Source: Hyphomicrobiales bacterium (GTDB taxonomy: Bacteria; Pseudomonadota; Alphaproteobacteria; Rhizobiales; Beijerinckiaceae). Taken from it: a stretch of 64,000 bases of DNA. The stretch is taken from assembly GCA_019247605.1 (NCBI GenBank), contig JAFBAS010000023.1, forward strand, positions 1-64,000, in the 5' to 3' direction. This document shows positions 1 to 64,000 of this stretch, in pieces (the stretch's first letter is position 1; each line of letters opens with the position of its first letter). A program made the translations under genes and the position numbers. The notes under the pieces are model-generated. The model did no database searches. It saw only the letters and a program-made list of their open reading frames with translations, and was not told the origin of the DNA.

Positions 1-126
1 CGAACCGAGGGGGACGTTCCCACGTGTTACTCACCCGTCTGCCACTCCCCTTGCGGGGCGTTCGACTTGCATGTGTTAAGCCTGCCGCCAGCGTTCGTTC
101 TGAGCCAGGATCAAACTCTCAAGTTG
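1..126 (-). rRNA. rrs: 16S ribosomal RNA, 5' end (partial)
   Basis: Read on the minus strand, this stretch holds the universal 16S start: AGAGTTTGATCCTGGCTCAG followed by the variable V1 loop and the conserved GTGAGTAACACGTGGG helix. The mature 5' end is placed about 7 bases before AGAGTTTGAT by analogy with other bacteria, so it may be off by a few bases. The gene runs out of the window at base 1; the rest of the rrn operon lies to the left. The V1 loop is short, as is usual in Hyphomicrobiales. Confidence 0.97.
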
Positions 127-424
127 AATTGAGATGTTTGTCCGGCATGGTCGTCACGCATTGACGGAGCGCACAATGAACAGCTTGCGCTGCTCATGTG
201 AGCTCTTAAACGCGACGCCGCCGGTATCTCGTGATCGCCGAAGCGACCGCGGAACCACGCCGTCCACGTTTCTCTTTCAATTCCCACTTGTCAAAAAACG
301 CTTCCGCCTTTCCACCTAAAGTGGAATTCAGCAGAAGCACCCTTCTTCCGACGAACGCCGGCTAAGCAGCCAACCGTAGTGAAGAGGACAGATTGCCGCC
401 AGCGCGTTCAGCGCCGTCACGACT
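127..424 (-). other. rrn leader region
   Basis: About 300 bases between the likely transcription start and the 16S 5' end. It should be transcribed as the rrn leader and would carry antitermination and RNase III processing signals. A small hairpin (CCAC/GTGG arms, 312-324) is visible. Short open frames here (for example 134-319 on the plus strand) have no coding character and are not called. Confidence 0.55.
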
Positions 425-430
425 TGCGGC

Positions 431-459
431 ATATAGGCGGCGCGAGGTGCCGCTGTCAA
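431..459 (-). promoter_or_regulatory. Predicted rrn promoter
   Basis: On the minus strand a perfect -35 box TTGACA (459-454) is followed after exactly 17 bases by CTATAT (436-431), a good -10 box. It points at the 16S gene about 300 bases downstream and is the best sigma-70-type promoter near it. A second TTGACA at 294-289 lacks a -10 partner. Confidence 0.7.
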
Positions 460-685
460 CAGGCATCGTAAAGAATTTTGCGAACGCCTCACCTTTTCCT
501 AACTGACGGACCTGCCGCTCGGCGAATTGCCAGGCGCAGCGATCCTCAGCGACGTTTTTCACACGCCGCATTTCAGACAATTTCAACCCATTGTATGCAA
601 GCCAAATCACGCAATCCCGTCTCGTCAGCGCGACGGGCGGCATTCCGGTGATTTCAAGGCTCCGGAGAAGCAAAGCTCGAGCTCG

Positions 686-2749
686 ATGAACGAAAGGCCG
701 CCCAACCTCCATCATCCCGGTAGCGGTCTATCGTCTCCCTTGACGTATGCAGCGGCGCCCGCGAGCACGACTGCCGCTTCGCTCCTCGGTGATGAGCCGC
801 CGATGGCGCTCGATCCCGAAGCTGCCTCGCCGATCCCGCACGGCGTCAATCTGCGCTGGCTCGCCGGCACCGTGCTTGCGGGCGTCGGGGGAATGGCTCT
901 CGTCGGCGCCTCCCTTCTCATCGCGCTCGACGGCCAGGCGACATTCGCCTCGAAGGCGAAGCTTGCCATCATCCGGGGCGCGACGGGCGGTGATGGAGAC
1001 GAGTCCGCCGAGCACAAGGCGAAGGCTGACAAGATCGTCTCCAACTCCGACGTCGGCGCGGCCAAGCAAGTCGCCAGGCTTCCCGATACGATCCGCGTCG
1101 GGGACCGCGAAATCATCAAGGCACGTGTATTCACGCGCGTGACGACCGCTCTCTCGCTCGCCGCAACCAACGTCGGCGACGACATTCCCCCCTTCAATCC
1201 CTTGCAGATCGTCGCGGCGGCCGGCAACGCACAGCGCGCCAACGACGATCCGGCCGCGGACGCCAACGCCGATGTATCGATGATCAAGCGTGCGCTCTCG
1301 AGCGAAGAGGTCTTGAACTTCTCCTCCGCCAGTTTAAGCGACGAAGAGGCGCAAGCCCAGCTTTCCGCAACCCACGCGCCCTTCCCTCCCCTCCCCGGAC
1401 AAGGCCTTGCGTTACCCGCTTCCCTGCTCAACCACAGCCTCACGAGGCCGAATGTCGATCCCGGTCTGTTGAGCTACGCACCCGCCGGGCTTGGCCCTTT
1501 CTCCTCGATCGATGTAAAAGTCGTACCGGAAAACATCGTGGTCGTTCCCAAGCTCGACGACTCCGCCCCGAAGATTGGGGGAACCGAGCGCCTCATCATC
1601 GCAAGGCACGGCGACAGCTTCGAGCAGATCCTGCGCAACAACGGCGCGACCTCCGATCAGGTGAAGCAGATTCAAGCGATTTTTGCGCCGAAGACGCGGG
1701 ATTACGCTGTCTCCGTGGGCCAGAAGTTCCGCCTCCTCGTCGCTGAAGCCGGGCGCGGACCGCACAAGGAGGATTCGCTTTTGCGCGTGATCGCCTACGG
1801 CGATGATGGGATCAGCGCCATCGCCGCAGTGGACGACGATCAGACCTTCCGAGCGGTGCTTCCTCCCGCGAAGGCGGCGAAAGCCGCCCCACGTCCAGCG
1901 CAGAGCGAGGATGACCAGGATGACGAGGACGACGGCGGTCCGACGCTTTACGAGAGCCTCTACCAGACCGCGTTGAAGAGCAGCATCCCAAGGCCGGTCA
2001 TCGATGAGCTCGTTCGTATCTTTGCCTATGACATCGATTTCCAGCGAAAGGCACAAGAAGGCGACGGCTTCGATGTCCTCTATGTGAAGGATGACGACAA
2101 TAGCGACGCGGACCGTGGCGACATTCTCTACGCTTCGCTCACGACCGGCGACGAGGTTCGCAAGTTCTATCGCTTTCAAACGCGAGACGACGGTCTCATC
2201 GATTATTTCGACGAGCTTGGAAAATCCGCGAAGAAATTCCTGCTCCGCAAGCCCATGACCGGCGGCCGATTTTCATCTCCGTTCGGCTATCGTTTCCATC
2301 CCGTACTCGGTTACGGGCGCATGCACACCGGCGTCGATTGGGCAGACAAGGTCGGCACGCCGGTCTTCTCCGCCGGAAACGGAACGGTGCTCAAGGCGAG
2401 CTGGGATTCGGGCTATGGCAATCGCGTGGAGATCCAGCACACCAACGGATATGTTACGACGTACAACCATCTTTCCACCTACGCGAAGGGAATCACACCT
2501 GGCAGCAAGGTTCGACAAGGCCAGGTCATCGGCTTTCTCGGCTCGACCGGTCTCTCGACCGGGCCGCATTTGCACTACGAGGTCATCGTCAACGGCCATT
2601 TCGTCGATCCCTTGAGGATCAAGCTGCCGCGCGGCCGCGAGCTCGACGGCAGGGTGCTCGCCGACTTCAATCGCGAGCGCCAGCATGACGACGACATTCT
2701 CGCGAAGATGGCCGATCCCGCCAGGCTGGCGCAGAACACCGCGAATTGA
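686..2749 (+). CDS. M23 family metallopeptidase (LytM-type), membrane-anchored
   Basis: Predicted cell-wall endopeptidase of 687 residues. A single hydrophobic segment (about residues 57-81) anchors it in the inner membrane with the bulk in the periplasm. A LysM/OapA-like stretch begins near residue 303. The C-terminal M23 domain carries the zinc motifs HxxxD (H547, D551) and HxH (H628, H630) in the expected order, so it should be catalytically active. Members cut peptide crosslinks in peptidoglycan or activate amidases. The first in-frame ATG (686) is chosen as start; an upstream TTG at 527 would add 53 residues lacking membrane-protein character. Two acidic stretches (around 1911-1940 and 2085-2110) look like linkers. 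It reads away from the rrn promoter. Confidence 0.88.
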   Translation: MNERPPNLHHPGSGLSSPLTYAAAPASTTAASLLGDEPPMALDPEAASPIPHGVNLRWLAGTVLAGVGGMALVGASLLIALDGQATFASKAKLAIIRGATGGDGDESAEHKAKADKIVSNSDVGAAKQVARLPDTIRVGDREIIKARVFTRVTTALSLAATNVGDDIPPFNPLQIVAAAGNAQRANDDPAADANADVSMIKRALSSEEVLNFSSASLSDEEAQAQLSATHAPFPPLPGQGLALPASLLNHSLTRPNVDPGLLSYAPAGLGPFSSIDVKVVPENIVVVPKLDDSAPKIGGTERLIIARHGDSFEQILRNNGATSDQVKQIQAIFAPKTRDYAVSVGQKFRLLVAEAGRGPHKEDSLLRVIAYGDDGISAIAAVDDDQTFRAVLPPAKAAKAAPRPAQSEDDQDDEDDGGPTLYESLYQTALKSSIPRPVIDELVRIFAYDIDFQRKAQEGDGFDVLYVKDDDNSDADRGDILYASLTTGDEVRKFYRFQTRDDGLIDYFDELGKSAKKFLLRKPMTGGRFSSPFGYRFHPVLGYGRMHTGVDWADKVGTPVFSAGNGTVLKASWDSGYGNRVEIQHTNGYVTTYNHLSTYAKGITPGSKVRQGQVIGFLGSTGLSTGPHLHYEVIVNGHFVDPLRIKLPRGRELDGRVLADFNRERQHDDDILAKMADPARLAQNTAN

Positions 2750-2809
2750 CGCCGAGAGGCCGCTTTTCGCTCTTACAGCACCGGCCGTGCCGAGGACGAC
2801 GCGAGACCC

Positions 2810-4012
2810 TTACCGGAGAAGCCCACCGAGCCTCGGTTTGAGCGGGTTCTCCGAGCGAGCTTGATGATCCGGCGCATCCACCCGAGGCGCCTCGGATGTG
2901 AACGCGTCCCAAATCCTTTTCACCTCGGCTTCTTCCACATCTTGGAGGATCAGGACGAGGCGTGAAGTCCTGTCTCGATCAGGCCATCTCGTCAGCCGCA
3001 CCGGCTCGTGCATGACCTCCTGCACGCCATGCACGATGAGCGGCTCGTCTGGACGCTCGGCGAGGGCCACGATGCCCTTGAGGCGAAGCAATCGCGTCGG
3101 CTCGATCGACCTCAAAAGCTGAAAGAAGAGATCGAGCGCGGCAGCCTTCACGGGCCGCTCGCATGTCAGGCAGAAGGCCTTAATGCGCCCGTCGTGGCGA
3201 TTTCGATCATGCGCATGGCCGTGAGCCGCATAGGCGTGATCATGGGCATGATCATGGGCGTGAGTATGGCCACGATCATCCCCATGAAGATGGGTGCGCT
3301 CTTCTTGCGCGTCACCTTTCTCGCTGCCTTGTGCAAGGAGAGCTTCGGCGTTCAGCCAACGAGCGACATCCGGTATTTTTTCGTTCGGGGCGTAAAGCCC
3401 CGCGCACAACAAAGTGTTCGCGTCGAACCGATCGCGGCGTGCGTCGACAAGCGTCGCGGTCGGATTGAGCCGCCGCAACCTTGTCCCGAGCGCCTCGATC
3501 GAATCCTCCTCAACGAGATCCGATTTCGTGAGCACGAGTCTGTCTGCCATCGCCGCCTGACGGCGTGCCTCTTCATGAGTGTCGAGCGTAGCTGCCCCAT
3601 TCAGCGCATCGATGACCGTGACCACCGAATCGATGACGAAGCGCCGCGAAAGATAAGGATGGAGCATGAGCGTGTTGAGAATAGGCGCAGGATCGGCGAG
3701 GCCTGTCGTCTCGATCAGAACGCGATCGAAGGTGCGGATGCGCCCATTGTCGCGTCGGCGCAAAAGATTCTCGAGCGCGCCGACGAGCTCACCCCTGATC
3801 GTGCAGCAAAGGCAGCCCGAGGAAAGCACCACCATATCGTCCTCGACGCCTTCGACGAGCAGATGATCGAGCGCGACCTCACCGAACTCGTTGATGAGCA
3901 CCACCGCGTCGGCGAGGGTCGCGGTTTTCACCAGGGCGTTGAGAAGGGTGGTCTTCCCGGCCCCGAGGAAGCCCGTGAGGATGTTGATCGCGATCGGCTC
4001 AGGAGCGCGCAT
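2810..4012 (-). CDS. CobW/COG0523 family GTP-binding metallochaperone
   Basis: A 400-residue G3E-family GTPase. Visible motifs are Walker A GFLGAGKTT (14-22), the metal-binding CxCC motif CLCC (67-70), a TKSD guanine-specificity motif (162-165) and a histidine-rich loop (241-273, about a dozen His) between the GTPase and CobW C-terminal domains. This layout fits zinc-handling COG0523 proteins (YjiA/ZigA/ZnuC-linked types) rather than cobalamin CobW, because no cobalamin genes are nearby and His-rich loops are typical of zinc chaperones; that choice is an inference. It lies 90 bases downstream of the DD-carboxypeptidase on the same strand. No Zur box was recognised. Confidence 0.88.
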   Translation of the reverse strand: MRAPEPIAINILTGFLGAGKTTLLNALVKTATLADAVVLINEFGEVALDHLLVEGVEDDMVVLSSGCLCCTIRGELVGALENLLRRRDNGRIRTFDRVLIETTGLADPAPILNTLMLHPYLSRRFVIDSVVTVIDALNGAATLDTHEEARRQAAMADRLVLTKSDLVEEDSIEALGTRLRRLNPTATLVDARRDRFDANTLLCAGLYAPNEKIPDVARWLNAEALLAQGSEKGDAQEERTHLHGDDRGHTHAHDHAHDHAYAAHGHAHDRNRHDGRIKAFCLTCERPVKAAALDLFFQLLRSIEPTRLLRLKGIVALAERPDEPLIVHGVQEVMHEPVRLTRWPDRDRTSRLVLILQDVEEAEVKRIWDAFTSEAPRVDAPDHQARSENPLKPRLGGLLR

Positions 4013-4102
4013 TCAATTTCAGCCTCGCCATCCGAGCACCGCGACGCGATCGCCGGGCACGAGAGAAATACGCAAAGATTTGCGGAGCGCGCGAGCGCAG
4101 AC

Positions 4103-5647
4103 TCAATCGATTGCGCCGACCGGCACGGCGGCCGCGTGGTTCTTCGTCTTGCCGGCACTGCCCTTCGCGCTGCCAGCCGCGCCTGCTTCATGGCCCTTCT
4201 TCGCGTGCTCCGCTCGCTTGGACTTTGCGGCAAGCTTCCGGCCCTTTTTCACGCGTGCTGCCTTGGCGGTCGGCTTTTCGACCGTTTTGCTCGCGACATC
4301 GCTATGCAAGCGCACGGGAGTCACGTCGCGTTTGAGCTTCCCGGAAATCGCGTCGCTCTCCGCTCCCGCGCTAGGCGCGAAGGCAGCGGCGGAATCGGGC
4401 AGGGCTCCCGGCGTGAGCCCCGCTTTGGCTGCCGCGGCCGGGTTTGCTGCCAAAGCGGCGAGGGTACCCGGTGGCTCAACTGCATTCGCCGATCCAGCGG
4501 AGGGGCCGACGAAAACGGGCTCGGGATCGAATGCGATCGGCGTCATCGGTGAAACCGTCTTGGCCGCGTCGGCGCAGCTGCCGGATCGATGGAGCAGGGT
4601 CTCGAGCGCGACATTGTTGGTGCTCGGCTGCGCTCCGCAAGGCGAAACCTCGACATCCGCCTCCTGCTCCCAAGTAACTGCTCTGCGCCGGCCGTGGCGG
4701 CCGCAGATTTGCCCATGCATGTCGGGCGGGGCTCCCCCGACGCGCACGAGATCCGTGAGGCTCGCGGAGCGTCCCCAAGTCGAACTCGCAAAGCCCTTGT
4801 CGAGAAGCGCGGCGGTCACCACGGAGCGCACACTCGCTGAAGGCTGGCCGAGCACAACGGCAATCAACCGCCGGCCGCCGCGCTGCGCGCTCACGACGGT
4901 GTTAAATCCACCCGCGCAGATGAAGCCGGTCTTCATTCCGTCGGCGCCCGCATAGCGCCCGAGCAAACCATTGTAAGTGTGGTAGACATGTCCATTGAGC
5001 GAAATCGCGCCGATGCCGAAATAGTCCCGATGCTCGGGGAACTCGGTGAGAAGAGCGCGGGCCAAGATCGCGAGATCCTGCGCGGAAGAGTGATGAGAGA
5101 GATTGGGCAGGCCGTTCGGATTCATGAAATAGCTGTCGGCCATCCCGAGCCGTTTCGCCGAGATGTTCATCATCTCCGCAAAACCTTCGACGGACCCGCC
5201 GACGCTTTCGGCGAGCGCGACCGCGATGTCATTTGCCGATTTGACGAGCAGCATCTTGAGCGCGTTGTCGACCGTGAGCACGGTGCCTGGTCGAAAGCCC
5301 ATCTTCGAGGGTGCCTGGCTCGCGGCATTGGCGCTCACCACGACCAATGAATCAGGCGCGAGACGACCTGCCCTGATTTCGTCGAGGACGACGTAAGCCG
5401 TCATCAATTTCGTCAGCGAGGCGGGATACCAAGGTTCGGTCGCGTCTTGCGCCGAGATGACCGCGCCCGTGTCCTGATCGATGACGAGCGAGGGCGTAGC
5501 ACCTGCGGCGCGAATGCCGATGCTGGTGAAGAACAAGGCTTCGCAGAGAAGCATCGCGAAAAGCGCGATGGATCGCGACCTCGCGCCGATGCCTCGGGCC
5601 GGGAGCTCTCTTTTCACTGCACGGTCGCTTGCAAAGCGCTGAAACAT
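4103..5647 (-). CDS. D-alanyl-D-alanine carboxypeptidase (PBP5/6 family) with basic C-terminal tail
   Basis: Periplasmic low-molecular-weight penicillin-binding protein of 514 residues that trims the terminal D-Ala of peptidoglycan stem peptides. After an N-terminal signal segment (about residues 24-45) it has all three catalytic motifs: SxxK (S77-L-T-K80), SxN (S137-A-N139) and KTG (K239-T-G241). The catalytic domain is normal in size, but more than 200 residues follow: a Pro/Ala-rich linker and a Lys/Ala-rich tail (about the last 65 residues) in place of the usual amphipathic anchor. ATG at 5647 is preferred; GTG at 5701 is an alternative. It is divergent from the EamA gene. Confidence 0.9.
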   Translation of the reverse strand: MFQRFASDRAVKRELPARGIGARSRSIALFAMLLCEALFFTSIGIRAAGATPSLVIDQDTGAVISAQDATEPWYPASLTKLMTAYVVLDEIRAGRLAPDSLVVVSANAASQAPSKMGFRPGTVLTVDNALKMLLVKSANDIAVALAESVGGSVEGFAEMMNISAKRLGMADSYFMNPNGLPNLSHHSSAQDLAILARALLTEFPEHRDYFGIGAISLNGHVYHTYNGLLGRYAGADGMKTGFICAGGFNTVVSAQRGGRRLIAVVLGQPSASVRSVVTAALLDKGFASSTWGRSASLTDLVRVGGAPPDMHGQICGRHGRRRAVTWEQEADVEVSPCGAQPSTNNVALETLLHRSGSCADAAKTVSPMTPIAFDPEPVFVGPSAGSANAVEPPGTLAALAANPAAAAKAGLTPGALPDSAAAFAPSAGAESDAISGKLKRDVTPVRLHSDVASKTVEKPTAKAARVKKGRKLAAKSKRAEHAKKGHEAGAAGSAKGSAGKTKNHAAAVPVGAID

Positions 5648-5803
5648 GTCCGAATTATCCCTATCCGGAGGGCGCCCGGCCGCCATACGACTCGGGGACA
5701 CCGGTTTTTCCAGCCGCCTCTATCTAGCTTCCTTGACGCGCTTTGGCTAGGCAACCGGTGCAAAGCAGCTCATCTCGGCGCCTTCCAATTCGATTTCCCG
5801 CCA

Positions 5804-6715
5804 ATGTTCCCCCATCTGTGGATTCCTATCACCCTCATCGCGTCCTTGGCGCAAACTGGCCGCAACGCGACCCAAGCCTCTCTCACGACCAGGCTCGGTC
5901 CGGTGGGCTCGGCGCAGGTTCGCTTCCTGTACGGATTGCCGTTCGCGCTCCTTTTTCTCGCGGCGCAGCTTCTCATAGTGCCCGAAACACTTCCCTCACT
6001 CACATCGCGCACCATCCTGTTCGCGCTCGCCGGCGCGTCCGCGCAAATCCTCGCGACCATCCTTATGCTTGCCGCGATGCAGATGAAATCCTTCGCGGTG
6101 ACGACGGCGACAACGAAGACCGAACCCGTGCTTGTCGCCATCTTCGGCACCGCGGTGCTCGGCGACAGGCCAAGCCCTGTCGCCTGGGCCGCGATCCTGG
6201 TCGCGACGGCAGGCGTCGTCGTCGTGTCGCTTCGGCCAACGAAGGGCAGCAGTGGGCTCTTCGATCGCGGGGGCGCGCCGGCGATCTTCATGGGCGTTCT
6301 CAGTGGTGGCTGCTTTGCCATTGCAGCCATCTGCTTTCGCGGCGCCATCCTCGCCTTGCCCGAAGCGAGCCTGCATCTGCGCGCGACACTCGTGCTCGTG
6401 CTTGGGCTTGGCATGCAGACATTGATGCTTCTTGCCTATCTTCTCGCCTTCAACCGGGCCGCTTTCATGAAGAGCTTTTCCGTTTGGCGAGTTTCGCTGG
6501 GCGCCGGCTTCCTCGGCGCGCTCGCTTCGCAGTTCTGGTTTTTGGGCTTCGCGCTGACCAGCGCGGCCAATGTGAGAACGCTCGCGCTGGTCGAGGTCTT
6601 GCTGGCGCAGCTCGTGCAGGGGCGCCTGTTCGCTCAGCACGGGACGCGACAGGATCTCATCGGCATGGCGCTTATCGTGGCGGGCGCGGGCGCCCTGATC
6701 CTTGCCACCGGATAG
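5804..6715 (+). CDS. EamA/DMT-superfamily transporter
   Basis: A 303-residue integral membrane protein with about ten hydrophobic helices arranged as two EamA halves, the usual DMT architecture. Typical features include a glutamate/proline turn after TTATTKTEP in the middle of the first half and a short loop between halves. DMT proteins export or import small metabolites such as amino acids; the substrate cannot be read from the sequence. The ATG at 5804 gives a protein beginning directly with the first helix; earlier in-frame starts (5447) would add about 119 residues antisense to the carboxypeptidase N-terminus and are rejected. Confidence 0.85.
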   Translation: MFPHLWIPITLIASLAQTGRNATQASLTTRLGPVGSAQVRFLYGLPFALLFLAAQLLIVPETLPSLTSRTILFALAGASAQILATILMLAAMQMKSFAVTTATTKTEPVLVAIFGTAVLGDRPSPVAWAAILVATAGVVVVSLRPTKGSSGLFDRGGAPAIFMGVLSGGCFAIAAICFRGAILALPEASLHLRATLVLVLGLGMQTLMLLAYLLAFNRAAFMKSFSVWRVSLGAGFLGALASQFWFLGFALTSAANVRTLALVEVLLAQLVQGRLFAQHGTRQDLIGMALIVAGAGALILATG

Positions 6716-6752
6716 GCAAGGGCCTTGCTCGCCAATCCAGTGTTAATTAGAT

Positions 6753-6766
6753 CACCTGAACAGGTG
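6753..6766. promoter_or_regulatory. Short perfect palindrome upstream of the DUF2147 gene
   Basis: CACCTG-AA-CAGGTG is a perfect inverted repeat that ends 22 bases before the ATG of the DUF2147 gene. The arms are too short and lack a T-tract for a convincing terminator of the upstream gene, so an operator is the better guess. No regulator is assigned. Confidence 0.3.
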
Positions 6767-6788
6767 CCGCGGTGCCGAGGAATCTTTG

Positions 6789-7214
6789 ATGGCGCATAGA
6801 ACTTTTCTTCGTCTCGTCCATGGTGTCGCGCTTGGGCTTCTCGCTCCGTTGACGGTCTCGGCGGCCGAGGCCACGGGGGAATGGCTCGTCGAGGACGGCG
6901 ACGCGCGCGTACGCATCGCGAATTGCGGAGCGAACCTGTGCGGCAGCGTCTCTTGGATCAAGGAAGGCGCACCGAGCGTCGACGTGAACAACCCCGATCC
7001 GGCGATGCGTTCGCGCCCGCTCCTTGGGAGTGCGGTTTTGCTCGGACTGAAGCCGAGCGGAGCCGCCGAATGGACCGGCTCCCTCTATGACGCCGAGAAC
7101 GGTCGCACTTACACCGGCAAGCTTACCATCCTCGATGAGCGCCACATCAAGGTCGCAGGCTGCGTTCTCGGCGGCCTCATCTGCGAAAGCCAGACATGGA
7201 CCCGCACGAGGTAG
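6789..7214 (+). CDS. DUF2147 domain exported protein
   Basis: A 141-residue protein with a cleavable signal peptide (about residues 1-24, ending in SAAEA). It then shows the DUF2147 pattern: G-x-W-L near the start of the mature protein, a pair of cysteines in CGANLCG, KPSGAAEWTGSLYDAENGRTY, and the C-terminal CVLGGLICESQTW block. Proteins of this family are periplasmic or secreted and of unknown function, often small beta-barrels. A TTG three bases upstream is possible, but the ATG at 6789 is preferred. The gene is followed closely by a convergent glutathione transferase gene. Confidence 0.85.
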   Translation: MAHRTFLRLVHGVALGLLAPLTVSAAEATGEWLVEDGDARVRIANCGANLCGSVSWIKEGAPSVDVNNPDPAMRSRPLLGSAVLLGLKPSGAAEWTGSLYDAENGRTYTGKLTILDERHIKVAGCVLGGLICESQTWTRTR

Positions 7215-7238
7215 TGCCAGCGTAAGCGCCGAAGAGGC

Positions 7239-7946
7239 TCACGCCCGGGCGCGTTGATTGAACAGAACCTCGCGCACTTTCGGATCCTGCATCGATCCGG
7301 GTGGATTGCGCGCTTCCTCGGCGACCTTGAACCCGCGCGCGACGGCAGGCCGGGCCGCGAGCGCATTGAGCCAGCGTCCCACATTCGGGAATTCCTCGAT
7401 GTCGATCCCTTGGCGCTCGTAACCGCGAACCCAACCGACGCAAGCCATGTCGGCGATCGAATAGGCGCCGGCAAGGAATTCGCGATCCGCGAGGCGCTTG
7501 TTCATCACGCCGAAAAGCCGATGCGTCTCGTCGCCATAGCGCTTGACCGCGTAAGGCAGCTCTTCGGGCGCGTAGTGGCGGAAATGATTGTTTTGGCCGA
7601 GCATGGGGCCGAGCCCGCCCATCTGCCACATCAGCCACTGTTCGACCTCGACGCGGCCGCGCTCGTCTCCCGGGTAGAACTTTCCAGTCTTGCGTCCGAG
7701 GTAGAGGAGAATGGCACCGGACTCGAAGATCGAAATCGGTTCACCGCCCGGCCCGTCGGGATCAATGATGGCCGGCATGCGGTTATTGGGCGAGATGGCA
7801 AGGAATTCAGGATTGAATTGATCGCCTCGGGCGATGTTGATCAGTCGGGTCTCGTAAGGGAGCCCGCATTCCTCGAGCATGATGGTGATCTTCCACCCGT
7901 TGGGTGTCGGCCAATAATAAAGCTCGATCGGTTTGGTCTGCGTCAT
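7239..7946 (-). CDS. Glutathione S-transferase family protein (YghU/YfcG-like, Nu class)
   Basis: A 235-residue two-domain thiol transferase. The N-terminal thioredoxin-fold domain starts IELYYWPTPNGWKITIMLEE and contains the conserved NNRMPAI cis-proline and the ESGAILLYL glutathione-binding motif. The all-helical C-terminal domain contains WLMWQMGGLGPMLGQ and the SIADMAC N-capping motif. The TPNG active-site loop and length match bacterial Nu-class enzymes, which show disulfide-bond reductase activity. The ATG at 7946 has an AGGAG ribosome site 7-8 bases upstream; a GTG directly before it is less likely. It is divergent from the small exported protein at 8220. Confidence 0.92.
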   Translation of the reverse strand: MTQTKPIELYYWPTPNGWKITIMLEECGLPYETRLINIARGDQFNPEFLAISPNNRMPAIIDPDGPGGEPISIFESGAILLYLGRKTGKFYPGDERGRVEVEQWLMWQMGGLGPMLGQNNHFRHYAPEELPYAVKRYGDETHRLFGVMNKRLADREFLAGAYSIADMACVGWVRGYERQGIDIEEFPNVGRWLNALAARPAVARGFKVAEEARNPPGSMQDPKVREVLFNQRARA

Positions 7947-8119
7947 CACGCTCTCCTGCCCTGCCGTGTTCTCGAGAACGGGCCGATTGCCAAGATCTCG
8001 GCGATCGATAAGGTTGTGCCCGGCGCCGATCGCAACGCGCCCTCATGTTCCCACGCATCCAACGGAAAGCTAATTGCGAGGAAGTAGATTGGGAAGCGAC
8101 GAGCCCCGCCGGGCTTCGT

Positions 8120-8144
8120 GGAAACTCCGATGTTAGCTGGCGTT
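8120..8144 (+). promoter_or_regulatory. Possible EcfG-type general stress promoter
   Basis: GGAAA, 16 bases, then CGTT differs by one base from the alphaproteobacterial EcfG promoter consensus (GGAAC-N16/17-CGTT). It lies 76 bases before the ATG of the exported protein gene on the same strand, a normal promoter distance. One mismatch in so short a motif makes chance a real possibility. Confidence 0.3.
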
Positions 8145-8219
8145 CGGTTTTGTTCATCATATGTTCATGATGTGTCTGCCCGAATGTCGAGGTCAATGAC
8201 GACATCAGGAGACGATACC

Positions 8220-8675
8220 ATGATGAAGCCTTTCTTCGGCGCCGCGATCGCGGCCTGTGCCCTTTCGTTCGGGCTCGCCGCCACGAGCCCGGCGCAGGCG
8301 CTCACCGTCAAGGAGTGCAGCGCAAAATACAAGTCCGCGAAGGACGCGGGCACGCTCAACGGCCAGAAGTGGAACGATTTCCGCAAGGCCGAATGCGGCA
8401 CGCAAGCCACCGCGACGCCGTCCGAAGGGGCCGGTGCTGCGCCCGCGGCCGCCGCACCGACCGCCACGGCGGCGGCGGCTGCCGGAAACGTGGTGTTCCC
8501 GAGCGCCGTCGCGCCGAAATTTTCGAATGAGAAGCCCGGAGCCCAACGCCGCCATACCTGCAGCGAACAATATCAGGCCAACAAGGCCAATGGCGGCAAC
8601 GGCGATTTGAAATGGCTCCAGAAGGGCGGCGGCTACTGGTCCCAGTGCAACAAGCATCTCAAGGGCGAAGCCTGA
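8220..8675 (+). CDS. Small exported protein with duplicated Cys/Trp module
   Basis: A 151-residue protein with a clear signal peptide (cleavage likely after SPAQA, about residue 27). The mature part has two related modules: CSAKYKSAKDAGTLNGQKW...C and CSEQYQANKANGGNGDLKW...C. They are separated by an Ala/Pro-rich linker (about residues 65-95). Each module has a Cys-x2-Tyr/x pattern, a Trp and a closing Cys, so each may form one disulfide. Similar small proteins of unknown function are common in Hyphomicrobiales. The ATG at 8220 follows AGGAGA; a second ATG directly follows. The 185-residue version starting at 8118 is rejected because it would mask the signal peptide. Confidence 0.8.
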   Translation: MMKPFFGAAIAACALSFGLAATSPAQALTVKECSAKYKSAKDAGTLNGQKWNDFRKAECGTQATATPSEGAGAAPAAAAPTATAAAAAGNVVFPSAVAPKFSNEKPGAQRRHTCSEQYQANKANGGNGDLKWLQKGGGYWSQCNKHLKGEA

Positions 8676-8707
8676 GCCCTTCCAAACCGGTAATCTGAAA
8701 CGTCGGC

Positions 8708-8744
8708 CCTCGCCTCTTTCTCACCATTCGCGGGAGAGGCGAGG
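8708..8744. terminator. Bidirectional stem-loop between convergent genes
   Basis: A perfect 10-base inverted repeat (CCTCGCCTCT at 8708-8717 and its complement at 8735-8744) with a 17-base loop lies in the 84-base gap between the convergent exported-protein and monooxygenase genes. The position suits a shared terminator, although there is no strong T-tract. Confidence 0.5.
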
Positions 8745-8759
8745 CCGGCGCCTTCGCAT

Positions 8760-10289
8760 TCAACCTGCGTTCGGGAAGTGCAAGCCCCTTTCGGCGAAAT
8801 AATGTTCAAGGGCTTGCGGCGAACCGGCCGCATCGGCGAGCGCCACATAGGTGTCGGGCCGCAACAGATACGCGGCGTCGCGGGCAAGACCGGCGCCCCT
8901 CGCCTCCTCGCACCATTCGAAGATGTTGAGCGCGATCTGACGTTGCGAGCACCAGCGGCTGAGCTCGGCGCTTGCGCTCCCATAGACATGGACTTGCCAA
9001 GCCATGGTGGCGAGCGTCGCGAAATTATCCTCATGCTCACGCGCTACCCAAGGCAGGCGGTCGCCGCCATGCACATCGCCGGCAACGCCTTGGCTCAGCG
9101 GGCTGCCGCGATAGTTGAGCATGATCTGTGAAACGGTCCGAAACAGGAATTCGCGCGGCCGCTCGAAACGCATGACGCTTGGGATCAGCACGGGTGCGAT
9201 GCGGGTGCGCAGGACATCGGCAATCCGCCCGTCGGCCGTCGCGAAGCTGAACACTCGGTCGGTCGTCGCCACCAACCTGCGCGCGAAACCGATGCGCTCG
9301 GCCTCGTAGCTGTCGAGAAGCGGGTCGGGGGCGCGGCCGTCGAGCACCGCCGCGAGCTTCCAGGCGAGATTGATGGCGTCCCCGATCCCCGTGTTCATCC
9401 CCTGGCCGCCCGCGGGGCTGTGGATATGCGCGGCATCACCGAGAAGGAAAGCGCGCCCTTTGCGGAAATGCTGGGTGACGCGATGGTGGACGCGGTATGT
9501 GGAAAACCAATTCACCTTTTCGACATTCACCTTGAGATGCTCGATGGCACGTTCTCCGACATCCGCGAATTCGAGCCTCTCGGCATGGTCGGCTCGCTCG
9601 TCGCGCACGGTCCCGATGAGGCGTGCTCGCCCCTTTCCCGCGAGGGGAAAGACGGCGAGGAAATCAGCTTCATCGAGATCGACATGCAACTCGCCGTCGA
9701 GCGGAGGGCCGGAGGCCTCGATGTCGGCAACGTAAAAGACTTGCCGATAGGTGCCGCCTGGAAATCCGCTACCCATCGATTCGCGGACAAGCGAGCGGGC
9801 CCCATCACAGCCGGCGATATAGCTGATCTGCGCGGTCTCCTCCTTCCCGTCGGGTCCGCGAAGTTGCGCAACGATGTGCTCGCCTTGGTCCGTGAAGCCG
9901 ACGAGCTCCGTTCCTCGCTCGACCCGAATGCCGAAGCCGATCAGGCGTTCGATCAACAAACGTTCGTGCTGATCTTGCGGAAATATCTGCAGGAAGGCGT
10001 AGGGTGTAAGTCCGGCGCCGATCGTCTCGAACCTCAGCCGCGTTGCCCGTTCGCCGCGCACCCACAGGTTGACCGCGGGAACTTTGTTGCCCTTCGCAAC
10101 CACCGCTTCGGCAAGGTCGAGCTGCCGGTACAATTCGAGTGTCCGCGCCTGGACCGCGAGGGCCCGCGATGTCGTGCCGGGTTCTTGCGTCTTATCGATG
10201 AGGCGAAGCTTCACCCCAAGCTTGGCAAGCCAAAGCGCGAGCACGAGACCGGTCGGGCCGGCGCCGACGATGAGGACATCAGGGCGCAT
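8760..10289 (-). CDS. FAD-dependent monooxygenase (PheA/TfdB family)
   Basis: A 509-residue class A flavoprotein hydroxylase. It shows the N-terminal dinucleotide fold VGAGPTGLVLALWL, the DG motif region IAGCDGARSLVR, and the GDAAH motif followed by GGQGMNTGIGDAINLAWKL that binds the FAD ribityl chain. These enzymes use NAD(P)H and O2 to hydroxylate aromatic substrates; the substrate here is unknown. The C-terminal 130 residues form the thioredoxin-like tail seen in the phenol-hydroxylase subgroup. Its nearest same-strand neighbour is the small membrane protein downstream of gatA, 77 bases away, so read-through is possible but no functional link is evident. Confidence 0.88.
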   Translation of the reverse strand: MRPDVLIVGAGPTGLVLALWLAKLGVKLRLIDKTQEPGTTSRALAVQARTLELYRQLDLAEAVVAKGNKVPAVNLWVRGERATRLRFETIGAGLTPYAFLQIFPQDQHERLLIERLIGFGIRVERGTELVGFTDQGEHIVAQLRGPDGKEETAQISYIAGCDGARSLVRESMGSGFPGGTYRQVFYVADIEASGPPLDGELHVDLDEADFLAVFPLAGKGRARLIGTVRDERADHAERLEFADVGERAIEHLKVNVEKVNWFSTYRVHHRVTQHFRKGRAFLLGDAAHIHSPAGGQGMNTGIGDAINLAWKLAAVLDGRAPDPLLDSYEAERIGFARRLVATTDRVFSFATADGRIADVLRTRIAPVLIPSVMRFERPREFLFRTVSQIMLNYRGSPLSQGVAGDVHGGDRLPWVAREHEDNFATLATMAWQVHVYGSASAELSRWCSQRQIALNIFEWCEEARGAGLARDAAYLLRPDTYVALADAAGSPQALEHYFAERGLHFPNAG

Positions 10290-10366
10290 GCTCTTCTACC
10301 CTTGCTCCGGAACGCCCAATGGCGGGGTCGGCTCGCCGAGATGGCGATGCCCACCCGCGCCACGGC

Positions 10367-10594
10367 TCAATCGGCGTTTTCGCCCTCCACATGTCGCGCG
10401 ACCCGCCCGCAGGCCCATGCCCCGACGACGGAGATGACGATCGCGGCAGCAACGTGCCGCAAGGGCGATTCACCGCGGTGGTGCAGGGCAGCCACCGCGA
10501 ATAGCGCGGCCAACAGCGCCGCGGTGACCCACAGCATCCATTGCAGGGCGCTGAGGCAGGCCGATAGCACAGCCCTGGAGAGGGGCATGTTCAT
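10367..10594 (-). CDS. Small two-helix membrane protein coupled to gatA
   Basis: A 75-residue unknown with two hydrophobic segments (about residues 9-35 and 45-62) separated by a short basic loop, and a charged C-terminus. Its ATG overlaps the gatA stop codon as ATGA (bases 10594-10591), a classic sign of translational coupling, which is the main reason to call it real. A GTG six bases upstream is an alternative start. No family recognised. It would be an inner membrane protein co-expressed with the tRNA amidotransferase. Confidence 0.6.
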
Positions 10595-12129
10595 TCCCAC
10601 CAGACTTTCGGCAAGACCATGCGGCCAGCCGCGTCCTCGATCACCTTCGCTGTCGCGAACAAGGTTTCCTCGTCAAAGGGGCGGCCGATGAGCTGCAAGC
10701 CGAGCGGCAACCCTTTTGCGTCGCATCCGGCGGGGACGGAGATGCCGGGCAGCCCGGCCATGTTCACGGTCACGGTGAACACGTCATTGAGATACATTTC
10801 TATCGGGCTCGCGCTTGCCTTTTCGCCGATGCCGAATGCCGCCGTCGGCGTCGCTGGCGTGAGCACCGCATCGATTCCGGCCGCGAATACCTGCTCGAAA
10901 TCGCGCTTGATCAAGGTTCGCGTCTTCTGAGCGCGCAAGTAATAGGCGTCGTAATAGCCGGCCGACAGCACATAGGCGCCGATCATGACCCGCCTCTTCA
11001 CCTCTCGCCCGAAACCCGCCGCGCGCGTGTTTTCGTACATCTCGATCACGTCGCCCCCTTCGACGCGCAACCCATAGCGCACCCCATCATAACGCGCGAG
11101 GTTCGACGACGCTTCCGCCGGCGCCACGATGTAATAGGCCGGCAAGGCATAGGCGGTGTGCGGCAGCGATATGTCGATGAGTTCCGCGCCCGCCGCGGCG
11201 AGCCAACGGCCACCGTCGGCCCAAAGCTTCTCGATCTCCTCGGGCATGCCGTCCATCCGATATTCCTTCGGAATCCCGATCTTCAAGCCCTTGGCGCCGC
11301 GCGTCACCGCGGCCTCGAAATCCGGCACCGGAAGATCCGCTGAGGTCGAGTCGCGGGGGTCGGGTCCTGCCATCGAGCGAAGCAGGATGGCGCAATCGCG
11401 CACGGTGCGCGCGATCGGTCCCGCCTGATCCAGCGAGGAGGCAAAGGCGACGGTGCCGAAGCGCGAGCAGCGGCCGTAAGTGGGTTTCATGCCGACCGTC
11501 CCGGTAAATGCAGCCGGTTGGCGGATCGAGCCACCCGTGTCGGTCGCGGTGGCAGCAAGGCAAAGCCGCGCCGCGACCGCCGCCGCCGAACCTCCCGAAG
11601 ATCCCCCTGGAACCAGGAGCCCAGCGGGCGCGGCGCGCTCGGCGGTCGCCTTCACGATGGTCGCGCGCGCTCGCGCGCCGTCCCAGTTGGGGGGCAGCCA
11701 GGGAGAGACGACCGGACCGAAGGCCGATGTCTCGTTCGACGAGCCCATGGCAAATTCATCGCAATTGAGCTTGCCGAGCATGACGGCGCCGTCTCGCCAC
11801 AACTGGCTGGTGACGGTGGATTCATAGTCAGGCGTGAAATTGCCCAAGATGGCCGAACCCGCGGTGGTTCGCACGCCCTTGGTGCAGAACAAATCCTTGA
11901 CGCCGATGGGTAGGCCCTCGAGCGGCCTTGCCTCGCCGCGCTTCAAGCGCGCATCGCTTTCGGAAGCTTGGGCCAGCGCCTTCTCAGGTGTCTCGAGAAC
12001 ATAGGCATTGAGAAGACGCGCGCGTTCCACCGCGGAAATATGCGCTCGGACAAGCTCTGACGCGGAGAAGCGCTTCGCTTCCAACCCGTCGCGGGCCTCT
12101 GCCAGGCTAAGCTCGATCAATTCCGTCAC
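10591..12129 (-). CDS. gatA: Asp-tRNA(Asn)/Glu-tRNA(Gln) amidotransferase subunit A
   Basis: A 512-residue amidase subunit that releases ammonia from glutamine to amidate misacylated tRNA. The Lys-cisSer-Ser triad is in place: K78 in GLPIGVKD, the cis-serine in [13 protein letters not shown] (about S177) and the nucleophile S201 in [10 protein letters not shown]. Between NETSAFGPV and VPGGSSGG there is an insertion of roughly 20 residues (about 143-172) compared with the usual short NPWD-type loop. The C-terminal [13 protein letters not shown] block is normal. It is downstream of gatC (153-base gap) and overlaps the next small gene by four bases. gatB is not in the window. Confidence 0.96.
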
Positions 12130-12282
12130 GATCGCTCCGTCTTCGACTTTGGCTTCGATATGATGGCTTCAACGAATGCCGCCAGGCTCTTGATCATGGA
12201 GTGGCCATGATCCTTCTTTGAGAATCATTCTGAGTTCCCGCGGCGAGAGGTGCGCCCGCGGGATGGCGGCGGCGGAATTGGC

Positions 12283-12570
12283 CTACTCCACCACCTTGGG
12301 CACCATGAAATAGTGATCATCGCTCAGGGGCGCGTTGGCGATGATCGCATCCGCAATATTGCCTTCGGTCACCACATCAGCGCGTTGCTTGAGCCGCATC
12401 GGCGTGACGGAAGTCATCGGTTCGACGCCTTCGACATCCACTTTGGCCAATTCCTCGACGAATCCCAAGATGGCGTTGAGCTCGCCTTGCATGCGCTCGA
12501 CCTCCGCTTCGGGAAGGGCGATGCGCGCGAGGTGAGCGACGCGCTTAACCGTCGTGGCATCAACGGACAT
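12283..12570 (-). CDS. gatC: Asp-tRNA(Asn)/Glu-tRNA(Gln) amidotransferase subunit C
   Basis: A 95-residue chaperone-like subunit that holds GatA and GatB together. It has the family pattern from [19 protein letters not shown] through [10 protein letters not shown] to the C-terminal FMVPKVVE. The ATG at 12570 gives the canonical N-terminus; an in-frame extension to 12714 would add 48 Arg-rich residues and is rejected. It lies 153 bases upstream of gatA on the same strand; that gap contains no gene. Confidence 0.95.
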
Positions 12571-12658
12571 GGACTGAGCTCCGCAGCGAAAGCAGCGCGC
12601 GAGGAATGAATTTTGCGAATAACAGGCGGGCTCGTTTGTCGCAACCCTGCTCGCGAAC

Positions 12659-13411
12659 TCAAGTTTCGAACGCCGTGCCGATGCGCGGAACCTTGATCTC
12701 GATCCCAGGGCCATGCGTCGCCATCAGTTCGAGGAAGTGATCGGCGCTTTGGTCGAGAATCGGAAAGGTGCCATAATGGCAGGGGATGGCGATCCTCGGA
12801 TGCACGAACCGGTGGAGCGCGAGTGCCGCGGCCTTGGCTCCCATCGTGAACCGATCGCCTATCGGCACCATGACGATCTCAGGTCGCCAAAGCTCGGCGA
12901 TCAAAGCCATATCTGAAAAGACGTCGGTGTCCCCCATGTGATAGATCGTCGGCTCGCCCTTGGCCTGCACCACGATGCCGTTCGGATGCCCGAGCGGAAT
13001 GGAAAGGCCATCGTCGGGGAGCTTCGAGACATCCTCGCCGGCGAGCGCGCGAAGCCCTTTGACGCTTTCCGCGGCTGAATGGTAGGCGCGGGTCAAGGTG
13101 ACCGAAAATCCTCCCGCGTCGATGGTGCCGCCCGTATTCATGGGTTCGCATTTTGCGACGCCGCTTGCCCCGAGCCAGTTTGCGAGCTCGTAATTTGTGA
13201 TGACCGTCGCGCCGGTCACCCGCGCGATCGCAACCGTGTCGCCGATATGATCCGCGTGCCCATGGGTGACGAGAATGTGGGTCGCGCCCTTGATTGCGGC
13301 GTCGCGATCACCCTTGAAACTCGGATTACCGGTGAAGAAAGGATCGATCAGAACGGATTTTTCCGCGAAATCGAGACGAAAGTTGGAGTGACCAAACCAG
13401 GTAATCTTCAT
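12659..13411 (-). CDS. UPF0173 metal-dependent hydrolase (metallo-beta-lactamase fold)
   Basis: A 250-residue hydrolase with the signature [10 protein letters not shown] (metal-binding HxHxDH), a later IYHMGDTD block and a C-terminal CHYGTFPIL block, matching the UPF0173/UlaG-like family. Members bind two metal ions; the physiological substrate is generally unknown. It sits directly upstream of gatC on the same strand (88-base gap) and is divergent from ruvX, a gene neighbourhood often seen in Hyphomicrobiales. Confidence 0.93.
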
Positions 13412-13540
13412 TTTCCCGCTCCCAAGTTGCGCGCGGAAAGTTGCGCGCGGAAATTAGCCGCTTCGCGCTTGACGAGCAAAGCGGTCTTGAAATTCACGGC
13501 ATCGATTTCCGACGAATTCCCGCTGTGCTAACGCTGGCGC

Positions 13541-14029
13541 ATGGCCGGCAAGGTGGTCGAACTCGAGGATTTGGCGACGTTGCCGCGCCAGGCGAGGCTC
13601 ATGGGTCTCGACATCGGTGCGAAGACGATCGGCATGAGCTTATCGGATGTCGAGCGCATCATCGCCTCGCCGCTCGACACGATCATCCGCGACAAATTCA
13701 CCAAGGATGCGCAGGAGCTGGGAAAGCTCATCAGGCATCACGCAGTGGCCGGGCTCGTGCTGGGCTTGCCGCGCAACATGGACGGCTCGGAAGGTCCCGC
13801 GGCGCAATCGGCTCGCTCTTTTGCCCGCAATCTCGCCCCCCTTGTCGAGGTTCCCCTCGCCTTCTGGGATGAGCGCCTGTCGACAATTGCCGTGACCCGC
13901 ACCCTGATCGAGGCCGATCGCTCGCGCGCGCGCCGCAATCTCCTCGTCGACAAGCTCGCCGCGACTTACATCCTGCAAGGTGCGCTCGACCGCTTGAACC
14001 GCCTCAAGGCGACAAGCGCGTCCGATTGA
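13541..14029 (+). CDS. ruvX: Putative pre-16S rRNA nuclease / Holliday junction resolvase RuvX (YqgF)
   Basis: A 162-residue RNase H-fold nuclease. Key motifs: GLDIGAKTIG with the first catalytic Asp (D24), the GLPRNMDG block and the C-terminal LVDKLAATYIL block with the last Asp. In E. coli YqgF matures the 5' end of 16S rRNA; in Mycobacterium a RuvX resolvase role was shown. The start at 13541 is the first ATG after the divergent promoter region shared with the UPF0173 gene (13412-13540). Confidence 0.93.
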   Translation: MAGKVVELEDLATLPRQARLMGLDIGAKTIGMSLSDVERIIASPLDTIIRDKFTKDAQELGKLIRHHAVAGLVLGLPRNMDGSEGPAAQSARSFARNLAPLVEVPLAFWDERLSTIAVTRTLIEADRSRARRNLLVDKLAATYILQGALDRLNRLKATSASD

Positions 14030-14057
14030 ACGCGAAGCGTCCCTTCCCCGGTCCGTC

Positions 14058-14702
14058 TTATTCGAACGGGCGAACCCCGCAAGGCGTGTTGTAGATCGCC
14101 GAATGGGCTGGATCGTCACAGGGCGCGAAAGTGATCGGAACAAGCGCTCCCGTGTACGGCCAAAAGGCATAAGCAGCAGGCCATGTAAAAATCCGGTAGC
14201 GCGCGACACGGTACCTCGTGGTGCGGCGATGAATTTCGACCACCTTTCGATGAATGATCGGGGCATGAGCCGTCGCCTGAGCAGGCGAAAGCTTGCGCGG
14301 GCCGGAATGCATATTGGGCAAGGTGATGATCTGTGGGGGAGCGACCAAGGGCGGAGGCGGATAAGGCCTGTAGCCGAACCCGCCATAGGGAGGTGCCACC
14401 GGGTAAAAGTTTTCCTCGTCGGACTGAGGAAGCGGCACGGGCACCGGAACCTCGGCAGCTCCGTTTTCGACACCGATGACGCGCGGCCCCCGAAAGTGAC
14501 GTCTGACAACCCGCTGGTGTCGCATCTGACGATGCAGGGGATGAAATTCTCCGAGGCCGGATGAGGGGTTGCGCGACGCCAGGACGAACGCCTGTACCGC
14601 GTGCGATGTTTCAGCATGGGCCCGCTGCAGGACCGCGGCGGCGGCCAAGGCCGATCCCAAGAGGATGCCGGTTATTGCTCTCCCATGCACAGGTTTTGAC
14701 AT
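14058..14702 (-). CDS. Exported Pro/Tyr-rich protein of unknown function
   Basis: A 214-residue protein. The ATG at 14702 is preceded by GGAGAGGAGG at good spacing and begins a signal peptide (about residues 1-29, ending QRAHA). The mature protein is rich in Pro, Tyr and Arg, with a stretch resembling PPYGGFGYRPYPPPPL near its middle and a C-terminal region with two Cys (CDD and CGVRPFE) that may pair. No domain recognised. The composition suggests an unstructured, possibly cell-wall-associated secreted protein. It is convergent with ruvX (28 bases apart) and divergent from the small gene at 14897. Confidence 0.7.
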   Translation of the reverse strand: MSKPVHGRAITGILLGSALAAAAVLQRAHAETSHAVQAFVLASRNPSSGLGEFHPLHRQMRHQRVVRRHFRGPRVIGVENGAAEVPVPVPLPQSDEENFYPVAPPYGGFGYRPYPPPPLVAPPQIITLPNMHSGPRKLSPAQATAHAPIIHRKVVEIHRRTTRYRVARYRIFTWPAAYAFWPYTGALVPITFAPCDDPAHSAIYNTPCGVRPFE

Positions 14703-14896
14703 GACTTCGCCTCCTCTCCTGCCCTCGTATGGCAAGGTTGCCGAAAGATCGGCAAGAAACGCCTAAGCCACATGAGAAATCTTCGAGCAAGCTTTCCAAT
14801 TTATAACGAAAAATACACGAATGGCTTTGCATTATTCTGATATCGACATCGTCCACACATCCTCGCGCGCAGGCTAATTTCTAGTCGAGATTGATT

Positions 14897-15169
14897 ATGA
14901 GAGCGCTCGCAAAAGAGAATGCTTCCGCTTCGGCTCGCAAGGAGCTGATCGCTCACGCGCAGGCGCGATCCGCCACACGACGTGAGCACGGCCGTTTCGA
15001 TGCAAGCCCCCAAGAGATTGCCCATTACATCGGGCAAATCTCAGCCGAGCTTTCGACGATGGCGCGCAAAAGCGATCTCGGCCTCCTGGCCTACTTCCTG
15101 CAAATGGCACATACGGAGTCGCGCGCCCTCTCGCGCAAATTGGAGCATGGCCAAGGTCGCCATTCTTGA
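14897..15169 (+). CDS. Small helical protein of unknown function
   Basis: A 90-residue, charged, probably all-helical cytoplasmic protein. The central motif IGQISAELSTMARKSDLGLLAYFLQMAHTES resembles small conserved Hyphomicrobiales proteins in which a helix pair around a 'LAYLL-M-E' pattern recurs. ATG at 14897 is chosen; a TTG at 14891 is possible. It has its own divergent promoter region (14703-14896) and faces dprA. No function proposed. Confidence 0.6.
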   Translation: MRALAKENASASARKELIAHAQARSATRREHGRFDASPQEIAHYIGQISAELSTMARKSDLGLLAYFLQMAHTESRALSRKLEHGQGRHS

Positions 15170-15232
15170 CCGTCCCAAACCAGCTTGCGGCATCGGCCCC
15201 GCACTGAACCGACCATCGTCTTTCTCGACGGA

Positions 15233-16483
15233 TCACCGCAAGAGCTGCACGAGGTCCCCGCCCGTCCTGGTTATGCGGCCTTCGAGCTCGAGCTCCAATA
15301 AGGTCGCTCGCACCGCGCTGGCGGGCAGGCCGCAGCCGCGCACGATGTCGTCGAGCGCGGTCGGAGAGGCGCCGAGCACGTCGAGAACACGCTCGATGAA
15401 CTGGGTTTTGCGATCTTGTTCGTGAATTTTATTCCGATCAGGATTGGCGAGCGCTTCGGAGCGAACCGACCGAAATTCCGCGTGCGGAACGCTTGCGGTT
15501 GGAATCGGCGCGCTCTGAGCGAAGAGGTCGAGTTCCTCCCAGAGCGGTTCTTGTGTGTCGCGGCTTCCCTCGAAGAAACCCCCAGGCGAGCTCCGATGTG
15601 TCCCTTGGAGGATGGGCGCGAGCACTTCGGTCACATGCTCGCTTGCAGTGACGAGCGTCGCGCCTTGTCGGATCAAATCGTTTGTCCCCTCGGCGCGCGG
15701 ATCGAGCGGCGAGCCCGGCACGGCGAAGACTTCGCGTCCTTGTTCGAGGGCGAAACGCGCGGTGATCAACGATCCCGATCCACGCGCGGCCTCGATGACG
15801 ATCACCCCATGCGAAAGGCCCGAGACGATGCGGTTGCGCCGAGGAAAGTCCCGCCCGCGCGGCTCCCAGGTGAGCGGCATTTCGCTCAAGGCCGCGCCGT
15901 TCTCGACGATGCGCTCCAGAAGAGGGCGGTTCTCGTTCGGGTAGATGTGCTCGTGACCTCCCGCGAGCACCGCGACCGTTCCGGAAGCCAGCGAGGCGCC
16001 ATGTGCGCGTGCATCGATGCCGCGCGCCAATCCCGACACGATCGTGAAACCGGCCTCGCCGAGCTCTCGCGCGAGCCTTTCCGCGAAACGCAAACCGAGC
16101 GCCGAGGCGTTGCGCGAGCCGACGATGCCGATCATGGGACGAGCGAGAACCGCCGGATCGCCGCGAAGCGCGATCAAGGGCGGCGCGTCCGCCGTCGCGG
16201 CGAGCGCCGGCGGATAGGACTTCTCGGTGATCGCGATGAAGACAATGACCTGCTTGGCGCAAGCCTCGAACTCGGCCTGCGCCTCTTCACGCGTGCATAC
16301 GTGAAGCGCGCGCCCTCCCTCGCGATGAAGGCGCGGCAAAGCGTCGAGAGCGGCAACGGGACTTCCGAACCGGTCGACGAGCCCACGGAAAGTTCGAGGG
16401 CCGACGCCCTCCGAGCGTATCAGACGCAGCCAGGCGAGGCGTTCGTCATCTCCCAAAGAGCTGGCCTTCGTCCAATAGCTCAC
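15233..16483 (-). CDS. dprA: DNA-processing protein DprA
   Basis: A 416-residue DprA/Smf protein that binds incoming single-stranded DNA and loads RecA during natural transformation. It has an N-terminal helical (SAM-like) region and a central Rossmann-fold DprA domain with [38 protein letters not shown] and [22 protein letters not shown]-terminal winged-helix domain covers about residues 350-416. Start overlaps the plsY stop by four bases (ATGA), indicating coupling in a pyrB-pyrC-plsY-dprA transcript. Confidence 0.95.
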
Positions 16484-17094
16484 GAGTGGGATCCGATGCG
16501 GCTTTCCTCACCCGCGAGGAGGCGCTGGATATTTTCCGCGTGCCTCACCCATAAGAGCGCGCCGAGCAGCGCGAAGACCAGCGCCGAGCTCAAAGGCTGA
16601 AAGGCCGCGAGCACCCCGACTGAGACCAAACTCGCGAGAAGAGAGGCGAGCGAGGAGTAGCGCGTGATGAACGCCACTGCGAGCCAGACGATCGCGAAAA
16701 CGAGCGCGGCGGGCCAGAAAACGCCGATGAGGCAACCCAGGAAAGTCGCGACGCTCTTGCCTCCCTTGAAGCCGAGCCAGACCGGCAGAAGATGACCCAA
16801 AAAGGCGCCACAAGCCGCAACGAGCGCGGCTGCCGGCCCAAAATTGGCGCCGATGATCACCGCCACGGTCCCCTTGAGGATGTCCCCGATAAGCGTCGCG
16901 GCCGCCAACCCCTTATTGCCCGTGCGCAAAACGTTCGTCGCGCCGATATTGCCCGAGCCGATGCTGCGCAAATCCGGCCCTCCCGCCAAGCGGGTGAGGA
17001 CGACGCCGAAGGGAATTGAGCCCAAAAGGTAACCGACGACGAATGATGCGATTATTCCCGTCCAGGATCCCGGCGCATCGATAAATCCCGCCAC
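16480..17094 (-). CDS. plsY: Glycerol-3-phosphate acyltransferase PlsY
   Basis: A 204-residue integral membrane acyltransferase that transfers acyl groups from acyl-phosphate to glycerol-3-phosphate, the first step of phospholipid synthesis. The family motifs are present: GSIPFG near the N-terminus, [16 protein letters not shown], and [18 protein letters not shown] with the phosphate-binding Gly/Lys residues. About five to seven membrane helices are visible. It is coupled to dprA and lies about 200 bases downstream of the pyrC homologue. Confidence 0.95.
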
Positions 17095-17292
17095 TGCCCC
17101 CTCCCTCGCTCAGAGCCGGTATTCGCACCAACATTGCGCGTCCAATGAGAAACCCCGGTCCGAGGGGCCCTTGTTCCACCGCGCGCACGCGCTCAGTCTA
17201 CAGCACGATCGGGCCGGTATGGGAACCGTTTTCCCGTCACCCGCCGCGCGCGCGTCGTGCGGAAATAGCCGCCTGTGCACGCAGCGACGGCG

Positions 17293-18636
17293 TTAGAGCC
17301 CCGGCAGCGAATCTGCAACCGCATGGACGAGTTCGCCGCCGACGAATGTCGCAAGCACGCGCCCTTGGAGCCGCGCTTCGTCAAAGGGCGTGTTCTTGCA
17401 CACCGAGGCCAGGTTGGCGGGATCGACGACCCAAGGCTCATCGGGATCGAAGACGATGAGATCGGCAGGAGAACCGCGCGCAAGGCTCGCGGCCGGCAGG
17501 CGAAAGGCGGCCGCGGGCCCGCTCGACAACGCGGCCAAGAGGCGCGGCAAGGAAACCTCGCCTGAATGGACGAGGCGCAGGGCCGCCGCGAGCATCGTCT
17601 CCAGCCCGATCGCCCCATCCGCGGATTCGGTGAAGGGCTGACGCTTCGTCTCGACATCCTGCGGGTCGTGATCGGAGACGATGGCATCGATCACCCCCTC
17701 CGAAAGTCCGGCGACGAGGGCCTGGCGATCGCTCTCGGAGCGCAAGGGCGGAGAGAGCTTGAAGAAAGTTCGATACTCGGCGACGTCGCTTTCGTTGAGC
17801 GTGAGGTGGTTGATGGACACGCCGCAAGTGACGGTAAGCCCTTCCTGTTTCGCGGCGCGGATGGCTTCGAGCGATTCCGCGCAAGTGATCAGGCTTGCGT
17901 GATAGCGAGCCCCCGTCAGTCGAACCAGCGCGAGATCGCGCATGAGCATCAAGGTTTCGGCCACCTTCGGAATGCCGGGAAGTCCAAGCCGCGAGGCGAA
18001 CTCTCCCTCGTTCATGACGCCCTCGGCGGCAAGATTGGCGTCCTCGGTGAAATGCGAAACGATCGCGTCGCGATCGCGCGCGTAGGTGAGAGCGCGACGC
18101 ATGAGCTGAGCGTCCATCACGCTTTTGTGGCCATCGCCGAAGGCAACCGCGCCGGCCTCTTTGAGGAGCCCGATCTCCGTCATCTCCTTTCCGGCGAGTC
18201 CCCTGGTCAGGGCGGCGCAAGGTACAATGCGCAAGGACGAGGCGGCACGGGCGCGGCGCAAGACGAAGTCCACGATCGCGGGATCGTCAATGACGGGGTC
18301 GGTATCGGGTCGGCAGACCATCGTGGTGATGCCGCCCGCCGCGGCCGCGCGGCTCGCCGAGGCAAGCGTCTCGCGGTGTTCCGCGCCCGGTTCACCGAGG
18401 AACGCTTGAAGATCCACGAGCCCCGGCGCGACGACGAGCCCTCGGCAATCGATGACCCGGATCTCTTGGCGAGGCTTGTCCGGAGGTTTGGCCAAGTGCG
18501 CGCCGCTATCGGCGATCACGCCTCGCATGACGAGCACTCCGCCAGGAAGCTCCCTTTGCGCCACGGGATCGACCAGCCTGGCGTTCGCCAAAAGCATGTC
18601 GGATGCGGGCGTTGGCCTTGCGCGTTCCTCACCCAT
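17293..18636 (-). CDS. pyrC: Dihydroorotase homologue lacking metal ligands (PyrC'-type)
   Basis: A 447-residue class I dihydroorotase-fold protein next to and overlapping pyrB by 8 bases; ATG 18636 is chosen from this overlap. The metal-binding HxH that follows the first strand (usual DLHVHLREPG) reads [10 protein letters not shown] here (Q77, F79), and the later ligand His of the usual H-x-S/A-H-x-S/T block is Leu (YHASLIT, L249). The H195 (SHFTED) and D322 (SDHDP) positions remain. Such proteins in proteobacteria are regarded as non-catalytic partners that stabilise aspartate transcarbamoylase, so the actual dihydroorotase should be encoded elsewhere. Length and fold are otherwise intact, so it is not a decayed gene. 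Confidence 0.9.
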
Positions 18637-19570
18637 TGGGCAGATGCCTCGCGAGCGCCTCGAGAACGGCCATGCGCACCGCGACGCCCATCTCGACTTG
18701 CTCGCGCACAAGCGATTGCGCTCCGTCGGCGACATCGGAGGCGATCTCGACGCCTCTGTTCATCGGGCCCGGATGCATGACGAGAGCATCCGGCTTCGCG
18801 TAGGCGAGCTTTTCCCGATCGAGCCCAAAATAGCGGAAATATTCGCGCACGGAGGGCACGAAAGCGCCGCTCATTCTTTCTCGCTGAAGGCGCAACATCA
18901 TCACGATGTCGGCCCCCGCAAGACCGCTGCGCATATCGCGCGCGACCTCGACGCCGAAACGCTCGACTTGCGCCGGCAGCAACGTCGAGGGGCCGACGAG
19001 CCGCACGAAGGCGCCCAGAGCCGAGAGGCAGATGATGTTGGAGCGAGCCACGCGCGAATGGAGGATGTCGCCACAAATCGTTATCACGAGCCCTTCGATC
19101 CGTCCCTTGGCGCGGCGGATCGTCAAGGCGTCGAGGAGCGCTTGTGTCGGATGCTCGTGAGCACCATCGCCCGCGTTCACGACCGAGCAATCGACTTTTC
19201 GGGCCAAAAGATTGACCGCTCCTGCCGCATGATGGCGCACGATGATGATGTCGGGGCGCATCGCGTTCAATGTCGCGGCCGTGTCGAGCAGCGTCTCGCC
19301 CTTTTTCACGGAGGACGCGGACACCGACATGTTCATCACATCGGCGCCGAGCCTTTTTCCGGCGATCTCGAAGGAAGATTGCGTGCGCGTCGAAGGCTCG
19401 AAGAAGAGATTGATCTGCGTGCGCCCCCGCAACGTGGCCGCCTTCTTCTCGACCTGTCGCGAGAGCGCGACGTAATCTTGCGCCGTGTCCAAAAGCCCTT
19501 CGATATCGGAACGCGACAAGCCTTCGATGCCGAGGAGATGGCGATAGGGATAAAGGGGTCGGCCACTCAT
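18629..19570 (-). CDS. pyrB: Aspartate carbamoyltransferase catalytic subunit
   Basis: A 313-residue enzyme of pyrimidine synthesis that joins carbamoyl phosphate and aspartate. Signature motifs: [12 protein letters not shown] (carbamoyl-phosphate binding), the HHAAGAVN and [14 protein letters not shown] blocks, the [11 protein letters not shown] stretch and [12 protein letters not shown]. The ATG at 19570 gives the usual length; the longer frame to 19648 adds 26 residues antisense to the promoter region. It heads the pyrB-pyrC-plsY-dprA set and is divergent from aidB (intergenic 19571-19767). Confidence 0.96.
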
Positions 19571-19767
19571 TAAAGGCGCTGCATAGGAGAAAGCGAGCCT
19601 CAGCGCCAGCCTCGGGTGTCGAAAATCCACAGTCCTTCTGGAGCACACTTTTTTTCGGTTGATCGTCGCACTTTACATCGGCCGCGCCTTCCCGATGGAT
19701 CACCGGTCCAGGATCGACCGCAAATCGACGCGCCCTTGATGGCGAACGTGATTCGGCTCAACCTCGC

Positions 19768-21480
19768 ATGCGCGACCCTTGTTTGACGCAGATGAAAGCG
19801 CGATCTCCCGTGACCCTCGAGGCCTTCGCGACCCACGAAGTTTTCAATCAGACGCCTGCCTTCGTGGACGTCGACCTCGCGTCGCTCGACAAGCCCATGC
19901 TCGGCGCTCTCGCGGCATTCGGCGAGGAGAGTGACGCGAAGAAAATCGTCGCACGCGGGCCAATTCTCGGCAGCGCCGAGAATCTCGAGCTCGCGCGTCT
20001 CGCAAACGAGAACCCACCCAAGCTCAAGCTCTTCGATGCGCGTGGCGAGCGCCAGGATTTCGTCGAGTTCCACCCCGCTTACCACGCGCTCATGCGCGCC
20101 AGCATCGCGGCCGGGCTTGCCTCATCGACTTTCGAAGCCCACGCGCCGAAACTCGCTTCCCCGCCCGGCAAGCTTCACGGCAAGGGGAATGTGGCGCGCT
20201 CGGCCCTGCACTACCTCACGAGCGGTGTGGAAGCGGGCCATCTCTGTCCCGTGACCATGACGCATGCGGGCATCGCCGTGCTTGCGGCCGCGCCCGACCA
20301 ACTCGAAAAGCTCATGCCGCTGATCTTCTCGCGCGTTTACGACGCGTCCTTCAGGCCGTTTTGGGAGAAGCAAGGCGTGACCTTGGGCATGGGCATGACG
20401 GAGAAGCAAGGCGGCAGCGACGTTCGCGCGAACACCACTCGCGCCGAGCGCATCGCCAAGGACGAGTATGAGATCACCGGACACAAATGGTTCTTCTCGG
20501 CGCCGATGTGCGATGCTTTTCTCGTCCTGGCGCAAGCCGCCGGCGGCCTCACCTGTTTTCTCATGCCGCGCTTTCGTCCCGACGGCGCGCTCAACGGCTT
20601 GCGCCTGCAGCGGCTCAAGGACAAGCTCGGCAACCGCTCGAATGCGTCATCCGAAGTGGAGTTCGTAAAGGCGTTCGCCTGGCGCGTCGGCGAAGAAGGT
20701 CGCGGCGTTGCGACCATCATCGAGATGGTCCAGCTCACCCGATTGGATTGCATCAGCGCTTCGGCCGGGCTGATGCGCATGGGCCTGGCGCTTGCGATGC
20801 ATCATGCACGCCACCGCATTGTCTTCCAAAGGAAACTCGTCGATCAGCCGGCCATGCGCTCGACCCTCGCCGACCTCGCGCTCACGGTCGAAGGTGCAGC
20901 GGCATTGGTTTTGAGGCTGGCCCGCGCCTTCGATCGCGCAAGCGAGGATGCGTCCGAGGCCCAGTATGCGCGCCTCATGACGCCCGCAGCCAAATTCGTC
21001 GTCTGCAAGGCCGCCCCGGCCTTTCTCTACGAAGCAATGGAATGCCTCGGAGGCAACGGCTATGTCGAGGAGACTCCGCTTCCTCGTCTTTATCGCGAGG
21101 CACCCGTCAACGCGATTTGGGAGGGCTGCGGCAACATCATGGCGCTCGATGTCTTGCGTGCCGCGAGCCGCGACAGGGATGCCGCGCACGGCGTGCTCAC
21201 CGATTTGGTACGCGACACGCAAGGGCTGCCCGGAGTCAGGGCAACAAAGCAGCGCATCGAAGTCGGGCTCGCGAGGAGCGACGCAGAGGCTTCGGCACGC
21301 GCGGTCACGCAAGATTTTGCGACGCTCGCTACGGTCGAGGCGCTGGCGCGCTGCGCACCCCCCGCGATCGTCGAGGCGTTCGCGCGCACGCGCCTTTCTC
21401 GCTCGAGCCTCGTCGTGGGCGCAGCCGAGCTCTCGAGCGAATGTGGAGAGCTTCTCGCGCGAGCCCTACCCACCGGATGA
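19768..21480 (+). CDS. aidB: Acyl-CoA dehydrogenase family protein, AidB type
   Basis: A 570-residue flavoprotein. It matches AidB rather than ordinary acyl-CoA dehydrogenases. The N-terminal extension contains HEVFNQTPAFVDVDL, followed by GMGMTEKQGGSDVRANTT, the GHKWFFSAPMCDAFLVLAQ block and the C-terminal ECLGGNGYVEE with a NAIWEGCGNIMALDVLRA segment. In E. coli AidB is induced by alkylating agents, binds DNA and has weak isovaleryl-CoA dehydrogenase activity. ATG 19768 is used; ATG 19792 (MKARSPV) is possible. It is divergent from pyrB. No Ada box was identified. Confidence 0.9.
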   Translation: MRDPCLTQMKARSPVTLEAFATHEVFNQTPAFVDVDLASLDKPMLGALAAFGEESDAKKIVARGPILGSAENLELARLANENPPKLKLFDARGERQDFVEFHPAYHALMRASIAAGLASSTFEAHAPKLASPPGKLHGKGNVARSALHYLTSGVEAGHLCPVTMTHAGIAVLAAAPDQLEKLMPLIFSRVYDASFRPFWEKQGVTLGMGMTEKQGGSDVRANTTRAERIAKDEYEITGHKWFFSAPMCDAFLVLAQAAGGLTCFLMPRFRPDGALNGLRLQRLKDKLGNRSNASSEVEFVKAFAWRVGEEGRGVATIIEMVQLTRLDCISASAGLMRMGLALAMHHARHRIVFQRKLVDQPAMRSTLADLALTVEGAAALVLRLARAFDRASEDASEAQYARLMTPAAKFVVCKAAPAFLYEAMECLGGNGYVEETPLPRLYREAPVNAIWEGCGNIMALDVLRAASRDRDAAHGVLTDLVRDTQGLPGVRATKQRIEVGLARSDAEASARAVTQDFATLATVEALARCAPPAIVEAFARTRLSRSSLVVGAAELSSECGELLARALPTG

Positions 21481-21574
21481 AGCTTCATCGCATTTGGGTT
21501 ATGAAACCGGGAAATGATTCCCGCGTTGAACCGCCTCTCACCCTCGCCGCCCTTCTCTCCTCAAAGGATGACCC

Positions 21575-21721
21575 ATGATCAACATCCACACACATTTGTC
21601 GCCGATCATCTCGATCATAGCTGGCGTCGTCATCCTGTTGATGCCGCGTCTTCTCAACTACATCGTGGCGATCTACCTCATCCTCATCGGCATCATCGGG
21701 CTCGACCTCGTGCGCGTGTAA
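21575..21721 (+). CDS. DUF3096 small membrane protein
   Basis: A 48-residue protein: a short polar N-terminus (MINIHTHLSP) followed by two hydrophobic segments, IISIIAGVVILLMPRLLNYIVAIYLILIGIIGL, ending DLVRV. This is the compact DUF3096 pattern, a two-helix inner-membrane protein widespread in proteobacteria and of unknown function. An AAAGGA site precedes the ATG by 5-6 bases. It lies between aidB and topA on the same strand. Confidence 0.85.
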   Translation: MINIHTHLSPIISIIAGVVILLMPRLLNYIVAIYLILIGIIGLDLVRV

Positions 21722-21859
21722 GGTGCGCCCGAGAGCGGAAGGCTTCTCCACCGAGCGCCGATTGACTTCGCTCTTCGACCTCACCATGTTCCGCCCTCTT
21801 CGCGAGCCCGCGGCTTGGGACGTGGACTCATCATCAAGCGCGCCTGCCGAACGGAAATC

Positions 21860-24535
21860 ATGAAAGTCGTCGTCGTCGAATCGCCTGCGAAGGCGAAGAC
21901 CATCAACAAATATCTCGGGCGCGGATACCAGGTCCTCGCCTCGTTCGGGCATGTCCGCGACCTGCCTCCGAAAGACGGCTCGGTCGATCCCGAGCATGAC
22001 TTTGCCTTGAAATGGGAGGTGGAGGCGCGAGGCGCCAAGCACGTTTCCGAGATCGCCAAATCGGTCAAAGGCGCGCAGGGCCTCATCCTCGCGACCGACC
22101 CGGACCGCGAAGGGGAAGCCATCTCCTGGCACATCGTGGAAGCCTTGAGCGCGAGGCGCGCCTTGAAAGGCGTGCCGGTTGAGCGGGTCACCTTCAACGC
22201 GATTACTCCCGACGCGGTGAGCAAGGCGATGTCACAACCGCGCGCCATCGACCAGGCACTCGTCGATGCCTATCTCGCACGGCGCGCCCTCGACTATCTC
22301 GTGGGCTTCAACCTGTCGCCCGTGCTCTGGCGCAAGCTGCCCGGCGCGCGCTCGGCGGGGCGCGTGCAATCCGTCGCGCTTCGCCTCGTCTGCGATCGCG
22401 AACTCGAGATCGAGCGCTTCGTGCCTCGCGAATATTGGTCGATCGCGGCGCAGTTGAAGACGCCACCTGGCGCCTCCTTCGAGGCTCGTCTCGTCGGTGC
22501 CGACGGCAAGAAGATCTCGCGGCTCGACGTAGGCACGGCAGCCGAGGCCGAGTCTTTCAAATCGGCGCTCGATGCCGCGACCTTCAGCGTCGCGGAAGTC
22601 GAGGCAAAGCCCGGCAAGCGCCATCCCTTCCCGCCCTTCACCACCTCGACCCTGCAACAAGAAGCCTCGCGCAAGCTCGGGCTCTCGCCGGCGATGACGA
22701 TGCGCATCGCGCAGCGCCTTTACGAAGGCGTAAGCGTCGATGGCGAAACGGTCGGGCTCATCACCTATATGCGCACCGACGGCGTCGACATGGCACCCGA
22801 AGCCATCGCCCGCATAAGGCGGATGATCGAGGCCGAGCACGGCAAGCCTTATCTTCCCGCTGCGCCCCGCCGCTACACCAACAAGGCGAAGAACGCTCAG
22901 GAAGCCCATGAAGCGATACGTCCGACCGATCCTTCTCGCCACCCCAGACAAATGGCGCGCCTGCTCGAGCCCGAGCAAGCGCGGCTTTACGAGCTGATCT
23001 GGATCCGCTCCGTCGCGAGCCAGATGGAGAGCGCGACGATCGAACGCACCACGGTCGACATCGTGGCGCAGGCCGGTGCGCGAAAGCTCGATTTGCGCGC
23101 GACGGGCCAGGTCATCACTTTCGACGGCTTTCTCAAGCTCTATCAGGAAGGGCGCGACGAAGAGCCCGAGGACGAGGAGAATCGCCGCCTCCCGCCGATG
23201 CAGGTGGGCGACGCCTTGAGGCGCGAGCGGATCGACATCGACCAGCACTTCACCGAGCCGCCGCCGCGCTTCTCGGAAGCAAGCCTGATCAAGCGAATGG
23301 AGGAGCTCGGCATCGGGCGCCCCTCGACCTACGCCTCGATCCTCGCCGTGCTGCAGGAGCGCGAATACGTCACGCTTGAGAAAAAGCGGCTCGTTGCGGC
23401 CGACAAGGGACGCATCGTCACCGCCTTCCTCGAGAATTTCTTCAAGCGCTACGTCGAATACGACTTCACCGCCTCGCTCGAGGAAGACCTCGACCGCATC
23501 TCGAACAGCGAGATCGCGTGGAAAGAGGTGATGCGTCGCTTCTGGAAGGATTTCTCCGCAGCGATCGCGGGGACCAAGGAATTGCGCACGACGCAGGTTC
23601 TCGACGCGCTCAATGAAGCGCTCGGTCCACATATCTTTCCCGTCAAAGGAGACGGCGCAAATCCGCGCGCTTGCCCTTCTTGCGGCACGGGAAACTTGTC
23701 GCTGAAGCTCGGCAAATTCGGCGTGTTCATCGGCTGCTCGAATTATCCGGAATGCCGGTTCACTCGCCAGCTCTCCGCCGCAGGCGCCATGAACGGCAAG
23801 GGCGCGAACGGGGAGAATGGGAGCCTCGTGAATGGCGCGCAGGTGCTCGGGAAGGACGCTGCGAGCGGCCTCGAGATCACGCTGCGCGATGGGCGCTTTG
23901 GCCTTTATCTGCAGCTCGGCGATGGCGAAAAGCCAAAGCGCGTGAGCGTTCCGAAAGGGCTGGACCCTGCCGCCGTCGACCTCGAAAAAGCGATGAGGCT
24001 TCTCTCCTTGCCGCGCGAAGTCGCAAAGCACCCGGAGAGTGGCGAGCCGATCCTCGCCGGCATCGGGCGCTACGGACCTTACGTGCAGCACGGCCGGACA
24101 TTCGCAAACCTCGAGAAATCCGACGATGTCTTGGAGATCGGCGCCAATCGCGCGATCGACCTCATCATCGCGCGCGAAACCGGCGGCCCGGGCCGCGGCC
24201 GCTTCGGCGGCGGTGCGCCGGCGGGCCGGCAGCTCGGCGAGCATCCCGAAGGTGGTCCGGTCACGGTGCGTCCGGGACGTTTCGGGCCTTACGTCAATCA
24301 CGGAAAGCTCAACGCAACTTTGCCGAAGGGGCTCGATCCCGACAGCATCGGCCTCGACGAGGCGCTCGCGCTTCTCGAGACAAAAAAAGCAGCCGGCGGG
24401 GGATCACGCCGGGCGAGGGGCCGGCGCGCTCCGCCCAAAGGCGCCGCCAGCACAAAAAGCTTAAAGCCCAAAAAGAGACCGTCGAAGAACATCGTCTCTA
24501 AGACGGCACCCGCGAAGAGGACGCGAAAGGGCTAA
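21860..24535 (+). CDS. topA: DNA topoisomerase I
   Basis: An 891-residue type IA topoisomerase that relaxes negative supercoils. The N-terminal Toprim domain starts MKVVVVESPAKAKTINKYLG and includes the acidic ATDPDREGEAI motif. The catalytic tyrosine is Y303 in GLITYMRTDG. Behind the core are one four-cysteine zinc ribbon (C605 onward, CPSCGTG...GCSNYPEC) and several topoisomerase C-terminal repeats (GRFGLYLQLGDGEKPKRVS, GRYGPYVQHG, GRFGPYVNHG), then a Lys/Arg/Pro tail. Length is normal for alphaproteobacteria. ATG 21860 starts exactly at the Toprim strand; the upstream 15 in-frame residues are rejected. Confidence 0.97.
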   Translation: MKVVVVESPAKAKTINKYLGRGYQVLASFGHVRDLPPKDGSVDPEHDFALKWEVEARGAKHVSEIAKSVKGAQGLILATDPDREGEAISWHIVEALSARRALKGVPVERVTFNAITPDAVSKAMSQPRAIDQALVDAYLARRALDYLVGFNLSPVLWRKLPGARSAGRVQSVALRLVCDRELEIERFVPREYWSIAAQLKTPPGASFEARLVGADGKKISRLDVGTAAEAESFKSALDAATFSVAEVEAKPGKRHPFPPFTTSTLQQEASRKLGLSPAMTMRIAQRLYEGVSVDGETVGLITYMRTDGVDMAPEAIARIRRMIEAEHGKPYLPAAPRRYTNKAKNAQEAHEAIRPTDPSRHPRQMARLLEPEQARLYELIWIRSVASQMESATIERTTVDIVAQAGARKLDLRATGQVITFDGFLKLYQEGRDEEPEDEENRRLPPMQVGDALRRERIDIDQHFTEPPPRFSEASLIKRMEELGIGRPSTYASILAVLQEREYVTLEKKRLVAADKGRIVTAFLENFFKRYVEYDFTASLEEDLDRISNSEIAWKEVMRRFWKDFSAAIAGTKELRTTQVLDALNEALGPHIFPVKGDGANPRACPSCGTGNLSLKLGKFGVFIGCSNYPECRFTRQLSAAGAMNGKGANGENGSLVNGAQVLGKDAASGLEITLRDGRFGLYLQLGDGEKPKRVSVPKGLDPAAVDLEKAMRLLSLPREVAKHPESGEPILAGIGRYGPYVQHGRTFANLEKSDDVLEIGANRAIDLIIARETGGPGRGRFGGGAPAGRQLGEHPEGGPVTVRPGRFGPYVNHGKLNATLPKGLDPDSIGLDEALALLETKKAAGGGSRRARGRRAPPKGAASTKSLKPKKRPSKNIVSKTAPAKRTRKG

Positions 24536-24559
24536 TGATCTGACCTTTGCCAGATCATT
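24534..24559 (+). terminator. Stem-loop at the end of topA
   Basis: A perfect 9-base inverted repeat (AATGATCTG / CAGATCATT) with an 8-base loop begins inside the topA stop codon. It is followed by only a weak T-run (ATTTGT), so it may act as a terminator or a mRNA 3' stabiliser. Confidence 0.5.
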
Positions 24560-24688
24560 TGTAACTTTCGGGCACGGTGTTTTTGCCTGAAGTCAACCCC
24601 TTCACGCCTAATCCGTCCCCACGGCTTTGCACCTTCGCAAAGTGTCTTAAGACAAATTTCAGGAATCATGCTAAATATCTAGTTAGCG

Positions 24689-24792
24689 TCCAATTGGATG
24701 CTCGCCGCTTGATGATCCGAAGTCGCGAAAAATCGCGGCACGGCGTCAGCGATGTTAATGAAGGCTGTCTTGGTCCAATCCTGCGATTGGAC
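24689..24792. promoter_or_regulatory. Cluster of palindromes upstream of the autotransporter gene
   Basis: Three perfect inverted repeats sit within about 100 bases of the AT-richer gap 24560-24890: TCCAATTGGA (24689-24698), CGCGA-AAAA-TCGCG (24724-24737) and GTCCAAT-N6-ATTGGAC (24773-24792). The first and third share the half-site TCCAAT. The last ends about 98 bases before the autotransporter ATG. They look like operator sites for dimeric regulators; none is identified. Confidence 0.4.
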
Positions 24793-24890
24793 TTCAGACA
24801 CTGCCTTGCAACTCAGAAAAGCGCGAAGGCAAGGCCCGTCATCAGGGCTTCGGCCAAGCAGGGATAAACCGTAGCGCTTAAGGGGCACGA

Positions 24891-27800
24891 ATGTCTTGTT
24901 TGGGCTGGGGGACGAAGCGTAGGGAGTGGGACGGGTACGCGCGCAAGAGCGCGCGGCTTTTTGCCGACACGCCCTCGACAGCGCTTTTTTCCTCCGTCCG
25001 CGGGCGCTGCCGCACGCTGTGGCTCTCGGCCACGGGGATAGCGCTCATAGCGGCGTCCCCCGCTTTAGCAATGGATTTCACCGTGAACAGCGACGCCAGC
25101 TTGCGCGCCGCACTCACCAATGCGGTCGCGGGGGACTCGATCAGCTTCACCGCCAACATTTCGACGGCGAGTGATCTGCCGGCGATCACGCAAAGCATCA
25201 CGGTCAACGGCAACAACTTCACGCTTTCGGGGGCGAACAGCACCGCCAACGGCAATAGTGCGCTTTTCGTCTTCTCGGGCACGGTCGCGATCAATAATCT
25301 CACGATCAGCCAGGTGACCGCGCAAGGCGGCGCCGGCGGCAACAGCGCCGGCGGCGGAGCGGGCCTCGGAGGTGCCTTGTTCATCGGCGCCCAGGCCAAT
25401 GTGACCGTGAGCAACGTCTCGCTGCTCAACAATGTGGCGCAAGGCGGAAATGGCGGCGCGCCCTCGGCTGTCAGAGGCGGGGGTGGAGGCGGGGGGTTGG
25501 GCGGTGCCGGTGGCTCCGCCGGCGGCGGTGGTGGAGGCGTCGGCAATCCCGGCATAGGTGGAGGCGGAGGGAATCCGGGTGGAAACGGAAACCTGACGGG
25601 ACAAAACAGCGGCGTTACGAGCGCCGGCAGCAACGGTGGAGGTGGTCCGGGCGGCCCCAGCGGAACATCTGGAGGCGGCGGCGGCGGAGCTGGCGCAACG
25701 CTGTCGAGCGGCACGGATGGCGGCGCCGGTGGCTTCGGTGGTGGTGGAGGCGGAGGGGCCGGCGTAGGCAATGGCGGTGACGCGGGCTTACGCCCCGGAA
25801 ATTTGAAGACGCTTGCGGGTGTCAAAACGTTCAATTTGGCCAACCCACTCGCCGCCGGCAGTGGCGGTTTCGGAGGGGGTGGGGGCGCTCCAGGCGGCCG
25901 AAACGAAGCGAGAGGTGGCGGCGATGGCGGGTTCGGCGGCGGCGGCGGTGCCGGCAAAAACGCCGCCGGCAGCGGTGGCTTCGGCGCGGGCGCAGGAGAT
26001 GGAGCCGGCGGAGAAGGAGGCGGCGGCGGACTGGGGGCGGGTGGCGCGATCTTCGTGCAGCAAGGCGGCACGCTGACGCTTGCAGGCAATCTCTCGGTCA
26101 ACGGAAACTCGGTTGTCGGAGGGACGGGCGGTAGTGCCGGCGCCGGCAATGGCTCCGCTTTTGGCAGCGGCATCTTCTTGCAAGGCAACAGCACCATCGT
26201 CTTCCAGCCGGGCGCGGGACAGGTGCAGATGGTCGCCGATGTCATCACGGATCAGAACGGCAGCACCCTCGCGACGACTCAGACGACTAAAGCGCCCAAT
26301 ACGTTCGCGCTCAGCAGCGCTCAGAGCTTGAACCTCGGGAGCGGCGGCAGTGGCGGCATTACGCTCAATGGCCCCGGCACGCTCGTACTTTCCGCGGTCG
26401 ACACCTATACGGGTCCGACCACCGTCACCGCCGGCACGCTCGGCGTGACAGGCTCGATCGCAAATTCGATCACGACCGTGTCGAACGGCGGCACGGTCGC
26501 GGGCTCCGGAACGCTGGGCGGCCTGGTGGCCCAAGCAGGCGGCACGGTGGCGCCCGGAGCGCTCGCGCCCTTCACCACCCTCAATGTGACGGGCAATGCG
26601 AGCTTCGCAGCGGGCTCGATCTTCCTCGTCAACATCAATGGCGCGGGCCAAAACGACAAGCTCCTCGTCACCGGCACGGCGACCCTGACGGGCGGCACCG
26701 TGCAAGTGCTCGCCGGAACGGGCATCACGGCGGCAAGCCGCTTCACGCTTTTGACGGCGAGTGGGGGCGTGACGGGCGCCTTCGCGCAGGTCACGGCGAG
26801 CACGAATCTCGCCTTCCTGACGCCGGTGCTCAGCGAGGACGCGAACGATGTCTTCTTGAGCTTTCTTCTTCCTGGTGGCGCGCCGCCACCACCGGCTTTT
26901 CCTTCGGTGGCCGCCACGCCCGGCCAGAAGGCGACCGCGGCCGCCGTGCAGGCGCTCGGCTCGGGGCCGCTCTTCAACGCCGTGATCGGCCAAAGCGCCG
27001 CCGGCGCGCGTCAGGCCTTCGACGCGCTCTCCGGCGAGATCCACGCAACCGCCGTCTCGGCGGCCTTCGAGGACGATCGGTTGCCGCGCGAGGCGATCCT
27101 CGACCGCTTGAGCCAGCCGCTCGCGACGCCGCTTCTCGGCGTCGCCTCCACGATGACGGCGGCTTACGCGTCCGACCTTCCGACCCGCAAGGGTCAGCCC
27201 GTCGCGCCCATCGAGGTTCGCATGTACCAGCCTCGGCTTTTCGATCTTTGGGGCCAGGGTTTTGGCGATTGGGGGCGCGGCAAGGGCGACGGCAATGCCG
27301 CGTCCTTCGATCGCTCGATCGGCGGCTTCATCATCGGCGGGGATGTCTCGGCCATTGGTTTTGCCGGAAGCGAATGGCGCTTGGGCGCGGCCGGTGGCTA
27401 CACCAACGATACGGTCCATGTCGACCAGCGCCTCTCTTCGGCGGATTTCGAGAACGTGTTCGGCGCCATCTATGCGGGCGCGAGCTACGGCGCAGTGCAT
27501 GTGCGCGCCGGGGCGATCTACGGCTCGAACAGCTTGTCGACGAGCCGCTCGGTCGTCTTCCCCGGATTCTTCGACGCCGAATCTTCGAACAGCGGCGGCA
27601 CGACGGCGCAAGGCTTCGGCGAAGCGGGATATCGGCTGAACCTTCCGGGCGTGAGCTTCGGCAGTTTCAGCGTCTCGCATGCCACCCTCGAGCCTTTCGT
27701 CGGCGCGGCCGCGATCAACATCCACCTCAACGGCTTCAACGAGATCGGCGGACCGGCGGCCCTCACGGGCCTCGCGCGCAATTTCGACCTTGCGACCTCG

Positions 27801-28100
27801 ACGTTGGGATTGCGCCTCCAAAGCAACATCGATGCACCCGTGCCGCTCACCGCTCATGCGCTCCTCGGGTGGCGGCGCGCCTATGGCGACGTCGTGCCCT
27901 CGGTGGTCCTTGCCTTCCAAAACGCTTCGCAGAGCTTCAGCGTGTCCGGCGTGCCGATCGATCGCAACGCCCTCCTTGTCGAAGCAGGCTTGGATTACGC
28001 GGTGACCTCGGCCGCCAAGCTCGGCATCTGGTACTCCGGTCAATACGGTGAGCGGGGCTTCGACAACGCCGTGAAGGCCCAGCTCGACGTGAGCTTCTAG
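24891..28100 (+). CDS. Autotransporter with glycine-rich passenger
   Basis: A 1069-residue type V secreted protein. A long signal peptide (about residues 1-60, cleavage after ASPALA) is followed by a passenger that begins like a beta-helix (repeated short hydrophobic/Asn-Ser strands such as ITVNGNNFTLSGANSTANGN). It then passes into an extreme Gly-rich segment (about residues 143-400, GGxGG runs), and resumes with the autotransporter-associated beta-strand motif (GTLVLSAVDTYTGPTTVTAGTLGV). The C-terminal domain (about 778-1069) starts at a MYQPRLFDLWGQGFG block and ends in AQLDVSF, the aromatic terminal residue needed for BAM insertion. Likely a surface adhesin or matrix protein. It lies between topA and rnr, which are usually adjacent in relatives. 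Two very long antisense frames here are by-products of the Gly-rich composition. Confidence 0.9.
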   Translation: MSCLGWGTKRREWDGYARKSARLFADTPSTALFSSVRGRCRTLWLSATGIALIAASPALAMDFTVNSDASLRAALTNAVAGDSISFTANISTASDLPAITQSITVNGNNFTLSGANSTANGNSALFVFSGTVAINNLTISQVTAQGGAGGNSAGGGAGLGGALFIGAQANVTVSNVSLLNNVAQGGNGGAPSAVRGGGGGGGLGGAGGSAGGGGGGVGNPGIGGGGGNPGGNGNLTGQNSGVTSAGSNGGGGPGGPSGTSGGGGGGAGATLSSGTDGGAGGFGGGGGGGAGVGNGGDAGLRPGNLKTLAGVKTFNLANPLAAGSGGFGGGGGAPGGRNEARGGGDGGFGGGGGAGKNAAGSGGFGAGAGDGAGGEGGGGGLGAGGAIFVQQGGTLTLAGNLSVNGNSVVGGTGGSAGAGNGSAFGSGIFLQGNSTIVFQPGAGQVQMVADVITDQNGSTLATTQTTKAPNTFALSSAQSLNLGSGGSGGITLNGPGTLVLSAVDTYTGPTTVTAGTLGVTGSIANSITTVSNGGTVAGSGTLGGLVAQAGGTVAPGALAPFTTLNVTGNASFAAGSIFLVNINGAGQNDKLLVTGTATLTGGTVQVLAGTGITAASRFTLLTASGGVTGAFAQVTASTNLAFLTPVLSEDANDVFLSFLLPGGAPPPPAFPSVAATPGQKATAAAVQALGSGPLFNAVIGQSAAGARQAFDALSGEIHATAVSAAFEDDRLPREAILDRLSQPLATPLLGVASTMTAAYASDLPTRKGQPVAPIEVRMYQPRLFDLWGQGFGDWGRGKGDGNAASFDRSIGGFIIGGDVSAIGFAGSEWRLGAAGGYTNDTVHVDQRLSSADFENVFGAIYAGASYGAVHVRAGAIYGSNSLSTSRSVVFPGFFDAESSNSGGTTAQGFGEAGYRLNLPGVSFGSFSVSHATLEPFVGAAAINIHLNGFNEIGGPAALTGLARNFDLATSTLGLRLQSNIDAPVPLTAHALLGWRRAYGDVVPSVVLAFQNASQSFSVSGVPIDRNALLVEAGLDYAVTSAAKLGIWYSGQYGERGFDNAVKAQLDVSF

Positions 28101-28249
28101 ACGGGTCTGCGCAATCTTTAGCGCGGCCGAGGCAATGCCTCGTCCCGTTCGCTGCCATTTCGCATCGAAGTTCCAGCCGCGCGAACGCGACAGGCGAAAG
28201 CCATGGCCTTTGCGGCTCGGGCATGCGAGAAGGCCTGACCCGCTCTCAT

Positions 28250-30565
28250 ATGGGAGACTGCTTGCCTAAGAGATCACGAGCGCACGCGACCTCCCCTTTG
28301 CCCTCCCGCGACGATATTCTCGCCTTTCTCGAGCGCGAGAGCGGCCGTGGTGCGAAGATCGGTAAGCGCGAGATCGCGCGGGCCTTCGCGGTCAAGGGCT
28401 CAGACCGCGTCGCGTTGAAGGCGCTTCTCAAGGAGATGGAAGCGCAAGGCTTGCTCGACCGGCGCCGCAAAGCCATCTCTGGCGCCGGCTCCTTGCCGGC
28501 AACCCTCGTCGCGGTGATCTCCGGCACGACGCGCGATGGTGACCTCTTCGCCACGCCCACGGATTGGGACGTGGAGACGCAAGGGGCAGCGCCGCGCATT
28601 CTCGTTCATCTTCCGCGACGCGCGAAACCGGGAGAAACCGCGCCAGGTGCACGCGACAACGTGCTCTTGCACATCGAGAAAAGTCGCGCCGAGCGGGACT
28701 TCCCCTATGTCGGACGCGTCATCAAGGTGCTCCCGCAAGAGAGGCTTCGCACGCTTGGCATCTTGCGCATGCAGAAGGATGGATCGGCGCGCCTCGTCCC
28801 GATCGACAAACGGGCGCAAGGGCGAGAAATCGCCATCGCCGAGGCCGATCTCGGCGAGGCACGTGACGGCGATCTCGTGGCCGTCGCGCCTCTCGAAAAC
28901 CGAGATGGCCGGCGAGGCCTTGCGCGCGCTCATGGCCTTGCATTGGCGAAAGTGCGCGAACGGTTGGGCTCGCTCGGCAGTGAGAAGGCGGTGAGCTTGA
29001 TCGCGCTCTATGCGCATGCGATCCCGCACATCTTCTCATCCGCGGCACTTGCCGAAGCGAGCCGCATGCGCCCCGCCGGCATGGAAGGCCGCGAGGATTG
29101 GCGCTCGCTTCCTCTCGTCACCATCGACCCGCCCGACGCCAAGGACCATGACGACGCCGTGCATGCCCGCGCCGACGAGGATCCGCGCAATCCGGGAGGC
29201 TTCGTCCTTTCGATCGCAATCGCGGACGTTGCGGCCTATGTGCCACAAGGCTCCGCGCTTGATCGGGAGGCGCTCGAGCGCGGCAACTCGGTGTATTTTC
29301 CCGATCGCGTCGTGCCGATGCTGCCCGAGCGGATTTCAAACGATCTGTGCTCGCTTCTCCCGCATGAGGATCGTCCCGCGCTCGCGCTCGAGGCCGTCAT
29401 CGACGCCGAGGGCCGCAAGCTGCGCCATGGCTTCCGGCGCGTGATGATGCGCTCGGCTGCAAAGCTTGCCTATTCCCAAGCACAAGCCGCGATGGACGGC
29501 ACACCCGACAATGTGACGCGCCCGCTCCTTGCCGACGTCATCGCCCCCCTTTACGCCGCCCATAAGGCCTTGAAGAAGGCGCGCACCGAGCGCCAGCCGC
29601 TCGATCTCGATCTTCCCGAACGCAAGCTCATCCTCAACCCCGACGGTACGCTCGATCGCGTCGTCGTGCCGCCGCGGCTCGAGGCGCATCGCCTGATCGA
29701 GGAATTCATGATCCTCGCCAATGTGTGCGCGGCCGAAACGCTCGAGCGTGCCCACATCCCCTTGCTCTATCGCGTGCATGACGAACCTTCGGCCGAGAAG
29801 CTCGAGGGCCTGCGCGAGGTTCTCGCCTCGATCGGCATCAAATTGCCGAAACAGGGGGCTTTGCGGCCTGCCCTGTTCAACACGATCATCAAGCGGGTGG
29901 AGGGCACGCCGCATCAGGCCTTTATAAACGAGGTGGTGCTCCGCACGCAGGCGCAAGCCGAATATGCGCCGGAGAATTACGGCCATTTCGGCTTGCACCT
30001 TCGCCGCTACGCGCATTTCACCTCGCCCATCAGGCGCTATGCCGACCTCATCGTGCATCGCGGACTCATTCGCGCGCTGCATCTCGGCAAGGATGGGCTC
30101 TCGCCCTCGACCACGGTTGCCGCGCTCGCCGAGATCGGCGCCCAGATCTCGGCCGCCGAGCGGCGCGCCATGGCAGCCGAGCGTGACACGGTCGATCGCC
30201 TGATAGCCGCGCATCTTGCGGATGAGATCGGCACGGTTTTCGACGCGCGCATCAACGGCGTCACGCGGGCTGGCATCTTCGTCTCGCTCACGGAGACCGG
30301 TGCCTCCGGTTTCATTCCGGCAGCGACGCTCGGTGGCGAATATTTTCGCTTCAAGCAGGCCGAGCACGCCCTGGTGGGGGACCGCAGTGGGGCGAGCTTT
30401 CGCCTCGGCGATCCCGTCACCGTGCGCCTCGTCGAGGCTGCGCCTGTCGCGGGAGCGCTCCGTTTCGAGATGCTCTCGGACGGCGCGCTCTCGCGCCACC
30501 GGCGGCGCGCATCCGCCGAGAAACCTTCACGTTCCGGGCGGGCCGCCCCACGAGCGAGGCCTTGA
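28250..30565 (+). CDS. rnr: Ribonuclease R
   Basis: A 771-residue 3'-5' exoribonuclease that degrades structured RNA. Domains in order: N-terminal winged-helix region (DDILAFLERES...), cold-shock OB folds, and the RNB catalytic domain with the metal-binding aspartates in DPPDAKDHDD (293-302). The conserved YAHFTSPIRRYADLIVHR block follows, then a C-terminal S1 RNA-binding domain (FDARINGVTRAGIFVSL...). A short Arg-rich tail follows. ATG 28250 is chosen; 28223 is possible. Usually found right after topA; here the autotransporter separates them. Confidence 0.95.
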   Translation: MGDCLPKRSRAHATSPLPSRDDILAFLERESGRGAKIGKREIARAFAVKGSDRVALKALLKEMEAQGLLDRRRKAISGAGSLPATLVAVISGTTRDGDLFATPTDWDVETQGAAPRILVHLPRRAKPGETAPGARDNVLLHIEKSRAERDFPYVGRVIKVLPQERLRTLGILRMQKDGSARLVPIDKRAQGREIAIAEADLGEARDGDLVAVAPLENRDGRRGLARAHGLALAKVRERLGSLGSEKAVSLIALYAHAIPHIFSSAALAEASRMRPAGMEGREDWRSLPLVTIDPPDAKDHDDAVHARADEDPRNPGGFVLSIAIADVAAYVPQGSALDREALERGNSVYFPDRVVPMLPERISNDLCSLLPHEDRPALALEAVIDAEGRKLRHGFRRVMMRSAAKLAYSQAQAAMDGTPDNVTRPLLADVIAPLYAAHKALKKARTERQPLDLDLPERKLILNPDGTLDRVVVPPRLEAHRLIEEFMILANVCAAETLERAHIPLLYRVHDEPSAEKLEGLREVLASIGIKLPKQGALRPALFNTIIKRVEGTPHQAFINEVVLRTQAQAEYAPENYGHFGLHLRRYAHFTSPIRRYADLIVHRGLIRALHLGKDGLSPSTTVAALAEIGAQISAAERRAMAAERDTVDRLIAAHLADEIGTVFDARINGVTRAGIFVSLTETGASGFIPAATLGGEYFRFKQAEHALVGDRSGASFRLGDPVTVRLVEAAPVAGALRFEMLSDGALSRHRRRASAEKPSRSGRAAPRARP

Positions 30566-30626
30566 CGTTCAAGCGCCGTTTCCACTCCTCGATTGCATCG
30601 ACACTTGCGTTTTATTTATTTAGTTG

Positions 30627-30654
30627 TTGACGCTGCGTCCAACGCTCATATCTA
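30627..30654 (+). promoter_or_regulatory. Predicted promoter for the 94-residue protein gene
   Basis: TTGACG (30627-30632), 16 bases, then TATCTA (30649-30654) in an AT-rich gap after rnr. It lies 77 bases before the ATG at 30731. Sequence match to sigma-70 boxes only. Confidence 0.4.
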
Positions 30655-30730
30655 ATTAGATTATTGCTTTTGATTCGTCGTGTTCGAGTAGGTTGCGTTC
30701 GTCTCATCAACCTCTCAGCCTCGAGGCTCC

Positions 30731-31015
30731 ATGGAACACCTATCGTTGATTCCCGAAGAGGAGGACGGGCTGCGCAGGCGGCTCACCGATCCCGTCCGAA
30801 TCGCGAAGGCGGTCAAATTGCTGCGCGAGGCCGGCTACACGGAGCTTGCCATCTGGCGTCACTTCATCGACGCGTTCGCGGTCGATCTCGACGCGCTCTC
30901 CCACATCATGAAAGAGCTGTTCGGGAAAACGCGAGCCGATCGTGGGGAGCGCCAGACGACAACGGTTCCTTCACCCTCTCGCCCCATGAAAGCCGCGCCC
31001 CGGCAAGCCGCCTGA
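30731..31015 (+). CDS. Small protein of unknown function
   Basis: A 94-residue soluble protein. The first 65 residues are well ordered in appearance: LTDPVRIAKAVKLLREAGYTELAIWRHFIDAFAVDLDAL is typical of small conserved Hyphomicrobiales proteins of unknown role, probably helical. The C-terminal 30 residues are polar and likely disordered. A plausible promoter lies upstream (30627-30654). It is convergent with the next gene (31136-31960). No function proposed. Confidence 0.6.
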   Translation: MEHLSLIPEEEDGLRRRLTDPVRIAKAVKLLREAGYTELAIWRHFIDAFAVDLDALSHIMKELFGKTRADRGERQTTTVPSPSRPMKAAPRQAA

Positions 31016-31135
31016 AAACAGGGCCCCGGCAAGCCATCCGGTCGGCGGGCAGCGTCTTTTCTTTTGCTCGGATCGCGCCGAGAAGACGTGGACGGACCCC
31101 ATCCATGAGGGCCGGTGTGTCTTCGATCGCCGCTC

Positions 31136-31960
31136 TTACCCGCACGCGGATGCCGATGCGGGCAATCGCGGCCTCTGCTCGGGCGGTGCGGCCATCAAAT
31201 CGGCGAGCTCTGGCCTTTGCGCGTTCGTGTCGGCTTGCCTGAATCGGTGAGCTATCCATGGCGCGAGGACACGGTTGAAAAAGGCTTCTTCATCCGCTTC
31301 GGTGGCGCAAGCGAGCGCGCCGCTCCATGCGGCCTCGGCATCTGTTGCCGCAAGCGTGAATGCCCACGCGCCGGTCATCTTCGTGAACCAGCGTGAGTCG
31401 CAACTGGCTGCGTCGAGTTCGTGAAGCCTTCGCGCCTGTGCCGCGAGCAGCTCTACGTTTTCGGGGACCGACGATCCTCGACCGGTCCCATTTCCCTCTT
31501 CGAGCGTCTCGGCGCTCTGAAATGTCGGTTCGTGCTCCTCATCTCGCATTCGCGTGAAACCGGACGAGCCCTCCCGGCGCGCCATTCGAGCGAGAGCGCA
31601 AAGGCGAAGCTGCGCCTCGAAAAACGTCACGATGTAACGCCCTGGGCTTTCCCGCAGCGGCGGAACGGGGTTGTCGGGCGATGAAGATCGCGAAGCTTCT
31701 TCTCGTTCCGTTGTGACATCTTCGCGTGCGCCTTCGGCCATGACCCCGAATTTCGCGATGATCACGCCATCCTCCGCGGTGTCCCTTTCCCGGTCCACCA
31801 CTCGCGTAAACGCGACCGCGCCTCCGAGCACATCGGCGAAGATCTCCGCGGCGCGCAAGGCGTCTTCCTCAGTCGGAAAGAACATACGCGGCTGCACCGT
31901 GAGGCGACCGTCTCGGCTTTGAAAAACAGCGATGATGCCGAATTCCGTGACCCTGCACAT
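31136..31960 (-). CDS. Protein of unknown function
   Basis: A 274-residue protein with no recognised domain. The first 75 residues look like a compact fold (FGIIAVFQSRDGRLTVQPRMFFPTEEDALRAAEIFADVLGGAVAFTRVVD...). The segment resembles short Hyphomicrobiales proteins that start with a 'DGRL-V-P-R-FF' strand and a helix that selects columns of Ala. A polar linker follows (about 76-105), then a helical C-terminal part with the motif TGAWAFTLAATDAEAAWSGALACATEADEEAFFNRVLAPW. Its start lies at the edge of a 690-base gene-free region. The protein could be two fused small modules. Confidence 0.55.
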   Translation of the reverse strand: MCRVTEFGIIAVFQSRDGRLTVQPRMFFPTEEDALRAAEIFADVLGGAVAFTRVVDRERDTAEDGVIIAKFGVMAEGAREDVTTEREEASRSSSPDNPVPPLRESPGRYIVTFFEAQLRLCALARMARREGSSGFTRMRDEEHEPTFQSAETLEEGNGTGRGSSVPENVELLAAQARRLHELDAASCDSRWFTKMTGAWAFTLAATDAEAAWSGALACATEADEEAFFNRVLAPWIAHRFRQADTNAQRPELADLMAAPPEQRPRLPASASACG

Positions 31961-32650
31961 GATCGCCTCGCCGGCTCGGATTTGGTCTCGATCGATTCGT
32001 TTCTCGCAATATCGTCCTGGTTTTTACGTGAGATGTCACCCGATTTCTTTTGCCTTTATAGGTATACCCGTCACGATCTTTTCCAGATTACCTACGATCG
32101 CATTCGGTCTTCCCACAAGATCGCAAAATCTTTCCGCCTTTTGTTGTCCGATAAAGTCATTTTGTGCGATCCATTACCCCTTACTCGCTGGGCCACGAAG
32201 GAAAACTTCAAGACTGCCATGCGGAACGCTAAAAATGCGTCATTCCCGGCCGAGCGCTCCGCAGGAATGCGCGGGAAAGTGTCTCCATTTTCACCCACCG
32301 TTTACTGGGTGCCCTTCCCGAGGCGCGACTTCGTCGCACCTCGGCGGGCATGACATGGGCGGTACGCTCCTCAAGGCATTAGGGTATGGGCCATCTCCGC
32401 AAATATCCCTGCGGCATCGATCACAACCCGGTGCCGATGACGGGGTTTTTGTAAGAGACACGAAACCGAAGGGCAGGTCGATCTGAGGTCCGCACGGGGA
32501 ACCTCGTCTCTTGTGCCTCGAAATTGAAACATACTGGGCGAATGGGAGTTTGGACTTTTGACTTTCGCCTTTCCGGGCCTCACCGGTGGGAGGGCGGAGC
32601 TTAACGAAGCGCCACCTCGTGACGCGGGTCACTTCAGTCGGAGGGATTTA
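31961..32650. other. Gene-free region between the unknown gene and the KaiC-like gene
   Basis: About 690 bases lacking a convincing gene. The left half (about 31990-32220) is clearly richer in A and T than its surroundings and could hold promoters for the minus-strand gene. The middle carries a palindromic repeat element (32240-32276) followed by a second imperfect hairpin at about 32318-32345. Two overlapping plus-strand frames (31919-32353 and 31932-32486) run through the repeat and show no coding character. The right end holds the start region of the KaiC-like gene, including its GGAGGG ribosome site. Confidence 0.5.
32240..32276 (+). repeat. REP-like intergenic palindromic element (copy 1)
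   Basis: Begins TCATTCCCGGCCGAGCGCTC and ends in GCGCGGGA. A close relative occurs at 58194. The palindrome is degenerate in this copy. Elements with a TCATTCCCGGCCG head are common intergenic repeats in Hyphomicrobiales, as far as I recall. Confidence 0.5.
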
Positions 32651-34138
32651 ATGTCGGGCGAGAAGGGAAAAGCCGGGACGGGTGTTTGGGGCTTTGATGA
32701 AGTCCTGGCAGGTGGCTTCTCGCGCGGACATGTCTATCTGCTCGAGGGCGTGCCCGGCACCGGCAAGACGACCTTGGCGCTTCATTTTCTCCTCGCGGGT
32801 GCAAAAGAGAACGAGCGGTGCCTTTACATGGCCCTTTCCGAGACCGCCGAGGAACTACGACAGGGAGCGGCCTCGCACCATTGGACGCTCGGCGACAATA
32901 TCGAAATTTACGAGCTCCTCCCCCCCGAGAGCCTTTTGGATCAGGAGCACCAACAAAGCCTCCTCTATTCTTCGGATCTCGAGCTCGGCGAAACCACGAA
33001 GCAGATTTTCGACACGATTCAACGAATTCGACCCTCGCGCGTGGTGCTCGACAGCCTTTCCGAAATCCGTCTCCTGGCGCAGAGCTCGCTGCGCTACCGG
33101 CGCCAAATCCTCGCGCTCAAGCATTTCTTCTCCCGGAGCGGCGCGACGGTGCTGCTGTTGGACGATCTCACGGCCGAAGAGGCGGACAAGACCGTGTACA
33201 GCATTGCGCACGGCGTCGTGCGGCTCGAGGAGCTCGCACCGGAATATGGGCCCGAGAGGCGCCGCTTGCGGGTGCTCAAATATCGAGGCCAGAAATATCG
33301 GGGCGGCTATCATGATTTCGTCATCGACACTGGGGGGATCACGATCTTCCCGCGCCTCGTCGCGGCCGAATATCGCAAGGCGTTCACTCGCACTCCGCTC
33401 TCGACCGGCATTACCGAATTCGATGCCCTTCTCGGGGGCGGCATCGATTCAGGGTCGAGCACCTTGGTTCTCGGGCCTGCCGGGACCGGAAAATCGCTCA
33501 TCGCCCTCACCTTCGCCATGGCCGCGATCCGGCGTGGCGAAAGGGCGGCGGTTTTCGTCTTCGATGAGGAGCTCGGCCTTCTTTGTCATCGGATGAAGCC
33601 GATCGGCATGGATCTCGAGGATCTGCAAAAACGCGGCAGTTTGCTCCTTCATCAGATCGATGCCTCCGAGCTCTCGCCTGGCGAGTTCTCGCAGCGGGTT
33701 CGCGAGAGCATCACCTCCCATGGCGTGAACAGCGTCATCATTGACAGCCTCAACGGCTACCAAGCCGCGATGCCGGAGGAGAACGCGCTCATCCTGCACA
33801 TGCACGAGTTGCTGCAGTTCCTGAACCGTCAGGGCGCATCGACAATCATGACCGTGGCGCAGCACGGGCTCGTCGAGAACACGCAGTCGCCCGTCGATGT
33901 GAGCTATCTAGCCGACACAGTGATCCTGCTTCGGTATTTCGAGGCCATGGGCGAAGTTCGCCGCGCCATTTCCGTCATTAAAAAACGATCCGGTTCCCAT
34001 GAAGCAACCTTGCGTGAATATCACATTGGCAAAAGAGGCCTGACCTTGGGCGAGCCCCTTTCGGCTTTTCAGGGCGTCTTGCGAGGCGTGCCTATCTTCA
34101 CCGGAGACAAGGCGCCTTCGCGGGGCCAAGATAAGTGA
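32651..34138 (+). CDS. KaiC-like two-domain RecA-family ATPase
   Basis: A 495-residue protein with two RecA/KaiC domains in tandem. Walker A motifs are GVPGTGKTT (33-41) and GPAGTGKS (275-282); the second domain has the acidic FDEE pair where KaiC has its catalytic glutamates, while the first has only SE. In cyanobacterial KaiC the second domain autophosphorylates at Ser431/Thr432; the aligned residues here are S418 and Y419 (DVSYLADT), so the phospho-threonine is replaced. ATG 32651 follows GGAGGG; longer frames from 32558 are rejected. Its stop overlaps the start of the histidine kinase gene (GTGA). No kaiA or kaiB is nearby. Probably a signalling ATPase working with the kinase. Confidence 0.88.
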   Translation: MSGEKGKAGTGVWGFDEVLAGGFSRGHVYLLEGVPGTGKTTLALHFLLAGAKENERCLYMALSETAEELRQGAASHHWTLGDNIEIYELLPPESLLDQEHQQSLLYSSDLELGETTKQIFDTIQRIRPSRVVLDSLSEIRLLAQSSLRYRRQILALKHFFSRSGATVLLLDDLTAEEADKTVYSIAHGVVRLEELAPEYGPERRRLRVLKYRGQKYRGGYHDFVIDTGGITIFPRLVAAEYRKAFTRTPLSTGITEFDALLGGGIDSGSSTLVLGPAGTGKSLIALTFAMAAIRRGERAAVFVFDEELGLLCHRMKPIGMDLEDLQKRGSLLLHQIDASELSPGEFSQRVRESITSHGVNSVIIDSLNGYQAAMPEENALILHMHELLQFLNRQGASTIMTVAQHGLVENTQSPVDVSYLADTVILLRYFEAMGEVRRAISVIKKRSGSHEATLREYHIGKRGLTLGEPLSAFQGVLRGVPIFTGDKAPSRGQDK

Positions 34139-36201
34139 TCGAGGCGGGCCCACTTTCCGAGCGCGCGCTGATCCTGGCGCCGATGGGACGAGATGCACAG
34201 ATCGCTGCAGCGATCCTGGCACAGGCCGGAATGCCGACCGCCGTGAGCGTCGATCTCGTGACATTGCTCGAGGAAATCGACAAGGGTGCCGGCATGGCGC
34301 TCATCGCGGATGAAGCCATACGCGACGAGGACCCGAGGCCACTAGCCAAATTTCTCGCGAGCCAACCCACTTGGTCCGACTTCCCCATCATACTCTTGAC
34401 CCACCGCGGTGGCGGTCCCGAGCGCAACCCCATCGCGTCGAAGCTCGCAAGAATGCTCGGCAACGTGACTTTTCTCGAAAGGCCATTCCATCCAATGACA
34501 CTCGTCAGCGTCGCGCGGACCGCCATTCGCGGGAGGCGGCGCCAATATGAGGCCCGAGCGCAACTCGAAAAGCTCAGCGAAGGGGAACAGCGGCTGCAAA
34601 ACGCGCTCGAAGCCGGTGAACTCGGTTCCTGGACCCTGAAGGTCGAAGGCATGGTGCTCGAAGCCTCGGAAACCTGCCGCGCGCATTTCGGTCGAAACGA
34701 TCAAGAGAACTTCTCATACGAGGAGCTTGTCTCTTCCCTTTTTGCCGAGGACGTGCCGCGCGTCGAGGCCGCCCTTGCAAAAACTTTCCGCAGCGGCGGC
34801 GCCTACGCGGTCGAGCATCGCAATGTCTGGCTTGACGGAAGCGTACATTGGGTCGAGATGCGCGCGCGCACACTCGAGGACGGCCTTGGAAGAATCGATC
34901 GGCTCGTCGGAGTGTCAGCCGACATTACCGCCCGGAAAACCGCGGAGTTGGAGCGCGAACGGCTCCTTCGCGAGCTCGAGATCGAACGCTCGGCACTTGC
35001 CGAACTGACGCGCACGCTCGAGGAGCGGGTCGCGGCCCGCACCACGGAATTGCTTGCCGAGGTGGCGACCCGCGAAAGGACGCAGGAGCAGCTTCTTCAA
35101 GCGCAGAAGATGGAGGTCGTGGGGCAGCTCACGGGGGGAGTGGCGCATGATTTCAACAACCTTCTGATGGCGATCTCCGGGAATCTGGAGCTTCTTCGCA
35201 AGCGATTGCCGGATGACCCGCGCACGCAGCGCCTGATCGATGGAGCCATGCAAGGTGCGCGCCGCGGCGCCTCCCTCACGCAGCGCATGCTCGCTTTCTC
35301 GCGCCAACAGGAACTGAAGACGAGCTCGGCCGATCTCGTGACGCTTCTCGTGGGAGTTCGCGAACTCCTCGAACGCACGCTCGGGCCGCAAATCGCATTG
35401 ACCATCGTGGCGCCGCCCGGCCTCCCTCCCGCCCAGGTCGATGCCAATCAAATCGAGCTTGCGATCCTGAACCTCGTGATCAATGCGCGCGACGCCATGC
35501 CGGATGGCGGCGAGATCAGGATCAGCGTGGAGAAGGAGGAAGACGGAAAGCGAGCCGGGTTGAGTGCAAAGGCCTATCTTCGCCTTTCGGTCGCGGACAC
35601 GGGCTGGGGCATGGACGCCGCGACGCTCAAGCGCGCGATCGAACCCTTTTTCTCGACAAAGCCTCCCGGCAAGGGAACCGGACTTGGCTTGTCCATGGTG
35701 CACGGCCTTGCCGTGCAGCTCGGCGGATTGCTCGAGCTTTCAAGCAAGGTGGGCAAGGGCACGACCGCGACCTTGTGGTTGCCGATCGCCGCTACGCAAT
35801 CGACCATAGAGGTCCCGCAAATCGACGAGCTCCGAGAAAGCCGCAAGGCGACCATTCTCGTCGTCGAGGACGATCCGCTGATCGCGATGAGCACGGTCGA
35901 CATGCTCGAGGATCTCGGGCACACGGTCGTCGAGGCGAACTCAGGCAAGCGTGCCCTCGAGATTCTCGAAGGGGGCCGCAGCGTCGACATGATGATGACG
36001 GACCAGGCCATGCCCGGAATGACCGGGATGGAGCTCGCAAAGCTCGTGCGCCGCAAGCATCCGTCGATGCCCGTGCTTCTGGTGACGGGTTACGCGGATT
36101 TGCCGGCTTCGCAGAGAAGTGTCTTGCCGCGCCTGTCAAAGCCATACCGGCAGTCGCAACTGAAGGCGGAGATCGAACGCCTTTTGGAGAGCAAGGCCTG
36201 A
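34135..36201 (+). CDS. Hybrid histidine kinase coupled to KaiC-like ATPase
   Basis: A 688-residue cytoplasmic sensor kinase without membrane segments. Order: an N-terminal receiver-like domain (about 9-130) that lacks a clear phospho-Asp and has ERPF in place of the usual Lys-Pro, so a pseudo-receiver; one PAS domain (about 155-275, ending VGVSADITARK); a coiled coil; HisKA with H338 in GGVAHDFNNLL; HATPase_c with N box NLVINARDAMPDGG, DTGWGMD and GKGTGLGLSMV; and a C-terminal receiver (about 580-685) with phospho-acceptor D623 in MTDQAMPG. GTG start overlaps the KaiC-like stop by four bases. Together they form a two-gene signalling operon. Confidence 0.9.
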   Translation: MIEAGPLSERALILAPMGRDAQIAAAILAQAGMPTAVSVDLVTLLEEIDKGAGMALIADEAIRDEDPRPLAKFLASQPTWSDFPIILLTHRGGGPERNPIASKLARMLGNVTFLERPFHPMTLVSVARTAIRGRRRQYEARAQLEKLSEGEQRLQNALEAGELGSWTLKVEGMVLEASETCRAHFGRNDQENFSYEELVSSLFAEDVPRVEAALAKTFRSGGAYAVEHRNVWLDGSVHWVEMRARTLEDGLGRIDRLVGVSADITARKTAELERERLLRELEIERSALAELTRTLEERVAARTTELLAEVATRERTQEQLLQAQKMEVVGQLTGGVAHDFNNLLMAISGNLELLRKRLPDDPRTQRLIDGAMQGARRGASLTQRMLAFSRQQELKTSSADLVTLLVGVRELLERTLGPQIALTIVAPPGLPPAQVDANQIELAILNLVINARDAMPDGGEIRISVEKEEDGKRAGLSAKAYLRLSVADTGWGMDAATLKRAIEPFFSTKPPGKGTGLGLSMVHGLAVQLGGLLELSSKVGKGTTATLWLPIAATQSTIEVPQIDELRESRKATILVVEDDPLIAMSTVDMLEDLGHTVVEANSGKRALEILEGGRSVDMMMTDQAMPGMTGMELAKLVRRKHPSMPVLLVTGYADLPASQRSVLPRLSKPYRQSQLKAEIERLLESKA

Positions 36202-36398
36202 GCGTTTCGCCATGAGCTCAGCAGAGTTTCGCGTGGCGTCCCGCTCGCGATGGCCCTCGCCGGTTTCGTCGCGCTCCTCTCTTGGATCATCTTTTTCGGC
36301 TGTCCTGGCTTGGCGATCGCGATCGGCTTGCGATTATAATATCTCCTGGCCGGCGCCCGCCTTTGCCGAGCCCCTCGAATGCCGACAGGAGGATGATG

Positions 36399-37982
36399 AT
36401 GAAACGCCGCAGCTTCCTTGCCGCCTCGGCCGCCAGTCTTGCATTCCCGTTTGTTGCCCGCGCGCAAACCGCCGGCGCGGAACTCAAATTCATTCCCCAG
36501 GCCGATCTTGTCGTTCTCGATCCGCATTGGACCACGGCCTATGTGACACGCAATCACGGCTTCATGGTGTTCGACACGCTGTACGGCACGGATGGCAACT
36601 ATCGGCCATCGGGACAAATGGTCGAGGGCCACGTAACCGAGAACGACGCGAAGGAGTGGAAACTCACGCTTCGGGACGGCCTCAAATGGCACGATGGTGA
36701 GAAGGTGCTCGCGCGCGATTGCGTGGCGAGCATTCGCCGTTGGGGCGCCAAGGACGCTTTCGGCCAGGCGTTGCTCGCGACAACCGACGAACTATCGGCT
36801 CCAGACGACAGGACGATCCGCTTCCGCCTCAAAGCCCCCTTCCCGTTGCTTCCGGCGGCGCTCGGCAAATCCTCGACCTATATGCCGGCAATGCTGCCCG
36901 AACGGCTCGCGAAGACCGATCCGGGCACGCAGATCACCGAGATGATCGGCAGCGGACCGTTTCGTTTCAAGGCGGATGAGCGCGTTCCGGGCGCACGCGC
37001 CGTCTACACGAAATTCAACGACTACGTCCCGATCCGCACCGGCACCGCCGACTGGACGGCGGGGCCGAAGGTGGTTTATGTCGAACGCGTCGTCTGGACC
37101 ACGACGCCCGACCCGGCGACCGCCGCGGCAAGCCTGCAATCTGGCGAGCAGGATTGGTGGGATTACGCGCTTTCGGATCTTCTCTCTTTGCTGCGCAAGG
37201 ACAAGAAGCTCAAGGTCGTGGTGCAGGACCCGACGGGGCAAATCGCGATCATGCGGATGAACCATCTCGTGGCTCCCTTCAACAATGAGAAGATCCGCCA
37301 GGCGATGATCGGCGCCGTCAATCAGGCCGATTTCATGACCGCGGTCGCCGGTGACGACAAATCGATGTGGCGGACCGGCGTCGGCGTCTTCACGCCCGGC
37401 ACGCCCATGGCGAACGATGCGGGCATGCAGGCGCTCAATACCCCTCGCGACATGGCGAAGGTGAAGGAGGCGCTCAAGGCCGCAGGCTACAATGGAGAGA
37501 AAGTCGTGCTGCTCGCCGCGACCGACTTTCCCGTGCTCAAGGCGATGTCGGATGTCGGCGCCGACACGCTGCAACAGGCCGGCATGAACGTCGATTATAT
37601 CGCGACCGATTGGGGCACGGTCGTGCAACGCCGCGCGAGCCGCAAGCCCGTGGACCAGGGGGGTTGGAACGTCTTCTTCACCGCCTGGGCCGGCTCCGAC
37701 ATGCTCAACCCCGCAGGCCACCTTTCGCTTCGCGCCAATGGCGACAATGCCTGGTTCGGCTGGCCGAATGACCCGAAAATCGAGGAGCTGCGCAACCGAT
37801 GGTTCGCCGCTCCCGATCAGCAAGCGCAGCAGAAAATCGCCGCGGAGCTGCAGCAGGAGGTTTTTACCGACGTCCCCTATGTTCCGCTCGGCCAATATCT
37901 GCAGGCGACCGCCTTCAACACACGCCTCTCAGGCGTGCCGAACGGTTTCGCCATCTTCTGGAACGTCCAGAAGGAAGGGTAG
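36399..37982 (+). CDS. ABC transporter substrate-binding protein, family 5 (peptide type)
   Basis: A 527-residue periplasmic binding protein. The N-terminus KRRSFLAASAASLAFPFVARAQ contains an RRSFL pattern and looks like a Tat or Sec signal. The mature protein shows family 5 hallmarks: LVVLDPHWTTAYVTRN, GVAE-like LTLRDGLKWHDGEKVLARD, TDEL...RTIRFRLKAPFP, and a QIAIMRMNHLVAPFNNEKIRQAM block. Such proteins bind peptides, nickel or opines. Three ATGs follow each other; the third (36399) has the best distance from AGGAGG. No permease or ATPase gene is near, so it is an orphan component. Confidence 0.9.
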   Translation: MKRRSFLAASAASLAFPFVARAQTAGAELKFIPQADLVVLDPHWTTAYVTRNHGFMVFDTLYGTDGNYRPSGQMVEGHVTENDAKEWKLTLRDGLKWHDGEKVLARDCVASIRRWGAKDAFGQALLATTDELSAPDDRTIRFRLKAPFPLLPAALGKSSTYMPAMLPERLAKTDPGTQITEMIGSGPFRFKADERVPGARAVYTKFNDYVPIRTGTADWTAGPKVVYVERVVWTTTPDPATAAASLQSGEQDWWDYALSDLLSLLRKDKKLKVVVQDPTGQIAIMRMNHLVAPFNNEKIRQAMIGAVNQADFMTAVAGDDKSMWRTGVGVFTPGTPMANDAGMQALNTPRDMAKVKEALKAAGYNGEKVVLLAATDFPVLKAMSDVGADTLQQAGMNVDYIATDWGTVVQRRASRKPVDQGGWNVFFTAWAGSDMLNPAGHLSLRANGDNAWFGWPNDPKIEELRNRWFAAPDQQAQQKIAAELQQEVFTDVPYVPLGQYLQATAFNTRLSGVPNGFAIFWNVQKEG

Positions 37983-38206
37983 GCGAAGGACGCTTGACCC
38001 AACGAGCCCTACTCTTCCCGGACGCTCTGGACGTCGAATATCGGACCTGTCTTTCGATTGCTAGGACGCATTGGCGCGAATTAGCCTATTCATAATCGGG
38101 CTTTTTAGCTAAATTCTGGCGACTGTTCCGATCTGAATTCACGACGCTCGGTCAGGTTCGCGCCGGATTGGCGCTCGCGCGCTCGATAAAGGCGAAGCTC
38201 ACGAAG

Positions 38207-41200
38207 ATGACAGGCCGAGCCGATTCGTTGTCCGATGTCCTCGCCATTGCCGAGAGCCATCGCAAGGCCGGCCGCCTTGCGCGAGCCGGGGAGCTTTGCC
38301 GTGAGATGCTCAAGGCGAAGCCGGATCATCCAACCGCGCTCCAACTTCAGGCGCTCATCGCGCATGATGAAGGCGATCTCGCGGGCGCCATTGAACTCAC
38401 GCGACGGGCCATCGCTCTCGATCCGCGAAACCCATTATTGCTCTACAATCTGGCCGAGCTGTGCCGCCGTGCGAAACGGCTCGATGAGGCGCTCGCAGCC
38501 AATAGGCAAGCACTCATTCTCGAGCCGCAATCGCCAAGGGCTCTCATGTCGCTTGGAAGCACCAACGCCGAACTCGGTCGGCATGAAGAGGCGATGCTTG
38601 ATTTGCGCCGCGCGATCGCCATCGCGCCCGATTACGCAATGGCCCATTTCAATCTCGGCAATGTGTTCGACGCCTTGCGCCAATTTCCCCAAGCGCTCGA
38701 AGCCAAAAGCGAGGCCATTCGACTCGATCCCAACTTTCCGGATGCTTTTTGCAGCCGCGGAATCACGCTCTACAATATGTGCCGCTTTCACGAGGCTGAA
38801 ATCGATTGGAAACACGCGCTCGCCTTGAACCCCCGTCACGCGGACGCCCACACGAATTTGGCGCTGAGCGAGCTTCGGCGCGGCAATTTTCTGGAAGGTT
38901 TTGCCCGGTATGAATGGCGCTGGCGCTCGAAAGATGCCGCGGCGCGACCCCGCCTGCTGGCGCCCTGGAATGGGGATGACCCGAGGGGCAAGCATCTCCT
39001 GATCCATGCCGAGCAGGGCTTCGGGGATACGCTTCAATTCTGCCGCTACTTGCCAGTCTTGCGAGAGCGCGGCGCAAGCCTCGTGTTCTTGCTTCCGCCC
39101 GCTTTGCAATCGCTGGTCGCGCACAGCATGCCCTGGCTCCAACTATCTCCTGGCCCGCAGCCTCCATCCGACATTCAGTCCACGCTTTTGAGCCTGCCGC
39201 ATTTGTTGAAGACGACGCTCGACACCATTCCGGCGCGCGTTCCCTACATTCACGCCCCGGGCGATGCGATTTCGCGCCTGGGCGCGGTGATCGGCGAAGA
39301 CGCCGAGCTCAAGGTCGGCCTCATCTGGGCAGGCAGCCCCAAGCACGCCCTCGACAAGGATCGCTCCCTGCCCTTCTCGGCATTCGCGCCCCTTCTCGAC
39401 CTCAATGGAGTGCGCTTCTTCAGCCTCCAGATTGGGGAAAGGTCTCGAGATATCTCTGAGCGCGTCATCGATCTTTCGCCTCACCTCACCGACTTCGCCG
39501 AAACCGCCGGCGCGATCGCCAATCTCGACCTCGTTATTTCCGTCGACACGTCCGTCGCGCACCTTGCCGGCGCGATGGGCAAGCCCGTTTGGATTTTGCT
39601 CCCCTTCCTTGCGGATTGGCGCTGGCTCATCGAGCGCGAAGACAGCCCATGGTATCCGACGGCGCGCTTGTTTCGCCAAGGCATGCAAGGGGATTGGGGG
39701 GCCGTGGTGGGCGAAATCGCCAAGGCATTGAAAGCCCTCGTCGAACGCACATCTGCGAGCATGCCGAGCCCCGTTTCATGCTTGTCGGATCGCCTCGCGA
39801 TGATCGAGACGGCGCGCAAGGCCGGACACCTCGCGAAAGCCGACGAGCTTTGCCGCGAATTGCTCGAAAGCCATCCGGCGCACCCCGAGACACTTTTGCT
39901 TCGTGCGCAAATCGCGCGTGACGCCGGCGATCGCAAGGCCGCGATCGTGCTCATGCGGCAAGCGACCGCGAGCGATGGTGGGGACCCCCTGTTCTATTGC
40001 GGCCTTGCCGAGATGTTCCGTGGCACCGGGCTTCTGGATGATGCTCTCGCGGCGAGCCAGCGAGGGCTCGCCCTGCACCCCGATTCCCCGCAAGCGCTAT
40101 ATGGGGTCGGCACGATGTTTTGCGCGCGCGACGAGCACGAGAAGGCAATACCGCATTTGCAGCGCGCCATCGCTCTCGCGCCCGAAGCGGGAGCGGCTCA
40201 TATGAACCTTGCGGTCGCCTGCAATCGAACGGCGAGATTCGAGGATGCGGAGCACTATTGGAAAAAAGCGCTTTCGATCGATCCTTCCGATGCGGAAGCC
40301 CACAGAAACCTCGGCATGAACTATCTCCTGCGCGGAGATTTCCTGAAAGGCTTCCCACACTACCAATGGCGCCTCGAGATCAAGGATGGCACTTCTCGAC
40401 CTCGGCTCGACAGGCCCTGGAACCGTGAAGATCTCAAAAGCAAAAAGCTTCTCGTTCATGCGGAGCAAGGCTACGGCGACACAATTCAATTTTGCCGCTA
40501 CCTGCCCAGCTTGCGTCAACGCGGCGCAAGGCTGGCGCTGAGGGCCCCGCGATCATTGCGAGAGCTCATCGCGCACAGCATGCCCTGGCTCACGGTCGAG
40601 GGCGATGAGGCGTCCTCCGTATCGGATATGCAATCGACGCTTGCGAGCCTGCCATATCTGCTGAAGACGACCGTGGAAAGCATCCCGGCGCCGATCCCCT
40701 ACATAAAGGCGCCTCCTCGAGCGGTTTCGCGCCTTGGCGCAATGATCGGGCAAGGAGCCGAGCTCAAGATCGGGCTCACCATCGCGGGAAATGCCGAGCA
40801 TCCACGCGACAGGGATCGGTCCATCGCCTTTGCCACGCTCGCTCCCTTGCTCGCGATCGAGAGGGTGCGCTTCTTCAGCCTCCAGCTTGGCGCGGCGGCG
40901 AGAGAGGTTTCGCCCGCCGTCACCGATCTCTCGCCTTACCTCACCGATTTCGCCCAAACGGCCGGCGCGATCGCCAATCTCGACCTCGTGATTTCCGTCG
41001 ACACCGCAGTCGCGCATCTCGCGGGCGCCATGGGCAAACCGGTTTGGATCATGCTTCCCTTCGTTCCGGATTGGCGCTGGCTCCTCGAGCGCGACGACAG
41101 CCCCTGGTATCCGACCGCGCGTCTCTTTCGCCAGAAAATACGCGGCGATTGGGGGCAAGTTATACGCGAGGTCGCGGATGAGTTGGCTAGCTTCACGCAA

Positions 41201-41254
41201 GGAAATACGGCAGCGCTGCGGAGCGCGCGAAAGCTCACGCCCGAAACGCGCTGA
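38207..41254 (+). CDS. Tandem-duplicated TPR / glycosyltransferase-9-like protein
   Basis: A 1015-residue protein made of two consecutive homologous halves of about 515 residues (starting at 38225 and 39779). Each half has an N-terminal set of TPR repeats (for example MALARAGELCREMLKAKP-like and NLG-F--A-W-KALALNP units) and a C-terminal domain with conserved blocks LLIHAEQGFGDTLQFCRYLP, VGLIWAGSPKH, DLSPHLTDFAETAGAIANLDLVISVDTSVAHLAGAMGKPVWILLPF and DWRWL-ER--SPWYPTARLFRQ. The C-terminal domain resembles the TPR-linked glycosyltransferase family 9 fold common in methylotrophic and nitrogen-fixing alphaproteobacteria. Function likely in surface glycan or protein glycosylation. ATG 38207 preferred over TTG 38168. 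Confidence 0.85.
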   Translation: MTGRADSLSDVLAIAESHRKAGRLARAGELCREMLKAKPDHPTALQLQALIAHDEGDLAGAIELTRRAIALDPRNPLLLYNLAELCRRAKRLDEALAANRQALILEPQSPRALMSLGSTNAELGRHEEAMLDLRRAIAIAPDYAMAHFNLGNVFDALRQFPQALEAKSEAIRLDPNFPDAFCSRGITLYNMCRFHEAEIDWKHALALNPRHADAHTNLALSELRRGNFLEGFARYEWRWRSKDAAARPRLLAPWNGDDPRGKHLLIHAEQGFGDTLQFCRYLPVLRERGASLVFLLPPALQSLVAHSMPWLQLSPGPQPPSDIQSTLLSLPHLLKTTLDTIPARVPYIHAPGDAISRLGAVIGEDAELKVGLIWAGSPKHALDKDRSLPFSAFAPLLDLNGVRFFSLQIGERSRDISERVIDLSPHLTDFAETAGAIANLDLVISVDTSVAHLAGAMGKPVWILLPFLADWRWLIEREDSPWYPTARLFRQGMQGDWGAVVGEIAKALKALVERTSASMPSPVSCLSDRLAMIETARKAGHLAKADELCRELLESHPAHPETLLLRAQIARDAGDRKAAIVLMRQATASDGGDPLFYCGLAEMFRGTGLLDDALAASQRGLALHPDSPQALYGVGTMFCARDEHEKAIPHLQRAIALAPEAGAAHMNLAVACNRTARFEDAEHYWKKALSIDPSDAEAHRNLGMNYLLRGDFLKGFPHYQWRLEIKDGTSRPRLDRPWNREDLKSKKLLVHAEQGYGDTIQFCRYLPSLRQRGARLALRAPRSLRELIAHSMPWLTVEGDEASSVSDMQSTLASLPYLLKTTVESIPAPIPYIKAPPRAVSRLGAMIGQGAELKIGLTIAGNAEHPRDRDRSIAFATLAPLLAIERVRFFSLQLGAAAREVSPAVTDLSPYLTDFAQTAGAIANLDLVISVDTAVAHLAGAMGKPVWIMLPFVPDWRWLLERDDSPWYPTARLFRQKIRGDWGQVIREVADELASFTQGNTAALRSARKLTPETR

Positions 41255-41407
41255 TCTTTCCTCCATTGCGTCCGCCTTGTATTCGAATCACTTCCGCGCA
41301 TCCGAGCAATGTGGCGAGAGAAACAAGTTGATCGTCATGGCAACCGGTGCGACGCTGCGGCAGCCTTCGTCACTTTTACTGTTCATGTGCGCAGCGTGAG
41401 GTTTCTC

Positions 41408-41698
41408 ATGTGCCGAAACATCAAGACGCTTTACAATTTCGAGCCACCGGCCACGGAAGATGAGATCCGCGCGTCATCACTGCAGTTCGTGCGCAAGCTG
41501 AGCGGCTTCACGCGACCGTCGAAGACGAACGAAATCGCCTTCAACCGAGCCGTCGATCAGGTGGCGAGCGCAGCCCGTGAATTGCTGGCAACCCTCGTTA
41601 CGAACGCGTCACCGCGCGACCGCGACGTGGAGGCTGCGAGGGCACGCGCAAGAGCCTCACACCGCTTTGCCTCGTCGGAATCGCGGCGGCCGAATTGA
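41408..41698 (+). CDS. DUF2277 domain protein
   Basis: A 96-residue protein starting MCRNIKTLYNFEPPATEDEIRASSLQFVRKLSGFTRPS, the DUF2277 signature. Members are small helical proteins of unknown function. ATG 41408 follows GTGAGG; the longer 129-residue frame from 41309 does not match the family start. The C-terminus is Arg/Ala/Ser-rich. It is followed by the SOS box and lexA on the same strand. Confidence 0.88.
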   Translation: MCRNIKTLYNFEPPATEDEIRASSLQFVRKLSGFTRPSKTNEIAFNRAVDQVASAARELLATLVTNASPRDRDVEAARARARASHRFASSESRRPN

Positions 41699-41815
41699 TC
41701 GCGCCAAGGCCGCGGCGTTCGACTCGCGCCCGAGCTCTACGCGACCATTTACCGACGAGATCCTGGACGGGTCCCGCCCCAGGGGGTTCTCGGCTCTGAG
41801 GAGCGGACGCTTGCG

Positions 41816-41830
41816 GAACACATATAGAAC
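41816..41830 (+). promoter_or_regulatory. LexA-binding SOS box (GAAC-N7-GAAC)
   Basis: GAAC-ACATATA-GAAC is the direct-repeat SOS box of alphaproteobacteria (GTTCN7GTTC in the other orientation). It sits 71 bases upstream of the lexA ATG, so lexA should repress itself. Confidence 0.8.
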
Positions 41831-41901
41831 TTGTAAAGAGAGTTCGTGATTTGTTTTCCAGGCGTTCGATTCGATTCCGCTTTTCAGCCAGGGACTTCGC
41901 C

Positions 41902-42600
41902 ATGCTCACGCGCAAGCAGCTCGAACTTCTCAAATTCATCAATGAGCGCTTGAAGGAGAGCGGCGTGCCGCCTTCCTTCGACGAAATGAAGGAGGCGCTC
42001 GATCTGCGCTCGAAATCGGGCATCCACAGGTTGATTCTGGCGCTCGAGGAGCGCGGCTTCATTCGGCGTCTTCCGAACCGGGCGCGCGCGCTCGAAGTCC
42101 TGAAGATGCCGGACGCGGCTTTCGCGCGCCAGCGCGGCAGCTTCAGCCCGAATGTGATCGAGGGCAGCCTCGGCAAGGTGCGCCAGGCGCCGGGCTCCGA
42201 GGAGCGCAAGCATGCGAGCGTCGCTATCCCGATCATGGGGCGGATCGCCGCCGGCACGCCGATCGAGGCCATCCAGACGCGCAGCCACACCATCGCGGTG
42301 CCGAGCGAATTCCTCGGCCAAGGAGAGCATTTCGGCCTCGAAGTGCGCGGCGATTCCATGGTCGAGGCCGGCATCCATGACGGTGACACCGTGCTCGTGC
42401 GTAAGCAGAACAGCGCAAATTCCGGCGATATCGTCGTGGCTCTCATCGATGACGAAGAGGCAACGCTGAAGCGTTTCCGCCGCAAGGGCTCTTCGATCGC
42501 GCTCGAAGCCGCGAACCCTGCTTACGAGACGCGCCTTCTCGGGCCCGACCGGGTGCAGATCCAAGGCAAGCTCGTGAGCCTCATCCGGCGCTATAGTTGA
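41902..42600 (+). CDS. lexA: LexA repressor
   Basis: A 232-residue SOS repressor. The N-terminal winged helix begins [21 protein letters not shown] and includes the recognition part [20 protein letters not shown]. The C-terminal S24 peptidase domain has the self-cleavage site A117-G118 in RIAAGTPIE, the nucleophile S152 (GDSMVEAG) and K190 (TLKRF), at the normal 38-residue spacing. ATG 41902 matches the family start. It is preceded by a perfect alphaproteobacterial SOS box and is convergent with the MFS gene. Confidence 0.97.
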
Positions 42601-42678
42601 ACGTGAGGCTCAAGCACCCGGTTTGCCCGCCATTGATCGCGGTCGGCACGCGCCAAGAAAGGCGAGGCATCCTGCGTC

Positions 42679-43956
42679 TCAAGCCTTTGTCAGCGCCGGG
42701 AGCGCACCCACCCTTGCGATCCGCATCGGCCTGAGGACGAGGACCGCGAGGAGCGCCACTGCAAAATTGGTGAGCGTCGCCGCGAGAAAGACGGCATGCC
42801 AGCTTCCCGTCGTGCCCTGCAGGAGATTGGCCAAAGGCACGAGGAAGGCCGACATGCCCTTTGCGGTGTAAAGAAGGCTCGTATTCGTCGTCGCGAACTT
42901 CGCGCCGAAACTATCGGTCGCGGTCGACGGGAAGAGGCTGAAAATCTCCCCCCAGGTGAAGAAGATGAGGCCGGCGAAGACCACGAAGGCAAGCGGGCTC
43001 GTTCCGTATAAATCCAACAGCCAATACGCCGCGCCGCCGATCGAAAAGGCGATCGCCATCGTGTATTCGCGCCCGATCATATCGGAGACCCATCCGAAGA
43101 AAGGACGTGCCAAGCCGTTCATCACGTTGTCCACGAGGAGCGCGGCCGTGAGGGTGGAAAGGCCGAGCCAGATCGGAATATCGGCGACGCCGTAGCTCTT
43201 GGCGATGAGCGCGACCTGCGCCGTGGCCGTGAGACCGCTCGCGGAGATGGCGACGAACATCACGTAGAGTAGCCAGAAGATCGGGCTCGCCAGCACCTCG
43301 CTCGGCGTGAAGTTTCGCGTGGTTTGCTGCAGCTTTGGCGAGCTCACCGGCGCAACCTCGCCTGGCCGAGGCGGGCGAAGCGCGAAAGCAAGGGCGAACA
43401 CGACAACGCCTTGCGCGATCGCGAAAATCAGAAAGGTGGCTTCGTAACCATGCGAGGCGATCAGCATGCGGATCGGGACGACCGTGAGCGCGGCACCGGC
43501 ACCGAAGCCCGCCGCCGTGAGGCCGACCGCAAGGCCGCGCCGATCCGGAAACCACTTCACCGCATTCCCGATGCAGGTGGCGTAGATGCCGCCCGCCCCG
43601 ATGCCCGAGAGCGCGGCCGCTGCATAGAGCAGAAAAAGCGAGTTCGCGATTGAGTTGAGGCCCCAGCCGAGTGCCACGAGCACGGCGCCGCTCGCAACCA
43701 TCAGGCGCGGTCCGCGCTCTCCGAGACGATCGACGATGAAACCCTCGACGGGCGTGAGCCACGTCTCGATGGCGACGAAGATGCTGAAAGCGAGCTGAAT
43801 CTCGTCAGTGCGCCAGCCATGGGCTTTCTCGATCGGGCCGACGAAGAGCGTCCAACCGTATTGCAGGTTGGCGATGAGCGCCATGCACAAGACGCCAATA
43901 GCGAGCTGCCAACCCCTCTTTGTTCCGAACCTGGCGGGTGGCGCTTGCACGGACAT
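42679..43956 (-). CDS. oxlT: Oxalate/formate antiporter-like MFS transporter
   Basis: A 425-residue 12-helix major facilitator protein. It matches the OxlT-type group: QYGWTLFVGPI in the first helix region, KWFPDRRGLAVGLTAAGFGAG after helix 4, SGLTATAQVALIAKSYGV in the second half, DNVMNGLARPFFGWVSDMIGRE and the TTNTSLLYTAKGMSAFLVP block. These transporters exchange oxalate for formate and so drive energy conservation. It is 203 bases downstream of frc on the same strand, with its own GGGGAG ribosome site. Substrate is inferred from family and neighbour; it could carry another small dicarboxylate or hydroxy acid. Confidence 0.85.
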   Translation of the reverse strand: MSVQAPPARFGTKRGWQLAIGVLCMALIANLQYGWTLFVGPIEKAHGWRTDEIQLAFSIFVAIETWLTPVEGFIVDRLGERGPRLMVASGAVLVALGWGLNSIANSLFLLYAAAALSGIGAGGIYATCIGNAVKWFPDRRGLAVGLTAAGFGAGAALTVVPIRMLIASHGYEATFLIFAIAQGVVVFALAFALRPPRPGEVAPVSSPKLQQTTRNFTPSEVLASPIFWLLYVMFVAISASGLTATAQVALIAKSYGVADIPIWLGLSTLTAALLVDNVMNGLARPFFGWVSDMIGREYTMAIAFSIGGAAYWLLDLYGTSPLAFVVFAGLIFFTWGEIFSLFPSTATDSFGAKFATTNTSLLYTAKGMSAFLVPLANLLQGTTGSWHAVFLAATLTNFAVALLAVLVLRPMRIARVGALPALTKA

Positions 43957-44159
43957 TTCGGCTCCCCGTTACATCCTCGGCCCCTCGGTGGGCGCGCTTC
44001 TTCGGCGCGCTCCCTCTTTCTGTATCTCGCCAAGCAGGCACTTATTCCACATACTCCTCACTGAAACGCGCCGCTCTAGGCGTCCCTTCAATCCGCGACG
44101 TGATTCGCCTCCACGGCACTTGCGGACGCCGCGAGCGCTTCCTCGATCACAGCTGCGCC

Positions 44160-45743
44160 CTATTCGGCGGCAAGCGGCATCCTCTCGCCGAGCGCGCCGG
44201 AAGCATGCACCTTCTCGACTCGGCGCCGGTCGAATTTCAAGACATCGCGCAAGATCTCGTCAGTGTGCTCGCCGAGCAAGGGCGAACGTTTCACCTCGCT
44301 CACCGAATCCGACATCTTGATCGGATTTCCCACGGTCAGATACTTGCCGCGCGTGGGGTGATCCACCTCGACGATCGTGCCTGTCTTGCGCAGGGATTCC
44401 TCCTCGGCGAGCTCCTTCATCGAAAGGATCGGTCCGCAGGGGATGTCGTATTTGTTGAGCATGTCCATGGCCTCGAATTTCGTCTTGGTCATGGTCCATT
44501 TCTCGATCGTGTCGAAGATCTGCTTGAGGCGCGGGAGGCGCGCGGGCGGCTTCGCGTAATCGGGGTGGGTCTTCCACTCCGGCTTGCCGATCACGTCGCA
44601 GATCGCCTCCCAAACCGGCGCCTGCGTGATGAAGTAGATGTAGGCGTTGGGGTCCGTCTCCCAGCCCTTGCATTTCAATATCCAGCCCGGCTGGCCGCCA
44701 CCTGAATCATTGCCTGCGCGCGGCGTCGCGTCGCCGAACGGGATATTCTGCCCGTATTGGCTGTATTCCTTGAGCGGGCCATGCTTGAGGCGCTGTTGAT
44801 CGCGCAGCTTGACCCGGCACAGGTTGAGCACTCCGTCTTGCATCGCAGCGAGCACCTTCTGGCCGCGTCCGGTGCGGTTTCGCTGAAAAAGCGCGCACAC
44901 GATGCCGAGCGCGAGATGCAGCCCGGTGCCGCTGTCACCGATTTGCGCACCCGTGACGAGCGGAGGCCCATCGAGAAAGCCCGTGGTCGAAGCCGCACCA
45001 CCGGCGCATTGCGCGACGTTCTCGTAGACCTTGCAATCCTCATAGGGACCCGGACCGAAGCCCTTGACCGACGCCACGATCATGCGCGGATTGAGCTTGT
45101 GGATGTGCTCGAAGCCGAGTCCCATGCGCTCGAGTGCGCCGGGCGCGAAATTCTCAACCAGAACATCGCACGACTTCACGAGCGCCTCGAGAACCGCCTT
45201 GCCCTCGGGATGCTTGGAATCGATCGTGATCGAACGCTTGTTGTGGTTGAGCATCGTAAAATACAAGCTGTCGGCGTTGGGCACGTCGCGAAGCTGGCCG
45301 CGCGTGATGTCGCCGATGCCGGGGCGCTCCACCTTGATCACATCGGCTCCGAACCAGGCGAGGAGCTGGGTGCAGGTCGGGCCCGATTGCACATGGGTGA
45401 AGTCGAGAATGCGCACGCCGTCGAGTGCCTTGCCGCTCGCACCCCAGGGCTTGCGAGAGGGCGAGCGAAGCGCATCCGCCTTGGGCGCGCTCGCGACCGC
45501 GCGCGATCTGGTCAGGCGCTTGATGGCCGATTTCGGCGAAGGCTTGGAGGTGGAGCGCCTCGCGGCAGCCCTAGCGGCACTCTTTTTCTTGTCAGGCGCC
45601 TTGCGCGCTTGCGTCTTTGAACGCGTGGCCTTCTTTGCGGCCGCGCGCTTCGGCGCGGCTTTCGGCAGCACGCGCTTCCTGGTCGCCGTCCTTTTTTCGG
45701 CCGCCTTCCCTGCCCTGCTCGCTTTCTTTGCCGTCTTCGCCAT
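44160..45743 (-). CDS. frc: Formyl-CoA:oxalate CoA-transferase with histone-like N-terminal extension
   Basis: A class III CoA-transferase of 527 residues. The catalytic part (from about residue 107, [18 protein letters not shown]) closely resembles E. coli YfdW. It has D270 (QIGDSGTG) as the nucleophile, the glycine loop SGGGQPGW and [14 protein letters not shown]. It moves CoA from formyl-CoA to oxalate. The first ~105 residues, rich in Lys, Ala, Arg and Ser with almost no other residues, are absent from known Frc and resemble histone H1-like or AlgP tails. ATG 45743 has GGGAGA upstream and no later Met before the domain fits a better start. It is 20 bases downstream of the thiamine enzyme gene. 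Confidence 0.92.
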
Positions 45744-45763
45744 GGAAAGGATCTCCCGCTTCC

Positions 45764-47545
45764 TCACTTGTACATCGTCTGGTTCTTCGTGCCGGGCGCG
45801 TATTCATTCGGATCCACCCAAATGTTGACCACGGCCGATTTACCGCTCTTCGCGACCCGCTCTCGCGCTTCGCGCAAGGCCGGCGCGATCTTCCCGGCTT
45901 CGCGCACCTCGACGCCCCACCCTCCCCACATCTGCGGGAAGACGGAGAAGTTCATGTCGCCGAGCTTGTTGCCGATATTGCCACGCTGCGCGCCGTATTT
46001 GGCCAGCTGGCCATAGCGGATCTGATTCATCGCGGAGTTGTTGCCGATCACCGCGATGTAAGGCGCGCCGAAACGATCGGCGGTCTCCATGTCGAAGGCG
46101 GTCATGCCGAAGGAGCCGTCCCCGTAATAGCAAAGGACCTCCTTCTTCGGATGGGCGAGTTTCGCGGCGAGCGCGAAACCGGTGCCGACGCCGAGCGAAC
46201 CGAGAGCGCCGGGGTCCATCCAATTGCCGGGCCGACGCGGACGCACGGCTTGCGCCGAGATCGTCACCACGTCGCCTCCGTCGCCGATGTAGATCGTGTC
46301 GTCGGTGAGGAATTCGTTGATCTCATAGGCGACGCGGTAAGGGTGGATCGGCGATTGGTCCGAGGTGAACATCGCCATGAGCTTTTGCGTCGCTGCCTCT
46401 TCGGCCTGAGAAAGCTCCTTCATCCATTGCCGGCGTTGCTCGCGCTTATCCTTCTTCAGGCGCCCTGAAGCCGCCTGCAGCACCGCCGAGAGGACGGCAC
46501 CCGGATCTCCGACGATGCCGAGCGAGACGTCGCGGTTCTTGCCGACCGTCTTGTAGTCCATATCGATCTGCACCAGGGTCGGCACATTGATGCGCTTGCC
46601 GTAACCCATGCGAAAATCGAATGGCGTGCCGACGATCACGACGGCATCGGCTTTGCCGAAGGCGAGCGAACGCGTCCGGTCGAAATGATGCGGGTCGCCA
46701 GGCGGCAGGAGACCGCGGCTCGCCCCGTTGAAATAGCCCGGAATGTCAAGGCCTCGCAAAAGCGCGATCGCCTCCTCATGGCCGCGCGCCGCGAAAACCT
46801 GTTGCCCGAAAAGGATGGCGGGCCGTTCCGAGTTCACGAGGATGTCGGCAAGTCTTTCGATGTCGCGCGGATCGCCGCTCGATTTCGTCGAGGCGCGGTA
46901 ATGTCCAGATTTCGGCAGCACAGCCTTCGAGACATCGATCTCACGATCGAGCACGTCGCGCGGGATTTCGAGATATGAGGGCCCGTAAGCGCCCGCGAAG
47001 CATTCGCGCGCCGCCATAGAGATCATGTCGGCGACGCGCTCGGTCGACATCACCGTCGAAGCGAATTTCGTGATCGGCTTCATCATGTCGACATGCGGGA
47101 GATCCTGAAGCCCGCCCATCTTCCATTGATTGAGCGCGCTCTGGCCGCCGATATGAAGGACAGGACTCTCCGAGCGGAAGGCGGTCGCGATCCCGGTGAC
47201 CGCATTCGTGCAGCCGGGGCCGGCCGTCGTCACCACGCAGCCGAGCTTTCCGGTTTGGCGCGCATAGCCGTCGGCCGCGTGCGCGGCCGTCTGCTCGTGG
47301 CGGACATCGACGATGCGGATGCCTTCGTCGAGGCATCCGTCATAAATGTCGATGATGTGCCCGCCGCAAAGCGTGAAGATCGTGTCGACGCCTTCGGCCT
47401 TGAGCGCCTTGGCCACGAGATGACCGCCCGAGACGACGTTCGCATCGCGGCTCTTCGCCTTGAGCGTGTCCTCGGCGGTCGTCCTTGCGGCAGACGGCTT
47501 TTCTCCGGCTTGCGCTTTCGTGTTCTGGGCGGCGTTCGTCGACAT
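45764..47545 (-). CDS. Thiamine-diphosphate enzyme, 2-hydroxyacyl-CoA lyase / acetolactate-synthase-like
   Basis: A 593-residue ThDP enzyme. The catalytic glutamate is E84 ([13 protein letters not shown]) and the ThDP/Mg motif is GDG (475-477) with NN (502-503). Neighbours suggest oxalyl-CoA decarboxylase, but it does not resemble OXC/YfdU closely. It has IFTLCGGHI in place of OXC's YGVVGIP and [10 protein letters not shown] (L146-Q147) where OXC has DYEEMDQ; its C-terminal half reads like ILVBL/HACL2-type proteins ([15 protein letters not shown]). HACL cuts 2-hydroxyacyl-CoA into formyl-CoA and an aldehyde. An Ala/Lys-rich 35-residue N-terminal leader precedes the domain. It is directly upstream of frc, with ribosome site AAAGGAG. 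Role in oxalate use versus hydroxy-acid use is open. Confidence 0.85.
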
Positions 47546-47637
47546 GGCTTACTTAGTCTCCTTTCGGTGGATCGGACGCCCCAAACGGCAAAGCGCCGAC
47601 CGAAACGCGTCTCTCGATCTGGTTTCGGCTTCTTGTC

Positions 47638-48381
47638 CTATCCGGCCTTGCGGCGCCTTCCCTCTTCGGCCCCCTGCTGAAGGCCGTCCAGGAATGCGCC
47701 GTGGAGCTCGACATGCCGGGCAAGGCCGAGCGTGTGTTCTCGAACGAGGCGCTCGGCGAGATCGGCATCGCCTTTCTCGAGCGCCGAGATGATGTTCAGG
47801 TGGTCGATGATGGAGCGCTGCGCGCGATTGTCCTGGCGCATGGTGACGGCGCGCACCGCCCGCATATGGATGAAGAGGTCGTCGGTGAGCTCGCTCATCA
47901 AGCCGCACCCGCCCATGCGGATGATCGCTTTGTGAAACGCCATGTTGGCTTGCGAATACTCGCCGATATGCTCCGATGGATTCTCCTCGAATTGCGCGAA
48001 TAATTCGCGCAAATTCCGCAGCTCGCTCTTGCTCGCATTCTCGGCCGCGAAGCGCGCCGCGAGACTTTCGATCGCGGCCCATACGGTGATCATCTCGATC
48101 ACCTCGCGCTTCGTCTTGCGGACCACATATATCCCGCGGCGCGGAACGGACCGCACGAAGCCTTCCTGCTCCAGCACGCTCAGCGCTTCCCGGATCGGCG
48201 TGCGGCTCACGCCGAGGTCTTTGGACAACTGCCGCTCATCGAGGCGAATTTCGCCCGCGCAGCCATAGATATCCATTTCGGTAATGGCGCGCTTGATGGC
48301 GTCACAAGCAAGCCGCCGCAAGCCGACGCTCACACGCAGGGGTTCGACCTTGAGGCGCGGAAAGGCGCTCACATCGGTCAT
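47638..48381 (-). CDS. GntR family regulator, FadR/FCD subgroup
   Basis: A 247-residue regulator. N-terminal winged helix: RLDERQLSKDLGVSRTPIREALSVLEQEGFV, with the GVSRTPIREAL recognition motif of the group. The C-terminal all-helical FCD domain (from about residue 95) has Asp/His metal-binding candidates (SQANMAFHKAIIRM, TMRQDNRAQRSIIDHLNI). FCD regulators usually sense small carboxylic acids and loosen on binding. It lies 92 bases upstream of the thiamine enzyme gene on the same strand and is the natural candidate to control the cluster. ATG 48381 chosen; 17 upstream in-frame residues are discarded. Confidence 0.9.
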   Translation of the reverse strand: MTDVSAFPRLKVEPLRVSVGLRRLACDAIKRAITEMDIYGCAGEIRLDERQLSKDLGVSRTPIREALSVLEQEGFVRSVPRRGIYVVRKTKREVIEMITVWAAIESLAARFAAENASKSELRNLRELFAQFEENPSEHIGEYSQANMAFHKAIIRMGGCGLMSELTDDLFIHMRAVRAVTMRQDNRAQRSIIDHLNIISALEKGDADLAERLVREHTLGLARHVELHGAFLDGLQQGAEEGRRRKAG

Positions 48382-48421
48382 TTTCGGGCGCCTCCCAGGT
48401 GCCAAGCGGGTGTTCTGTATA

Positions 48422-48431
48422 TGGTATGCCA
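48422..48431. promoter_or_regulatory. Possible GntR operator
   Basis: TGGTATGCCA, a TGG-N4-CCA inverted repeat of the kind bound by FadR-type regulators, lies 40 bases upstream of the GntR start. This would fit autoregulation. The site is short and unproved. Confidence 0.35.
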
Positions 48432-48662
48432 CGGGTTCCAGGAGTCAACCAATGCGCCGCACGGATAGGATGTCCCAACGAAACGCGCGTGAGCTCAAAC
48501 ACGAGCTTCTTCAGGATTCCTGCTCGATCCACGGTCACGCAAACATCCCCTATCGACGTGCCGTCCGCCATGAGCTGGCACGCTCGCGCTCGAGAGATCG
48601 CTTTCGCGACGCGGCAAATAACTCGAATATCGAGAGCTAGGCCCGAGCCACCAGGCGGGCCC

Positions 48663-48962
48663 TCATCTCACGGCGTAGTGCAACATCGTGACACCGCCCG
48701 TCGCGTAATTCGGCACGTCGCCGGCGACCGCCTTTCCTTCTTTCGATTGCAACGCGGCCATGAGCGCGGCTTCGTTTTCGAACTCCGCTTCGAAAATGCA
48801 GAAATGAGCCTTTCCCGGGCCGAGAGGCTTTGCGTCGAAGGTGAAGCGGCTGGACTTAAGGCCCGGGAGCTTGCTCGCGAGCGGCACGTGCGTCTCGACG
48901 TAGTATTTGCGGAAATGAGCCGGGTCCTTCGGCTCGTTATAAAGAACGAGAAGCTTATGCAC
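48663..48962 (-). CDS. EthD-family protein
   Basis: A 99-residue alpha/beta-barrel ferredoxin-like protein. The sequence begins MHKLLVLYNEPKDPAHFRKYYVETHVPLASKLPGL, with the EthD hallmark H-x-P-L after a tyrosine-rich helix, and ends GGVTMLHYAVR. EthD proteins form dimers and include small decarboxylases, lyases and helper proteins of unknown activity. It stands alone between the GntR gene (281 bases) and the M19 gene (88 bases), all on one strand, and may process an unstable intermediate of the cluster. Confidence 0.88.
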   Translation of the reverse strand: MHKLLVLYNEPKDPAHFRKYYVETHVPLASKLPGLKSSRFTFDAKPLGPGKAHFCIFEAEFENEAALMAALQSKEGKAVAGDVPNYATGGVTMLHYAVR

Positions 48963-49050
48963 GTCTTCCTCCCGATTACCTCTTCGTCGGCTTTACGCCG
49001 TCCACCCATCCTATATCCATTTGCCGCAAGGTCGACCCTTGCGGCTCACT

Positions 49051-50016
49051 TTATCCGAAGACCTCGCGATAGACGCGCAGCCAATTGGCCGCGGTGATCT
49101 TTTCGCATTCCTCTTCGGAAAAGCCGACGCGCTTCAAGCCTCCCCTCACCTTGCTCAGATCGGACGGGCGGGTCAGCCAACGCGGGTCGGTCACCGGATC
49201 TGCGGTCGCCGCGGAGCCCGCGCCATAATTGACGGTGCGCGACCAGCGCCCCATGCGCATCCAATCGAGATAGGCGCGATCGCCTTTGTGGATAAGATCG
49301 GTGCCGATCCCGACGTGATCGATTCCGGCGATGTCGACGGTTCGCGCGACCATCTCGCACCAGCTCTCGATGCTGTCGCAAGCAGCTGCCGGCGTGATGT
49401 TGCGGTAGGTGACGCAACCGATGATGCCCCCCTTTTGGCTCAGCGCCTTGATCACCGCATCGCTCTTGTTGCGCCGATGGGGGAAGAGCGAAGCCGCATT
49501 CGCATGCGTCACCGCCACGGGCTTTTGCGAACATTCGATCGTGTCGAGCGTCGTTTTCTCGCCGACATGGGAGAGATCGATCAGCACGCCCGTGCGATTC
49601 ATCTCGCGCACGACCTCGCGACCGAAGCGCGAAAGGCCACCATCGACATCCTCGTAACAACTCCCGCCGAGCTCGTTTTGATTGTTGTAGGTGAGCTGCA
49701 TGACGCGCACGCCAAGCTCGGCGAAGAGCTCGACAAAACGAATGCGGCCTTCGAGGCAGTTGCTGTTCTGAAAGCCGAGGAGGAGGGCCACTCGATTGCT
49801 TTGGTGCGCCGAGAGGATGTCGGCCGTCGAGCGCGCGATGAGAACCGCATCCGCGCACTCGCTTGCGAGGTCGCGCCATTGCCCGAGCGCGTCGAGGGAT
49901 TCGAGCGTTCCTTCCCAAAAGCCGAGCGTCGGCGTCACGCACGTAAAGCCGCCTCGCCGCAATTCCTCGAAAACTGCACGGTCGTAAAAGCCGCATTGCA
50001 GGGCGTCGATGAGCAT
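49051..50016 (-). CDS. Peptidase M19 (membrane dipeptidase family) homologue
   Basis: A 321-residue TIM-barrel amidohydrolase of family M19. It retains the later metal-site motifs: ELGGSCYEDVDGGLSRFG (Glu region), VLIDLSHVG, PVAVTHANAAS and GIGTDL. The N-terminal HxD motif that normally opens the family (DGHNDLP) is missing: the protein begins MLIDALQCGFYDR. Members hydrolyse dipeptides and some amide bonds; a variant metal site suggests a changed substrate or mechanism. A subgroup with this N-terminus is known from other proteobacteria, so it is not a truncation artefact. Strong AAGGAGAAGAGG ribosome site. The Tat/Sec signal or anchor of classical members is absent. Confidence 0.88.
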   Translation of the reverse strand: MLIDALQCGFYDRAVFEELRRGGFTCVTPTLGFWEGTLESLDALGQWRDLASECADAVLIARSTADILSAHQSNRVALLLGFQNSNCLEGRIRFVELFAELGVRVMQLTYNNQNELGGSCYEDVDGGLSRFGREVVREMNRTGVLIDLSHVGEKTTLDTIECSQKPVAVTHANAASLFPHRRNKSDAVIKALSQKGGIIGCVTYRNITPAAACDSIESWCEMVARTVDIAGIDHVGIGTDLIHKGDRAYLDWMRMGRWSRTVNYGAGSAATADPVTDPRWLTRPSDLSKVRGGLKRVGFSEEECEKITAANWLRVYREVFG

Positions 50017-50067
50017 CCTCTTCTCCTTGATGCAGCTCGTGCGCGGTCGAGGTGAACCCCCGCGTCG

Positions 50068-50700
50068 TCAATCATTGTCGATCTCGCCCGCGCCCGCGCC
50101 GCTCGATCGCGACTTCGCGCTCGCTGGCACATAGGTGAGGGCCTCGTATTCCTGCAGCCTTGCCCATGAGGCATCCTCAATCACCGCCCCGCCTGCTGAG
50201 CCCTCGTGTGTCCAAGCTCCGGTCCAACCTCCTTCGAATGAGGAAAGGCTCACCTCTTCGGCTTGGCTCGCGGCAAGAGCACGAACCTCGCCCGAGACGA
50301 GCATGATGCCCAGGGGGCCTACCCGAAGCCTCACCTCGTTCCAAGCCACATCGGTTTTCGCCATCGCGCGCGAGGCGAACGGCAGAATGAGGAGCGGTGA
50401 CACCAGGCGCTCGAGGCTCGTCACGCATGCCTCGCTAAGATCGGAAAGATAGGCGCCTGCGCGGATGGGACAAAGCCAGCCATCGGCGCGCCCGGATCTC
50501 AACCTCGCGCCTTCGAGAACGGGAGTTGCCTCCCAGGCGCGCGTGGAAAACAGGTGGAGGAAAGGCGTTTCGAAAGGAAGCCGGAAACGGGCGAGGAAAC
50601 GGGCAGCTTGCGCTGCCTCTTCGGCGAGGCCCCACTCCATTCCCGCGCCGCGCGCCGCCTTGAGGATAGTGGACTCGACCTCGTTGAATGAGACGATCAT
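50068..50700 (-). CDS. DUF3726 protein
   Basis: A 210-residue protein recognised by its N-terminus IVSFNEVESTILKAARGAGMEWGLAEEAAQAARFLARFRLP, the DUF3726 pattern. Function unknown. ATG 50700 overlaps the preceding gene's stop as ATGA (50700-50697), so it is translationally coupled. The middle part (GPLGIMLVSGEVRALAASQAEEVSLSSFEGGW) is typical; the last 30 residues are Ser/Gly-rich. An upstream in-frame start at 50727 lies inside the preceding gene and is not used. Confidence 0.85.
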   Translation of the reverse strand: MIVSFNEVESTILKAARGAGMEWGLAEEAAQAARFLARFRLPFETPFLHLFSTRAWEATPVLEGARLRSGRADGWLCPIRAGAYLSDLSEACVTSLERLVSPLLILPFASRAMAKTDVAWNEVRLRVGPLGIMLVSGEVRALAASQAEEVSLSSFEGGWTGAWTHEGSAGGAVIEDASWARLQEYEALTYVPASAKSRSSGAGAGEIDND

Positions 50701-52379
50701 TCCCCATAAATCCATCGCTCGGAGCACTGGGCCGCGAGCTCATCGGGAAAAGGCGCGCCCTGAAAAAGTGTGATCCGCACCCAGCGATCCGAACGCGGAT
50801 CGAAGCGCGTCGCGCCGAAAAAGGCGAGCTTGCAACGTAAGAGATCGATCGGCCTCAAGCTCGCCCCGATGAGATTGTCGCGTATCTCGGAATACGGGTG
50901 GCGCCCGGCAATCTGGACGCGGCGCACCGCGTGGCGATGCTCGGGGTGCGCGAGAAGAAAAGCCGCGACCCTCGTGTGGCGCTCTTCCCGATCGAGCGCC
51001 GCCGCAAGCGCTGCAACCTCGCGCGCGATGGCGAGCGGTTGCTCGCGTTCCATACCCTCCTCTTCGAAGCGCTCGCCGAGGCGCGGCTCGAGCTTCTCCT
51101 CGGAAACGTACCAGAAGCGAGCGAGCGCTCGACTTTGGGAGAAATCGAGTTCGAGCGCCCAGGCATAATCGCGCGCGATCGAGCGTCGCAGCGTTTCACA
51201 GCTCATTCTCCCGTCGATCCGGAAACTTGCCGTCTCGTCGATGGCCATCGTCTCGGCAAGATCGTCGATGAGCGCGCCATGAGGCTCGATGAGGAGAGTC
51301 ACCGCGTATTCCTGGCCCTCGAGCGTCAAATTTTCTCGCGCAAAGCGCCAGATCGCTTCCCAAGGGCAAGGACCCGCGAAGACCTTTTCGCTCGCGAAGC
51401 GCTCCAGGCGCGACAAATCTTCCCCAAGCTCATCGATGCGGCGTGCTTGAATTTCATCGCTCGTCACCCAACGAACGATGCAGCGGCGCGAGCATTGCAG
51501 CGTGGCGCGAAAGACCGCAACCGATTCTCGACTTGCGTGACGCAGCTCACGAACGCGGGCGAGCGCGGTCTCGCGCGCCGTGATCCAGCGGTCGACGAGA
51601 GCCGGGTGCTTCACGAGGAAAGGCGCCATGCCGAGCCCCGTCGCGTTGCCGATGCCGAAGCGACGACGAAGGCGCCCGTCGAGTAACGCGGCCTTCGCAC
51701 CTCCTCGCAAACGCGCCAGATGCTCGACGAGATCGAGCGTGAAGATCCGGATCAGATATACGGTGAGCATCTCAGCACGGAAAGGCGCCGAGAGCTCCGG
51801 CCGGTCCGCAATCATGTCGCGATCGGCGATGCCGAACTTGCCATTGCCGTAAACGGCTGTCGTGCGCATCAAATAGCCGATCGCCTCGACGGAGGCTTCA
51901 TCGGGCTGACGTCCTTGCGCGAGCGAATCGAGCACGTGATCGAAGAGGCGCACGCTGCGATTGGCGCGCGCCAGCACGAGCTCGGTCGCAAGATAGCGGC
52001 CCGCCTCTTGCCGCGGCACATTGGCCGCAAGACGCGCCACGTCTTGCCGATTGGGCAGCCCATCGAAAAGAACGAAGGTCGCGTCCCAGGCTTGTGCGAT
52101 GACGCGATCGGTCCGCTCGTCGGGCGCAAGCTCATGGCCGAAGGCGACGAGGCTCAGTAAGCGGCCTTTGACGTCGACTGTGTAGATCGCCTTGCCGACG
52201 CCGCGCTCGTCGATATCGAAGGCGTGCTTCGCGACGCGCCAGTTCTCGTCGCGCATGCGGCGCAACAAGGCGCGAAGAAAGCTCAATCGTGTCTGGTGCG
52301 CGCTGCCGAGACGCGAAAGCCGCATCACCTCGTTGGGTGGCCGCAGCGACAGCGCTTTCGTCGGAAGGTGGACGGTCAC
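50697..52379 (-). CDS. Unknown 560-residue protein coupled to methyltransferase and DUF3726 genes
   Basis: A large soluble protein of 560 residues lacking any domain I can name. It is rich in Arg, Leu and Glu, likely mostly helical, with conserved-looking blocks LSRLGSAHQTRLSFLRALLRRM, TYTVDVKGR..LVAFGHELAPDERTDRVIAQAWDATF-like text near residues 60-110 and RYLATELVLARANRSVRLFDHVLDSL. GTG start overlaps the methyltransferase stop (GTGA) and its own stop overlaps the DUF3726 start, so all three should be co-translated. It contains several Trp in motif-like positions (CPWEAIWRFA, YAWALEL), which suggests an enzyme or a large scaffold rather than filler. Function unknown. Confidence 0.8.
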   Translation of the reverse strand: MTVHLPTKALSLRPPNEVMRLSRLGSAHQTRLSFLRALLRRMRDENWRVAKHAFDIDERGVGKAIYTVDVKGRLLSLVAFGHELAPDERTDRVIAQAWDATFVLFDGLPNRQDVARLAANVPRQEAGRYLATELVLARANRSVRLFDHVLDSLAQGRQPDEASVEAIGYLMRTTAVYGNGKFGIADRDMIADRPELSAPFRAEMLTVYLIRIFTLDLVEHLARLRGGAKAALLDGRLRRRFGIGNATGLGMAPFLVKHPALVDRWITARETALARVRELRHASRESVAVFRATLQCSRRCIVRWVTSDEIQARRIDELGEDLSRLERFASEKVFAGPCPWEAIWRFARENLTLEGQEYAVTLLIEPHGALIDDLAETMAIDETASFRIDGRMSCETLRRSIARDYAWALELDFSQSRALARFWYVSEEKLEPRLGERFEEEGMEREQPLAIAREVAALAAALDREERHTRVAAFLLAHPEHRHAVRRVQIAGRHPYSEIRDNLIGASLRPIDLLRCKLAFFGATRFDPRSDRWVRITLFQGAPFPDELAAQCSERWIYGE

Positions 52380-53485
52380 GGAGGCGCTTTGCGACAGACG
52401 AGATGCACGTGGATGTAATCCATGCCATGGCCTTCAGGCGCCGCGGCGACCGCATCCCGATAGCGCGTGAAGAAGGTGTCGAGAATACGCATGCGCTCTT
52501 GTGCGGGTCGCGCGCCGGAAAGCCCGGCCGCGAAGGTCGGCTCGCTCCAGGAGCGCAGCGTCGGGATGTACTCGTTCGCGAATTTTGTCGCCTCCTTGTG
52601 CTCGGCGAAAGCCTTTGCGTACGGGCAAACGAGATGCCTTGATTCTACATGCTCGAGGCGAAGCCCCGCCCGATAAGCGGAGCTTGCTTCGTCCTTCAGC
52701 GGGGCGACGAACTCCTCGACGGTGCGGTAGACCTGCGGGAAATTCGTATTCGCATATTCGGCCTCGGTGATGGTGCCCTCGGCCGCGAGCTCTCGCCAAA
52801 GCCGGTTGAACATGTCGAACATGCTCACCCCGCCCGTATGGCCGAGATAGCGCCCTTTTTCGTCGATGCCGAAATTGAGGAAGACCAGCCTGCCGGCGGG
52901 GACAAGCTCACGGGCCCTCAAGGTGAGGAGGTTCGCCCATTCGTCGCGCCCGACCGCCTCATAGGCGCGGCGCTCAGCACCGCTCGCACCCACCATATGC
53001 ACGTGATCGCTGATGTTGCAGGGCACCTTCGAGATGTAGTGGGAAGCGGTTGCCGAGAAGACGAGGTTCACGCTCTCGGCCGCGAATATCTTCTGATGAA
53101 AAGAAGTGCCGGAGGCATAAGGGTAAATCTCATCGAGCTCTCCCTGATAGCTCTCGATGTCGGTCTGGTTGTGGATCGTGCGGAAGAGCTGGCTGAAGTC
53201 GTTGCGCGGCAAATCCGTGTAGACGATCTCGATGGGGCGCGATGGGAACTTGCGGCGCAAATGGGCGAGCACCTTGCGCCACATGCCCATCGAAGTACCG
53301 CCGTCCGCACACCCCATATCGGCGACGCGAACGCGCGTTGCGTCGTCGGCGAGGTTCATCCGATCCACCGCGGCGATGATCAAGGGGGTCGCGAGATTGA
53401 TGACGTCGCGCGCGCCTGTCGTCGCTTTGGAATAATAGCCGGCGCCCTTCATGGCCATGAAACCGGCGGTTTCGTTCATGGTCAT
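52376..53485 (-). CDS. SABATH-like SAM-dependent carboxyl methyltransferase
   Basis: A 369-residue enzyme of the plant-type Methyltransf_7 family, which methylates carboxyl groups of small acids (salicylate, jasmonate, and others in plants). Support: GAGYYSKATTGARDVINLATPLI near the N-terminus (plant enzymes read ...SYAKNS...QSNII), the SAM motif VADMGCADGGTS (54-65), and YTDLPRNDFSQLF (89-101), which matches the plant LNDLPSNDFN block. The substrate pocket cannot be read. ATG 53485 has a GAGG site and lies 8 bases after the Ldh stop. The longer frame to 53698 overlaps Ldh and is rejected. Confidence 0.9.
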   Translation of the reverse strand: MTMNETAGFMAMKGAGYYSKATTGARDVINLATPLIIAAVDRMNLADDATRVRVADMGCADGGTSMGMWRKVLAHLRRKFPSRPIEIVYTDLPRNDFSQLFRTIHNQTDIESYQGELDEIYPYASGTSFHQKIFAAESVNLVFSATASHYISKVPCNISDHVHMVGASGAERRAYEAVGRDEWANLLTLRARELVPAGRLVFLNFGIDEKGRYLGHTGGVSMFDMFNRLWRELAAEGTITEAEYANTNFPQVYRTVEEFVAPLKDEASSAYRAGLRLEHVESRHLVCPYAKAFAEHKEATKFANEYIPTLRSWSEPTFAAGLSGARPAQERMRILDTFFTRYRDAVAAAPEGHGMDYIHVHLVCRKAPP

Positions 53486-53493
53486 CTTGCCTC

Positions 53494-54498
53494 TTACGCG
53501 CGAGCGAGCGCGCCTACCTTTTCGAGAATTCCCGCATCCACGACGACGCCTTCGCGCTCTGCTTTTTCTCGCGCCTCGCGACGCCGTTTTCCCGGCACAT
53601 GGGCCGAACGCTCCTCGGTCAGCACCGCCATGAGTTGCGAAAGGCGCGCTTGGAACTCTCCGCCGGAAGCAGCACCAGGCGCGATTGCGATGAAGCATTG
53701 ACCCGTTTTGGGCGGCCCGCCCGCCGTGCCCGAAAAGGGACTCGCCTTCGCGCCGATTGTCGCGCCGGTGAGACAGGCCGCCATCAATTCCACCAAGAGC
53801 GCGGAGCCCACGCCCTTGTAGCCCCCGGCGGGCAGCATCGTGCCTTTCAAGCCGACATTCGGATCCGTGGTCGGTTCGCCCTCGGGGGAAAGCGCCCAGC
53901 CGAGCGGGATGGCCTTGCCTTCACGCGCGCGCTTCGCCACCTCGCTCTTGGCGACCACGCTCGCGCTTTGATCGATGACGATAGGCGCGCCGCCTCGACC
54001 GTCCGGGACGGCGATCGACCAGGGATTGGTGCCGAGCACAGGCTTGCGACCGCCCGACGCCGCGATCGAGGCGGGCGCATTGGTGAAGCCGAGGGCCAAG
54101 AGCCCCTCGCTCGCGAGCCTTTCGGTGTGGTAGCCGAGCACGCCGCAATTATAGGAATTGCGGATCCCCAAGAGAGCCACGCCCTGCGAGCGCGCAAGCG
54201 GCGCGAGCACCGCCAACCCAGCATCGATCGCGGGATGCGCGAACCCCGAGCCCGCATCGACGACGACGACGCCCGGCAAATCCTGGCTCAGGCGTGGCAT
54301 CGCCGAGCCGATCACTTTTCCGCAAGCAAGATGCTCGCAATAGGTGGGAAGATAGGCAAGCCCGTGCGATGGGATGCCGTCGCGCTCGGCGGCCGCGATC
54401 GCCTTGGCAAGGCTCAATGCGGCGCCATCACTCGCTCCTGCCTTGACGAGGGCACCTCTCGCCATCTCCTCGATCTGGAGGATCGTCAACCTGGTCAT
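53494..54498 (-). CDS. Ldh family NAD(P)-dependent malate/L-lactate-type dehydrogenase
   Basis: A 334-residue member of the malate/lactate dehydrogenase family of the 'Ldh_2' fold (as in sulfolactate, ureidoglycolate and malate dehydrogenases), which reduces or oxidises 2-keto/2-hydroxy acids. Support: the N-terminal DGIPSHGLAYLPTYCEHL, SYNCGVLGYHTERLA with the conserved His, GGRKPVLGTNPWSIAVP, and GYKGVGSALLVELMAACLTGA. ATG 54498 chosen; 55 upstream in-frame residues are discarded as non-homologous. It is the first gene of the coupled module with the methyltransferase and unknown proteins. Confidence 0.9.
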   Translation of the reverse strand: MTRLTILQIEEMARGALVKAGASDGAALSLAKAIAAAERDGIPSHGLAYLPTYCEHLACGKVIGSAMPRLSQDLPGVVVVDAGSGFAHPAIDAGLAVLAPLARSQGVALLGIRNSYNCGVLGYHTERLASEGLLALGFTNAPASIAASGGRKPVLGTNPWSIAVPDGRGGAPIVIDQSASVVAKSEVAKRAREGKAIPLGWALSPEGEPTTDPNVGLKGTMLPAGGYKGVGSALLVELMAACLTGATIGAKASPFSGTAGGPPKTGQCFIAIAPGAASGGEFQARLSQLMAVLTEERSAHVPGKRRREAREKAEREGVVVDAGILEKVGALARA

Positions 54499-54694
54499 CG
54501 CGTCCTTGCCAAAAGAAGGGCGAAGGCGCGATCTTAAACGCGAACTCGGGACGGGCAAGTCATCCGGCAAGCTTCGTCTCCGGCATTGTCGATTCGCTCG
54601 AGCGGCCGAGCACGCGGCATTGCCGGAGTGACATTCCGCAAAAGAAAAGGGCGGAGAGTCCACCTCTCCGCCCTCGTCGCATTACGGCTGAAGG

Positions 54695-54997
54695 CTAGTC
54701 GCAGACTTCCTCGCGCCGGAACTGCCAGCCATATCCCTCAACCCAGACGCGGTGCCTGATCACACGGCAATCGTCGCCGTAGGCAGGGCCGGGCGCATAG
54801 GCCGGGCCGGGATAGTAAGGGCCGCTGTAGGGTTGTGAGGCCAAGGCCCCACCAGCGATCACGCCTGCCGCAAGGCCGGCCGCCGCGCCGCCAGCGATTG
54901 CGGCGTTACGGCCATGCTCCGCGTTCGCCGGCAAGCTGGCGGCACCGAGAGCAAAGAGGCCGGCACATGCGCTCACTAAGCTCGTGCGCATATTCAT
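54695..54997 (-). CDS. Small exported glycine-zipper protein
   Basis: A 100-residue protein: a signal peptide (about residues 1-26, ending PANA), a glycine/alanine-rich hydrophobic stretch (AAIAGGAAAGLAAGVIAGGALA, glycine-zipper-like), a Pro/Tyr-rich spacer and a C-terminal core with two cysteines (CRVIRHRVWVEGYGWQFRREEVCD) that probably form one disulfide. Related small proteins are abundant in Hyphomicrobiales and of unknown role in the envelope. Strong AAGGAGA ribosome site before ATG 54997. It is downstream of no other gene on its strand within 300 bases. Confidence 0.82.
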   Translation of the reverse strand: MNMRTSLVSACAGLFALGAASLPANAEHGRNAAIAGGAAAGLAAGVIAGGALASQPYSGPYYPGPAYAPGPAYGDDCRVIRHRVWVEGYGWQFRREEVCD

Positions 54998-55334
54998 GAC
55001 ACAGTCTCCTTTCGAATCTCCCAAAGGCTTGCGCCTGTGGTCGGGGAGAAAACGCAAGGCGTCTGCCTGCGGTTCCGAGCTTTCGCCGCGCTCTCGAAAT
55101 CCGGTGTAAAGTTTCATTTCAAAATCCGACAATGTTTAGGAGGCTTTGCGAGGAGGCGAGAAGCGGTGGGTTGAATCTCGCGCAACCGCGCTGGGAACGC
55201 GACGCGTCCCCACGGCCGTTCTGGAACCTTTGCGCCGAGCATCGTGTTCGCAATTGGAGGTTTGGCGCAAAGAGCGACAGTAGACAGAGCGACAGTTCTT
55301 GCGCATCCGGCGGGCGAGAGACAGGAGTGTCCCG

Positions 55335-55562
55335 ATGGCCAGAAAATATTCCACCGGCGCCTCGAAAAAAGTCGGCAAGGCGATGCATGAGCGCAAACGC
55401 GGAACGCTCAAAAGCGGCAGAAGCGGCAAGACGGTGAAGAGTCGCAAACAAGCGATCGCCATCGGCCTGTCGGAAGCGCGCCGCGAAGGCAAGAAGGTGC
55501 CCGCAAAGCGCAAGTCGAGCGGCAGCTCGAAGGGTCGATCCAGCAGCAAATCAAGCAAGTGA
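55335..55562 (+). CDS. DUF6496 basic protein
   Basis: A 75-residue, strongly basic protein (rich in Lys, Ser, Gly, Arg): MARKYSTGASKKVGKAMHERKRGTLKSGRSGKTVKSRKQAIAIGLSEARREGKK. The pattern TLKSG-SGK-VK-RKQAIAIGLSEAR is that of DUF6496 proteins, thought to be nucleoid- or stress-linked. An ACAGGAG site precedes ATG 55335. The C-terminal Ser/Lys tail is low complexity. It converges on the L,D-transpeptidase gene. Confidence 0.82.
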   Translation: MARKYSTGASKKVGKAMHERKRGTLKSGRSGKTVKSRKQAIAIGLSEARREGKKVPAKRKSSGSSKGRSSSKSSK

Positions 55563-55588
55563 CCATTTCGGTCCGCTGCTAACACCTC

Positions 55589-55612
55589 ACGGGGCCCGAC
55601 GACGGGCCCTGT
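55589..55612. terminator. Bidirectional terminator hairpin
   Basis: A 10-base stem (ACGGGGCCCG / CGGGCCCTGT, one G-T pair) with a 4-base loop sits between the convergent DUF6496 and L,D-transpeptidase genes. A short T-run follows on the plus strand. Confidence 0.65.
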
Positions 55613-57102
55613 CATTTTGCCTGTGACACCGGCGTAGAGGCCTGCTCCTGGTCGAGTGCATAGATGTCGTCACGGAAATGCACCGCACCGTCGCTTCCGG
55701 ACCAACCGTCGAGGTAGAGCCAAACGACCGGCACGTTTTGTTTGAGCCTGATCGCCTTCTTGTCCTCTTCGCCCACCAGCTTTTTCAGCGTCGCAACGGT
55801 CCATGCCTCGCCGTCCGGTCCGGCCGTGCCTTCGAGCAGCCATGCCGCGAGGTCTAATACGCCATCCACGCGCACGCAGCCATGCGAGAGGAAACGATAG
55901 TCCCTGGCAAAAAAGCCCTTTGCGGGTGTGTCATGCATGTAGACGGACTGGTTGTTCGGCATGTTTATCTTCAACGTGCCGAGGGAATTTTTTCGGCCAG
56001 GGTCCTGCCGGAACGTAAATTCTGTCGCCTCGTTCGATGACCAATCGATGCCATGCGGGTTCACCTCGCGGCCTCGAGCGTCGAGCATCCTGATGTTCAT
56101 GCGCGAAAGATAATGCGAATCCTTCGCCATCTTGGGGATGACTTCGTTTTTGATGATTGACACAGGCAACGTCCAAGTCGGATTGGCGATGACATCGGTT
56201 ATCTTAGCCTGCACTTGCGGGGATTGATGGTCGGTACCCCCGACCACGGCGGCGTATCGATGCACGACGCGGCCGCCTTCCACCTCTTCCACGGCGGCCG
56301 CCGGAATATTCACGACGACATAACGTTGGTCGAAGGGGAAATTTTGCAGGATGGCGAGACGATGCGCGCTTGCATCAAGCTCTTTGGCGCGCTCGCTCGC
56401 CGGAACGTTGAGCGCCGCGAGCGTCATCTCATCGACCATTCCGGTCTGGCGAAGCCCCATTCGCGCCTGATAATGCTTCAAAGCATCAGTGAGGGTGTCA
56501 TCCCAGGATGCGCGCGCCGCGGCATCGTCCGTTGGCGGCAGATCGCCTTCGACGGCGAGCCGATGCCGCAAAGTCGCGACATCTTGCGGCGCGGCCTGGC
56601 CGCGCTTCATCGGCTTTGCCAGGACCGGCCAACCGCCCTGCTCCGCAATGGTGGCATAGCGCTGCGCGGCGGCCGTCGTGCACGCTGCGGTGTCGGCCGT
56701 CGCGCTCGGCTCAGGATCATCCGAGATGACGTTTGCGCCTTTGACATCCGGCTCGCCTCGGACCGGATGCGCATGGCGTCTCGACGCTGTCTTCTTTACC
56801 GCTCTCGGCTCGGGCGGAGCGGGCGAAGTCACGGCGGCCGGTTTGCCTGGGGGCATGGGACGGTTGCAATCGACCGGCGGAGCGGACGGATTGCTTGCCT
56901 GCGCCCGATCACTCCCTGGTGAGGGCGAGAATTGGCCGGCGGAGTTGGCCTGCGGCGCCGAGGCTTTACTTGTTGGCGCCTCCGCTCGCCCAAGCGCCGG
57001 AAGGGCGATCACGAAAGCCGAGGCAAGCACCGCCGGCGCCAGGAGCCGCGCCGTGGCGCGGCGGCCAATTCGACCGTGACTGGAGCGAGATGCCTGCCTC
57101 AT
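55612..57102 (-). CDS. L,D-transpeptidase (YkuD/YcbB type)
   Basis: A 496-residue enzyme that forms 3-3 crosslinks in peptidoglycan. N-terminal signal segment (about residues 18-40), a long Pro/Ala/Ser-rich linker, a peptidoglycan-binding-like helical region (DDTLTDALKHYQARMGLRQTGMVDEMTLAALN) and a C-terminal YkuD domain. The YkuD domain has YMHDTPAKGFFARDYRFLSHGCVRV (catalytic Cys 409). The layout matches the large YcbB/LdtD group. Start 57102 chosen at the first Met of the signal segment; 57201 is possible. It is read away from MucR across a 513-base intergenic region. Confidence 0.9.
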   Translation of the reverse strand: MRQASRSSHGRIGRRATARLLAPAVLASAFVIALPALGRAEAPTSKASAPQANSAGQFSPSPGSDRAQASNPSAPPVDCNRPMPPGKPAAVTSPAPPEPRAVKKTASRRHAHPVRGEPDVKGANVISDDPEPSATADTAACTTAAAQRYATIAEQGGWPVLAKPMKRGQAAPQDVATLRHRLAVEGDLPPTDDAAARASWDDTLTDALKHYQARMGLRQTGMVDEMTLAALNVPASERAKELDASAHRLAILQNFPFDQRYVVVNIPAAAVEEVEGGRVVHRYAAVVGGTDHQSPQVQAKITDVIANPTWTLPVSIIKNEVIPKMAKDSHYLSRMNIRMLDARGREVNPHGIDWSSNEATEFTFRQDPGRKNSLGTLKINMPNNQSVYMHDTPAKGFFARDYRFLSHGCVRVDGVLDLAAWLLEGTAGPDGEAWTVATLKKLVGEEDKKAIRLKQNVPVVWLYLDGWSGSDGAVHFRDDIYALDQEQASTPVSQAK

Positions 57103-57615
57103 GGGCAAATGAAGCGCGAGCGCCGTGCAAAAGTTCCAGAAATCCCTTTTTGAAGGCGCCGGCCCAGCGTGCTGTCGCTCGGCAGGGTTAACAAATCCCA
57201 ACCAGGAACGGGGAGCCTTTGCGGCGAAGACCTTGCGCTTTCATGCATGGTGGAGGGCCCACGCCGACAAGTGCAGCGGCACGAACAGGTGCATGCTCGC
57301 GCAGCGGCGGAGAGCGCCTGAGGTGGAGCGACGTTGGTGATCCGTGTCGCACGAATCAGCATTCGTCATTCTGCCTCGATCGGGGAAGAAACGGTTTTGC
57401 GACGCCGATCCGGGTTTTCCACATTACACACGATAATTTGATCGAATGCTGGAAATCTGGCTTATAAGTCGGATTATTCCACCAGAATACCCACATATTT
57501 CAGTATGTCTTGCTTTTTTTTGGAGGAGAAGAACAGGGTCGGCACCTCAGGCTTTTGCCAAGGCACTTTCGTTTAATTACAATCCATGCCAGTAGAGAGC
57601 TAAAATAGATTCCTA
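57103..57615. other. Intergenic region between L,D-transpeptidase and MucR genes
   Basis: 513 bases between divergent genes. The right half (about 57400-57600) is AT-rich, as is common upstream of mucR genes, which bind AT-rich promoters including their own. No open frame has coding character, and no tRNA or clear repeat was seen. Confidence 0.5.
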
Positions 57616-58140
57616 ATGGAGGATGAAGAAGTGGTAGAACATACGGGCGCGGAAAAGGGGGGCTTGGTCGGAATGACCGCCGATGTGGTCGCCGCCTACG
57701 TGGCTCAAAACACGCTGCCGAGCACCGAGCTCCCGGGCCTCATTCAGCAGATCCATGCCACGCTTCAGCAGGTGGCCAATGGTACTCAGTATAACCTCGA
57801 TCAGCCGTTGTCGCCGGCTGTGGCTGTCAAGAAATCAGTCACGAAGGACTACATCATCTGCCTGGAAGACGGTAAAAGATTCAAGTCATTGAAGCGTCAT
57901 CTGCGCAGTTCTTTCAATCTCAGTCCTGAGGAATACCGTAAGAAGTGGGGGTTACCTTACGATTATCCGATGGTCGCTCCCAACTATGCTCAGACACGTT
58001 CTGAACTGGCGAAGAATATGGGACTCGGCAACCTTCGTCAGAAAGCCAAGCTGGCGGCTTCCTCGACGCGCGGCGCACGCAGGGCAGCCCCCAAGCGAGC
58101 CGCCAAATCGGCGCGCAAAGGGGCGAGAAAGTCGCGCTGA
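57616..58140 (+). CDS. mucR: MucR/Ros-family transcriptional regulator
   Basis: A 174-residue regulator of the rhizobial MucR family, H-NS-like repressors of exopolysaccharide, motility and virulence genes. Support: the N-terminal oligomerisation part (LVGMTADVVAAYVAQNTLPSTELPGLIQQIHATL) and the zinc-finger-like domain DYIICLEDGKRFKSLKRHLRSSFNLSPEEYRKKWGLPYDYPMVAPNYA. Of the Ros zinc ligands, C82 and H95 remain, D85 replaces a Cys, and the second His is F100; such proteins can fold without zinc. The last 30 residues are Ala/Lys/Arg-rich (AlgP-like). GTG 57631 has GGAGG 8 bases upstream and may be the true start. Confidence 0.9.
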   Translation: MEDEEVVEHTGAEKGGLVGMTADVVAAYVAQNTLPSTELPGLIQQIHATLQQVANGTQYNLDQPLSPAVAVKKSVTKDYIICLEDGKRFKSLKRHLRSSFNLSPEEYRKKWGLPYDYPMVAPNYAQTRSELAKNMGLGNLRQKAKLAASSTRGARRAAPKRAAKSARKGARKSR

Positions 58141-58670
58141 GCCCGCTGACCATTTTAGGTCGCAGGGTGAGGCTGCAGGGCTTAAACACGTTGTCATTCC
58201 CGGCCGCGCTCCGAAGGAGCGCGGGGGAAGGCAACTTATATTGAACCGGGTGAATTCCTTCTCCACGGCCCGTCGCGCCGGGGGAGGCGCAGCGCTGAGC
58301 AAGAGCCTGCGTCCTTCCGACGTGGCATCCCAAAAGAATGCCGTAGGGAGCGAGCGCTTCTTTTCCGCCCGTCCGCTTTTTTCAATCGCCACCCTTCCTC
58401 GCTAATGAGGCGCTTGCGCCAGCCGCTGCTCGCGCTAGTGTTGAGGTGGGTAATTTACCGTATCGAGATGGGTCATGGCCGATCTGATGCGTCGACAGAT
58501 TTTGCCGCTCTTGAAGACGAGCTCGGGTGACGCGCAACGCGGGACACTGAAGAAGTCGCCCGTCGCCGAAACGCCGTTCCCCCGTTCGCCATGCGCACCG
58601 AGGTCGTCATTCATCAGCCCCGCGGCAACGATTGATGGCGCTGCCGCATGACTGATCCCATGATCCCGCG
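58141..58670. other. Gene-free region with repeat element between mucR and cfa
   Basis: 530 bases. It contains the repeat at 58194-58230 and further GC-rich palindromic sequence to about 58300. A 58-codon frame at 58475-58651 has no recognisable features. The plus-strand frame 57986-58405 overlaps mucR and the repeat and is rejected. The cfa gene begins at the right end. Confidence 0.45.
58194..58230 (+). repeat. REP-like intergenic palindromic element (copy 2)
   Basis: Begins TCATTCCCGGCCGCGCTCCG. It shares its head with the copy at 32240, and here the palindrome is intact: CGCGCTCC-GAA-GGAGCGCG forms an 8-base stem. It starts 53 bases after the mucR stop and may also end that transcript. 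Confidence 0.55.
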
Positions 58671-59906
58671 ATGAACAGGAGCCAGGCTTCTATCGTGTCC
58701 CCAGGCGCGCAACAAAGCTTTCCTCCCGATGTGCCTTACCTCGTGCGCAAGGTGCTCTGGCCCACAACCCGGCTTCGAGCCGGGGCGCTCACGATCGTGC
58801 TGCCGGATGGACGCAAGGTGCTTTTCGACAGCGGAGCGGCCGGCCCACGCGGCGAGCTCGTCATCAAGGATTACAATTTTGCGCGACGGCTCCTGGTCTC
58901 CGGCGAGATCGGCTTCGGCGAAGCCTATCTGCAGGGAGAGTGGGAATCACCGCGGCTCGAAGCGCTGATCGAGCTGATGAGCGTCAATCGCGCGGTGATA
59001 GATGAAGTCATGCCGGGCCGCTTCATGCAGAGAATGCTTCAGCTTCTCGCTCACACACTCAACCGCAACACACGATCGGGCGCCCGGCAGAACATCCGCG
59101 CCCATTACGATCTCGGCAATGCTTTTTACCAAAGCTGGCTCGATCAGACGATGACCTACTCTTCGGCTGTCTTCGCACCGGGCGACAATGATCTTGCCGC
59201 TGCGCAGGCACGTAAATATCGGTTGCTTGCCGAGCGCGCGGGCGTGCGGCCAGGCGAGCATGTCCTCGAGATCGGTTGCGGCTGGGGAGGCTTTGCCGAA
59301 TTCGCGGGGCGCGAGCTCGGCTGCAAGGTCACGGGGCTTACCATTTCCCAGGAACAGTTCGACTTCGCGACGGAGCGGATGCGCAAGGCGGGGCTTGCCG
59401 ACCGCGTCACCATCGCGCTGCGCGATTATCGGGATGAGAGTGGCGTATTCGACCGCATCGTTTCGATCGAAATGTTCGAGGCGGTGGGTGAAGGGTTCTG
59501 GCCGGCCTTCTTTCGTCAATTGCGAGAGCGGCTGCGGCCCGGCGGCACGGCAGGACTGCAGGTTATTACGATCGCCGAATGGCTTTGGCCGAGTTACCGG
59601 CGTGAGGTCGATTTCATTCGCCGTTACATCTTTCCCGGCGGCATGTTGCCGACGGCCAGCATCATGCGTGGCCTCGGCGAGAAATATGGCGTACCTATGC
59701 TGAACGAATGGGCCTTTCGCCAGGACTATGCGGCAACCCTTGCCCAATGGCGCGAGCGCTTCCTCGCGGCCTGGCCCAAGCTCAAGCCGCTCGGATTCGA
59801 CGAGCGCTTCCGCCGCATGTGGGAATATTACCTGTCCTATTGTGAAGGCGGCTTCCGCGGCGGCTCGATCGATGTGCGCCAGATGGTGTTCGCGCGACCC
59901 GAATAG
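58671..59906 (+). CDS. cfa: Cyclopropane-fatty-acyl-phospholipid synthase
   Basis: A 411-residue SAM-dependent enzyme that adds a methylene group across the double bond of membrane fatty acids. Key features: HYDLGNAFYQSWLDQTMTYSSAVF (lipid-binding/active-site loop), the SAM motif VLEIGCGWGGFAEF (198-211), LTISQEQFDFATERM, and the C-terminal LSYCEGGFRGGSIDVRQMVF. Length is typical. ATG 58671 is used. It faces a convergent SDR gene, a pairing seen in other proteobacteria where both belong to lipid modification. Confidence 0.94.
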   Translation: MNRSQASIVSPGAQQSFPPDVPYLVRKVLWPTTRLRAGALTIVLPDGRKVLFDSGAAGPRGELVIKDYNFARRLLVSGEIGFGEAYLQGEWESPRLEALIELMSVNRAVIDEVMPGRFMQRMLQLLAHTLNRNTRSGARQNIRAHYDLGNAFYQSWLDQTMTYSSAVFAPGDNDLAAAQARKYRLLAERAGVRPGEHVLEIGCGWGGFAEFAGRELGCKVTGLTISQEQFDFATERMRKAGLADRVTIALRDYRDESGVFDRIVSIEMFEAVGEGFWPAFFRQLRERLRPGGTAGLQVITIAEWLWPSYRREVDFIRRYIFPGGMLPTASIMRGLGEKYGVPMLNEWAFRQDYAATLAQWRERFLAAWPKLKPLGFDERFRRMWEYYLSYCEGGFRGGSIDVRQMVFARPE

Positions 59907-59948
59907 GCGGTCTGGAGCACGCCGCTTTCGGCGCCTGAACCGGCGCAC

Positions 59949-60740
59949 TCAACGCTTGCGCCGGCCCTGCGCCATGGCCCGCACGATCGTCGGAAAGTAA
60001 AACGCGTAAGGCAAAAGCCTCGTGAATTTCGAAAGCCAGGCGAGCCGTCTCGGAAAGGCGATCTCGAACCCCCCGGTTGCCATGCCGTCCACGATGCGAC
60101 GGGCCGCCTCCTCGGCGCTCATGAGGAACGGCATCGGAAAGTTTTGATTTGCTGTCATCGGCGTGTCGATGAACCCGGGGTTGACGACCTGCATGTTCAC
60201 GCCCCAGCCGTCACAATAAAACTTCAGGCTCTCGCAGAGATGGATGGCAGCGGCTTTCGATGCGCCATAAGGGGGCGCCATCGGCAGGCCGCGATAGCCC
60301 GCAAGCGATGCCATGACGGCGATTTGCCCGCGCCTTCGCTCCCGCATGCGCGGCAACAAAGCCGCCAAACCGTTGAGAATGCCGAAGACGTTCACCTCGA
60401 ACGTGTCGCGGAAAACCGCGATGTCGACATGCTCTGGACGCCAATCGGAACCGATGCCCGCGTTGAGAAAAGCGAGCGCGATGGGTCCATGGGCGAGCTC
60501 GATCGCGGCGACGGCTCGTTCGATGGCCACCTCGTCTTTCACATCGCAAGGGTGGCCGACGATCCTCCCGCCCAGCCCCTTGGCCTCGCCGGCGAGCGTG
60601 TCGAGCGCATCGGCCGAGCGCGCGCTCGCGGCGACCGTGAAGCCACGGCGAGCAAGCTCGCGCGCCGTCGCCCGCCCGATGCCGGAGCTTGCTCCCGTCA
60701 CCCACGCAACTCCGTCGGCGGGCTTGGCTCGATACGTCAT
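59949..60740 (-). CDS. Short-chain dehydrogenase/reductase (SDR)
   Basis: A 263-residue classical SDR. It has TGASSGIG (15-22) for dinucleotide binding, NAG (93-95), Ser145 and YxxxK (Y158-GAS-K162). The Arg at position 41 after the second strand suggests NADPH preference. The C-terminal 35 residues (WLSKFTRLLPYAFYFPTIVRAMAQGRRKR) are hydrophobic and basic, as in SDRs that associate with membranes. Its partner cfa is convergent next door. Substrate unknown, possibly a lipid. Confidence 0.88.
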   Translation of the reverse strand: MTYRAKPADGVAWVTGASSGIGRATARELARRGFTVAASARSADALDTLAGEAKGLGGRIVGHPCDVKDEVAIERAVAAIELAHGPIALAFLNAGIGSDWRPEHVDIAVFRDTFEVNVFGILNGLAALLPRMRERRRGQIAVMASLAGYRGLPMAPPYGASKAAAIHLCESLKFYCDGWGVNMQVVNPGFIDTPMTANQNFPMPFLMSAEEAARRIVDGMATGGFEIAFPRRLAWLSKFTRLLPYAFYFPTIVRAMAQGRRKR

Positions 60741-60985
60741 GGATGGTCAGGCCCTTTCGCGAAAGGTGCGCCGGCTTCGGGCTTGGCGGCTCGGGCCCGC
60801 GCTCCCGTTGCCGCGATGACATGGGTGCGGCGGGGAGGTCAACCGGCGGCTCGGGGCCGGCCCCATCACGAGGCGGTTTTTCTCGCACAATCTCCTGGCT
60901 CCTGCTATGGCGGCAGCGGCACGCGTCGACGCGAAACACGAATGGATGGCCTCGCATTCGACGATGCACAGCGAAGGAAAACACG

Positions 60986-61699
60986 ATGCCCACCGATCTG
61001 TTGTTTCGCGCCGACGCCTATGAGCGCGAGTGCTCGGCGACGGTGCTCGACGTGAATGAACGAGGAGGCATCGTGCTCGACAGGACCGTCTTCTACGCGC
61101 AGGGCGGCGGCCAGCCCGGAGACAAGGGCGTGATCGAGGTCGGCGCGCAGCCCATCGTCATCGCCACGACGGTATATGACCAGGCAGACAAGGGTATCGT
61201 CGTGCACGTGCCGGCGGAGGGCCAGGCCCAAGCGGCGGCGGGCTCGACGGTTACCGCGAAGCTCGACTGGGGCACGCGCTTCGCGCGAATGCGCATCCAC
61301 ACGGCGCTGCATCTTCTCTCCTGCGTGCTTGCCTACCCCGTCACTGGCGGCGCGATCGGAGAGGGCGAAGGCCGCCTGGACTTCGATATCCCCGACGCCG
61401 GTCTCGACAAGGAGGAGCTCACCGCAAAGCTTCAGGCGCTCGTCGATCGCGACGCCAAGGTCGGCCAACGCTGGATCACCGATGAGGAGCTTGCCGGCAA
61501 TCCGGGCCTGGTGAAAACGATGTCGGTGAAGCCGCCGATGGGCTCGGGAAAGGTGCGCCTCGTCGAAATCGAAGGTATCGATCTTCAGCCTTGCGGTGGC
61601 ACGCATGTGGCGCGAACGAGCGAGATCGGGAAGGTGAGGGTCACCGCGATCGAGAAGAAAGGTAAGCAGAACCGTCGCGTGCGCATCGGTCTCGTCTGA
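60986..61699 (+). CDS. Alanyl-tRNA editing protein AlaX
   Basis: A 237-residue stand-alone editing domain that hydrolyses mischarged Ser- or Gly-tRNA(Ala). Zinc-binding residues: HxxxH (H105, H109 in RIHTALHLL) and C203-x3-H207 in CGGTH. The N-terminal beta-barrel FYAQGGGQPGDKG is the AlaX-M type glycine motif. ATG 60986 follows GAAGGAA. The longer frame from 60689 overlaps the divergent SDR gene. Regulated separately from the next gene (32-base gap). Confidence 0.92.
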   Translation: MPTDLLFRADAYERECSATVLDVNERGGIVLDRTVFYAQGGGQPGDKGVIEVGAQPIVIATTVYDQADKGIVVHVPAEGQAQAAAGSTVTAKLDWGTRFARMRIHTALHLLSCVLAYPVTGGAIGEGEGRLDFDIPDAGLDKEELTAKLQALVDRDAKVGQRWITDEELAGNPGLVKTMSVKPPMGSGKVRLVEIEGIDLQPCGGTHVARTSEIGKVRVTAIEKKGKQNRRVRIGLV

Positions 61700-61731
61700 A
61701 GCCCAAAGGTTCACGTCCCGGAAAACGGCAA

Positions 61732-62979
61732 ATGGGAGTCCTTCGCTCGTCAGAGACGGCGCTCGCGCAGAGCCTGTTGACCGCGCGCGCCGTTCGCGAG
61801 CGTGCCCATGAGATGCTGGCGCTCGGCAAGGCTGGTGCTCTTGCCCATTGGCGGGTCGACGGTGCGAAGCTCGATCGTGTCGCTGCCTATGTGCTCGAGA
61901 CGATGCGTTTGAACTACCCGAGCCTCGATATTCCTTTTCACGCCCGCTGGCGGCACTTTGCTGCGGGCGGCGTCGATCGCTGGGCGAAACTTGCTTCTCG
62001 TGCGCCTTGGCCGGACCTTGCAAGCCGCGCCCGCTCGGCGTTCGATCTTGCGATCGTCAGCGTTCTCCTCGACGCCGGTGCGGGCCCGGATTGGCATTAC
62101 CGCACCGAGGACGGCTCGTGCTTTTCGCGTTCCGAAGGGCTCGCGCTCGCTTCTTTCGAGATGTTCGCCAACGGCGCTTTTTCGGCTGATCCGTACGAGA
62201 AACTTCGGGTGGACGCTTCACGGCTTCTCTCGATCGACGCGGCGACGATCGCAAAAGCCTTCCAAGTCTCCGCCTCAAATCCGCTTGTCGGTCTCGAGGG
62301 GCGCGCCGCCCTTCTGCAAACGCTCGGGCGAGAGCTCTTGGCGGCGCCGAAGATCTTTGCCACCAACGACAGGGCGCGGCCGGGCGGCCTTTTCGATCAC
62401 CTAACCTGCTTGGGCGCCCCGGCCAGGAGGATCGAGGCGAGCGCCATCCTTTCTGCCGTGCTCACCCATCTCGGGCCGATCTGGCCGTCGCGGCTTTCTC
62501 TTGCGGGCGTCGCGCTCGGCGATTGCTGGCGCCACCCCGCGCTTCGCCGCGACGATGCAACGAACGGGCTCGTACCTTTCCACAAGCTCTCGCAATGGCT
62601 GTCCTATTCCTTGATCGAGCCGCTTCAAGACGCCGGGCTCGGGGTGGTCAACGTTGATGGGTTGACCGGCCTCCCCGAATACCGGAACGGTGGGCTTTTC
62701 ATGGATTTAGGCGTTATTTCTCTCAAAACGGAACAAGACATTAAAGTTCCACATGAAGTCGCCTCCGAGCTTGTGGTCGAATGGCGCGCGCTCACCGTCG
62801 CGTTGCTCGACGAGACTGCGGGCCTCATCCGCGGCACGCTCGGTGTCGATTCCGCTGCGCTGCCTTTGGTGAAGGTGCTCGAGGGCGGCACCTGGGCAGC
62901 CGGACGGCGCATCGCGCGCGAGCGGCGGGTCGACGGGTCACCGCCCTTGACGATCCGCAGCGACGGCACGGTATTCTGA
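61732..62979 (+). CDS. DUF1688 protein (URC4-type, uracil catabolism)
   Basis: A 415-residue protein of the DUF1688/URC4 family. Recognised from SSETALAQSLLTARAVRERAHEMLALG, YPSLDIPFHARWRHFAAGGVDRW, PDWHYRT--G--FSRSEGLA-AS and GLVPFHKLSQWLSYSLIEPL and GLFMDLGVI. In the yeast URC pathway URC4 acts with URC1 and a uracil phosphoribosyltransferase to break down uracil. The gene directly precedes upp, in agreement with that role; URC1 (a GTP cyclohydrolase II-like protein) is not seen before the window ends. The enzyme activity of the family is not settled. Confidence 0.88.
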   Translation: MGVLRSSETALAQSLLTARAVRERAHEMLALGKAGALAHWRVDGAKLDRVAAYVLETMRLNYPSLDIPFHARWRHFAAGGVDRWAKLASRAPWPDLASRARSAFDLAIVSVLLDAGAGPDWHYRTEDGSCFSRSEGLALASFEMFANGAFSADPYEKLRVDASRLLSIDAATIAKAFQVSASNPLVGLEGRAALLQTLGRELLAAPKIFATNDRARPGGLFDHLTCLGAPARRIEASAILSAVLTHLGPIWPSRLSLAGVALGDCWRHPALRRDDATNGLVPFHKLSQWLSYSLIEPLQDAGLGVVNVDGLTGLPEYRNGGLFMDLGVISLKTEQDIKVPHEVASELVVEWRALTVALLDETAGLIRGTLGVDSAALPLVKVLEGGTWAAGRRIARERRVDGSPPLTIRSDGTVF

Positions 62980-63018
62980 GCGCACACTCCGACCGCGATG
63001 TCGCAACGAGGAAAGACC

Positions 63019-63648
63019 ATGGAAGGCGTTACCGTCGTCGATCACCCGCTGGTCAGGCACAAGCTCTCCTTGATGCGCGACAAGCGCCGCTCGACGAAGG
63101 GCTTTCGCCAGCTCTTGAACGAGATCGGCATCCTGCTTTGTTATGAGGTGACGCGCGACCTTCCGATCGAGATGATCGAGATCGAGACGCCAATGGAGAG
63201 GATGCTGGCGCCGCAAATCGCCGGGAAGAAGCTCGTCTTCGCGCCGATCTTGCGCGCCGGCGTCGGCTTCCTCGATGGGATGCTCGAGCTCGTGCCGTCG
63301 GCCCGTGTCGCCCATATCGGCCTCTACCGGGATCCGCAGACGCTCACCGCCGTCGAATACTATTTCAAGGCGCCCCAAGACATCGCCGATCGCCTCGTCA
63401 TCATCATGGACCCGATGCTCGCCACGGGAAATTCGGCGAGCGCTGCCGCCGAGCGCCTCAAGGAGCAAGGCGCCAAGGATGTCCGTTTCGTTTGCCTTCT
63501 GGCCGCCCCGGAGGGCATCGCGAAAATGCGCTCCGATCATCCCGACATCCGCATCTGGACGGCGGCGATCGACACGAAGCTCAATGAGCATGGATATATC
63601 CTGCCCGGCCTCGGCGATGCCGGCGACCGCATGTTCGGCACCCGGTAG
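63019..63648 (+). CDS. upp: Uracil phosphoribosyltransferase
   Basis: A 209-residue type I phosphoribosyltransferase that makes UMP from uracil and PRPP. Motifs: [15 protein letters not shown], the PRPP-binding loop [17 protein letters not shown], and the C-terminal [17 protein letters not shown] uracil-binding block. ATG 63019 with GAGGAAAG upstream gives the usual length; ATG 62998 would add seven residues. It follows the DUF1688 gene by 39 bases and would supply UMP, the substrate proposed for the URC route, as well as salvage uracil. Confidence 0.95.
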
Positions 63649-63735
63649 GACCCTCTGTCTCGAGACGCGAATGGACCTGCCCCCTCATGCACTTCTTGCC
63701 TTGCGGCCAGGAGTGCATCTCTCGTCACCCCCCGT

Positions 63736-64000
63736 CTACGCTCCGCTTTTCTTGGTGCGCTTTCTCGCGGCCTTCGCGGCAAGGAAGCTATCCATCGCAA
63801 GCTTCGGCTCCGGCGTCTGCCAGGCTTCCACGAAAGCCTCGATGCCGGTGTTCACGGCGTCGGCTGGAGCGAGCCTTTCCCAATCGAGGATGAGGCGTTT
63901 TTGTAAGGCGATCACCTTTGGGCCGCAGGCCAGGACCGCCCCGATCCATTCGTCGAGCGCCGCATCCAACTCCTCGTCTGGAACGACCCGCTCGAGGAAG
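63736..64000 (-). CDS. Enoyl-CoA hydratase/crotonase family protein (C-terminal part)
   Basis: The last 87 or so codons of a gene whose 5' part lies beyond the right edge. The frame reads FLERVVPDEELDAALDEWIGAVLACGPKVIALQKRLILDWERLAPADAVNTGIEAFVEAW, the usual C-terminal helical region of crotonase-fold enzymes, and ends in a Lys-rich tail. The first ATG seen inside the window (63969) is internal. The catalytic glutamates are outside, so the exact reaction cannot be read. Confidence 0.8.
   Translation of the reverse strand, partial: FLERVVPDEELDAALDEWIGAVLACGPKVIALQKRLILDWERLAPADAVNTGIEAFVEAWQTPEPKLAMDSFLAAKAARKRTKKSGA

Follow-up and report, generated by a model that had tools for sequence, protein, structure and literature searches.

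A conserved 560-residue protein of no known family (unk560), a DUF3726 protein and an M19-type amidohydrolase form a widespread recurrent gene module, to which a plant-type SABATH methyltransferase has been added in some lineages. We describe the module from a window of 64,000 nucleotides (the whole stretch of DNA analysed), where it lies in an operon together with SABATH and Ldh_2 dehydrogenase genes. Gene context and homology, from which we infer the probable substrate and chemistry of this operon, give an even chance that it serves the degradation of an N-methylated pyridine carboxylate of the same type as homarine (N-methylpicolinate), with the SABATH enzyme N-methylating the unmethylated acid. 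The genes, from first to last, are:

53494-54498, minus strand: Ldh_2 (type-2 malate/lactate) dehydrogenase, first gene of the run (PF02615, 1.2e-89)
52376-53485, minus strand: SABATH methyltransferase (PF03492 Methyltransf_7, 4.4e-37)
50697-52379, minus strand: unk560, conserved, no known family (560 aa, GTG start)
50068-50700, minus strand: DUF3726 protein (PF12525, 5.2e-12)
49051-50016, minus strand: M19-type amidohydrolase, fifth gene (PF01244, 2.6e-74)

The first four genes run head to tail, with a gap of 8 bases (53486-53493) between Ldh_2 and SABATH, a 4-base GTGA overlap between SABATH and unk560 (52376-52379) and a 4-base ATGA overlap between unk560 and DUF3726 (50697-50700). The first-pass annotation had reported four coupled genes with this spacing, and our coordinates agree; the order and spacing hold, but the run as given was incomplete, having overlooked the M19 gene 51 bases downstream of DUF3726 on the same strand, a conserved part of the module. 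A nearby block of GntR, EthD, TPP enzyme and formyl-CoA transferase genes (44160-48432) was rejected as a member of the unit, since it adjoins the operon only in the window and in L174, a locus from a congener (L002 is the same contig); the block was not found in a 20-kb stretch of another congener, L172.

DUF3726 was detected in 77 of 80 unk560 loci of other genomes, the two genes being neighbours or, in 8 loci, fused. In a gene count over 75 of these loci (four without a called unk560 gene and one more were left out), made with a gene caller whose training set was 28 plasmid genes and which overlooks some genes in AT-rich contigs, M19 occurs in 57/75, an aldehyde dehydrogenase (ALDH) in 46/75, BCCT in 36/75 and SABATH in 6/75 loci; the stricter score cut of this count labels DUF3726 in only 40/75, the 77/80 figure being the fuller count. 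We rejected SABATH as a core member because the SABATH-free module is far commoner. Recurrent gene orders include ALDH-M19-BCCT-unk560-DUF3726 (L083, L089) and ALDH-M19-unk560-DUF3726-Ldh_2-betaine ABC (L084, L088), the last locus being flanked by sarcosine oxidase, purU and folD, genes that would handle N-methyl and formyl groups. Betaine importers, either BCCT or ProXWV, lie near the module in many loci. Such transporters are also compatible with aliphatic betaines, which counts against a pyridine substrate. Culturable carriers of the module include Ruegeria sp. TM1040 and Aminobacter aminovorans.

The tie between SABATH and the module was examined in two genome samples. Among 297 genomes of the order, SABATH is present in 33, unk560 in 40 and both in 27, where 4.4 would be expected; unk560 thus occurs in 27/33 SABATH genomes of this sample (Fisher p 6e-23) and in 8/9 of the class sample (Fisher p 5e-7), neither value being corrected for shared ancestry. 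Counted by genus, the co-occurrence is 15/19 in the order sample and 6/6 in the class sample. SABATH, unk560 and DUF3726 do not appear independently of one another; mostly independent occurrence was the pattern that the first-pass annotation had named beforehand as speaking against a unit. Its view of the genes as a dedicated unit is borne out by the adjacency or fusion of unk560 and DUF3726 and by the tie of SABATH to both, with SABATH no more than 10 kb from unk560 in 16/33 SABATH genomes of the order sample. DctP of a TRAP transporter, as identified by Pfam, is the immediate neighbour of SABATH in 11 genomes of the order sample and in G087.

Six SABATH genomes of the order sample are without unk560 (G417, G432, G437, G447, G567 and G593). 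The SABATH of five of them is divergent, with at most 34% identity; the sixth genome, G432, is 71% complete. Could SABATH be independent in purpose and merely travel with the module, for instance on a shared genomic island? We regard this as improbable: in the order sample, unk560 is present in 25/26 genomes with the SABATH subfamily of the window as against 2/7 with divergent SABATHs, in the window SABATH and unk560 share 4 bases, and the linkage recurs in another order. The observations that would fit it are that SABATH lies over 10 kb from unk560, or on a separate contig, in 11 of the 27 genomes that possess the two, and that G432 and the class-sample genome G318, the latter lacking unk560 despite 100% completeness, carry the subfamily without unk560.

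The window SABATH protein is a member of its family (128.4 bits against PF03492 over residues 40-363, curated cut-off 29.8). The closest solved chain is 5f2k, a mycobacterial fatty acid O-methyltransferase of the SABATH family; the first-pass statement that bacterial SABATH substrates are unknown was too strong, since this bacterial enzyme has been solved. Gln25 of salicylate methyltransferase (SAMT) anchors the substrate carboxylate. This carboxyl-methyltransferase Gln is replaced by Ala in 40/40 sequences of the window's subfamily (some contigs were reached twice) and is kept in 6/6 alignable divergent bacterial SABATHs. Methylation of a ring nitrogen has been described in the family, as the coffee SABATH enzymes CTgS1/2 N-methylate nicotinate (PMC8877179).

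These residues bear on the earlier idea that SABATH converts a small acid to its methyl ester, with the other proteins acting on or clearing the ester, or with the ester masking a carboxylate for attack by the module. It gained no positive support from our analysis, and we find it unlikely. Most solved relatives are indeed carboxyl methyltransferases, the nearest solved bacterial one being the fatty acid O-methyltransferase, and the linkage of SABATH to the module is silent on which atom is methylated; the Ala at the Gln25 position argues the other way, and no methyl-esterase was recognised among the annotated neighbours of the operon. The module mostly occurs without SABATH, beside betaine importers, and its substrate therefore needs no ester. 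Together with the DpkA-like imine reductase described below, the betaine transporters point to catabolism of an N-methyl heterocycle instead.

The Ldh_2 dehydrogenase is closest to delta1-piperideine-2-carboxylate reductase (1wtj, 1.8e-53; next match 1.4e-36), which reduces six-membered cyclic-imine 2-carboxylates. Ldh_2 dehydrogenases are marked by an SHG motif, and the window protein has it as S44, H45 and G46 (invariant in 5/5), making it a normal member alongside DpkA, YiaK and AllD. DUF3726 is predicted to have the fold of a trimmed Ldh_2. When the DUF3726 part of a modelled unk560-DUF3726 fusion (L037, residues about 562-748) was compared with solved structures, ranks 1-15 were all Ldh_2 proteins (Z 9.9-11.8, rmsd 3.4-3.9, over 158-182 residues), the next match having Z 5.8. 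The fusion model, which has a pTM of 0.73 and leaves the orientation of its two parts uncertain, was built from alignment A5, as the DUF3726 rows seemed misplaced in the mixed alignment A1. Unlike DpkA, YiaK and AllD, DUF3726 covers only about half of a 340-residue Ldh_2, and it shows no SHG motif in a 28-row alignment (A4). Profile comparison with Ldh_2 places the two in the same N-terminal register, at only 1% probability; the DUF3726 profile matched no PDB sequence, and our literature search found no mention of the family.

For unk560, there was no Pfam or NCBIfam match up to E 0.1, and its profile found one chance match among PDB sequences (E 0.58). The structure prediction suggested in the first-pass annotation gave a confident model of unk560 alone (pLDDT 88.9, pTM 0.91) but no convincing PDB match: Foldseek returned nothing at E <= 0.001 and VIA-align no Z of 5 or more, the best match having Z 4.7, rmsd 4.3 and 132 aligned residues; the lack of a match does not establish a new fold. 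The fifth gene product is an M19 protein by its Pfam domain. In M19 membrane dipeptidases an N-terminal HxD provides metal ligands; here the sequence is IDxxQ, with D4 and Q7 invariant in 13/13, and its hydrolase role is uncertain because the usual motif is missing.

The best scores of the module ALDH are to 2,5-dioxovalerate/alpha-ketoglutarate semialdehyde dehydrogenases, below cut-off. An ALDH and a betaine importer lie beside the core genes in many relatives. At the threshold used, none of the 4 genomes of the window's genus has the ALDH, and we saw neither a betaine nor a TRAP transporter adjacent to the window operon, so the variant here may run differently. The six-membered 2-carboxylate ring suggested by the DpkA-like Ldh_2 and the oxoglutarate-semialdehyde-like ALDH argues against a module that degrades a non-aromatic betaine or N-heterocycle (for example the betaine of proline or pipecolate, or a ring derived from a purine), with SABATH N-methylating the matching precursor. 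We hold this to be unlikely too, even with the generality of betaine importers, a distant S. meliloti version with a different transporter and SSADH, and one locus, L015, where genes for xanthine dehydrogenase and urate oxidase surround the module; purine genes occur in that locus only, among the annotated ones. The molybdenum enzyme of L015 was considered as a pyridine hydroxylase and rejected, as NCBIfam assigns it above cut-off to xanthine dehydrogenase.

A pyridine substrate would allow the following scheme. In SABATH lineages, the window included, SABATH would N-methylate an unmethylated pyridine carboxylate such as picolinate, which a TRAP system would import in several relatives, to the betaine accepted by the module. 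The pyridinium ring would be attacked by unk560 with DUF3726, the latter possibly a subunit descended from an Ldh_2 dehydrogenase that serves as a scaffold or completes the active site. M19 might then hydrolyse an amide-type intermediate, for example an N-formyl compound, and the DpkA-like Ldh_2 might reduce a C=N bond, the product being an N-methyl amino acid, for example N-methylglutamate. N-methylglutamate dehydrogenase takes part in homarine catabolism (PMC13390433).

We put forward tentatively, as somewhat doubtful, the further proposal that in some Alphaproteobacteria N-methylation by SABATH, which costs SAM, primes the ring, so that methylation is activation rather than detoxification or signalling, and that unk560 is a new enzyme which opens the pyridinium together with DUF3726, a worn-down Ldh_2 turned into a subunit. 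Homarine also acts as an osmolyte (PMC8269247), and betaine importers surround the module, but we think it very improbable that SABATH makes an N-methyl betaine osmolyte that the module recycles once salt stress ends: synthesis and breakdown on one transcript would be futile, and in several relatives the genes form a single operon with TRAP importers close by, which suggests catabolism. If pyridine carboxylate catabolism is correct, a bacterial SABATH subfamily would gain a substrate class (the ring nitrogen of a pyridine carboxylate), methylation would be seen as a way of preparing a ring for breakdown, and two function-less families, unk560 and DUF3726, would be assigned a role. As unk560 occurs in 39/289 sampled genomes of the class, some of only 1.2 to 1.6 Mb, the pathway may have a part in nitrogen cycling well beyond this organism.

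Compared with SAMT, caffeine and trigonelline synthases and the mycobacterial FAMT, the window SABATH has the Pfam family and SAM-binding region in common, whereas its subfamily has Ala for Gln25, Tyr or Trp for Trp151 and an invariant His149 relative to SAMT, and its operon context is catabolic. Trigonelline and pyridine degradation (TgnABCDE, PyrABCDE) starts with flavin monooxygenases, whereas for unk560, the proposed ring enzyme, no solved-fold match was found. In those pathways ring cleavage yields a formamide and an aldehyde, which are processed by an ALDH and an amidohydrolase, a division of labour like that proposed for the unk560 module. A homarine catabolism operon was described by Ferrer-Gonzalez et al. 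in 2026 (Nat Microbiol 11:1531; reference 55 of PMC13390433), reportedly comprising four structural genes and a regulator (homABCDR) and occurring both in Rhodobacterales and in streamlined marine bacteria. The window unit differs in having SABATH and Ldh_2 and in being without ALDH and without an adjacent betaine transporter. With this reported make-up, homABCDR resembles the arrangement LysR-ALDH-M19-unk560-DUF3726, and the core module may be the homarine operon itself.

The first-pass annotation had described a dehydrogenase, a SABATH methyltransferase, a 560-residue protein without a known family (here unk560) and a DUF3726 protein as four minus-strand genes, with 8 bases between dehydrogenase and SABATH and 4-base overlaps at SABATH/unk560 (GTGA) and unk560/DUF3726 (ATGA), and we recovered exactly this layout. 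It had overlooked a fifth gene, 51 bases past DUF3726:

53494-54498, minus strand, Ldh_2 dehydrogenase
52376-53485, minus strand, SABATH methyltransferase
50697-52379, minus strand, unk560
50068-50700, minus strand, DUF3726 protein
49051-50016, minus strand, M19-family amidohydrolase

No betaine or TRAP transporter adjoins the operon in the window. Past the operon, at 44160-48962, lie genes for a GntR regulator, an EthD-domain protein, a TPP enzyme and a formyl-CoA transferase. The transferase scores above the TIGR03253 cut-off; the TPP enzyme falls far under the oxalyl-CoA decarboxylase cut-off, so this group is no plain oxalate operon.

Scanning 84,980 species genomes with a sequence pattern yielded 374 unk560 relatives, from which 80 loci were retained; relatives also occur in 168 plasmid records. 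DUF3726 was detected in 77 of the 80 loci, and the two genes form a single open frame in eight (7 of the 80, plus Mesorhizobium locus L082). Within eight genes of unk560, 57 of the 75 loci counted have M19, 46 an aldehyde dehydrogenase (ALDH), 36 a BCCT transporter and 6 a SABATH. Gene orders recur in annotated records: ALDH, M19, BCCT, unk560, DUF3726 in Ruegeria and Sulfitobacter, with an adjoining LysR gene, and LysR, ALDH, M19, unk560, DUF3726, Ldh_2, betaine ABC transporter in Aminobacter and Roseateles. Small AT-rich genomes carry compact forms: one of 1.2 Mb has M19-unk560-DUF3726, to which two of 1.4 Mb add ALDH and a betaine ABC system. From these counts, orders and compact forms, the core comprises unk560, DUF3726 and M19, with SABATH as an accessory gene. 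In Sinorhizobium meliloti, a distant version of unk560 (32% identity) is accompanied by M19, an aminotransferase, SSADH, RidA and a different kind of ABC system. In Mesorhizobium locus L015 (2784-18155), an M19-unk560-DUF3726-SABATH block has HIUase/xanthine dehydrogenase genes on one side and urate oxidase on the other.

The proposed link between SABATH and the unk560/DUF3726 unit was borne out in 297 genomes of the order, where SABATH occurs in 33, unk560 in 40 and both in 27, versus 4.4 expected. The p-values for co-occurrence, which ignore common descent, were 6e-23 in this sample (Fisher), 1e-9 by genus (unk560 also in 15 of 19 SABATH genera) and 5e-7 in the class sample (unk560 in 8 of 9 SABATH genomes versus 39 of 289 overall). 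Of the 33 order-sample SABATH genomes, 16 have it no more than 10 kb from unk560. Identity to the window protein separates the SABATHs into two groups: unk560 is present in 25 of 26 order-sample genomes with a SABATH at 45.6% or more, and in 2 of 7 with one at 34% or less. The link extends to a family outside the order, in which two genomes (G336, G243) carry M19-unk560-DUF3726-Ldh_2-SABATH consecutively; in genome G124, the gene at the DUF3726 position had no Pfam match.

The SABATHs at loci L107-L109 (genomes G593, G447, G417) form a second bacterial group, divergent from the first. They share about 30% identity with the window protein, have conserved neighbours of their own and, where alignable, keep Gln at the position of Gln25 in the plant salicylate methyltransferase SAMT; no unk560 was found in these three genomes. 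In four loci of one bacterial family (L199, L200, L202, L206), the genes flanking SABATH are not those of the core module but a thioesterase, a DAO-type oxidoreductase and, in all but L206, a histone-deacetylase-like gene.

Among solved structures, the window SABATH is closest to that of a bacterial fatty acid O-methyltransferase and next closest to that of SAMT, whose Gln25 holds the substrate carboxylate. This column is Ala in 40 of 40 linked-subfamily SABATHs (some from contigs reached twice) and Gln in 6 of 6 alignable divergent ones, and the divergent SABATHs also differ from the linked subfamily at several further residues that are invariant in the latter. A DctP-type TRAP solute-binding gene directly adjoins SABATH in 11 order-sample genomes and in genome G087, with TRAP permease genes too at loci L162, L164, L165 and L192, and upstream of M19 at L003. 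At L164 and L165 the two systems are neighbours, the core being accompanied by the betaine ABC transporter and SABATH by TRAP, as would be expected of two entry routes, for the methylated and the unmethylated compound. The coffee trigonelline synthases CTgS1/2 are, according to an excerpt of PMC8877179, SABATHs that N-methylate a pyridine carboxylate.

For the window Ldh_2, the best match by a wide margin is delta1-piperideine-2-carboxylate reductase (1.8e-53; next 1.4e-36), which acts on a six-membered nitrogen heterocycle carrying a 2-carboxylate. In the modelled unk560-DUF3726 fusion of locus L037, the top 15 matches of the DUF3726 part (residues about 562-748) were all Ldh_2 enzymes (Z 9.9-11.8, 158-182 residues aligned, rmsd 3.4-3.9; next match Z 5.8). 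No SHG motif was seen in the aligned DUF3726 sequences, the C-terminal tail SRxxGAGAGxxDND is near-invariant, and Phreatobacter-type loci encode a 126-residue form (e.g. L056 11658-12038) with little beyond the N-terminal region and this tail. Taken together with the modelled fold, DUF3726 thus appears to be a degenerate Ldh_2 co-opted to partner unk560. The unk560 model itself is confident (pLDDT 88.9, pTM 0.91), and neither sequence profile nor structure comparison found a convincing match in the PDB.

M19 dipeptidases carry an HxD motif; all 13 aligned members have IDxxQ in its place, making their annotation as "membrane dipeptidase" doubtful. The M19 of the window shares 66% identity with that of S. 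meliloti (L085 12419-13390, beside the distant unk560 paralogue) but 42% with that of the congener L172, as if the gene had been replaced.

The genes are linked, and we infer each chemical step that they would carry out. An N-methylpyridinium carboxylate would be imported or made by SAM-dependent N-methylation, and unk560 with DUF3726 would attack the activated ring. M19 may hydrolyse an amide-type product, ALDH, in genomes that have it, may oxidise an aldehyde, and Ldh_2 may reduce a C=N bond. The ALDHs score best, but under cut-off, as 2,5-dioxovalerate dehydrogenases; no close ALDH was found in genomes of the window's genus, a weak point of the mechanism for the window. The methyl group would be removed by sarcosine-oxidase-type or N-methylglutamate dehydrogenases, and a homologue of sarcosine oxidase beta (70% identity) is encoded in the window genome.

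A conserved homarine pathway published in 2026 involves N-methylglutamate dehydrogenase, according to an excerpt of PMC13390433, where it is cited. Our literature search returned no paper naming DUF3726 or "homabcdr". The 2026 study reportedly describes an operon, homABCDR, comprising four genes plus a regulator, an arrangement that resembles the unk560/DUF3726/M19 core. If the two are the same, the core is already known, and the additions here are the SABATH branch, the Ldh_2 origin that DUF3726 appears to have and the altered M19 site.
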